A DNA stretch of 34,831 bases from Balneolaceae bacterium (GTDB lineage Bacteria > Bacteroidota > Rhodothermia > Balneolales > Balneolaceae), in the NCBI GenBank assembly GCA_020832415.1, contig JAFIES010000023.1, positions 1 through 34,831 on the forward strand, written 5' to 3'. A program made the position numbers and the translations under genes. Positions within the stretch are counted from its first letter, which is position 1. Each line of letters starts with the position of its first letter. The notes below the pieces were generated by a model, which worked only from the letters and a program-made list of their open reading frames with translations, made no database searches and was not told where the DNA came from. This document shows positions 1-34,831 of the stretch, piece after piece.

Positions 1-29
1 CCGGTAATTACGACTCTTCTTTCAGCCAT
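1..29 (-). CDS. fabF: beta-ketoacyl-ACP synthase II, N-terminal fragment
   Basis: Reading the minus strand from 29, an ATG opens a frame encoding MAERRVVIT, which runs off the left edge of the window. This matches the usual FabF N-terminus (short basic stretch, then VVITG leading into the thiolase fold). FabF would elongate acyl-ACP by condensing it with malonyl-ACP. The start lies 18 bp after the acpP stop codon, and the acpP-fabF order is very common in bacteria. Only nine residues are visible, so the assignment rests on this short motif and on context. Catalytic residues lie outside the window. Confidence 0.75.
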
Positions 30-47
30 ACAATCAGAATCTAAATA

Positions 48-284
48 CTACGATTTCTCCTGAATGTATTTTACAGCATCACCTACAGTGGCAATGTTTT
101 CTGCATCTTCATCGGGAATGCTCAGGTCGAACTCTTTTTCAAACTCCATGATCAGTTCCACAGTATCAAGAGAATCTGCTCCAAGATCATTTGTGAAATT
201 AGCATCAGCAACTACTTCTGATTCATCTACACCGAGTTTGTCAACTATGATTGATTTAATTTTCGATTCTACGTCTTGTGACAT
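48..284 (-). CDS. acpP: acyl carrier protein
   Basis: This 78-residue, acidic, helical protein is the cytosolic carrier of growing acyl chains in type II fatty acid synthesis. The invariant GADSLD motif is present, with Ser38 as the expected 4'-phosphopantetheine attachment site. Length and composition are typical. It lies 122 bp downstream of fabG, the largest gap in this run, and that gap contains a promoter-like pair of boxes, so acpP-fabF may have an extra promoter to meet high ACP demand. A plus-strand frame over the same bases is a shadow. The sequence alone does not exclude a specialised ACP, but the fab neighbours make the housekeeping role most likely. Confidence 0.97.
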
Positions 285-364
285 GTTTTGACCTATTGTT
301 TAATTATTGGTTTTAATAAAAGTTAATTTCGTAATTCTGACACGTGAAAATACAACATAATGCC

Positions 365-397
365 ATAAAATAACACGCTCTCGGCTATCTATCCAAA
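365..397 (-). promoter_or_regulatory. candidate promoter for acpP-fabF
   Basis: In the fabG-acpP gap the minus strand shows TTTG (397-394), 21 bp, then TATTTTAT (372-365). This resembles the Bacteroidota -33/-7 pair, and also a sigma70-like TTGGAT-N18-TATTTT. It would give a leader of about 75 nt before the acpP ATG. The match is by eye only. Confidence 0.35.
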
Positions 398-406
398 TGG
401 GTTAAG

Positions 407-1150
407 CTACATTGCCATTCCGCCATCAACACGGATAACTTCGCCGGTTATATAAGAACTTAAATCTGATGCCAAAAAAGCAACCACATTTGATATTTCT
501 TCAGGTTCACCAGCACGGCCAAGTGGTGTTTCCTGCTTAATTGCTTCCAGTACTTTTTCATTGAGATTTCCTGTCATCTCAGTTAGAATATAGCCGGGCG
601 CAACAACATTTGCCCTTATATTTCTGCTTGCCAATTCTTTGGCAAATGATTTTGTAAATCCGATAATACCGGCTTTAGAAGCTGCATAATTGCTCTGCCC
701 TGCATTTCCTGAAATTCCCACAACAGAACTGATATTGATAACGGAACCGCCACGGGCTCTCATCATCGGTTTGGTGGCCGCTTTACTGTAATTGAAAATA
801 CTTTTCAGATTTGTAGTAATTACATCATCCCAGGCTTGCTCATCCATTCTGAGGATAAGGTTATCTTTTGTGATGCCTGCATTATTTACAAGCACATCCA
901 GTGAACCCCATTTTTCAACAATTTCACCGATTACTTCTTCTGCACGGTCAAATTTTACAGCATCTGCCTGAAACGATATGCCCTTTACACCAAGAGCTTC
1001 TATTTCGTTTACCACTTCTTTAGCAGCATCCACAGAGCGTGCGTAGGTAATGGCAACATTTGCACCTAATTTTGCCAATGTTAAAGCAATTGATTTACCA
1101 ATTCCTCTGCTTCCACCGGTAACGAGACAATTTTTTCCTTTTAAATCCAT
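407..1150 (-). CDS. fabG: 3-oxoacyl-ACP reductase FabG
   Basis: This 247-residue protein is a classical short-chain dehydrogenase that reduces 3-oxoacyl-ACP to 3-hydroxyacyl-ACP with NADPH. The Rossmann glycine motif GGSRGIG is at residues 12-18 and NNAG at 89-92. The catalytic tetrad is Asn114, Ser142, Tyr155 and Lys159. Length matches FabG. It starts 6 bp after the fabD stop and lies between fabD and acpP, the standard fatty acid synthesis context, which separates it from the many other SDR enzymes. The start is an ATG placed directly before the first beta strand. No anomalies are visible. Confidence 0.97.
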   Translation of the reverse strand: MDLKGKNCLVTGGSRGIGKSIALTLAKLGANVAITYARSVDAAKEVVNEIEALGVKGISFQADAVKFDRAEEVIGEIVEKWGSLDVLVNNAGITKDNLILRMDEQAWDDVITTNLKSIFNYSKAATKPMMRARGGSVINISSVVGISGNAGQSNYAASKAGIIGFTKSFAKELASRNIRANVVAPGYILTEMTGNLNEKVLEAIKQETPLGRAGEPEEISNVVAFLASDLSSYITGEVIRVDGGMAM

Positions 1151-1156
1151 ATACCT

Positions 1157-2041
1157 TTATTCGTAACCTTCAATATTTACATTTTTAACCGTTCTCTTTA
1201 CAAGGCCTTGCAAAACATTTCCAGGCCCCACCTCAATAAAATCAACAGCACCATCTGTGGCCATATTTTCAATGGTTTGCGTCCATTTTACCGGACTTAC
1301 CAGCTGTTGAAGTAAATTCTCTTTGATCACTTTGGGATCAAGTGTAGCTGTTGCGGTATAGTTGCTGTAAACCGGGCATTCCGGGGTGTTAAATTCAATT
1401 TCGTCCAATTTCTCTTTGAGTGCTTCATATGCGGGTTCCATCAATGGAGAATGAAAAGCACCACTAACAGGAAGAATTTTCGCAAGTCTGCAGCCACTCT
1501 CTTTAGCCAGATCAACAGCTTTTTTCACTGAGTCCACATCACCTGAAATAACAACCTGACCCGGAGAATTGTAGTTTGCAGGTACAACCGGCTTTTGAAT
1601 AGCTTCAGTAGCATCTTTGCAAATTTTCTCAACATCTTCATTTTCCATACCTATGATTGCAGCCATCGTTCCAGGATAAAGAGTTCCTGCGTCCTGCATC
1701 AAAGCACCTCGGAGTACAACCAATTTAAAAGCAGTTTCAAAATCCAATACACCGGAAGCAGAAAGTGCAGAAAATTCACCCAAACTGTGGCCGGCTACCA
1801 TATCCGGTTTTTGGCCAAGTGTTTCAAAAAGAGCAACCGAGTGAACAAAAATTGCAGGCTGGGTAAATTTTGTTTGAGTCAGATCTTCAGACGGGCCCTC
1901 AAACATAATTTCGCTCAGTGAAATACCCATAATCTCATCTGCTTTTTTAATGGTATCTCTGAAATTTTCGTTGGAATCGAAGTGATTCTTTCCCATCCCA
2001 ACTTTTTGTGATCCCTGCCCGGGAAATACAAATGCTCTCAT
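1157..2041 (-). CDS. fabD: malonyl-CoA:ACP transacylase FabD
   Basis: This 294-residue enzyme moves malonyl groups from CoA to ACP to supply the elongation unit for FabH and FabF. The nucleophile is Ser86 in the GHSLG elbow. Arg111, which binds the malonyl carboxylate, and His197 in GAFHSP complete the expected active site. The N-terminal FPGQGSQ motif at residues 6-12 forms the oxyanion region. Its ATG directly abuts the fabH stop codon with no spacer, implying translational coupling. Length and motif spacing are ordinary for a stand-alone transacylase. Confidence 0.97.
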   Translation of the reverse strand: MRAFVFPGQGSQKVGMGKNHFDSNENFRDTIKKADEIMGISLSEIMFEGPSEDLTQTKFTQPAIFVHSVALFETLGQKPDMVAGHSLGEFSALSASGVLDFETAFKLVVLRGALMQDAGTLYPGTMAAIIGMENEDVEKICKDATEAIQKPVVPANYNSPGQVVISGDVDSVKKAVDLAKESGCRLAKILPVSGAFHSPLMEPAYEALKEKLDEIEFNTPECPVYSNYTATATLDPKVIKENLLQQLVSPVKWTQTIENMATDGAVDFIEVGPGNVLQGLVKRTVKNVNIEGYE

Positions 2042-3028
2042 TTATTTACTCCATTTCAGGTAAATAGCTCCCCATGTTAGTCCACCACCAAAAGCTGATA
2101 ATACAATATTATCACCTTTACTTAACTGATCTTTCCAGTCATACAGGCATAATGGAATTGTAGCGGCAGTTGTATTGCCATATTTTCCAATATTAATCAT
2201 AACCTTCTCTTTATCAATACCCATTCGCCTGGCAGTGGCATCAATAATTCGAAGATTTGCCTGATGAGGAACCAGCCAGGCCACATCGTCACCGGTCAGA
2301 TTATTTCTCTTCATTATTTCCAAAGAAACATCGGCCATCCCTTCGGTTGCTTTCTTAAATACCGAACGTCCATCTTGTCTTAAATAATGCTCATTGTTCT
2401 TTACAGTCTCTTCAGTAGCAGGCCGCAAACTACCTCCTGCCGGTTGGTAGAGCATGCACTGTTCATCTCCATCAGTATGATGAACAAAATCGATGATTCC
2501 GCCCCCTTCACCCGCTTCAAGTACCACAGCGCCGGCAGCATCTCCAAATAAAATACATGTGGTGCGATCAGTAAAATCTACAATAGCACTCATTTTATCG
2601 GCACCAATAACCAATACTTTTTTTGCACGGCCCGATTCAATCATCATGCCCCCATTGGAAAGTGCATATAAAAAGCCTGAGCATGCAGCGGAAAGATCGA
2701 AGCCATAAGCATTTACAGCACCAATTCTTTTTTGAACCAGTGCAGCTGTTGCCGGAAACATGTAGTCCGGTGTCACAGTAGCTAAAATAATAGCATCGAT
2801 TTCATCGGCAGAAACACCTGCATCATCTAAAGCTTCTAATGCGGCTCTTTCTGCCATATAAGATGTGGCTTTGTCCGGATCTTTTAAAATTCTTCGTTCA
2901 GAAATACCGGTACGGCTTCGAATCCACTCATCATTGGTATCCACGTAGGATTCGAGCTCTTTATTACTCATAACATATTCCGGCAGATAGTGGCCCACAC
3001 CGGTAATTATTGCTCTTTTCGAGGTCAT
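2042..3028 (-). CDS. fabH: beta-ketoacyl-ACP synthase III FabH
   Basis: This 328-residue thiolase-fold enzyme starts fatty acid synthesis by condensing an acyl-CoA primer with malonyl-ACP. The catalytic Cys is residue 116 in AACSG. The His and Asn of the triad lie in the VPHQAN and IGKYGNTT motifs of the C-terminal half. The primer choice (acetyl-CoA versus branched acyl-CoA) cannot be read reliably by eye. A branched-chain 2-oxoacid dehydrogenase E1 elsewhere in the window makes branched primers plausible. It lies between plsX and fabD with a 9-bp gap upstream. Confidence 0.97.
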   Translation of the reverse strand: MTSKRAIITGVGHYLPEYVMSNKELESYVDTNDEWIRSRTGISERRILKDPDKATSYMAERAALEALDDAGVSADEIDAIILATVTPDYMFPATAALVQKRIGAVNAYGFDLSAACSGFLYALSNGGMMIESGRAKKVLVIGADKMSAIVDFTDRTTCILFGDAAGAVVLEAGEGGGIIDFVHHTDGDEQCMLYQPAGGSLRPATEETVKNNEHYLRQDGRSVFKKATEGMADVSLEIMKRNNLTGDDVAWLVPHQANLRIIDATARRMGIDKEKVMINIGKYGNTTAATIPLCLYDWKDQLSKGDNIVLSAFGGGLTWGAIYLKWSK

Positions 3029-3037
3029 AAATGTTAG

Positions 3038-4024
3038 TTAGTTATTAAGAGAAGAGACAATTTTTTTATTTATCTCAGACTCAACACAGTGCACTGCGTT
3101 GAGTATCATATTCTTTATTGCCGTAACCGAGCTTCCGCCATGCCCAACAAGACTCACTCCATTTACTCCTAAAAATGGCAGGCCACCTACATACTCGTAA
3201 TTGAAGGTGTCCATTGTTTTAGCAATGATATTGAAAACAAGCTTTTGTTCATCTTCGCCAAGCTTCTCTTCATCCATTTTCTTTTTGAGTAGATACTTGA
3301 GTACATCAGGTATGGATTCACCAAATTTCAGAATTACATTCCCTGTAAAACCATCAGTGATGTAAATATCGCTTTTACCATATAAAATATCTTTCCCTTC
3401 GATATTTCCTGCAAAATTTGGTAATTCTGATAATTTTTTGTGTACTTCCTTATGCAGATCCATCCCTTTTTCCGGCTCTTCCCCAATGTTAACGAGTCCA
3501 ATTGTAGGATTTGGGATTTCCATAATTTCCCGTGCAAAAATTTCGCACATTTTGGCAAACTGGAAGTACATTTCAGGTTTCAGCTCGAGATTTGCACCTG
3601 CATCAGCAAGAAGACTAACACCTTTAATGGTTGGGTACGTTACAGCAATAGTTGGTCGCAATACCCCATCAAGTTTACCAAGTATAAAAGTGGATGCAGC
3701 AAGCAGTGCGCCTGTGTTTCCGGCACTCACAAAGGCATCACATTTGCCTTGTTTGTGCGCAGAGATACCAATTGTAATTGATGATTGCTGTTTTGTTTTT
3801 ACAGCAGAAGCTGGTGATTCATCCATCCCGATAATCTCGGGAGCGTGATGAATATGAATTCTGCGTGCATCGTAATCCTTGTCGGCGAGCTCTTTTTTAA
3901 TCAGCTCTTCTGGCCCCAAAAGAAGAATTTGTAAATTTTCGTTCTCTTTTGTGGCTTCAATAGCCCCCTGAACAGGACGTTCAGGAAAGTGGTCTCCGCC
4001 TACAGCATCAACAGCAATTAACAT
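3038..4024 (-). CDS. plsX: phosphate acyltransferase PlsX
   Basis: This 328-residue protein belongs to the PlsX family, which converts acyl-ACP and phosphate to acyl-phosphate, the donor used by PlsY in phospholipid synthesis. The start MLIAVDAVGGD and the internal SAGNTGALLA motif are family hallmarks. The order rpmF-plsX-fabH is one of the most conserved small gene strings in bacteria and confirms the call. It is a soluble, membrane-associated protein with no transmembrane segment visible. Its ATG lies 12 bp after the rpmF stop. Confidence 0.97.
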   Translation of the reverse strand: MLIAVDAVGGDHFPERPVQGAIEATKENENLQILLLGPEELIKKELADKDYDARRIHIHHAPEIIGMDESPASAVKTKQQSSITIGISAHKQGKCDAFVSAGNTGALLAASTFILGKLDGVLRPTIAVTYPTIKGVSLLADAGANLELKPEMYFQFAKMCEIFAREIMEIPNPTIGLVNIGEEPEKGMDLHKEVHKKLSELPNFAGNIEGKDILYGKSDIYITDGFTGNVILKFGESIPDVLKYLLKKKMDEEKLGEDEQKLVFNIIAKTMDTFNYEYVGGLPFLGVNGVSLVGHGGSSVTAIKNMILNAVHCVESEINKKIVSSLNN

Positions 4025-4036
4025 TGATTAAGTAAT

Positions 4037-4219
4037 TTAGGATTTAGAAATATCTAGAACCTGTCGCCCTCTATAGAATCCACACTCCATGCAAACATGG
4101 TGATATCGGTGCAGTGCACCACAGTTTTTACATTCTGCCAGAGGAATTTCTGATAGTGCATGATGCGATCTTCTCTTATTCCTTCGAGCTTTCGATGTTT
4201 TTCGTTTAGGATGTGCCAT
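4037..4219 (-). CDS. rpmF: 50S ribosomal protein L32
   Basis: This 60-residue basic protein begins with the typical MAHPKRKTSKARR segment. It carries four zinc-ligand cysteines (C30, C33, C43, C46), the zinc-binding form of bL32. It is a component of the large ribosomal subunit. It sits between yceD and plsX as in most bacteria, coupling a ribosomal gene with lipid synthesis genes. Length is normal. Confidence 0.97.
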   Translation of the reverse strand: MAHPKRKTSKARRNKRRSHHALSEIPLAECKNCGALHRYHHVCMECGFYRGRQVLDISKS

Positions 4220-4238
4220 TTAATTGCAATTTAATAAG

Positions 4239-4751
4239 TTACTTCAGTTTTTTTAAAGCTGCCCATCTTGGGTCAATGTTATTTTCATTATCGGCCTGAT
4301 CCCCAAATTTTTGTAATTCAAATTCAATCGGATTACCCTCAGAATCTAAGAAATCCGGATGAATTTTTTTTATGGGAATATCAAGCATCATTGTGTCGCG
4401 AACTTCTTTGCTGATATCCATTGATAAATCAACTGATGATATCTGTTTAACAGAACCCCTGGCTGTTTCCGACTCCTCCACAGGATTGGGGTCAAAGTAA
4501 ATATAATATGCTCCGGATAAATCCTTATTAAAGGATTGTAAAGACCGATCACAAATTAGTTCTGCTTTCGCAGCAATATTGAATTTAACTTCAACGAAAT
4601 GGTCTGTTTTGTAAAACTCCATTTCCACAGAGCCACCGTTAAAAGTTGCAGTATCATCGAGCTCAACCTCTTTGGGCTCCAATTGTACTGTTTGTGTACT
4701 TCTGCCACCCGGCAGATCTTTTACGTTAAATATCAATTTAGCTGTTTCCAC
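4239..4751 (-). CDS. yceD: DUF177 (YceD) family protein
   Basis: This 170-residue soluble protein belongs to the DUF177/YceD family, found almost always directly upstream of rpmF. The Cys-Asp-Arg motif near residue 88 and the acidic C-terminal part ending in DPRWAALKKL are family features. Its role is not firmly established; links to 23S rRNA or L32 biogenesis have been proposed. The frame begins with GTG at 4751, and no ATG lies near the expected N-terminus. It starts 41 bp after the deoxynucleoside kinase stop, with no terminator-like structure between them, so it probably belongs to the same transcript. Confidence 0.9.
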   Translation of the reverse strand: METAKLIFNVKDLPGGRSTQTVQLEPKEVELDDTATFNGGSVEMEFYKTDHFVEVKFNIAAKAELICDRSLQSFNKDLSGAYYIYFDPNPVEESETARGSVKQISSVDLSMDISKEVRDTMMLDIPIKKIHPDFLDSEGNPIEFELQKFGDQADNENNIDPRWAALKKLK

Positions 4752-4792
4752 AATAGCTTTGAAAAATAGAAATATCTCGATTTTAATGCAAT

Positions 4793-5425
4793 TTAATTAA
4801 ATAGCCCGAACAACCTCTGCTCAACCATTGTAATCACTTTGCCCAGATCTTCTTCATTATTTACAAAATCGAGGTTATCGGTGTCAATTATCAGCTTTTC
4901 CTGATCATATCGGTCAATCCAATCTTCATACAGGCGATTTAATTTTTCAAGATATTCAATACGAATTGTGTTTTCGTACTCTCTGCCCCGTTGCTGTATC
5001 TGCCGGACGAGCGTGGGAACTTCAGCCCGCAGGTAAATAAGCAGATCCGGCGGCTTCAAATAGGAGACCATTTCCGTGAACAACGCACAATAATTATTGT
5101 AATCTCTGTCGCTCATGAGCCCCATTTCGTGCAGGTTTTTTGCAAAGATCTCAACATCCTCATAGATGGTCCGGTCCTGGATAAGGCTTTTCTCGGTATT
5201 CATAAGAGTTTTTTGATGCTTAAACCTGCTTGAGAGAAAATAGATCTGAAGGTTAAAGCTCCATCGCCTCATATCATCATAAAAATCTGACAGGTATGGA
5301 TTATCATCAACAGATTCATAATACGTATCCCAGCCAAAATTTTTACCAAGTAGTGTAGTAAGGCTGGATTTACCTGCTCCGATATTTCCCGCTATTGCGA
5401 TGTATTTTTTATTCGTTTCAGACAT
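4793..5425 (-). CDS. deoxynucleoside kinase (dAdo/dGuo type)
   Basis: This 210-residue P-loop kinase phosphorylates deoxynucleosides for dNTP salvage. The Walker A motif GNIGAGKSS lies at residues 13-21 (Lys19), DRTIYED provides the DRS-like catalytic motif, and an arginine-rich lid, QQRGREYE, lies near residue 145. It resembles bacterial deoxyadenosine/deoxyguanosine kinases. Substrate preference cannot be fixed from motifs. Its ATG directly follows the pgi stop codon without a gap, so the two are probably translationally coupled, although the biochemical link between them is unclear. Confidence 0.9.
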   Translation of the reverse strand: MSETNKKYIAIAGNIGAGKSSLTTLLGKNFGWDTYYESVDDNPYLSDFYDDMRRWSFNLQIYFLSSRFKHQKTLMNTEKSLIQDRTIYEDVEIFAKNLHEMGLMSDRDYNNYCALFTEMVSYLKPPDLLIYLRAEVPTLVRQIQQRGREYENTIRIEYLEKLNRLYEDWIDRYDQEKLIIDTDNLDFVNNEEDLGKVITMVEQRLFGLFN

Positions 5426-6715
5426 TTAAGCTTTCCCCAATAGTGTGTACATGGCTCGTTTATAATCTTCTACTCCCGGCTGGTTAAAAGGATTGACTCC
5501 CAGCATATAAACATAAACAGCTGTAAAGAGTTCATAGAAATAGATTAACCGCCCCAGTTGTTGAGTATTAAGCATTTCCAGGCGAATTTTTATTACAGGA
5601 ACACCACCCTCTGTATGAGCCTGTACAGTGCCATCCAATGCGCTGCGATTTATTTCATGGAATGGTTTTCCGGAGAGATAATCCAGCCCATCCACATCAC
5701 CCGAGTTTTCGCTTGTAACTTTCAAATCTGAAAAAGAATTATCTACTACAAGAAGTGTTTCCACAATATTTCTTCGCCCCTCCTGCACTAACTGACCTAC
5801 ACTGTGCAGATCGGTAGAGTAGCCTGCTAACGCCGGAAACAACCCTTTGCCTTCTTTCCCTTCACTCTCTCCGATTAGCTGCTGTATCCATGCAGTGAAT
5901 CCAAGAAGTTCAGGTTCAAATGAACCAATTACATCAATAGCGTAATCGTTTTCGTGGAAAAGATATCGCGCTGCAGCATATTCAATTACATCTGATCCAT
6001 CTGTTTCGTTTTCCTCAAATTCTGACACAGCACCATAAAAAAGTGTTTGAATATCAATCCCCGCCACAGATACAGGAAGTAATCCAACAGGTGTAAGCAC
6101 TGAAAACCGCCCCCCAACATCATCGGGAATTACATATTTTTTGTACCCCTCTTCTTCAATAATTTTATTAAGAACCCCACCTTCCGGACCTGTGGTGGCG
6201 ATGATTCTGCTCTTTGCATCATCATACTTCTTATGCATCCAGCTTCGTAAAGTTCTGAATGCCAATGCCGTTTCGAGAGTGCTGCCCGATTTTGAAATCA
6301 CATTAAGATAGACCTGCTTGTCAGAACCATCCTCATTCGTGCTATCGAGGTACTTTAGCAACTCGGACAGGTAACGGCCACTCATATGATGGCCTGCATA
6401 GATAATCTCAGGCCCTTTCCTGCCAAACTGTGGTGTTAGAGCCTTGATTAATGCCATCGCACCCGTATACGATCCACCAATACCGGCAACTATAAAAACA
6501 TCTGCTTGCTGCCTGATTTTTGATGCCAAGGCTGAAATCTCCTCCAGCTCTGCATCATTCGGTTCATCTAAAATACGGCGCCAGCCCAGCCATTCGCTTC
6601 CTGCACCACTTTTCTCTTTCACCATTTTGAAAGCTTCTTCTGCTTTCTTTCTTGCTCCACTTAATTCTGTTTCGTCAAGAAACTTCTTTGCACTGCTTAT
6701 GTCTGTTTTTATCAT
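5426..6715 (-). CDS. pgi: glucose-6-phosphate isomerase
   Basis: This 429-residue enzyme interconverts glucose-6-phosphate and fructose-6-phosphate. Visible family motifs are the first SIS-domain phosphate site with GGSYTGA, SKSGSTLET in the sugar-phosphate pocket, and the C-terminal GRRNIVET and GKPFHEIN segments that carry catalytic residues. Length fits the shorter Bacillus/Thermotoga-type isomerases rather than the roughly 550-residue E. coli type. It lies 3 bp downstream of pfkA, placing two consecutive steps of upper glycolysis in one operon. Confidence 0.95.
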   Translation of the reverse strand: MIKTDISSAKKFLDETELSGARKKAEEAFKMVKEKSGAGSEWLGWRRILDEPNDAELEEISALASKIRQQADVFIVAGIGGSYTGAMALIKALTPQFGRKGPEIIYAGHHMSGRYLSELLKYLDSTNEDGSDKQVYLNVISKSGSTLETALAFRTLRSWMHKKYDDAKSRIIATTGPEGGVLNKIIEEEGYKKYVIPDDVGGRFSVLTPVGLLPVSVAGIDIQTLFYGAVSEFEENETDGSDVIEYAAARYLFHENDYAIDVIGSFEPELLGFTAWIQQLIGESEGKEGKGLFPALAGYSTDLHSVGQLVQEGRRNIVETLLVVDNSFSDLKVTSENSGDVDGLDYLSGKPFHEINRSALDGTVQAHTEGGVPVIKIRLEMLNTQQLGRLIYFYELFTAVYVYMLGVNPFNQPGVEDYKRAMYTLLGKA

Positions 6716-6718
6716 TTT

Positions 6719-7687
6719 TTATCGTAATACTTTTGACAGTTCAACAAGATCGAAATCTATCTTTTTAATTTTTTCAAATGTTTCCTCAAGCGGAGTGATT
6801 TCCACTTCATTATTAATCACCCCAACCATAACACCACTCAACCCATCTTTTAATGCTTTTACAGCTTCATAGCCCAACCTGCTTGCAAGAACACGATCAT
6901 GGGCAGTGGGAGATCCCCCACGCTGAATGTGCCCCAAAATAGCAACCCGCATATCATATTGCTTAAATTCCGGTTCAAGTTGTTCTCCTAATTTCACTGC
7001 TCCTCCTGTCTGCTCACCTTCAGCTACAATAACAAGAGTGCTGCGGCTGTGTACTTTCAAAATCTCTTTTAATGACGATTTTATCTCATCAATATCACGA
7101 TTATACTCGGGCAGTATGACTAGTTCTGCTCCACTTGCAAGCCCCGTTTCAAGAGCTACAAAACCTGCATGGCGTCCCATCACTTCAATCAAAAAAAGGC
7201 GTTCATGAGCATCCGCCGTATCGCGGATTTTATCGATCGCTTCCATTGCAGTATTGAGGGCTGTATCGTACCCGATGGTTTCATCGCTGCCGATCAGATC
7301 ATTATCTATGGTTCCGGGAATTCCAACAACTTTAATACCGTGCTCTTTGGCAAGCACAGTTGCACCTCGAAATGTTCCGTCTCCTCCAATTACAACAAGT
7401 GCTTCAATTTTTTTGTCTTTCAGCTGATCTGCCGCTTTTTGCCGCCCCTCTTTGGTCATAAATTCATCCGACCGGGCTGATTTCAAAATTGTACCACCCC
7501 GCTGTATAATTCCCGATGCATCGGAAGAAGTAAATGGAACAAAATCACCCTTAATTAATCCCCTGTAGCCAAATCGTACTCCAAATATCTGGAATCCAAA
7601 ATGTTCAGCCGATCGTATCACCGCTCTGATGGCGGCATTCATTCCCGGTGAATCGCCTCCGCTGGTAAGAACTGCTACTCTTTTCAA
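6719..7687 (-). CDS. pfkA: ATP-dependent 6-phosphofructokinase
   Basis: This 322-residue enzyme phosphorylates fructose-6-phosphate, committing it to glycolysis. The GGDSPGMN motif near residue 10, GGDGT in the nucleotide site (favouring ATP over pyrophosphate), the catalytic PGTIDND and the HIQRGGSP effector/substrate segment are all present. Length matches bacterial PfkA. The start codon is TTG at 7687: the family N-terminus (MKRVAVLTSGGD) begins exactly there and there is no nearby ATG. It is the first gene of the long minus-strand run and is divergent from the polyprenyl synthase gene. Confidence 0.96.
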   Translation of the reverse strand: MKRVAVLTSGGDSPGMNAAIRAVIRSAEHFGFQIFGVRFGYRGLIKGDFVPFTSSDASGIIQRGGTILKSARSDEFMTKEGRQKAADQLKDKKIEALVVIGGDGTFRGATVLAKEHGIKVVGIPGTIDNDLIGSDETIGYDTALNTAMEAIDKIRDTADAHERLFLIEVMGRHAGFVALETGLASGAELVILPEYNRDIDEIKSSLKEILKVHSRSTLVIVAEGEQTGGAVKLGEQLEPEFKQYDMRVAILGHIQRGGSPTAHDRVLASRLGYEAVKALKDGLSGVMVGVINNEVEITPLEETFEKIKKIDFDLVELSKVLR

Positions 7688-7828
7688 GGTTGATGGATTT
7701 GGTTGATTCGGTTAGTTGAATTACAAACTAATCAGCAGGTTTACTTTGCGCAAATTATTAATGAGTAATATTCGTATTTTATCCAACTCTTTACCAAAAA
7801 GTTTAAATGTATTGCGCAAGAGGTTGTA
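7688..7828. promoter_or_regulatory. divergent promoter region with two TTGCGCAA palindromes
   Basis: This 141-bp spacer must contain promoters for pfkA (minus) and the polyprenyl synthase gene (plus). It carries a perfect 10-bp palindrome TTTGCGCAAA at 7746-7755 and a second TTGCGCAA core at 7812-7819, centres 65 bp apart. The second copy ends within the AAGAGG ribosome binding site of the downstream gene. No convincing -35/-10 pair was found by eye. A dimeric regulator site is possible but unproven. Confidence 0.4.
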
Positions 7829-8827
7829 TTGAATAGCTCTGACACATTAACTAAAAAAAATTCACTTTCAGAAGTTACGTCTCCGGTAAAAGAAGATCTC
7901 GCTGTTTTCAGAAAATTCTTTAAAAATGAAATCAGCAGTGATGTTTTTCTTCTCGATCAGATTATACAGTACCTGCTGCGCCAAAAAGGTAAAGAGATCC
8001 GGCCCACCTTTGTATTTATGACTGCCCGGATGTTTGGCAAAGTTGATAAACGCAGTTTTATCGCTGCAACCATGGTGGAATTGCTGCACACAGCCACGCT
8101 GATTCATGATGATGTGGTAGATGAGGCCGACAAACGCCGCGGGTTTCTCAGCATCAATAAGATATGGAGAAACAAAGCCGGTGTTCTGCTTGGTGACTTT
8201 CTTCTCTCCAAAGGTTTGCTGATTGCCCTCGATCATAAAGAGTACAATTTACTGCATGTTTTATCTGATGCGGTGAAAAAGATGAGTGAAGGTGAGCTTC
8301 GGCAGCTCAAAACTTCCAATCTCTTTAATATGACGGAAGAGCGATACTTTCAGATTATTTCAGAGAAAACAGCAAGTCTCATTGCTGCCTGCTGCCAGTG
8401 TGGTGCAATTGCGGCCACCGACGATGAATCCGTTGCAGAAGCAATGCACGAAATCGGGCTCGATATTGGTATAGCATTCCAGATTAAAGACGATCTCTTT
8501 GATTATGGACGTGATGATATCGGTAAGCCAACCCGTAATGATATCAAAGAGAGAAAAGTTACACTGCCTTTAATTTATGCACTTGAAAATGCAACAAAGC
8601 CCAAACAGCTTCAGATTCGCCGCTTGATGCGAAAACGAAACAAATCTACCAGGGATATCAATAAAATCGTGGAATTTGTGCACGAATATAAAGGGCTTGA
8701 AGCTGCAGAACGTAAAATGGCTGACTATACTGAGAATGCACTCACCACACTGCGCACACTGCCAATCAAATCAGGCTTTGAGGATTTTGAAGATCTGGTT
8801 CGATTCATCATCACCCGAAAAAAATAG
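7829..8827 (+). CDS. long-chain polyprenyl diphosphate synthase
   Basis: This 332-residue trans-prenyltransferase condenses farnesyl diphosphate with isopentenyl diphosphate, probably making the side chain of a respiratory quinone (hepta- or octaprenyl type, IspB/HepT-like). The first aspartate-rich motif is at residues 94-98 (DDVVD) and the second at 221-225 (DDLFD), with KEIRP near residue 55. The start is TTG at 7829, preceded by AAGAGG at 7818-7823 with 5-bp spacing. An ATG at 7807 is out of frame and soon stops. Product chain length cannot be read confidently. A quinone role would suit the nearby complex I genes. Confidence 0.9.
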   Translation: MNSSDTLTKKNSLSEVTSPVKEDLAVFRKFFKNEISSDVFLLDQIIQYLLRQKGKEIRPTFVFMTARMFGKVDKRSFIAATMVELLHTATLIHDDVVDEADKRRGFLSINKIWRNKAGVLLGDFLLSKGLLIALDHKEYNLLHVLSDAVKKMSEGELRQLKTSNLFNMTEERYFQIISEKTASLIAACCQCGAIAATDDESVAEAMHEIGLDIGIAFQIKDDLFDYGRDDIGKPTRNDIKERKVTLPLIYALENATKPKQLQIRRLMRKRNKSTRDINKIVEFVHEYKGLEAAERKMADYTENALTTLRTLPIKSGFEDFEDLVRFIITRKK

Positions 8828-8833
8828 GGCGCA

Positions 8834-9598
8834 ATGCAGCACATTTTCTTAGCGGATGTTCATCTCGGGGCATTTCACGAAAGGAAAAATCAACAGCTTG
8901 AATCTGCACTTATAAAGCTGATTGATTACTGCGAGGCAAATGAAATTCAAATGCATCTGCTGGGAGATCTTTTCGATTACTGGATGGAGTACAAAGATTA
9001 TACATCTCCACTTGGAAATACGGTTCTGAAACGATTCAGATCATATAATGAAACCCATCCATCACTTTTTGTAACCGGTAACCACGACTTTTGGACACGC
9101 GGGCATTTCAGCAAAATGGGTTTTCGAACCGAACCTGAATATGCAACACTTCAGCTCGAAAATAAATCAACACTGCTCTTTCATGGCGATGGTTTATCAG
9201 ACCCATCTTTCAGCTTGCCACGCCCTTTTTTGAACAATTTTATTCGTAAACCGTGGTTTGTTGATCTGTTTCAATATATTCTAGGTGGCGAAGCCGGAAA
9301 TCATTTTATGAAAGTATTTTCTGATTTCACCCGTGATGATGAGCTGAACCCGAAACGTCTTTCTGAATGGGCAGAAGAATATCTTTCTAAAATGGATTAT
9401 GATGTGATCATTACAGGCCACGATCATGTGCCCAGAGTGGAAACTTTTGATGGTGGCATGTATATAAACACAGGCGCATTTTACCGCTACAATACAGTTG
9501 TTCATTATACCAACAACACCTTTCGGCTCGTTGTATGGAACAGTGAGAAAAACGATTTTTTACCCTTTGCAGATAAACCCAACATCGAATTTACATGA
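8834..9598 (+). CDS. LpxH-like UDP-2,3-diacylglucosamine diphosphatase
   Basis: This 254-residue calcineurin-type metallophosphoesterase has the metal ligands in order: Asp8 and His10 (DVHLG), Asp45 (GDLFDYW), Asn83-His84 (GNHD), His117 (HGD) and His196/His198 (GHDH). The GDLFDYW and HGDG forms match the LpxH/LpxH2 branch, which hydrolyses UDP-diacylglucosamine to lipid X in lipid A synthesis. This implies an outer membrane with lipopolysaccharide. It starts 7 bp after the preceding gene with an AGGG site, and its stop overlaps the next ATG by 4 bp. Another phosphoesterase activity is possible, but the motif set favours LpxH. Confidence 0.85.
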   Translation: MQHIFLADVHLGAFHERKNQQLESALIKLIDYCEANEIQMHLLGDLFDYWMEYKDYTSPLGNTVLKRFRSYNETHPSLFVTGNHDFWTRGHFSKMGFRTEPEYATLQLENKSTLLFHGDGLSDPSFSLPRPFLNNFIRKPWFVDLFQYILGGEAGNHFMKVFSDFTRDDELNPKRLSEWAEEYLSKMDYDVIITGHDHVPRVETFDGGMYINTGAFYRYNTVVHYTNNTFRLVVWNSEKNDFLPFADKPNIEFT

Positions 9599-11904
9599 GT
9601 GACAACAATTCCAAGAATAATGTTGATATGGATCGCTACTTCAACGATGCAGAGTATCGTAAAAAGGTAGTATCAGAGCGTAAATCTACTCAAGAGAAAC
9701 CCATATACAAGAGAAAAGTTTTTTGGGGCTCACTGCTTGCATCAGTTGCTATTACATTTGCACTTGTTGGAGCGTATGTATTCTATCTCTACCAGGGATT
9801 ACCATCTATCCAGGAACTTGAAAACCCCCGAACGGCCATTGCTTCTGAGGTTCGCAGCCGAGACGGAGTGGTATTGGATCGATATTTTATTGAAAACCGA
9901 ACATACGTTTCTATTGATAATATCTCTCCTAACGCTATTAATGCACTTATTGCCACAGAAGATCATCGTTTTTTCAACCATTGGGGTGTTGACTCACAGA
10001 GCCTGATGCGGCTGCCCTACTATTGGGTTCGTCAGCGTTTTCAGGGTGGTTCAACCATCAGCCAGCAGCTTGCTCGAAATTTGTACAGAAATATCGGGTT
10101 TGATGTGTCTATTACCCGAAAATTACGGGAAATGATTACCGCTGTTCAGATTGAAAACAACTACACCAAACGTGAAATTATTGAGATGTACCTGAACACA
10201 GTGGAATTCAGTAACAGTGCTTTTGGTATCGAATCCGCCTCAAGAACTCACTTTGGCAAATCCGCTAACGACCTTACCGTACTCGAATCAGCCACATTAA
10301 TTGGTCAGTTACGCGCAGTCTATGCGTATAACCCCAGATTTTTTAATGAACGCGCAACACAGCGCCGAAACATCGTACTCTCACTAATGGAGCGGCATGG
10401 TTTCATTACAACTGAAGTTTTCAGTAATCTTCGTGAAGAGGAACTTGTTCTTAACTATCAGCCGCCTTCCAGATCCGGTCGGGAAAGCCGCTATTTCGGT
10501 GAATATGTACGCCAGCAAGTACGTGATTGGGTAGATGAGAACGGATACGACCTATACTCCGACGGACTTGTAATCTACACAACGATCGATTCGAGACTGC
10601 AGCGCCATGCCGAACGTGCCGTGCTTGAACGTCTTGAGGAGTTTCAGCCCATATTCCAGCGAGAATGGACAGCTCCCGGTGGCAGCTATATGAACAGGCT
10701 TTGGGAGCAATACCCCCAGTTTTTACGTGATTACATTCGCGAGACTGACCGCTACAAAAATGGATTTTCTAAATACGAAACTAATCAGGAGTCGGTAGTA
10801 TTTGAAAATCTGATGGCTGACGAAGCTTTTGTGGATTCATTAAAACGTGCCAGAACCAAGCTTCAGGCAAGTTTTACCGCCATCGACCCAAATAACGGAC
10901 ATATACTTGCATGGGTTGGTGGAGCTGATTACGGCACCCAGCAATTTGATCATGTTCACCAATCACGCCGGCAGGCAGGTTCAACATTTAAACCGTTTGT
11001 TTATGCCGTTGCTATTGATAATGGCTATATGCCGTATCACAGATTTTCAAAATATCCTGTCAGTTTTATTGAACCGAGCGGACGTATGTGGAACCCGAAA
11101 GATCCCTCCATTCCAGCAGGACCTGAAATGGTACCTCTGCGCGAAGCTCTCGCCAGAAGTTTGAATAATGTAACAGTCCGCCTGCTACCTGAAATTGCCG
11201 GAGCTCCCGGAACAAACCGTACAGCTGATTTGCAGCCGGCCGCCAGGATGATTCAAAGTATGGCTGTTAATCTTGGTATAAATATCGGTCAAACGCAGGT
11301 ATACCCCTCTATAGCCCTGGGTACTGCAGAAGTAACCCTGCTTGAGCTTGTGAGCGCCTACACAACATTTGTAAATCAGGGCGTGCATATCGATCCAATT
11401 GCGATTACCAGAATTGAGGATAAAGAGGGTAATGTGCTCATCGAATATTTCCCTGAATACAGCCAGGAAGCAATTAGTCCCGAAACTGCATACATGATGA
11501 TTGATATGATGCGGGGAGTTGTGCGCGGTGGTGATGGATACCACGGAACCGGCGTAAGATTAAGAAATCAGTATAACGTTCAGCAGGATGTTGCCGGTAA
11601 AACCGGAACCACCCAGAACAGTGCCGATAACTGGTTTGTGGCCATGATGCCACACATAGTTATGGGCTCCTGGGTAGGCGGTGAAGACAGAAGAATTCGC
11701 TTCCCGACCAACAGCCCATCCAGTATTGGTCAGGGTGCCCGAACAGCATTGCCAATTGTTGGTACATTCATAAACAATGTTACTTCCGACCCTGATGCAC
11801 CCTGGAGTACTGATGGGTTTTCTCCACCTCCCGGTTTTGTAATGCCTGAAGCACCCACTTCAGGGGGCGATCAAGATTCCCGCAGAGGCAGAATTGGCTG
11901 GTAA
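9595..11904 (+). CDS. class A penicillin-binding protein (PBP1A-like)
   Basis: This 769-residue bifunctional murein synthase polymerises glycan strands and cross-links peptides in the periplasm. A cytoplasmic N-terminus is followed by one membrane anchor (about residues 43-66). The glycosyltransferase domain shows the catalytic Glu122 in EDHRFF and GGSTISQQLARN at 151-162. The transpeptidase domain shows Ser463 and Lys466 (STFK), Ser522/Asn524 (SLN) and KTGT at 669-672. It overlaps the LpxH-like gene by 4 bp (ATGA), so the two envelope genes are co-translated. The C-terminus is a short low-complexity Gly/Arg/Asp tail. No defect is seen. Confidence 0.95.
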   Translation: MSDNNSKNNVDMDRYFNDAEYRKKVVSERKSTQEKPIYKRKVFWGSLLASVAITFALVGAYVFYLYQGLPSIQELENPRTAIASEVRSRDGVVLDRYFIENRTYVSIDNISPNAINALIATEDHRFFNHWGVDSQSLMRLPYYWVRQRFQGGSTISQQLARNLYRNIGFDVSITRKLREMITAVQIENNYTKREIIEMYLNTVEFSNSAFGIESASRTHFGKSANDLTVLESATLIGQLRAVYAYNPRFFNERATQRRNIVLSLMERHGFITTEVFSNLREEELVLNYQPPSRSGRESRYFGEYVRQQVRDWVDENGYDLYSDGLVIYTTIDSRLQRHAERAVLERLEEFQPIFQREWTAPGGSYMNRLWEQYPQFLRDYIRETDRYKNGFSKYETNQESVVFENLMADEAFVDSLKRARTKLQASFTAIDPNNGHILAWVGGADYGTQQFDHVHQSRRQAGSTFKPFVYAVAIDNGYMPYHRFSKYPVSFIEPSGRMWNPKDPSIPAGPEMVPLREALARSLNNVTVRLLPEIAGAPGTNRTADLQPAARMIQSMAVNLGINIGQTQVYPSIALGTAEVTLLELVSAYTTFVNQGVHIDPIAITRIEDKEGNVLIEYFPEYSQEAISPETAYMMIDMMRGVVRGGDGYHGTGVRLRNQYNVQQDVAGKTGTTQNSADNWFVAMMPHIVMGSWVGGEDRRIRFPTNSPSSIGQGARTALPIVGTFINNVTSDPDAPWSTDGFSPPPGFVMPEAPTSGGDQDSRRGRIGW

Positions 11905-11931
11905 TTTTTTTATCGAAACCAAGCCAATTTT
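11892..11931 (+). terminator. possible weak terminator of the PBP gene
   Basis: An 11-bp stem with one bulge (AATTGGCTGGT with ACCAAGCCAATT) spans the PBP stop codon and ends in a four-T run at 11928-11931. The U-tract is short and partly inside the stem, so termination would be inefficient; it may be only an mRNA 3' structure. Confidence 0.3.
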
Positions 11932-12115
11932 GCCATTCCGGTGATCTCACCTCCAGCCTCAGTTTGCCGGTTGGTATGAATATTCTGTTGTGAGATTATC
12001 ATTTATCGCTGCGATCCGGCAAATTGGAATACTTTAACAAGAGAGATTGCCATTTTTTTAAAAAAACAGTTCTACTTTGCCCCTGATAACTGCTATATTC
12101 TCTCCTTCAAACAAA

Positions 12116-12144
12116 TTGACATTCCATACATCTGGCGGTAATTT
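12116..12144 (+). promoter_or_regulatory. promoter for the nuoA-H operon
   Basis: A TTGACA box (12116-12121), a 17-bp spacer and TAATTT (12139-12144) lie just upstream of nuoA. The same bases read as ATTG-N20-TAATTTAA, close to the Bacteroidota -33/-7 form. The predicted start near 12150 leaves a leader of about 20-25 nt before the nuoA ATG. A T7A7 tract at 12053-12066 lies upstream and could act as a curved or UP-like element. The call is by eye. Confidence 0.5.
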
Positions 12145-12172
12145 AAGCGCAATTCAGAACTGATAAGTTTTC

Positions 12173-12562
12173 ATGCTCGAACAATATATTCCAATATTCG
12201 TTTTACTTGGCATCGCATTAGTACTCGGTATCCTGCTGATGTCTCTTTCAAGGATACTTGGGCCATACAGACCCAACAAAACCAAACTTCAGCCCTATGA
12301 AAGTGGCATGGATCCTGTTGGGGAAGCCAAAGACCGCTACTCTATTGCCTTTTACCTGGTTGCCATGGAATTCATTGTTTTTGACCTCGAAGTGGTGTTT
12401 ATATATCCGTGGGCCGTTCGCTTTATGGAGCACGGTACAGGAACGTTTGTAGCTATGGTAGTATTTATAGTAATACTCTTTATCGGTTTAATTTACACTC
12501 TGAAAAAAGGCACCCTCGACTGGGATCTGAAGAAATTAAAATATGAGGCTATAACGAAGTAA
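12173..12562 (+). CDS. nuoA: NADH-quinone oxidoreductase subunit A
   Basis: This 129-residue membrane protein has three hydrophobic segments (about residues 7-27, 62-82 and 92-112). It has the conserved family stretch PYESGMDP after the first segment and FDLEVVF in the second. It belongs to the junction between the hydrophilic and membrane arms of complex I. It is the first gene of the nuo run, with a promoter-like sequence just upstream. No clear Shine-Dalgarno site precedes the ATG, as is common in Bacteroidota-related genomes. nuoB starts 2 bp after its stop. Confidence 0.96.
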
Positions 12563-12564
12563 TT

Positions 12565-13047
12565 ATGGGTATAGAAAGTGCATTAGGAAAAGGTTATCTC
12601 ACTACAAGAATGGATACACTGGTAAACTGGGCGCGCTCAAATGCTGCATGGCCTATGCCAATGGGTTTGGCTTGTTGTGCAATTGAAATGATGGCCTTTG
12701 CAGGCCCTCGGTATGACGTATCCCGTTTTGGTTCTGAGGTGATGAGATTCTCACCACGCCAGGCCGATGTAATGATCGTGGCAGGATGGTGTACATACAA
12801 AATGTCGCACGCTATACGCAGAATCTGGGATCAGATGCCCGACCCTAAATGGTGCATAGCCATGGGAGCCTGTGCATCTACAGGTGGCATGCACCGTTGC
12901 TACGGTGTTGTTCAGGGTGCCGATAATTTCCTTCCGGTTGATGCCTACATCTCCGGCTGTCCTCCGAGACCTGATGCCGTTATTCATGCACTCATGAAAA
13001 TTCAGGATAAAATTAAAGCCGAGCACTCTGTACTGCTTGATACATAA
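12565..13047 (+). CDS. nuoB: NADH-quinone oxidoreductase subunit B
   Basis: This 160-residue subunit binds the terminal [4Fe-4S] cluster N2, which passes electrons to quinone. All four ligands are visible: the adjacent Cys37-Cys38, Cys103 (GACAS) and Cys132 (SGCPPRP). The stretch [11 protein letters not shown] and the GWCTYKM motif are typical. It is cytosolic, docked on the membrane arm. Length is normal, and it is separated from both neighbours by 2 bp. Confidence 0.97.
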
Positions 13048-13049
13048 TT

Positions 13050-13562
13050 ATGAGCCTACAACTTTCAGAACCACTACAAAAAACTGTTGATGCACTTACA
13101 GAAAATTTCTCTGATAAGGTAATCGAAGTGTATCAATCATCCGGCGATACGTTTATTCGTGTTGAAGCAGATGCGATCATTCAAATATCCACTTTTCTCA
13201 GAGACGAACTGCACTATGTTTATCTGAGTGATATCTTCGGAATTGACCGATACACATCCGAAGAAAGGTTTGAAGTAGTGTATAATTTGCTCTCTTTGAA
13301 AACGAAAGCAAGAGTTTTTATCAAAGTTCGGTGTGAAGAGGAAAACCCCGAATTAGAATCCGTTAATTCCGTTTGGCCGGCTGCCGGCTGGAACGAGCGT
13401 GAGGTATATGACATGTTCGGCGTCTTTTTTAGAAACCACCCAGACCTCAGGCGAATTTTTCTGCCGGAAGATTTTCAGTATTTCCCACTCAGAAAAGAAT
13501 TTCCACTGCTCGGTATTCCCGGTTCTATTGAGTTACCAAGCACAACTCCGGATAACGACTAG
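13050..13562 (+). CDS. nuoC: NADH-quinone oxidoreductase subunit C
   Basis: This 170-residue subunit is the 30-kDa hydrophilic-arm scaffold of complex I. The family signature EREVYDMFGVFFRNHPDLRR near residues 112-131 is present, followed by FPLRKEFPL. It is a separate gene rather than a NuoCD fusion as in E. coli. It precedes nuoD by 12 bp. It carries no cofactors. Confidence 0.95.
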   Translation: MSLQLSEPLQKTVDALTENFSDKVIEVYQSSGDTFIRVEADAIIQISTFLRDELHYVYLSDIFGIDRYTSEERFEVVYNLLSLKTKARVFIKVRCEEENPELESVNSVWPAAGWNEREVYDMFGVFFRNHPDLRRIFLPEDFQYFPLRKEFPLLGIPGSIELPSTTPDND

Positions 13563-13574
13563 TACAAAGAGCTT

Positions 13575-14867
13575 ATGAAACTTACAGACATTCAGAGTAA
13601 GGTTAACTCAACATTCTTTAAAGAGCATCAAAAAAAGCTCTATCAGAGTCTTGAGGACAAGCACACATCCATCGAAGAGATGGATGATGGCGATCCGCTG
13701 ACAACCAAAATGATTCTCAACATGGGTCCCCAGCACCCCGCCACACATGGTGTATTGAGACTGGTATTGCAGCTTGATGGAGAAACCATCGAAAAAACAA
13801 AACTCGACATTGGCTACCTCCACAGAGGTGTTGAAAAAATTGCAGAGAATAAAACATACCAGGAGTTCATGCCCTATACAGATCGCATGGATTACCTCTC
13901 CCCTTACAGTAATAATGTTGCCCTGTGTACTGCTGTTGAAAAAATTGCATCGGTAGAAGTTCCTGAACGCGCACATTATATCCGTATGATTGGTTGTGAG
14001 CTTGCACGTATCTCATCTCACCTTTTATGGCTGGGAACGATGGTTATGGATGCGGGTGCCATTTCGTTCTTTATCTGGACATTCAAAGAGCGCGAGAAAA
14101 TTTATGATATTATGGATCGCATCGGCGGTCACAGGTTTACAATCTCTCACAGCAGAATTGGAGGCGTGGCTAATGACCTTACCGATGAGGCAATGTCTCA
14201 CATAAAAGAGTTTGTAAACACATTCCCAAATGAACTTCGCGATTATCACAAACTGCTCGACAGAAACCGAATTTTCTTCGACAGAAATGAAGCTGTTGGC
14301 GTTTTGAAAACCGAAGATGCCCTCAAAATTGGCGCCACAGGCCCGGTTCTGCGTGCATGCGGGTATGCCCTTGATATGAGAAAACTGGCACCTTACGCCC
14401 GCTACAACGAAGTAGATTTTGATATTCCAACACGCCTGGAAGGTGATAATCTCGCTCGCTACTATGTTCGAATGGAAGAGATGAGCGAGAGTATAAGAAT
14501 TATTCAACAGTGCCTCGATAAACTTCCAAAAGGTCCTGTTCGTGCCGACAATGCCAAGCAGGCATATCCTTCCAAAGATGAAGTATATTACTCCATGGAA
14601 GGTATGATACACGACTTTATGATGACTGATACCGGCATTTGCCCGCCTGACGGTGCAGAGAGTTATCATGCTGTGGAGTCGCCCAAAGGTGAACTTGGTT
14701 ATTACATTCAAAGTGATGGCACCGGCCATCCGTGGCGTTTAAAAATTAATGCTCCATCATTTACAAATCTTCAGGTACTTGAAAATATGCTTGATGGTGA
14801 AATGGTGGCTGATACAGTTGTAATTATCGGTGGATTAGACCCCGTATTAGGAGAAGCTGACAAATAG
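13575..14867 (+). CDS. nuoD: NADH-quinone oxidoreductase subunit D
   Basis: This 430-residue subunit is the 49-kDa protein that forms the quinone-binding pocket with NuoB. The GPQHPATHGVLR motif at residues 51-62 contains the loop whose His contacts the quinone headgroup. The conserved GYLHRGVEK and AMMELG-like core segments follow the family pattern. About 45 residues precede the GPQHPATH motif, a modest N-terminal extension rich in charged residues. A long antisense frame at 14025-14729 is a shadow of this gene. Confidence 0.96.
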   Translation: MKLTDIQSKVNSTFFKEHQKKLYQSLEDKHTSIEEMDDGDPLTTKMILNMGPQHPATHGVLRLVLQLDGETIEKTKLDIGYLHRGVEKIAENKTYQEFMPYTDRMDYLSPYSNNVALCTAVEKIASVEVPERAHYIRMIGCELARISSHLLWLGTMVMDAGAISFFIWTFKEREKIYDIMDRIGGHRFTISHSRIGGVANDLTDEAMSHIKEFVNTFPNELRDYHKLLDRNRIFFDRNEAVGVLKTEDALKIGATGPVLRACGYALDMRKLAPYARYNEVDFDIPTRLEGDNLARYYVRMEEMSESIRIIQQCLDKLPKGPVRADNAKQAYPSKDEVYYSMEGMIHDFMMTDTGICPPDGAESYHAVESPKGELGYYIQSDGTGHPWRLKINAPSFTNLQVLENMLDGEMVADTVVIIGGLDPVLGEADK

Positions 14868-14871
14868 AGAT

Positions 14872-15402
14872 ATGGCATACGAATTTACAAAAGAAGACCT
14901 GCAGGAAATTGAAAAAATCAAGGCTAAGTACCCTGAAGTAATGCCGGCTACCCTGCCGGCTCTGTGGGTTGCTCAGCGAAGGTTTGGCCATGTGGAACCT
15001 GAAGTTCAACGATTGGTGGCACAAACTCTTGGCCTGCCCGAAGCTCATGTGCATGGAGTAGCAAATTTCTATACTCAGTATTACAAAGAGAAAAAAGGCA
15101 AATATGTACTCGATGTATGTACCTGCCTGAGCTGCCAGCTTTGCGGAGGTTACGATATACTTCACCACCTTGAAGATAAGCTTGGAATAAAAGCAGGTGA
15201 AACAACCAAAGATGGCACCTTTACGCTAAACCAGGTAGAGTGTCTGGGCGCTTGCGGATACGCTCCCATGCTTCAGGTAACGAACGACAAATATGTAAAT
15301 CACCTCACCAAAGAGAAAGCAGATGAGCTTGTTGAAAAGCTCAAAAATGGTGAAGAGCTGGAGTACGAACAAATTAAAATGCCACAGCATAAGAATATCT
15401 AA
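14872..15402 (+). CDS. nuoE: NADH-quinone oxidoreductase subunit E
   Basis: This 176-residue thioredoxin-like protein carries the [2Fe-2S] cluster N1a of the NADH dehydrogenase module. The ligands are Cys83, Cys88, Cys124 and Cys128 in the expected C-x4-C and C-x3-C spacing. Extra cysteines at 85 and 91 lie in the same loop. The N-terminal helical bundle (to about residue 75) is typical. It starts 4 bp after nuoD and precedes nuoF by 6 bp. Confidence 0.96.
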   Translation: MAYEFTKEDLQEIEKIKAKYPEVMPATLPALWVAQRRFGHVEPEVQRLVAQTLGLPEAHVHGVANFYTQYYKEKKGKYVLDVCTCLSCQLCGGYDILHHLEDKLGIKAGETTKDGTFTLNQVECLGACGYAPMLQVTNDKYVNHLTKEKADELVEKLKNGEELEYEQIKMPQHKNI

Positions 15403-15408
15403 GCTATC

Positions 15409-16701
15409 ATGAGTACTGTAGACTGGAAAAATTATACACCTGTACTTCTGCCAGACATCAAAGATCTGCATAAAATTGATGTCTACACCAAAAATGGTGG
15501 TTATAAGGCATTAAAGTCTGTACTTACAGACAAAAAGAAATGGGAAGGGCCAAAAGCTGTAATTGATGAGGTAAAAAGTGCAAACATCCGCGGACGTGGC
15601 GGTGCCGGATTTAACGCAGGCTTAAAGTGGTCGTTCATGCCTCCGGCCGATGGCGGCCCAAGATATCTTGCCTGTAATGGTGATGAATCGGAACCGGGTA
15701 CTTTTAAAGACCGGAAAATATTTGAGTACAATCCACATGTTTTCATTGAAGGTGCACTGATTGCTGCCTATGCGATGGAAATCACTACGATCTATGTGTA
15801 TATACGAGGCGAGTATAAAACCTATATCGACATGATGGAAAAGGCCGTTTCTGATGCATACGATAAAGGATTTATCGGGAAAAATATTTTGGGATCTGAT
15901 TATAGCGTAGATTTCTACGTCCATTCCGGAGCAGGAGCCTACATCTGCGGAGAAGAAACATCCATGCTTGAATCTCTGGAAGGGAAACGTGGCTATCCGC
16001 GGGTAAAACCGCCATTTCCTGCACAAAAAGGTTTATGGGGAAGGCCAACCACTATCAACAATATTGAAACTCTTTCTCATGTTACCGGCGTAATTAATAA
16101 AGGTGCTGAATGGTTCAGCAGTATTGGAGCTAAAAATCATCCCGGCCCCGTGCTCTATGGAATTTCCGGGCATGTAAATAATCCGGGCGTTTATGAATTG
16201 CCTTCAGGTGTGCCTGTTTTAGATCTCATTGAAATAGCAGGTGGTATGAGAAACGGTAAAAAACTTAAGGCAGTAATCCCGGGTGGATCATCTACTCCAA
16301 TTCTTCGCGCCGATCAACTTGACGGAATCACCATGGATAGCGATTCACTCCGAACAGTTGGTTCTATGCTTGGTACCGCCGGTATAGTAGTAATGGATGA
16401 GGATACCGACATCGTGGATGTACTCTGGAGAATTGCCCATTTCTATCATCATGAATCTTGTGGACAGTGTACACCCTGCCGCGAAGGAACAGGATGGCTT
16501 GAGAAGATTTTACTGAAAATAAAAAATGGTGATGGTGAAGTAAGAGACTTGGATTTATTGCTCGATCTCACCACACAGATGGAAGGGCGAACCATTTGCG
16601 CACTGGCTGATGCTGCGGCCTGGCCGGTTCGATTCACAATCAATCGCTTCAGAGACGAATTTGAAGCCCGCTGTAAAAAGAAAGCACATGCAGTTGCCTA
16701 A
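15409..16701 (+). CDS. nuoF: NADH-quinone oxidoreductase subunit F
   Basis: This 430-residue subunit oxidises NADH using FMN and the [4Fe-4S] cluster N3. The glycine-rich NADH site GRGGAGF is at residues 62-68 and the FMN segment NGDESEPGTFKDR at 90-102. The cluster ligands are Cys351, Cys354 and Cys357 (SCGQCTPC) plus Cys397. Length matches the family. The 64-bp gap to nuoG is the longest inside this operon and contains a hairpin. Confidence 0.97.
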   Translation: MSTVDWKNYTPVLLPDIKDLHKIDVYTKNGGYKALKSVLTDKKKWEGPKAVIDEVKSANIRGRGGAGFNAGLKWSFMPPADGGPRYLACNGDESEPGTFKDRKIFEYNPHVFIEGALIAAYAMEITTIYVYIRGEYKTYIDMMEKAVSDAYDKGFIGKNILGSDYSVDFYVHSGAGAYICGEETSMLESLEGKRGYPRVKPPFPAQKGLWGRPTTINNIETLSHVTGVINKGAEWFSSIGAKNHPGPVLYGISGHVNNPGVYELPSGVPVLDLIEIAGGMRNGKKLKAVIPGGSSTPILRADQLDGITMDSDSLRTVGSMLGTAGIVVMDEDTDIVDVLWRIAHFYHHESCGQCTPCREGTGWLEKILLKIKNGDGEVRDLDLLLDLTTQMEGRTICALADAAAWPVRFTINRFRDEFEARCKKKAHAVA

Positions 16702-16702
16702 T

Positions 16703-16726
16703 ATTGCCAATCAGCTGAATGGCAAT
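16703..16726 (+). other. intra-operon hairpin between nuoF and nuoG
   Basis: The arms ATTGCCA (16703-16709) and TGGCAAT (16720-16726) form a perfect 7-bp stem with a 10-nt loop that is itself partly palindromic. No U-tract follows, so it is not a typical terminator. It could be an mRNA processing or stability element that adjusts nuoF relative to nuoG. Confidence 0.45.
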
Positions 16727-16765
16727 GAATCAATCAATTTTATTAATTCAACAATTGTATAACAG

Positions 16766-18499
16766 ATGCCTGAAATTTTCATAGACGGTCACCGATACGA
16801 ATTTGAAGGTGATCACAAAGTATTACAGTTTATACAGGATCTTGGAAAAGAAGTACCCTTTTTCTGTTATCACCCGTCGATGACAGCACCGGCCAATTGC
16901 AGGCAGTGCATGGTAAAAGCCGGCCAGTATATGAAAGATCGTGAAACCGGTGATTATGAAGTTGATGAGAATGGTGATCGCGTAATTCGGTGGTTTCCAA
17001 AACTGCAGACATCGTGCAACCTGATGGCAGCGGATGGTATGGTTATCCTCACTCAGGAAACCGATGAACTTGTTAAAAGAGCTCAAAAAGATAATCTTGA
17101 ACTTATTCTGATAAATCACCCACTGGATTGTCCGATTTGTGATCAGGCCGGTGAATGCCCGCTTCAGATTCAAACATATAAGTACGGGCCTGAAGGCAGC
17201 CGTTTTGAAGTTAAAAAGGTACACAAACCAAAGCGCATTCAGTTGGGTCCGCGCGTTGTACTTGACGCTGAACGTTGTATTAACTGTACACGATGTACGC
17301 GTTTTACTCAGGAAATTAGCAAAACTCATCAGCTCACCATTACCTCAAGAGGTGATAAAAATTACCCGACCACTGCACCAGGAAGAGAGTTCGATGATCC
17401 CTATTCTCTAAATACCGTTGACATCTGTCCTGTTGGTGCACTGACATCAGCTGATTTTCGTTTTAAAGCGAGAGTTTGGGAAATGAATCAAACTCCAAGC
17501 ATCGACATTACAAACGGAAAAGGAACGAATATCGATCTCTGGACACGAGATAATCTCATCCTCAGGGTTACACCTCGCTACAATGCGGATGTAAATGACC
17601 ACTGGATGCCAGATGCGGGACGTGAAGCTTACAAAATATTTAACGAGAACAGAATATCACGTCCTCAGCAAAAACTGGATGGTGAGCAGGTACTTTCAAG
17701 CTGGAACAATGCGATCGCAACATTTACCGAACAAATTGAAGAAACCGACAATTCAAAAATAGTTGTGATTGCAAGTCCGCATGCATCTGTCGAAGAGAAT
17801 TATGCTCTCAGTAAATACACAAATCTTTTAGGATTAAATCAGCCGGTTTTTACTCCACACATTGAGGAAGGCACGAGAGATGATTTTCTGCTAAGTGATG
17901 ATGTAGCTCCAAATGCGAATGGCTGCCGTCTTCTCGGTTTCACAGAGCTTGATAAGGCATCCATCAAAAAAGAGATTAAAAAGGCTGAGCTTGTAGTTAT
18001 CCTCAACGATAACCTCATAGACCGTGAAGTAATAGCTGCTGATGATCTCAAAGAGAAATTTGTGGTAGTTTTTGCAACGAACAATTCAGATACATCAAAA
18101 ACCGCAGATTTGGTTATTCCAATCACAACGGCAGCAGAACATGCCGCGAGTTACGTGAATGTTGATGGGCGAATTCAGCGAACCTATCGTGCAAAAGAGA
18201 CCAAATACACCGATCGCAGATTGGATCTTGAAATGTCAGAAGGCCGGCTTGATCGTTACGGAACCAATTTTGATAACTGGGTAACCGAAGATAATAAGGT
18301 AGACTGCCTACCGGTTTGGGCATTCATAAACAGTTTAGCTGAAAGCTCCGGCCTTGAACTGAATTTTAGTGATGGCAGAGAGATCATGGATGAAATAGCT
18401 TCCACTGTAGATAGTTTTTCAGGTGTGAGTTACGCAGCTATGGACGAACAATCCGGGATTCAACTATCGATCAAAAAAGAAACTTCAACGAGTAAATAA
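16766..18499 (+). CDS. nuoG: NADH-quinone oxidoreductase subunit G, short form
   Basis: This 577-residue subunit relays electrons through several iron-sulfur clusters. The N-terminal [2Fe-2S] ligands are Cys34, Cys45, Cys48 and Cys84. The HPLDCPICDQAGEC segment (His plus three Cys) and CINCTRC followed by VDICPVGAL give clusters N5 and N4. The molybdopterin-type domain is degenerate and short; E. coli NuoG is about 900 residues. The N7 ligand motif expected after TPSI is absent. Residues 54-76 form an acidic insertion between the third and fourth [2Fe-2S] ligands. It is cytosolic, in the NADH-oxidising module. Confidence 0.94.
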   Translation: MPEIFIDGHRYEFEGDHKVLQFIQDLGKEVPFFCYHPSMTAPANCRQCMVKAGQYMKDRETGDYEVDENGDRVIRWFPKLQTSCNLMAADGMVILTQETDELVKRAQKDNLELILINHPLDCPICDQAGECPLQIQTYKYGPEGSRFEVKKVHKPKRIQLGPRVVLDAERCINCTRCTRFTQEISKTHQLTITSRGDKNYPTTAPGREFDDPYSLNTVDICPVGALTSADFRFKARVWEMNQTPSIDITNGKGTNIDLWTRDNLILRVTPRYNADVNDHWMPDAGREAYKIFNENRISRPQQKLDGEQVLSSWNNAIATFTEQIEETDNSKIVVIASPHASVEENYALSKYTNLLGLNQPVFTPHIEEGTRDDFLLSDDVAPNANGCRLLGFTELDKASIKKEIKKAELVVILNDNLIDREVIAADDLKEKFVVVFATNNSDTSKTADLVIPITTAAEHAASYVNVDGRIQRTYRAKETKYTDRRLDLEMSEGRLDRYGTNFDNWVTEDNKVDCLPVWAFINSLAESSGLELNFSDGREIMDEIASTVDSFSGVSYAAMDEQSGIQLSIKKETSTSK

Positions 18500-18511
18500 C
18501 CAATAAAGGGG

Positions 18512-19513
18512 ATGGCAGAAGTAACCGCTACATCATACATCGTTTTGGGAACAGCACTCTTTATGCTGCTGAATTCTGCAGCGATAACAGTATATGCTGA
18601 ACGACGAGTAGCCGCATTCATTCAAAACAGAGTGGGACCAAACAGAGTAGGGCCTTTAGGTCTGCTTCAACCAATTGCTGATGTTGTTAAACTTCTCCTC
18701 AAGGAAGATGTAACACCTACTCATGGAAACCGTTTTTTACACACACTGGCACCGGTTATTCCGGTTGTAACCGCATTAATGACTGTAGCTGTAATACCGT
18801 TTGGCGATGGTATCTATGCAACTGATATTAATGCCGGCGTGCTTTACCTGTTAGCAGTGGCATCATTAAGTGTATACGGTGTTACATTGGCCGGCTGGGC
18901 TTCTAACAGTAAATATTCACTTCTTGGCGGATTGAGAGCAGCTGCCCAGATGATTAGTTACGAATTACCGCTTGGTATGGCTGTAGCATCTGTGGTGATT
19001 TTTGTAGGCTCCCTTAGCGTTGTTGATATCGCTCTTGCCCAAGAAACATGGTGGTTTGTATTTTTGAACCCGCTTGGTGCGATTATCTTCATTATTGCAG
19101 CATTCGCCGAAAGTAACAGAACACCGTTTGACCTTGTTGAAGCTGAACAGGAACTTGTTGGTGGATTCCATACAGAATACAGCTCTATGAAATTCGGGAT
19201 GTTTTTCCTTGCAGAGTATATGCACGTAGTGATCAACTCTATGCTGATGGTTACATTCTTCTTTGGCAGTTACCATTTACCGTTTGCAGGTTACTGGCTG
19301 CCAGAGCTCTCCCCTGTATTAAAAGGGATATTAGATGTGAGTGTTTTTGTTGGTAAAACAGCGTTCTTTGTATTCCTGTTTATCTGGGTTAGATGGACAA
19401 TTCCAAGATTCAAATTTAATCAGGTAATGAAACTTGGATGGTCTAAATTGCTGCCCCTGAGTATTATCAATTTTATCGTAATTGCGGCTATCCTCTATTT
19501 CATAGTGGGATAA
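18512..19513 (+). CDS. nuoH: NADH-quinone oxidoreductase subunit H
   Basis: This 333-residue polytopic membrane protein (about eight hydrophobic segments) links the quinone chamber to the proton-pumping arm of complex I. The conserved motifs ERRVAAFIQNRVGPNRVGP near residue 30 and AESNRTPFDLVEAEQELVGG in the middle are present. The ATG directly follows an AAAGGGG run, which is unusually close for a ribosome binding site. It is the last gene of this nuo run, and an intrinsic terminator follows 30 bp after the stop. Confidence 0.96.
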   Translation: MAEVTATSYIVLGTALFMLLNSAAITVYAERRVAAFIQNRVGPNRVGPLGLLQPIADVVKLLLKEDVTPTHGNRFLHTLAPVIPVVTALMTVAVIPFGDGIYATDINAGVLYLLAVASLSVYGVTLAGWASNSKYSLLGGLRAAAQMISYELPLGMAVASVVIFVGSLSVVDIALAQETWWFVFLNPLGAIIFIIAAFAESNRTPFDLVEAEQELVGGFHTEYSSMKFGMFFLAEYMHVVINSMLMVTFFFGSYHLPFAGYWLPELSPVLKGILDVSVFVGKTAFFVFLFIWVRWTIPRFKFNQVMKLGWSKLLPLSIINFIVIAAILYFIVG

Positions 19514-19543
19514 AAGCTCAACAAACTTTCTCATATTTTATTC

Positions 19544-19578
19544 AAGCCCTGATCTTTAACAAGTTTCAGGGCTTTTTT
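19544..19578 (+). terminator. intrinsic terminator after nuoH
   Basis: The arms AAGCCCTGA (19544-19552) and TCAGGGCTT (19566-19574) form a perfect 9-bp stem with a 13-nt loop, followed by a run of T (19573-19578). Its U-tract shares bases with the stop codon of the convergent gene. It closes the nuo transcript after nuoH, so nuoI and later subunits are not co-transcribed from here. Confidence 0.85.
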
Positions 19579-20227
19579 ATGTGGCATCCCAAAGTGGTTT
19601 CCCAAGAAATGATGAAAGCTGTTGCGCATCGTTTCGAAGTATATTTCCATTTCCGTGATCAACAACATTTATGCGGGTGCCATCTTTTAATACAAGATTT
19701 AGTTCATAACTGTAATAGGAACTTTTGTCGCTTCTGACGAACTCTTTTATGAGCTGAAGAGCATAAACATCATTGATTGGAGCGAGGCTTTTTGTAGCAA
19801 CACGCTCAGTTGTGTGATCCGGTTTCTTCCACCCTTTCCAATAGAATCCTTTCATTTTGTCGAATACAACCGGTTTGCCGTAATGATAGTACATGAAAGA
19901 CCCTGCCGCAAAGAATATGAACCCAAATCCGGCAACAAAAAACATATCTTTCGTATCCTGAAATTCAGCCGTTGATAGAATCAGAGTAGGTACTGCCAGG
20001 CCAACAATCATAAAAATGAACGTAAATATCCTTGCTCCAATCGACATTTTAAATTCTGCACGATTAAAGCCATCGCTATGGTATTTATGTGTTTTAAAAT
20101 TTGAGCCGCCACGTACAACGGGGTCCCAACTAATTGTGTTGGCAAGAGGGTCATTAAACTTTGCTGTGTTTAATGGTTCGGGAGCTTTAGCGATAGATTT
20201 GGCAAACGATTTTAACTTTTCAAGCAT
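19577..20227 (-). CDS. membrane protein of unknown function
   Basis: I do not recognise a named family for this 216-residue protein. A basic N-terminal region of about 80 residues is followed by two membrane segments (about 85-105 and 115-135). The soluble C-terminal half resembles a pleckstrin-homology-like beta fold, with segments such as YELNLVLKDGTRINVVDHG and a final SSFLGKPLWD. Proteins ending in a similar LxxFLGxPxWD stretch occur as hypothetical genes in diverse bacteria (memory, not checked). It is convergent with nuoH and 94 bp downstream of the E1 gene on the same strand. Confidence 0.75.
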   Translation of the reverse strand: MLEKLKSFAKSIAKAPEPLNTAKFNDPLANTISWDPVVRGGSNFKTHKYHSDGFNRAEFKMSIGARIFTFIFMIVGLAVPTLILSTAEFQDTKDMFFVAGFGFIFFAAGSFMYYHYGKPVVFDKMKGFYWKGWKKPDHTTERVATKSLAPINDVYALQLIKEFVRSDKSSYYSYELNLVLKDGTRINVVDHGNGNILRNDAQQLSSFLGKPLWDAT

Positions 20228-20257
20228 AATTTGTTGATGTGAATTTCAATTAGTGGA

Positions 20258-20286
20258 ATTTCTGAATATAGTTTTTTTTCAGAAAT
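20258..20286. repeat. inverted repeat downstream of the E1 gene
   Basis: ATTTCTGAA (20258-20266) and TTCAGAAAT (20278-20286) form a perfect 9-bp stem with an 11-nt loop between the E1 stop (20322) and the next minus-strand gene (start 20227). On the minus strand no U-run follows the stem, so it is at best a weak terminator or an mRNA-end structure. Confidence 0.35.
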
Positions 20287-20321
20287 CACAAATTATGCTT
20301 TATAAGGGAGGAGACTATCCG

Positions 20322-22727
20322 TCAGAGAGGATATTTGGCCGGATTGGTCTCATGCATCATCTGGTATACTTTTTCGAGTATATCTTCAGCACTTGGCTTG
20401 GAGAAATAGTCACCATCTGATGCGTAAGCCGGCCGATGTGCATATGCTGTTATACACTCTGCCTTGCTGTCCAGATAGTGATATCCATCATGCTCATCCA
20501 GTACTGTTTGCATCATATACGCTGTAGCCCCACCGGGTACATCCTCATCAACAAATAGTATTCTGTTTGTCTTTTTGAGCGATTCAAGAATTATTCTGTT
20601 TGTATCGAAAGGGAGTAGAGTTCTTACATCAATTAACTCTACTGAAATATTAAGCTCGTTAAATTCCGGTACTAAACTATCTATGATGTTGAGCGTAGAG
20701 CCGTATGAAACAATAGTAATATCAGTTCCTTCATGCAGAACCTTGGGGATTCCAAGAGGGGTAGTAAATTCACCCAAATTTGAAGGCATCATCTCTTTGA
20801 GCCTGTATCCGTTCAGAGGTTCAATTACCAGTGCAGGGTCATCACCCTGCATCAATGTGTTATAGAATCCTGCAGCATCTGTGAGGTTTCTTGGCACGCA
20901 TACGTGCACTCCGCGAAGTCCATGTACAATCATGCCCATTGGTGAACCGGCATGCCATATTCCTTCAAGCCGATGACCACGGGTCCTCACAATTAATGGA
21001 TAGGCCTGGCCTCCCTTTGTTCTGTAACGCAGAGTTGCTACATCATCACTTAACCCTTGAAAACAGTACATCAGGTAATCCAAATATTGGATCTCAGCAA
21101 TAGGTCTGAGCCCCCGGAGAGACATCCCTATCCCCTGCCCGAGAATTGTGGCTTCCCGTATACCTGTATCACTTACCCGTACTTCGCCATATTTCTCCTG
21201 CATGCCTTCAAGGCCAAGGTTCACATCACCCAGTTTCCCAACATCTTCACCAAACACGAGCGTATTCGGGTATTTGGTAAAAAGTGCATCAAAATTATTT
21301 CTGAGAACTACCCGTCCATCAGCTCTTTTTGCGGATTCATCATAAACCGGTTCAATCTCCTCAATCTGTACCGGTGATTTCGGTGTTTCGCTGTAGAGAT
21401 GTGAATGATATAATTCGCGATTTATTCCCGCTTGCTTTTCCATCCACTCGGTCAGTGTCTCTTTTGCGGATGATTCTTCGCCTCTGAGCAGCATGGCCGA
21501 ACGGCGTACAATCGTCATCACATCTCTGCGAATGAGTTTGTTTTTTCGCGCAAGAGATGTGCGTAATTCACGAAGTTTATCAATTTCCGGGTGTGCATTT
21601 ACACAATCATCAAGTACGCTTACAGCTTCGTTTTTCAACTCAAGAATTGGTTCCTGAAACTTTTTCCACGCTTTTTTTTGCTCGCTCAGTACTTCTTCGC
21701 GAGCTTCTTCATCAATGGAATTGAGCTCTTCTTCAGTGGCAATTTCTTCTTTAAGTATCCAGTTTCTAAACTGAACAATACAGCAGTAGTCAGTTTCCCA
21801 TTCAAGGCGTTCATCGTCTTTGTAGCGTTCATGCGAACCGGATGTAGAATGACCGAGCGGCTGTGTAACCTCTTCAACGTGAACCAATACCGGTACATGC
21901 TCTTCTCTTGCTATAACCTCGGCTTCATTATATACTTCAATCAGCCCTTCGTAATCCCATGCATTTGCATTAAATATTTCGAACCCCGGTTCTCTTTTGG
22001 TTCGCTTAAAACCACGCAGCGCCTTTGAAATACTCTCTTTAGTGGTCTGATATTTTTTTGAAACAGAAATACCGTAGCCATCATCCCAAACAGATAGCAC
22101 CATAGGCACCTGAAGTACTCCTGCTGCATTCAGGGTTTCCCAAAATAAGCCTTCTGAGGTACTTGCATCACCGATAGTACCCCAGGCAATCTCATTGCCG
22201 TTATTTGAGAATTCATTCCAGTCACTTAGTTCATCACAATTTCGGTAAACTTTGGAAGCCTGAGCGAGCCCAAGCAGCCTTGGCATTTGCCCGGCAGTGG
22301 GCGACATATCAGCCGAAGTATTCTTCCGCTTGGTCTGCTCTATCCATGTACCATCCTTGTTGATCAGCCGGGTTGCAAAATGGGAGTTCATCTGCCGGCC
22401 TGCAGAGTTCGGGTCTTCATTTTCATCAGGATTAGCGTAAACCTGCGCAAAAAATTCAGCAATGGTCAGCTCACCAATTGCCATCATAAAGGTTTGATCA
22501 CGATAATAGCCCGACCTGAAGTCTCCATTTTTGAAGAACTTAGCCATTACAATTTGAGGCAATTCTTTGCCATCGCCAAAAATTCCGAATTTGGCTTTGC
22601 CAGTGAGTACTTCTTTTCGTCCAAGATGCGACATCTCTCTGCTAACACGGGCAAGCCTGTAATCTTTCAGGATTTCCTCTGTTTGCTTCTTCGAGTATTC
22701 TACTTGAATCGCTTCTTTGGATGTCAT
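20322..22727 (-). CDS. fused alpha-beta E1 of branched-chain 2-oxoacid dehydrogenase
   Basis: This protein decarboxylates 2-oxo acids with thiamine diphosphate and acylates the E2 lipoyl domain. The alpha half (to about residue 310) has the thiamine motif GDASTSEG near 186-193 and DDGYGIS near 215-221, plus the HSTSGS phosphorylation-loop equivalent near 293. A charged helical linker of about 150 residues follows. The beta half begins near 471 with VVLRNNFDALF and includes FGEDVG and the DxRTLLPFD segment. Separate alpha and beta genes are usual elsewhere; the fusion is known in Bacteroidota-like groups. I use the ATG at 22727 (801 residues); an in-frame GTG lies two codons upstream. No E2 or E3 gene is in the window. 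Confidence 0.92.
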   Translation of the reverse strand: MTSKEAIQVEYSKKQTEEILKDYRLARVSREMSHLGRKEVLTGKAKFGIFGDGKELPQIVMAKFFKNGDFRSGYYRDQTFMMAIGELTIAEFFAQVYANPDENEDPNSAGRQMNSHFATRLINKDGTWIEQTKRKNTSADMSPTAGQMPRLLGLAQASKVYRNCDELSDWNEFSNNGNEIAWGTIGDASTSEGLFWETLNAAGVLQVPMVLSVWDDGYGISVSKKYQTTKESISKALRGFKRTKREPGFEIFNANAWDYEGLIEVYNEAEVIAREEHVPVLVHVEEVTQPLGHSTSGSHERYKDDERLEWETDYCCIVQFRNWILKEEIATEEELNSIDEEAREEVLSEQKKAWKKFQEPILELKNEAVSVLDDCVNAHPEIDKLRELRTSLARKNKLIRRDVMTIVRRSAMLLRGEESSAKETLTEWMEKQAGINRELYHSHLYSETPKSPVQIEEIEPVYDESAKRADGRVVLRNNFDALFTKYPNTLVFGEDVGKLGDVNLGLEGMQEKYGEVRVSDTGIREATILGQGIGMSLRGLRPIAEIQYLDYLMYCFQGLSDDVATLRYRTKGGQAYPLIVRTRGHRLEGIWHAGSPMGMIVHGLRGVHVCVPRNLTDAAGFYNTLMQGDDPALVIEPLNGYRLKEMMPSNLGEFTTPLGIPKVLHEGTDITIVSYGSTLNIIDSLVPEFNELNISVELIDVRTLLPFDTNRIILESLKKTNRILFVDEDVPGGATAYMMQTVLDEHDGYHYLDSKAECITAYAHRPAYASDGDYFSKPSAEDILEKVYQMMHETNPAKYPL

Positions 22728-22787
22728 AAACACGTATCGCTATTTCTTAATCAGTTAATACCGGCAAAACCTCTGATGGGCGCGGTT

Positions 22788-22816
22788 ATAATAACAGGTT
22801 CTTCTACTATTTACAA
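22788..22816 (-). promoter_or_regulatory. promoter for the E1 gene
   Basis: On the minus strand TTGTAA (22816-22811), a 17-bp spacer and TATTAT (22793-22788) make a good sigma70-like pair. The expected start near 22781 gives a leader of about 54 nt before the ATG at 22727. The call is by eye. Confidence 0.5.
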
Positions 22817-22860
22817 AACAGATATCATCTGCATTGCTTCTTGTTGAGCACGTTATAAAC

Positions 22861-22889
22861 TAAATCAGCTGGTTATGTTTACTGATTTA
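22861..22889 (-). terminator. possible terminator of fumC
   Basis: TAAATCAG (22861-22868) and CTGATTTA (22882-22889) are perfect 8-bp arms around a 13-nt loop. The structure overlaps the fumC stop codon and is followed on the minus strand by a GTTTATAA stretch, a poor U-tract. It may be a weak terminator or a 3'-end stabiliser. Confidence 0.35.
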
Positions 22890-24278
22890 TTCCGTAAATC
22901 CGCCTTTGGTCATATTCATCGGATTCAAAGCGTGTTTCAGCTCATCATCAGATAAGTCAGTCATTTCTCGGGCCACGTCCAAAACCGATCTGTTCTCAGC
23001 AAATGCGGTTTTTGCAATTTTTGCGGCCTTATCGTAGCCAATTAACGGATTTAATGCTGTTACAAGAATTGGATTTTTTCCTACCATATCCTGAATAACT
23101 TCTTCCCTGGCAATTAGTCCGCTAACAGATTTATCGGCGAAATTTCGTGCGGCATTTGCAAGAATTTCAATCGACTGGAGAAGATTGTGAGCAACTACAG
23201 GCAGCATCACATTCAGCTCGAAATTTCCGGATTGACCTGCAATTGTAATGACCGAATCATTACCAATTACTTGAGCGCTTACCATGGTAAGGGATTCTTC
23301 TATTACCGGATTTACTTTGCCCGGCATGATTGATGAGCCCGGCTGCAGTGCCATCAGCTGAACTTCACCCAGCCCGCCATTTGGACCTGAATTCATCCAT
23401 CTGAAATCATTGCCGATTTTAAGCAGTGATACAGCAAGAGTTTTTAACTGGCCCGAAAGTTCAACAGGTGCATCTACGGTTGACTGTGCTTCAAAATGGT
23501 TCTCTGCTTCTATGAACTTCTCACCGGTAGATGAGGAAACATCTTCGGCAAACAGTTTGCCAAAATCTTTGTGAGTATTAATACCTGTTCCAACTGCAGT
23601 GCCACCCTGGGGAAGTTCTCTCATTCTTACCAAAGCCGATTCAATTCGCTCAATAGCCAGCTCTATCTGGCGGGCATAGCCACTAAACTCCTGCTGAATG
23701 GTAACAGGCATGGCATCCATTAAGTGCGTACGGCCTGTTTTTACCACATGTTTAAGTTCATCACCTTTTTCTGTGATGGTTTTGTGCAGATGTTTCAATG
23801 CAGGTATCAGGTGACTTTGAACGGCAAGCACGGCCGATATTCGGATAGCTGTTGGGATTACATCATTTGAGCTTTGCCCGAAATTTACATGATCGTTCGG
23901 GTGAATAGTTACATCTGTTCCCGATTTTAGTTCATTCGCTCTTTTTGAAATAATCTCATTGGCGTTCATATTGGTTGATGTACCTGAGCCGGTCTGAAAA
24001 ATATCCAGAACAAAATCGTCGTCAAATTTATTGGCCACTATTTCTTCTGATGCTTTCTCAATAGCTTCAGCAACTTTTTCATCCAGCAACCCAAGTTTGG
24101 CGTTTACTCTTGCAGCTGCGTGCTTAACCCTGCCCACTGCAGAGATAAAAACCGGGCTAAACCCTATTCCACTTATTTTAAAGTTTTCGAATGCCCTCTG
24201 TGTTTGAGCTCCGTAGTATGCATTTATGGGCACTTTAACTTCGCCCATTGAATCTTTTTCTATGCGAAAATCTGCCAT
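22887..24278 (-). CDS. fumC: class II fumarate hydratase
   Basis: This 463-residue enzyme converts fumarate to malate in the TCA cycle. The family signature GSSIMPGKVNP near residue 316 contains the catalytic Ser loop. GSGTSTNMNANE and the HPNDHVNFGQSSND segment mark fumarase rather than aspartase or argininosuccinate lyase, as does TGRTHLMDAMP. It is an iron-independent homotetramer by family knowledge. The ATG is preceded by AGGAGA about 10 nt upstream, one of the few clear Shine-Dalgarno sites here. It appears monocistronic. Confidence 0.95.
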   Translation of the reverse strand: MADFRIEKDSMGEVKVPINAYYGAQTQRAFENFKISGIGFSPVFISAVGRVKHAAARVNAKLGLLDEKVAEAIEKASEEIVANKFDDDFVLDIFQTGSGTSTNMNANEIISKRANELKSGTDVTIHPNDHVNFGQSSNDVIPTAIRISAVLAVQSHLIPALKHLHKTITEKGDELKHVVKTGRTHLMDAMPVTIQQEFSGYARQIELAIERIESALVRMRELPQGGTAVGTGINTHKDFGKLFAEDVSSSTGEKFIEAENHFEAQSTVDAPVELSGQLKTLAVSLLKIGNDFRWMNSGPNGGLGEVQLMALQPGSSIMPGKVNPVIEESLTMVSAQVIGNDSVITIAGQSGNFELNVMLPVVAHNLLQSIEILANAARNFADKSVSGLIAREEVIQDMVGKNPILVTALNPLIGYDKAAKIAKTAFAENRSVLDVAREMTDLSDDELKHALNPMNMTKGGFTE

Positions 24279-24497
24279 GATTATTTGTTCTCCTATAAAA
24301 ATTTCTTTCCTAATAAGGTAGGATTTTTATCACAGAAATTGAAGGAAAACAAGGTAAATAGACGTTATAATTGTCTGGGTTCTAATCCGCTGTTGCAGTC
24401 AATACAGCGAGAAAATAAGTGGTAAGAAATGAATAATTTGTGGGGATTTTTTCTCAGAGAATAAAAATGTCCGATCAAGAAGAGATTAAGGCACCTT
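24279..24497. other. intergenic region upstream of fumC
   Basis: This 219-bp gap separates the GNAT gene stop from fumC (both minus). It holds the fumC leader and one hairpin, CGCTGT (24388-24393) with ACAGCG (24404-24409), which lacks a U-tract on either side. I found no RNA gene or open frame with convincing features. Confidence 0.4.
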
Positions 24498-25631
24498 TTA
24501 AAGTTTTTTGCTGTACATCCGGTAGCGCTTATCAATGGTACCGCCAATTTTTTCTGCAACTCTTACCATTTGGATATTATTTTCAAGTATCCAGCCAACC
24601 TCTGATGAGTAGACATCTTTTTTGAGTCCGTTCTCAATAGCCTCTCTGTGCAGGAGCACATCAATTCCCTTACCTTGATATTCCGGTAAAACACCCATCA
24701 GAGCAGTTCTGATTTTGTTGATTTTATTCTTGTTCCACAAGATTTTAAAAATACCGAATGGCAGCAATCGCCCGTTCATATTTCTGAAAATCTGATTGTA
24801 ATCCGGAAGGGCAACTGAAAAACCAACCGGTTTGCCATCAATTTCTGCAATGTGAGCAAAATCATCATCCACTATAGTTTTCAAATCTGCTGCAAGTGCA
24901 TCAAACTCTTCAGTACTAAGCGGTATAAATCCCCAGTTATTTTTCCAGGAGCTGTTAAAAATTTCACGAATTATTTTTACTTCGTCTCTAATTTTTTTCA
25001 GCTTAATTTTACGGATGCTAATTCCCGGAAGCCTCTTTTTAACGATCTCCACTGCTCTTGTTGCACGATCTCTGTCAACCGAGTCTTGTGTAACCAAATA
25101 GGTCAATAGATCCATCTCCTTTTGATAACCCGCATTGGTAATTAATTTATCGTAGTACGGTTTATTGTAGGGCATTAGAATGGAGGGATATTTATCGAAT
25201 CCCTCAACAAGTACACCAATTTCATCCATCATTCCCGGGTTTGCGGGGCCAAGAACCTGTTCCATACCTTGTTCACGCAACCAGTCTTCAGCTACTTTAA
25301 ATAACAGGTCTGATGTTTCTACTTTATCAACAGATTCAAAGAAGCCAAAAAAACCTGTTTTTGTATTGTGATATCGATTATATCTGTGATCGATAATCGC
25401 GGCGATTCTGCCAGCAGGTTTATCATTCAGAGTGGCATTGAAAAATGCAATTTCCGCATTGTTGAAGAATGGATTCTTTTCAGGATTCAGCAGTTTTTTC
25501 TGCTCTATCAGAAGAGGTGCAACCCAAAATTGATCGTCTTTGTAATGATTATATGGAAAATGAACGAAACTTTTTTTCTCATCTTTTGTGGTAACAAAAG
25601 TTATTTGGTGAGTATTAGGTTTCTTTTTCAC
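24498..25631 (-). CDS. GNAT-fold acyltransferase next to serine palmitoyltransferase
   Basis: This 377-residue protein has two GNAT-like halves. The first contains GRIAAIIDHRYN and a TGFFGFFES strand (about 74-101), then GPANPGMMDEIGVLVEGFD (128-146). The second has the acyl-CoA motif QGKGI at 319-323 and the closing EVGWILENN segment near 344. It starts with GTG, 4 bp after the spt stop, so the two are almost certainly co-translated. By context it is a candidate sphinganine N-acyltransferase: a GNAT-like fold is reported for the bacterial ceramide synthase bCerS of Caulobacter. The substrate is inferred only; ordinary small-amine acetylation is the alternative. Confidence 0.8.
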   Translation of the reverse strand: MKKKPNTHQITFVTTKDEKKSFVHFPYNHYKDDQFWVAPLLIEQKKLLNPEKNPFFNNAEIAFFNATLNDKPAGRIAAIIDHRYNRYHNTKTGFFGFFESVDKVETSDLLFKVAEDWLREQGMEQVLGPANPGMMDEIGVLVEGFDKYPSILMPYNKPYYDKLITNAGYQKEMDLLTYLVTQDSVDRDRATRAVEIVKKRLPGISIRKIKLKKIRDEVKIIREIFNSSWKNNWGFIPLSTEEFDALAADLKTIVDDDFAHIAEIDGKPVGFSVALPDYNQIFRNMNGRLLPFGIFKILWNKNKINKIRTALMGVLPEYQGKGIDVLLHREAIENGLKKDVYSSEVGWILENNIQMVRVAEKIGGTIDKRYRMYSKKL

Positions 25632-25635
25632 GATC

Positions 25636-26880
25636 TTATTCCGGCTGAATCAGTGATCGGCCATTTTCATCGATGATTCCATGCTTAATCCCAACTTTTC
25701 TGAATGCATCCAGAATCTTGTCAAGATGCTCATCGGTATGAGTAGCCATATAACTGGTTCGAACAAGTGCCTGGCCTTGTGGTACAGCCGGCGGAACCAC
25801 AGCATTAACGTATACACCTTCCTCAAAAAGATCTTTCCAGAAACGGAAGCAGTTCATCATATCACCAACTACTACAGGGATGATAGGTGTTTGGCTCGAC
25901 CAAACGTTAAAACCAAGGTTGCGAAGTTCAGTTCTCATGTAGTTAGAAATTTGCTCGAGTCTTTCTAATCTCCAAGGTTCTTCCTGAAGAATTTCGAGAG
26001 ACTTTAAAACTGTGGCTACATTTGCAGGGGGCATGCTTGCACTAAAGATATGAGCAGGTGATTGATGCCTGATAAATTCAATAATGGTTCTGTCGCCAAC
26101 TAAAAAACCGCCGAGTGAAGCAAACGATTTTGAAAATGTTCCGCTGATCAGATCTACTTCATCCATCAAGCCAAAAACGGAAGCTGAGCCTCTTCCCCCC
26201 TCTCCAACAACACCAATTGCGTGGGCATCATCAAGATACAGGCCTGCATCAAATTCCTTGGCAAGCTCAACCAATTCAGGCACTTTTGCCAGTGTGCCAG
26301 ACATTGAAAAGACTCCGTCTGTAACAATAATTTTTCCTGCATCAGGATCTGCTTTCTGAAGAAAAGTTCTCAGTTGATCCATATCATTGTGGCGGTAGCG
26401 AATCGTTTTGGCATTTGAAACTTGTGTTCCCACTACAATACAAGCATGATTATCTCTATCCGAAAAGATCAGATCGTTTCTTCCTGCAATAACCTGGATA
26501 GATCCCTCATTGGTTTGATAGCCTGTACTAAACAGTACGCATGCCTCTTTCCTCATAAAAATGGCCAGCTTCTCCTCCAGTTCAAGATGGAGGTCAAGAG
26601 TTCCATTTAAATAGCGTGAGCCTGTGCAGCCGGTGCCATATACTTCAATTACTTTTTTGGCAGCTTCGATGGTTCTTGGATCGTTCGTGAGGCCAAGATA
26701 ATTGTTTGACCCAGCCATAATTACATCACGGCCTTCAATATTCACACTGGTTCCATCGGTGGCTTGCAGAGGCTTAAAATAAGGGTAGAGTCCCATTTTT
26801 TTAATGTCCTCTGCCATCGTAAAGTCGTATGCTTTTTTGAAAACTTTACTGTAAGAGGTGTTGGCTTTAATATCCGCCAT
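25636..26880 (-). CDS. spt: serine palmitoyltransferase (alpha-oxoamine synthase)
   Basis: This 414-residue PLP enzyme condenses an amino acid with an acyl-CoA. The Schiff-base lysine is Lys251 in GTFSKSFASLGG, DDAHAIG lies at 217-223, and His145 (DNHA) should stack on the cofactor. GTGCTGSRYLNGTLDLHLELE at 82-102 matches bacterial SPT rather than 2-amino-3-ketobutyrate CoA ligase or BioF, whose equivalents differ. The product would be 3-ketosphinganine, the first sphingolipid intermediate. It is a soluble cytosolic enzyme by family knowledge. A GNAT acyltransferase follows after 4 bp, and a promoter-like pair precedes it. Confidence 0.88.
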   Translation of the reverse strand: MADIKANTSYSKVFKKAYDFTMAEDIKKMGLYPYFKPLQATDGTSVNIEGRDVIMAGSNNYLGLTNDPRTIEAAKKVIEVYGTGCTGSRYLNGTLDLHLELEEKLAIFMRKEACVLFSTGYQTNEGSIQVIAGRNDLIFSDRDNHACIVVGTQVSNAKTIRYRHNDMDQLRTFLQKADPDAGKIIVTDGVFSMSGTLAKVPELVELAKEFDAGLYLDDAHAIGVVGEGGRGSASVFGLMDEVDLISGTFSKSFASLGGFLVGDRTIIEFIRHQSPAHIFSASMPPANVATVLKSLEILQEEPWRLERLEQISNYMRTELRNLGFNVWSSQTPIIPVVVGDMMNCFRFWKDLFEEGVYVNAVVPPAVPQGQALVRTSYMATHTDEHLDKILDAFRKVGIKHGIIDENGRSLIQPE

Positions 26881-26910
26881 TATAAGATAGTTGCATTTAC
26901 ATTAAACAGG

Positions 26911-26941
26911 TAAATATACCGAGATATCTATTTCAATCAAA
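26911..26941 (-). promoter_or_regulatory. promoter for the spt operon
   Basis: The minus strand shows TTTG (26941-26938), exactly 19 bp, then TATATTTA (26918-26911). This is one base from the Bacteroidota consensus TTTG-N19-TAnnTTTG. It lies in the 81-bp gap between the glycosyltransferase stop and the spt ATG and would give a leader of about 25 nt. Confidence 0.55.
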
Positions 26942-26961
26942 TTTGAAACGCAACAAACCCT

Positions 26962-28074
26962 TTATTCATTCACGCTTTTCAAATAAGAAACATAGTTTTC
27001 TACTACTGCATCCCAGGTAAATGTGCTCATAACGTACTCCTTGCTCGATTCTGAGAGGGTATCCAGATTATTTTCTATGATGTAATCAATCTTTTCAGCG
27101 AATGCAGTAGCGTCGCCGTGTGGCAATCTGTATCCATTCACCCCTTGTTTTATTACATCTTTTATGCCTTCAAGATCGGACGCTACCGCGGGAACACCGG
27201 CTCTGTTTGCCTCTAAAAGTACAATCCCAAAACCCTCCATATCCCCCTTTACCGGTATGTTAGGCATCACAAAAAGATCTGCTGCAGAGTAGCATAGATG
27301 AAGTGTGTTTAATGATAAGCGCCCTGTTAAAATAATTTTTTCACTTTTCTCAGAGCTATTTTTAGCCAGTTTAATATTGTTTAATTCAGGACCATCACCC
27401 ACTATCAGGTAAATAACGTCCGATTTAATTTTATCAAACGCCTCCCTGATAAACCATTCATGGCCTTTTCTTTTCACATGCCTGCCAACTGTTAAAAGTA
27501 TTTTTGAATTAGATAAATCTACGCCAAACTCTTTTTGCAGGATTTCTCTGGCTTCTTGTTTTGCAGGTAATTTTCTGTCGGTTTTAGAATCAAATCCATT
27601 AAATAATGCCTTTCCTTTATCAGGGGCCATACCCCGGTCGATAGATGCCTGCCTTGTAGCAGAAGAGACCGATATAACACCCTGCAAATTTTTGAATATT
27701 TTTGGCACATACCACTGATATATCGGGTTGGGTAGTGTAACATCCTGGCCATGATTAATTGTTACACATGGTACTCCCGGTTTTTTGATCATAGCCGGTA
27801 AAACTCCCGATGTTACCATCGATGAGAAGAGTATAACATCCGGATGGAATCGCCTTACTGCAGCAGGGATTCTCCACAACAGACTCACCAAAAAGAAAAA
27901 AGTTTTTATACCGATAAATCGCCACGATGAGTGAAGTATCAGTGTTTCAATCTTTACATCATCTCTTCTTTTCATTGATCTGATCATCTGCAGACTTACA
28001 TTCTGCATACCACCAATACTTTTGAGTGGTTTGTTTTTAGGCGGATGAAGATGTGAAATGTATAGTATGCGCAA
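26962..28074 (-). CDS. GT4-type glycosyltransferase
   Basis: This 370-residue GT-B protein fits the GT4 family. The N-terminal domain opens with RILYISHLHPP and an acceptor-side GGMQ; the donor-binding half starts near residue 190 with ILLTVGRHVKRKG. The E-x7-E motif (EGFGIVLLE), which holds the nucleotide sugar, lies near residue 287. Residues 57-75 are hydrophobic and may help membrane association. It begins with TTG at 28074, 5 bp after the other glycosyltransferase, and the family N-terminus starts there with no nearby ATG. Sugar and acceptor are not predictable; the adjacent spt suggests a lipid acceptor. Confidence 0.85.
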   Translation of the reverse strand: MRILYISHLHPPKNKPLKSIGGMQNVSLQMIRSMKRRDDVKIETLILHSSWRFIGIKTFFFLVSLLWRIPAAVRRFHPDVILFSSMVTSGVLPAMIKKPGVPCVTINHGQDVTLPNPIYQWYVPKIFKNLQGVISVSSATRQASIDRGMAPDKGKALFNGFDSKTDRKLPAKQEAREILQKEFGVDLSNSKILLTVGRHVKRKGHEWFIREAFDKIKSDVIYLIVGDGPELNNIKLAKNSSEKSEKIILTGRLSLNTLHLCYSAADLFVMPNIPVKGDMEGFGIVLLEANRAGVPAVASDLEGIKDVIKQGVNGYRLPHGDATAFAEKIDYIIENNLDTLSESSKEYVMSTFTWDAVVENYVSYLKSVNE

Positions 28075-28079
28075 ATTTC

Positions 28080-29219
28080 CTACGATTTCTCAGTTAATAC
28101 TTCCAGGTAGTACCCAATCAAATTACTGTTTATGGCATCCCAGCTGTAGTTTTTTGATTTTTCAAGGCCGGATGCACCCATGGTTTTTCGTAATTCCTTA
28201 TCAGCTGTTAACGTATCGATGAATTTATAGAATTTATCCGTTCTTTCAACAGGAACAACAAATCCATTTTCTCCATGTTCAACCAGTGATTTACTGCCCG
28301 TTGCATCCGCCACTACGCAAGGCAAACCACATGCCATCGCCTCAAGTGTTACATTTCCAAAAGTTTCTGTATCAGAAGGAAAAAAGAAAACATCACTGCT
28401 TGCATAAGCTGTGGCAAGATCAGTTCCTCCCAAAAAACCCGCAAATACTGCATTTGGCATCAATTGCTTCATCTCTTCCATAGCGGGTCCATCACCTACA
28501 ATAAGAGCTTTTGCATTGCTTCTTTCACTTGAAACTCTGTTCACGACATCAGCAAACAGCTTCAGGTTTTTTTCCCAGACCAGGCGCGAGATAAATGTTA
28601 TTACAACATCATCTGTTTCAAAACCATGGTTTTTCCTCCACTCTTCGTTTCTTCTCTGAGGGGTAAAAATATCACTCTCAATACCCCGGGCCCAGATTCT
28701 GAAATCTGTTTCGATCTTCTTAACCTGCAGTATTTCTACCATCGATTGTGAGGGCACAAAAACCCGCTCACACTGTTCATAAAACCAGCCAAGATATTTC
28801 CACATAAGCGGCTCAAGCAGCGAAAGTTTGTAATATTTAAGGTAGCTTGAAAAGTGTGTATGGTACGACGAAACAATTGGTTTACCATTTTTTTTGGCCC
28901 ACTTCAGAGCTTTATATCCTAAAAGGTCGGGCGTGGCAATATGGATAATATCCGGATCAAATTCTTTCAGTTTCTGTTGTTGTTCAGAAGGAAAAGATGT
29001 GGAAAATCTATACTCAGGGCGACCTGGCAGGCGTTTTGACGGCACAGCAATCAACGTACCATTATGTTCAAGTGCAGGTTCTGCAATCGTTGGCCCAAAG
29101 ACCAATACTTCGATGTTGTTCTTCAGCAAAAAATCTACCAGCCTGTTCAGAGTAAGTGAAACCCCATCGCGAATATGGTTATAATTCCCTGTAAAGAGCG
29201 CTACTGTAAACCTGCTCAT
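28080..29219 (-). CDS. GT4-type glycosyltransferase, MgtA/SQD2-like
   Basis: This 379-residue GT-B enzyme shows the N-terminal pattern DGVSLTLNRLVDFLL, then VPSKRLPGRPEYR, typical of the GT4 branch with mannosyl- and sulfoquinovosyl-diacylglycerol synthases (MgtA, SQD2). The HTHFSSYLKYY segment near 120 and the E-x7-E motif ETFGNVTLE near 287 support this. Such enzymes often glycosylate membrane lipids. It heads a two-gene unit with the following glycosyltransferase, upstream of spt. The ATG lies at the start of the divergent gap. Donor and acceptor are not determinable by eye. Confidence 0.87.
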   Translation of the reverse strand: MSRFTVALFTGNYNHIRDGVSLTLNRLVDFLLKNNIEVLVFGPTIAEPALEHNGTLIAVPSKRLPGRPEYRFSTSFPSEQQQKLKEFDPDIIHIATPDLLGYKALKWAKKNGKPIVSSYHTHFSSYLKYYKLSLLEPLMWKYLGWFYEQCERVFVPSQSMVEILQVKKIETDFRIWARGIESDIFTPQRRNEEWRKNHGFETDDVVITFISRLVWEKNLKLFADVVNRVSSERSNAKALIVGDGPAMEEMKQLMPNAVFAGFLGGTDLATAYASSDVFFFPSDTETFGNVTLEAMACGLPCVVADATGSKSLVEHGENGFVVPVERTDKFYKFIDTLTADKELRKTMGASGLEKSKNYSWDAINSNLIGYYLEVLTEKS

Positions 29220-29438
29220 CCCTCTGCCGAAATTTTCTTAATCAATTTAATCATCGTTTGATGGTTGTCTCTGAACACAAATCGAAACTTATATAGCGAG
29301 GATGCTTTTTATCTTTTTAATGATGAACACAGTATCTTAGAGCGTTGGTTCAAAATAATAACGGTTATTTACAGCCTGCAGAAGTTTTTTATTTGATGCG
29401 TACTTTTCTAAAATCAGACCAATGAATATACAAAGATA
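29220..29438. promoter_or_regulatory. divergent intergenic region
   Basis: This 219-bp AT-rich gap lies between the minus-strand glycosyltransferase and the plus-strand epimerase and must carry promoters for both. It contains several TATATAA- and TTATTTA-like stretches, but I could not pick a well-spaced pair. No open frame or RNA gene is visible. Confidence 0.35.
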
Positions 29439-30413
29439 ATGAATGTATTTGTTACCGGTGGCACCGGTTTTATAGGAAGTCATCTAACAGACAAATTAAT
29501 TGAAAGCACTGCTGTGAAAGAGGTAAAGTGCCTGGTAAGAAGCAGTGAAAAGTGGCTTGAGGGTAAACCGTACAGTAAAGTTAAGGGAGATCTACACTCA
29601 ATCCGTTCTATCGAAGAAGCACTTGAAGAAGTGGATACAATTTTTCACCTGGCAGCAATTGTAAAGGCACCATCAAAAAAAGAGTTTAGCCACGCCAATG
29701 TAGATGCTACAGAAAACCTGTTGCGTCTTGCCAGAAGAACAGGCATCAAGAAAATGGTGATTTTATCGTCCCTTGCAGCTGCAGGCCCAAGCCATGGCAA
29801 CCCTTTAACTGAGCTGGATGAAATGAACCCCATTAGTATGTACGGGCATTCCAAAAAAGAGATGGAAGAGATGGTGCATAGACTGGCCGGGCCTGATATG
29901 TCAATTACCATCCTGAGGCCGCCTGCTGTGTATGGGCCCCGTGAAGATCAGATTTTTACCCTGTTTAAAATGATGAGTAAAGGCATTGCTCCCATCGTGG
30001 GTGATGGCGAACATCCACGCTTATCGATTGTTTACGTACATGATCTTGTCCAGGGAATTATGAAAGCTGCAAATCAAACAAAACCCGGAGTTCATACCTA
30101 CTTTATAAGCGGTGAAGGCATTGCCAATTGGAACCAGATAAGGGATATTGTTACAACTGTTTTAAACAGAAAGGTAACATCCATAAAAATTCCGCCAAAC
30201 TGGGTGAAAAAAATTGCCGGAGCAATTGAAACTTCAGCGTCATTTTTTGGTTCATACCCCGTTATCAACCGGGAAAAAGCAAATGAAATGGTTTTGGAAT
30301 GGACATGTACCCATCAAAAAGCAGTGGATGAACTTGGATACCAACCCCAATTTTCCCTTGAAGAAGGCATTTCAAGAACTCTCAGATGGTATAAAAAACA
30401 CAACTGGTTATAA
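29439..30413 (+). CDS. NAD(P)-dependent epimerase/reductase (extended SDR)
   Basis: This 324-residue extended short-chain dehydrogenase has the cofactor motif GGTGFIG at residues 7-13, an LSSLAA strand with Ser near 110-112, and the catalytic Tyr135-x3-Lys139 pair. Later segments, ILRPPAVYGPRE and IVYVHDLVQGI, match the NAD-dependent epimerase/dehydratase family. The C-terminal part is variable, so the substrate could be a nucleotide sugar, a dihydroflavonol-like ketone or a lipid ketone. Divergence from a glycosyltransferase-spt cluster makes a CerR-like ceramide reductase or a sugar-modifying enzyme the leading possibilities. The next gene starts 5 bp after its stop. Confidence 0.85.
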   Translation: MNVFVTGGTGFIGSHLTDKLIESTAVKEVKCLVRSSEKWLEGKPYSKVKGDLHSIRSIEEALEEVDTIFHLAAIVKAPSKKEFSHANVDATENLLRLARRTGIKKMVILSSLAAAGPSHGNPLTELDEMNPISMYGHSKKEMEEMVHRLAGPDMSITILRPPAVYGPREDQIFTLFKMMSKGIAPIVGDGEHPRLSIVYVHDLVQGIMKAANQTKPGVHTYFISGEGIANWNQIRDIVTTVLNRKVTSIKIPPNWVKKIAGAIETSASFFGSYPVINREKANEMVLEWTCTHQKAVDELGYQPQFSLEEGISRTLRWYKKHNWL

Positions 30414-30418
30414 TATTT

Positions 30419-31954
30419 ATGAGATTACTACAGACGAAATTTTCACTCATCTTTCTTGCCATTTTTTTTGGTCTTACCGGCCTTGTTAATGCTCAATTGC
30501 AGAGAGATTTAAGCCGGCAAATTCAAATTCCGGATATAAAAAATCTCAATAGCTCGGATACACATCTCTATGTTCTTTCTGAGAGCGAAGGACTGGTTGT
30601 TTTTCGGGCACATGCAGACTCCCTTCAGTGGCTTTACTCCTCCACCGGAATGCAACAGCGCGGCACTATCCTCGAAAGTGATATCCGTTTTGCATACCTC
30701 TATGGAACCGGGAGAAGACTTACAGTAATTGAACCAACTTCGGTACTTGGTGTTTATTCATCTACCATGTTGCCGGCAAGGCCGCTTTCAGCAAAACGAA
30801 TCGGGCAGCAGCTTTTTATCGCATTGGGATCAAATGGATTGGGTACCCTCAGTCTCGAAACTCCTGAAAGTGTTGACAGTGAAGTGAACTTTATTGAAAG
30901 AAATGAAAACATCAGAGATCTGGAAACGGATGGCCGCAGAACGCTTTACGCTCTGAATAGTGATAATGAAATTTTGATCTTTGAGATAACTGAAGAAGAA
31001 ATTAGTAACCGGCAGAGAGTTCAGATCAACCGCACTGTTTCTAAGCTCTGGCTGCTTGATGATGAATTGTACGGCAGCGACAATTCAGGAAGAATATTTC
31101 TGATTAATTCTGATGGCAATACTCGATCAGTTGCCCAATTATCATCAGAATTGGAGCGAATTGACAAATGGAATGGGCTGATGATAGCGAGAACAATAAA
31201 TGGCGAAGTCTGGACCGGCTCAGTTGGTGGTGATCTTGAGTTATGGAAATCCGGCGGGCAGGCCGGCAACTACTTTACCGTTTCTGAAGAGAAGCTCTGG
31301 ATGACAGAATTTGATGGCCTGGCCCCCATTTTAAACCGTGAAAGTTCTCAGGCAGCAACACAAACTTCAACATCATTGCGTTTAAAGCCGATTGATAACG
31401 TAATAGTACCATTTCCCCGTCCTCTAATTTTGCCGATAGAATTTGAGTCATCCATCGATCCGGCTCAGGTTGCCATCAGCTATTCGGCTTCCTTTAACAA
31501 CGCACGTATTCGCGGAAACTCTTTCTACTGGCAGCCGGCAACCGGACAATCAGGCAGGCACAATGTTACGATTATTGCAACATCCGCCGGTGGCGAAACA
31601 GACAGTACATCCTTCACCGTTGATCTGCGGCCATTTAATTCTCCTCCCCGTTTTAGTCCATCACGCCCCATTACTATTGCTGTTGATGAAGCCTTCGAAC
31701 TTCAAATTAATGCTATAGACCCCGATGGTATCGATCAAAACCTGATACGTTATCTCGGAGTTGATATGCCTGACGGAGCATCTATTAATGAGCAGACCGG
31801 AGTCTTCAGCTGGACACCGAACGTCAGGCAGGTTGGAAGTCACGAATTCCAGGTGATTGCAACAGATCAATATGGAGCTGCTGCATCACAGAACTACACC
31901 ATCAACGTGATTGAAATTGAGGAAGAAGAGCCACTGGATAATGAGCTCTACTGA
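30419..31954 (+). CDS. secreted propeller-like protein with C-terminal Ig-like domain
   Basis: I do not recognise a named family for this 511-residue protein. A signal peptide (residues 1-25, cleavage likely after VNA) directs export. Residues 30-310 contain repeated short beta motifs resembling a beta-propeller (for example LYVLSESEGLVVF and LYALNSDNEILIF). Residues about 330-405 look like one Ig/cadherin-like domain. Residues 410-500, from PPRFSPSRPITIAVDEAF to ASQNYTINV, match the putative Ig (He_PIG-like) repeat. The acidic tail has no visible sorting domain. The gene lies between the epimerase and mutY in one apparent transcript, overlapping mutY by 14 bp. Confidence 0.8.
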   Translation: MRLLQTKFSLIFLAIFFGLTGLVNAQLQRDLSRQIQIPDIKNLNSSDTHLYVLSESEGLVVFRAHADSLQWLYSSTGMQQRGTILESDIRFAYLYGTGRRLTVIEPTSVLGVYSSTMLPARPLSAKRIGQQLFIALGSNGLGTLSLETPESVDSEVNFIERNENIRDLETDGRRTLYALNSDNEILIFEITEEEISNRQRVQINRTVSKLWLLDDELYGSDNSGRIFLINSDGNTRSVAQLSSELERIDKWNGLMIARTINGEVWTGSVGGDLELWKSGGQAGNYFTVSEEKLWMTEFDGLAPILNRESSQAATQTSTSLRLKPIDNVIVPFPRPLILPIEFESSIDPAQVAISYSASFNNARIRGNSFYWQPATGQSGRHNVTIIATSAGGETDSTSFTVDLRPFNSPPRFSPSRPITIAVDEAFELQINAIDPDGIDQNLIRYLGVDMPDGASINEQTGVFSWTPNVRQVGSHEFQVIATDQYGAAASQNYTINVIEIEEEEPLDNELY

Positions 31955-33050
31955 TAAAGAGGAATTCTCAAAAAATCTCATTGAATGGTACCGCCAAAAT
32001 AAGCGGGATCTCCCCTGGCGAAACAGCGATGATCCCTATGCTATCTGGGTATCAGAAATTATGCTCCAGCAAACCCGGGTTGATACGGTTATTCCCTATT
32101 ATCATCGGTTTTTAGATGCATTTCCAACCGTTTTCGATCTTGCCGCTGCCGACCAGCAGCAGGTGTTGAAATTGTGGGAAGGCCTTGGTTATTACAGCCG
32201 CGGAAGAAATCTGCATTATGCTGCCAAACATGTAGTTGAGCATTACGAGGGTAACATTCCGGAAGAGTACAAACAGATTACTTCTCTGAAGGGAATTGGC
32301 CCCTATACGGCTGCTGCCATTTTAAGCATCGCTTTTCAAAAAAAATATGCCGTGGTTGATGGAAATGTCATCCGGGTGATTGCGCGCTATTTTGGGATTG
32401 AAGATGACGTGAGAAGCAGCCGTACAAAAAATGAAGTTCAGCAATTAGCAGATTCGCTGATACCTGAAACTGATCCCGGAGATTTTAATCAGGCAATGAT
32501 GGAACTGGGGGCAACTGTCTGTAAACCGCAGCAACCTGAATGCAGTTCATGCCCGCTTTCTGTTCACTGTTTTGCTTTTAACAGTGCCAAAACCGATCTG
32601 CTTCCCTACAAATCTAAAGCGAAGAAAGTACCTCATCATCAAATTGCAGTGGGCATAATTGTAAACTCTGATCATGAACTACTGATAGCCCTCCGACCGG
32701 AAGAGAGTATGCTTGGCGGACTTTGGGAATTTCCCGGAGGTAAAAAGAAAAAAGGTGAAACACTCACAGAAACAGTTTCTAGAGAGCTAAATGAAGAGCT
32801 CGGTGTTGAAGTAGAAGTTTTTGAAAAGTTCATGGACCTGAAGCACGCCTACTCCCATTTTAAAATTACCCTGTACGCTTACTGGTGTAAAATTGTGCAG
32901 GGAAATCCGGAACCAAAATCGAGCCAGGAAATTCTATGGGTTAAACTGAATGAAATCGATCAATTTCCTTTTCCGAAAGCAAATAAAACGCTCATTACAG
33001 GGCTTAAGCAATTGGATGATCAAAATCTGTTTGGGCTTGTTTCAAAATGA
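31941..33050 (+). CDS. mutY: A/G-specific adenine glycosylase MutY
   Basis: This 369-residue DNA repair enzyme removes adenine mispaired with 8-oxoguanine. The catalytic Glu39 is in SEIMLQQT, the helix-hairpin-helix is LKGIGPYTA (117-125) and the catalytic Asp140 is in VVDGNV. The [4Fe-4S] ligands Cys194, Cys201, Cys204 and Cys210 have C-x6-C-x2-C-x5-C spacing. A C-terminal Nudix-fold domain carries a complete Nudix box (267-289: Gly267, Glu273, Arg281, Glu282, Glu285, Glu286). Many MutY proteins have a degenerate box, so this is notable. I use the ATG at 31941 rather than the in-frame TTG at 31911, which lies inside the previous gene. Confidence 0.93.
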   Translation: MSSTDKEEFSKNLIEWYRQNKRDLPWRNSDDPYAIWVSEIMLQQTRVDTVIPYYHRFLDAFPTVFDLAAADQQQVLKLWEGLGYYSRGRNLHYAAKHVVEHYEGNIPEEYKQITSLKGIGPYTAAAILSIAFQKKYAVVDGNVIRVIARYFGIEDDVRSSRTKNEVQQLADSLIPETDPGDFNQAMMELGATVCKPQQPECSSCPLSVHCFAFNSAKTDLLPYKSKAKKVPHHQIAVGIIVNSDHELLIALRPEESMLGGLWEFPGGKKKKGETLTETVSRELNEELGVEVEVFEKFMDLKHAYSHFKITLYAYWCKIVQGNPEPKSSQEILWVKLNEIDQFPFPKANKTLITGLKQLDDQNLFGLVSK

Positions 33051-33886
33051 AGAGCTACTCACCTTTGCGAAAACGATCCAAAAAATCACTTCTGGAATTA
33101 AAGCCTTTCCTTGACGAAATAAATGCAGAGGTTGAAAAAGCTGATTACATACCCCACGACCCCGTACAGTTCATGCATGTGTTTGAAGAGAAGAGAGATG
33201 CTGAGATAGCCGGCTTTTTCGCTGCAACAATGGCGTGGGGAAGGCGCGATATCGTTATCGCGAAAGCAGATGATCTTTTCAATCGAATGGATTACAAACC
33301 GTTCGATTTTATCATGAATTATACTCAATCTGATTTTAAGAAGTTCGCCAATTTTAAGCACAGAACCATCAAACCGGTTGATGTACACGGAATGATTCTG
33401 GCACTGCAAAATATCTTCGCCAATTTTAAAGATTTTGAAGGTTTCTGGGCAATGTGTTACAGGAAAGGCATAGAAAACAATCGGCATTTCCTGGCTGTTT
33501 TTCATGAGGAATTTTTCCGAAGGAGCAGTGATTTAGCTGAGAGAACAAAGAAACACATTTCAAATCCGGAAAAAGGGAGTACCTGTAAACGGCTCTATAT
33601 GTTTCTCAGGTGGGCCATCAGAAAAAACAGCCCTGTTGATCCGGGTATTTGGTCGTTCCTGAACGCTTCAGAACTGCTTGTGCCTTTTGATGTGCATGTT
33701 GCAAGACAGGCGCGGAAATATGGGCTCATTTCGCGCCGAACCAATGACTGGAAAACAGTTGTACAACTCACTGAAACTCTGAAGCTGATGAATCCCGATG
33801 ACCCCGCAGTTTATGACTACGCACTTTTCGGGATAGGTGCTCTTGGGTATGAGTTGCCACGAAAATTTATTCTGAACAGAGTTTAG
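33047..33886 (+). CDS. TIGR02757 family protein
   Basis: This 279-residue soluble protein belongs to TIGR02757 (DUF2400), a family of unknown function common in Bacteroidota and Epsilonproteobacteria. Recognisable stretches are DPVQFMHVFEEKRDAEIAGFFAATMAWGRR near residues 41-70, PFDVHVARQARKYGL near 216-230 and YDYALFGIGALG near 257. It overlaps mutY by 4 bp (ATGA), so translation is coupled, hinting at a link to DNA repair. It has no signal peptide or membrane segment. The HhH-like C-terminal pattern could suggest DNA binding, but this is speculation. Confidence 0.88.
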   Translation: MKSYSPLRKRSKKSLLELKPFLDEINAEVEKADYIPHDPVQFMHVFEEKRDAEIAGFFAATMAWGRRDIVIAKADDLFNRMDYKPFDFIMNYTQSDFKKFANFKHRTIKPVDVHGMILALQNIFANFKDFEGFWAMCYRKGIENNRHFLAVFHEEFFRRSSDLAERTKKHISNPEKGSTCKRLYMFLRWAIRKNSPVDPGIWSFLNASELLVPFDVHVARQARKYGLISRRTNDWKTVVQLTETLKLMNPDDPAVYDYALFGIGALGYELPRKFILNRV

Positions 33887-33889
33887 TTC

Positions 33890-34570
33890 TCAAACTCCAT
33901 TACCCGAAACTTCAGCGATTCTCCGGATGGCAAATATCATATACCCGGTTACACTCGATGCCAGCCCCTTTAAAAGAATGAACAAGACATATCCGGTAAC
34001 AAAAGCACTGATAATTCTTATCCATCCTAAAAAATCAGAGGCTTTAAAATAGTTTTTATAGATCCACAGCCCTGCCCCGCCAACTATCACACCGGGTATG
34101 TTTGTGTTTAATGCGGGATCCGTCAAAGGTAGCCCGGAAAAGGCCCATATCGGTATCAGTAATAGTAAAAACGGCATAATAGCACCAATCAGATAGCTAT
34201 TTAATATCAAGAGGGAATAAAAACCTTCGGTATAATTTCTCAAGAACAGCATCCCGGCAATAGAGAGCATTGGCACAAGAAAAATGGTAATCATAAAAGG
34301 AAACAGCTGTGTGGACATTCTCACATCCGTTATTAGAATCTGTTCAGATAGTTGCTGAAGCTGTTCATTTTCTATTTCCGGAACCACTCCCGCCACATCA
34401 ACATCGAAACTGGTAATTAGGGTTGTAATTAAAACCACGACGACAGCACCAATTATCATGAAAATCAGCGGTTGCTGATAGGGTGATTGATCTGCATGTA
34501 CAAATGAATCCACCACATTCCGTGGTTTTTGGTACATCTCTTTGAGAGTATTGGCGTATGAATTCAGCAT
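33890..34570 (-). CDS. polytopic membrane protein (Yip1/DUF3667-like)
   Basis: This 226-residue protein has about five hydrophobic segments (roughly 35-54, 88-108, 116-142, 152-167 and 184-205). The N-terminal cytosolic stretch YQKPRNVVDSFVHAD resembles the start of Yip1- or DUF3667-type membrane proteins, but I cannot confirm the family. Function is unknown. Its stop codon lies 3 bp from that of the TIGR02757 gene, so the two converge with no room for a terminator between them. Confidence 0.75.
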   Translation of the reverse strand: MLNSYANTLKEMYQKPRNVVDSFVHADQSPYQQPLIFMIIGAVVVVLITTLITSFDVDVAGVVPEIENEQLQQLSEQILITDVRMSTQLFPFMITIFLVPMLSIAGMLFLRNYTEGFYSLLILNSYLIGAIMPFLLLLIPIWAFSGLPLTDPALNTNIPGVIVGGAGLWIYKNYFKASDFLGWIRIISAFVTGYVLFILLKGLASSVTGYMIFAIRRIAEVSGNGV

Positions 34571-34587
34571 TTAAAGATTGTTATTAT

Positions 34588-34620
34588 TTAACTTAAGGAC
34601 GATTTAACATGTTATTCAAA
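34588..34620 (-). promoter_or_regulatory. candidate promoter for the polytopic membrane protein gene
   Basis: The minus strand shows TTTG (34620-34617), 21 bp and TAAGTTAA (34595-34588), an imperfect Bacteroidota-like pair 18 bp before the ATG. The match is weak. Confidence 0.25.
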
Positions 34621-34628
34621 GAAGGCTA

Positions 34629-34831
34629 TTATACCGACTTTGATTCATATAATTTTTGATTCTGAACTATTTTTTTCAAGGTCAGTCCCCCGAGGGCAAA
34701 GATTGACCAAAAGAGGCTCCAGAGTTTGAGCCATGGGTTGGATGGTGGGCGATCCCAGTGCATGATTTTCGGGTCCTTAAAGGGTCTTAAATTCCGGCAT
34801 GACCGATGGCTAAACCGGTTACCAACATTCC
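34629..34831 (-). CDS. possible C-terminal fragment of a truncated gene
   Basis: A minus-strand frame is open from the right edge for 66 codons and stops with TAA at 34631-34629. Its last 44 codons begin with an internal ATG. The fragment includes a Trp-rich hydrophobic segment (WLKLWSLFWSIFALGGL), which could be one membrane helix, followed by a charged tail. The upstream part is Arg/Cys-rich and less protein-like, so this could be the end of a gene cut by the window edge, a small membrane protein of 44 residues, or chance. I do not recognise it. Confidence 0.35.
   Translation of the reverse strand, partial: NVGNRFSHRSCRNLRPFKDPKIMHWDRPPSNPWLKLWSLFWSIFALGGLTLKKIVQNQKLYESKSV

Follow-up and report, generated by a model that had tools for sequence, protein, structure and literature searches.

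Ceramide synthesis in Caulobacter (spt, CC_1154 and CC_1164) and in Escherichia coli BL21 (yghO-epi-acp-spt) involves the same three protein families as are encoded in the Balneolaceae cluster described here. CC_1154 and CC_1164 are presumably the genes named bCerS and CerR, respectively, and the order of reduction and N-acylation is disputed for Caulobacter. The passages of PMC9386255 on these genes present YghO of strain BL21 as a ceramide N-acyltransferase (aca), listed with CC_1154, and state that genes coding for an ACP and an acyl-ACP synthetase accompany the Rhodobacterial spt. Glycosylation of ceramide has been described (i) in Caulobacter, where Sgt1 and then Sgt2 act in sequence (a portion of PMC6445935), and (ii) in Bacteroides fragilis, whose alpha-galactosylceramide synthase BF9343_3149 is a GT4 enzyme of GT-B fold with ceramide as acceptor (a portion of PMC9692976). 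Regarding gene order, an excerpt of PMC11334938 describes the three ceramide genes as often clustered, and as not close together in sphingolipid-producing Bacteroidota.

Gene content of the Balneolaceae locus

The window, that is, the whole stretch of DNA analysed (34,831 nucleotides of a Balneolaceae bacterium, probably a Rhodohalobacter), carries the following features:

24498..25631, minus strand: GNAT-fold N-acyltransferase of the YghO/aca (bCerS-type) family, 377 aa, predicted ceramide synthase (homology to BL21 YghO)
25636..26880, minus strand: serine palmitoyltransferase (spt), Bacteroidota type, 414 aa, assigned by PDB and NCBIfam ranking
26962..28074, minus strand: second GT4 (GT-B) glycosyltransferase, variable slot (Pfam Glycos_transf_1, 116 bits)
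28080..29219, minus strand: first GT4 (GT-B) glycosyltransferase, invariant slot (Pfam Glycos_transf_1, 118.6 bits)
29220..29438, no strand: divergent intergenic region of 219 bp that separates the SDR gene from the GT-GT-spt-GNAT run (sequence)
29439..30413, plus strand: extended SDR, 324 aa, predicted ceramide (3-keto) reductase of the epi/CerR type (BL21 epi match, tree)
30419..31954, plus strand: He_PIG/Ig-domain protein with a signal-peptide-like start (Pfam He_PIG, 65 bits)

The five genes that the first-pass annotation had placed here, from the GNAT to the SDR gene, are all open reading frames with these coordinates. Its description of two GT-B genes upstream of spt on the same strand and of a divergent extended SDR (Pfam Epimerase, 120.9 bits) was borne out, as was the gap of 4 bp between spt and the GNAT gene, which was confirmed from the sequence. 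The other gaps are of 5 bp between the two glycosyltransferase (GT) genes, 81 bp between GT and spt, and 219 bp between the divergent GT and SDR genes. Pfam matches were also found for the spt product (Aminotran_1_2, 191.7 bits) and the GNAT (Acetyltransf_1, 31.2 bits), and the GT pair carries the EX7E motifs ETFGNVTLE and EGFGIVLLE. For none of the five proteins did a listed NCBIfam family score above its curated cut-off. The He_PIG/Ig protein gene starts 5 bp past the SDR gene and adjoins it in 55 of 57 Balneolales loci; export of its product was judged by eye from the N-terminus.

Unlike the Caulobacter and BL21 systems, the Balneolaceae cluster has an SPT of the Bacteroidota type and contains the GT pair, whereas no ACP or acyl-ACP synthetase gene, as seen in BL21, lies inside it (gaps of 4-219 bp).

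Assignment of the predicted ceramide enzymes

The spt product is closest to the SPT of Sphingobacterium (8guh/3a2b; 425 bits), ahead of the next alpha-oxoamine synthase (a BioF/Kbl-type chain, 299 bits) and of cysteate acyltransferase (CFAT, 219 bits), and shares 38.5% identity with the BL21 SPT. The motifs DNHACIV, DDAHAIG and GTFSKS, at positions 143, 217 and 247, align with the corresponding 8guh/3a2b motifs; we take them to comprise the PLP lysine and flanking active-site motifs. The best NCBIfam match is NF047600 (SerpalmtaseCFB), with 504.8 bits, below the cut-off of 640; in 14 control genomes this model gave a match in 11 and passed its cut-off in one. Two further alpha-oxoamine synthases were found in the same genome, namely Kbl (690 bits, above cut-off) and a CFAT-like protein on contig C104. 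Kbl and BioF were ruled out for the spt gene by the NCBIfam ranking, the Kbl of the genome being a separate gene. The gene thus codes, as initially proposed, for a predicted Bacteroidota-type SPT and not for another alpha-oxoamine synthase (Kbl, BioF or CFAT), and condensation of serine is predicted.

The locus could instead serve sulfonolipid (capnine) synthesis, with an oxoamine synthase using cysteate and with the GNAT and the SDR acting on the capnine series. Sulfonolipids occur in the relative Salinibacter, a CFAT-like gene is present elsewhere in the genome, and the GNAT and the SDR could serve both series. However, the scores of the cluster protein rule out CFAT/capnine synthase for the spt gene, whereas the C104 protein shows the reverse preference (454 bits to CFAT, 28eh, versus 244 to SPT), and we regard a capnine locus as very improbable. 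Because of this second gene, sulfonolipids may nevertheless be made as well.

The GNAT shares 37% identity with YghO of BL21 over 377 columns, its full length (248 bits). Conversely, a search of the genome with YghO gave the cluster GNAT as best match (250 bits) and a paralogue as the sole other one (132 bits). The first-pass annotation had related this protein to bCerS; by sequence, it does belong to that family and not to an unrelated one, and as a YghO-family protein it is predicted to N-acylate the long-chain base. An earlier view of bCerS as a FemAB-like (PF04339) protein was dropped, since PMC9386255, in its passages on these genes, places CC_1154 with yghO. No NCBIfam match was obtained for the GNAT. 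Its predicted structure is a tandem-GNAT model (pLDDT 88), whose fold matches tandem GNATs (Z 25.1) and N-myristoyltransferases (Z about 16), which shows no function; no ceramide synthase was among the structural matches listed. In the GNAT tree, YghO is unplaced and the separation of the paralogue depends on midpoint rooting.

The SDR carries the motifs GGTGFIG and YxxxK. When the ceramide-pathway epimerase of BL21 (epi) was searched against the genome, the cluster SDR was the best match (90 bits; next 33), with 25% identity over 319 columns. In the SDR tree, the cluster SDR falls in a clade of 39 rows (97/94). Of the 28 SDRs linked to spt outside the class, 16 belong to this clade and 12 lie beyond it; Ec_epi forms a long, unplaced branch. 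The tree took seven of the nine SDR paralogues of the genome, all seven of which fall outside the clade of the cluster SDR; the truncated open frames L235 and L247 were dropped. The proposed CerR-type affiliation is supported by this grouping with many spt-adjacent SDRs of other phyla. The SDR begins at its Rossmann motif and no signal peptide is evident by eye; the ceramide reductase of Caulobacter is reported as periplasmic in a part of PMC11087976. By sequence comparison, therefore, all three families of the anticipated set (SPT, bCerS-type and CerR-type proteins) are present within 6 kb.

Linkage inside and outside Balneolales

Conservation was assessed in 57 Balneolales loci, picked for long contigs and genus spread from 126 genomes with an spt match. 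The GNAT gene follows spt in all 57, in line with its position here. The divergent SDR and, between it and spt, the first GT are each present in 55; the two loci lacking them (L125 and L131) are both at contig ends, and no GT match was found in the approximately 1 kb available upstream of spt in L131. The second GT slot holds the standard gene in 46 loci, another GT in five and none in four, and is unclassified in two, one of which (L125) does carry the second GT. A swapped gene occurs in a genus that locus L213 suggests to be Gracilimonas. The gap between SDR and GT genes has a median of 102 bp (range 53-502, 55 loci). This linkage exceeds chance.

Outside the order, a scan of genome contigs was used, from which the best 80 of at least 524 confirmed matches were kept, a biased sample. 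Among 49 GNAT loci outside Balneolales, spt lies upstream (within 4 kb; at 2.3 kb in L242) in 34, and 15 have no spt within that distance upstream. The SDR is also present, in both orientations, at 30 of these 34 spt-GNAT loci, named cases of the SDR-spt-GNAT linkage being Aureispira and Rubrobacter. In the class outside Balneolales, the GNAT gene is directly downstream of spt in 35 of 40 loci, farther away in two, and absent from the stretch covered in three. The SDR-spt-GNAT trio is an old, shared cluster. It had initially been put forward as part of a new arrangement; being widespread outside the order (30 of the 49 GNAT loci) and with these genes described as often clustered in the excerpt of PMC11334938, the trio is not new, and novelty holds for the GT pair inside the cluster.

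These counts also bear on the idea that the SDR and the GTs are unrelated genes, for instance a nucleotide-sugar epimerase and capsule GTs, bordering an spt-GNAT pair by chance. Pfam and NCBIfam do assign the SDR only generically (best NCBIfam HpnA, 135 bits against a cut-off of 367.65), but its linkage in nearly all Balneolales loci, its recurrence in both orientations outside the order and the SDR tree make chance bordering hardly credible, marginally less so even than a capnine locus.

Aureispira anguillae has the same divergent SDR-spt-GNAT order, with identities of 37, 48 and 36%, respectively, but neither GT has a match in 13 kb, whereas the Balneolaceae cluster has both. Bacteroides, Parabacteroides and Prevotella have the same SPT type (46-49% identity), with no GNAT, SDR or GT gene within 6 kb of spt in any of three records; in the two annotated records, the gene divergent from spt belongs to the diacylglycerol-kinase family. 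The ceramide genes are close together in the present cluster, in many loci of Ignavibacteria type and in Aureispira, which qualifies the statement on Bacteroidota in the excerpt of PMC11334938.

What is particular to Balneolales is a pair of GT4 genes placed between spt and the divergent SDR. All 162 good genomes of the class, those of Balneolales included, encode the first GT, yet it is seen at none of the 40 spt loci of the class outside the order. Likewise, no spt, GNAT or SDR gene was found at ten GT loci outside Balneolales (about 12 kb each), and an MMPL transporter gene adjoins the pair in two of the three scanned with Pfam. A link of the first GT to ceramide is therefore not a necessary one. 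Homologues of the first GT occur in Acinetobacter, Pseudomonas and Tsukamurella (31-33% identity) and on plasmids of Sphingomonadaceae (38.5-40.9%), where radA-type, RND-efflux and unannotated genes, and no sphingolipid-linked ones, are the neighbours; the second GT had no plasmid match at 1e-20.

Glycosyltransferases and the predicted pathway

It is linkage alone that points to ceramide as the acceptor of the GTs, diacylglycerol being the main rival. The trio could make a ceramide that is bare or bears another headgroup, with the GTs as mere neighbours acting on diacylglycerol or another lipid. Indeed, the NCBIfam models closest to the first GT are lipid GTs, namely GlcN-PG synthase NF053787 (149.7 bits, cut-off 480) and MGlcDAG synthase (97.6 bits, also below cut-off), and the pair lies away from spt in the ten loci outside the order, with MMPL genes as noted. 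Against this, GT4 includes ceramide as well as diacylglycerol glycolipid synthases, according to a portion of PMC9692976, the first GT keeps its place between SDR and spt in Balneolales, and the second slot varies there; an invariant first GT with a second one kept, swapped or lost is as expected for headgroup variation. Action on diacylglycerol is considered unlikely, although a good deal less so than the readings discussed above, and ceramide is preferred as the candidate acceptor.

From these families and their linkage we infer every reaction in the Balneolaceae bacterium as follows. From L-serine and a long-chain acyl thioester, SPT would form 3-ketosphinganine by condensation. The YghO-family GNAT would transfer a second acyl chain to the amino group, and the SDR would reduce the 3-keto group, either ahead of N-acylation or following it, an order not readable from sequence. 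The first GT4 would then place one sugar on the ceramide 1-OH and the second, where present, would extend it, giving mono- or diglycosyl ceramide depending on the lineage. By analogy, stepwise glycosylation after ceramide synthesis, as with Caulobacter Sgt1/Sgt2, would be the likeliest course. Likened by description, those are also two GTs, one starting and one extending, but they are apart from spt by locus tag (ccna_00793 and ccna_00792 versus ccna_01220), whereas the Balneolaceae GTs are clustered; BF9343_3149, also likened by description, shares the GT4 family and GT-B fold but is one enzyme adding one sugar. The predicted ceramide synthesis part is highly probable, and the full reading, in which the locus would make glycosylated ceramides, is fairly likely.

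Since the sampled relatives carry much the same gene set, Balneolales probably make sugar-decorated sphingolipids. A wider proposal appears evenly poised, namely that Balneolales as a whole produce glycosphingolipids with a single self-contained locus, in which the transferase for the first sugar is fixed and the second slot is interchangeable, being retained, exchanged or lost according to lineage, and that they have a separate sulfonolipid pathway in addition. Judged by the titles listed, no report of sphingolipids in Balneolales and none on ceramides in Rhodothermus or Salinibacter was found; of the candidates joining Balneolales and sphingolipids, one concerned ornithine lipids and another, in the part available, gave no lipid detail.

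If the locus acts as predicted, a whole little-studied order would have a complete route from serine to glycosyl ceramide within 6 kb. For heterologous expression, the cluster offers a compact set of genes. It also names candidate ceramide glycosyltransferases, and its GT variation (two standard genes, a swapped second one, or one only) predicts headgroup differences open to lipidomics. Should the order-wide proposal be true, glycosphingolipids and sulfonolipids would both be core envelope lipids of Balneolales, and the GT pair of the class would represent an additional kind of ceramide glycosyltransferase in bacteria.

Gene content of the locus

The five genes that the first-pass annotation had combined into a candidate glycosphingolipid locus were all found at their coordinates by a sequence check, and their families were confirmed with Pfam. 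A sixth gene adjoins them. The window is contig C24 of a 3.94 Mb genome that has Balneolaceae as its named close relatives.

Genes of the locus, minus strand in transcription order, then plus strand
28080-29219, minus: GT4 glycosyltransferase (Pfam), first GT, first in transcription order
26962-28074, minus: GT4 glycosyltransferase (Pfam), second GT, 5 bp after the first
25636-26880, minus: spt, 81 bp after the second GT
24498-25631, minus: GNAT, 4 bp after spt, last in the run
29439-30413, plus: extended SDR, divergent, 219 bp from the first GT
30419-31954, plus: He_PIG/Ig-domain protein, 5 bp past the SDR, signal-peptide-like start, C-terminal domain

The He_PIG/Ig-domain gene adjoins the SDR in 55 of 57 Balneolales loci and its product is perhaps a lipid-handling or envelope partner. 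Its 3' end is overlapped (31911-31954) by the open frame called as mutY from a TTG start; the true mutY start probably lies further in. A 226-aa membrane-like protein (33890-34570) matched neither Pfam nor NCBIfam at 0.001. About 20 kb away from the sphingolipid genes lies a fatty-acid synthesis run (407-4024) with SDR/FabG-like, acyltransferase/FabD-like, FabH-like and FA_synthesis/PlsX-like members (Pfam).

Candidate enzymes of ceramide synthesis and glycosylation

In a search against all PDB sequences, the best match of the window SPT was the Sphingobacterium SPT (425 bits), followed by 299 bits for the next alpha-oxoamine synthase, 274 bits for the next SPT chain (2x8u) and 219 bits for a cysteate-C-fatty acyltransferase (CFAT). 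The top NCBIfam family was the Bacteroidota SPT family, at 504.8 bits, the curated cut-off of 640 not being reached. Since both rankings favour SPT, it is unlikely on sequence grounds that spt acts as another alpha-oxoamine synthase, an outcome that the first-pass annotation had named as refuting. Two further spt homologues are encoded in the same genome, namely a Kbl (another alpha-oxoamine synthase), which is over its family cut-off, and a CFAT-like protein (contig C104, locus L086:5321-6553) scoring 454 bits to CFAT (PDB 28eh) and 244 bits to SPT. Immediately upstream of the CFAT-like gene is an aldo/keto reductase gene, preceded by a YegS/DAG-kinase family gene; on the basis of this gene and its neighbours, the organism may make sulfonolipids too.

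We take CC_1154 of Caulobacter to be the gene named bCerS by others. According to PMC9386255, aca, the acyl-CoA N-acyltransferase of ceramide synthesis, corresponds to CC_1154 in Caulobacter and to yghO in E. coli BL21. The window GNAT shares 37% identity with BL21 YghO over 377 columns and is the top match of YghO in the whole genome (250 bits, with 132 bits for a paralogue on contig C120). As YghO itself has no Pfam match, Pfam is unable to decide the identity of the GNAT. In a tree of 66 rows, the window GNAT and its order and class orthologues form a clade (support 97/96) that is surrounded by homologues both linked and unlinked to spt; the longest branch is that of the C120 paralogue. Because YghO was unplaced, the root was set by midpoint and the bootstrap was still unsettled, this tree says little that the bit scores do not. 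The AlphaFold model (pLDDT 88) is a tandem GNAT, matching solved tandem GNATs with Z up to 25.1 and N-myristoyltransferases with Z of about 16, which shows a common fold and not function. The C120 paralogue (L084:1203-2348) is a divergent second YghO-family GNAT (28-29% identity) adjoining a glyoxalase-family gene, and similar second copies (27-31%) are present in many genomes of the genus; one idea is a putative role in capnine N-acylation.

The window SDR shares only 25% identity with BL21 epi over 319 columns and is nevertheless the top match of epi in the whole genome (90 bits vs 33 for the next). In a tree of 62 rows, it groups with order and class orthologues and with 16 of the 28 spt-linked SDRs that come from beyond the class (support 97/94). 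Outside this clade fall all seven own-genome paralogues included (nine were listed). BL21 epi, the 12 other spt-linked SDRs and three SDRs unlinked to spt also fall outside it, many of these being poorly placed.

In the predicted pathway, SPT would form 3-ketosphinganine, the GNAT would carry out N-acylation, the SDR would carry out reduction, the first GT would add a sugar and the second would extend it. Whether acylation or reduction comes first is disputed (PMC11087976 and PMC9386255). The nearest functional precedent for the GT pair is Sgt1/Sgt2 of Caulobacter (PMC6445935).

Conservation of the gene linkage

Among 57 Balneolales loci, drawn from 126 genomes with an spt match, the GNAT follows spt in all 57, and the divergent SDR and the first GT are each present in 55; the two loci lacking them (L125 and L131) are both at contig ends. 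The second slot holds the standard GT in 46 loci, another GT in five (all of genus g4) and nothing in four; L125 and L131 were left unclassified, the former carrying the standard second GT but being cut off before the first, and the latter having no GT match in the approximately 1 kb upstream of spt. No second-GT match at 1e-25 was found anywhere in 14 genomes (nine with a swapped or empty slot, five of the same genus or family as those nine), whereas the two standard-slot genomes searched both gave matches better than 1e-120.

From the rest of the class, 40 loci were compared. The GNAT comes directly after spt in 35 of them and further off in two, and the remaining three have none in the stretch covered; no GT was found near spt in any of the 40, and a weak SDR match was found in two. 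Among 162 good genomes from the whole class, Balneolales included, 161 nevertheless encode the SDR and all 162 the first GT; outside the order, neither spt nor GNAT was found near them in the 10 SDR and 10 GT loci fetched. A second-GT homologue comes next after the first in seven of these 10 GT loci. In two of three loci scanned outside the order (L276:7870-10407 and L280:7565-10096), the gene pair has next to it a transporter of the MMPL family that may export lipids.

A GNAT-profile scan of named genomes, of which the best 80 of 524 confirmed matches were used (more exist), gave 49 loci outside the order. Among these best matches, spt lies within 4 kb upstream of the GNAT in 34, of which 30 also have the SDR (26 divergent, four co-directional); the SDR occurs in two of the 15 without spt upstream. 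The trio is divergent in Aureispira and co-directional in Rubrobacter, with 30-48% identity to the window proteins, whereas neither GNAT nor SDR was found near spt in the three records from Bacteroides, Parabacteroides and Prevotella. The ceramide pathway is already known in kind, as is the fact that its three genes cluster (PMC11334938); the same paper states that in Bacteroidota that produce sphingolipids these genes do not lie near one another. No paper on sphingolipids in Balneolales was found in searches of the open-licence literature, one of them too broad to carry much weight.

The new arrangement suggested at first pass is only partly supported, the clustering of the trio being known. 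Given its linkage inside and outside the order, the SDR-spt-GNAT trio is therefore an old unit, and the GT pair between its divergent arms is what distinguishes Balneolales.
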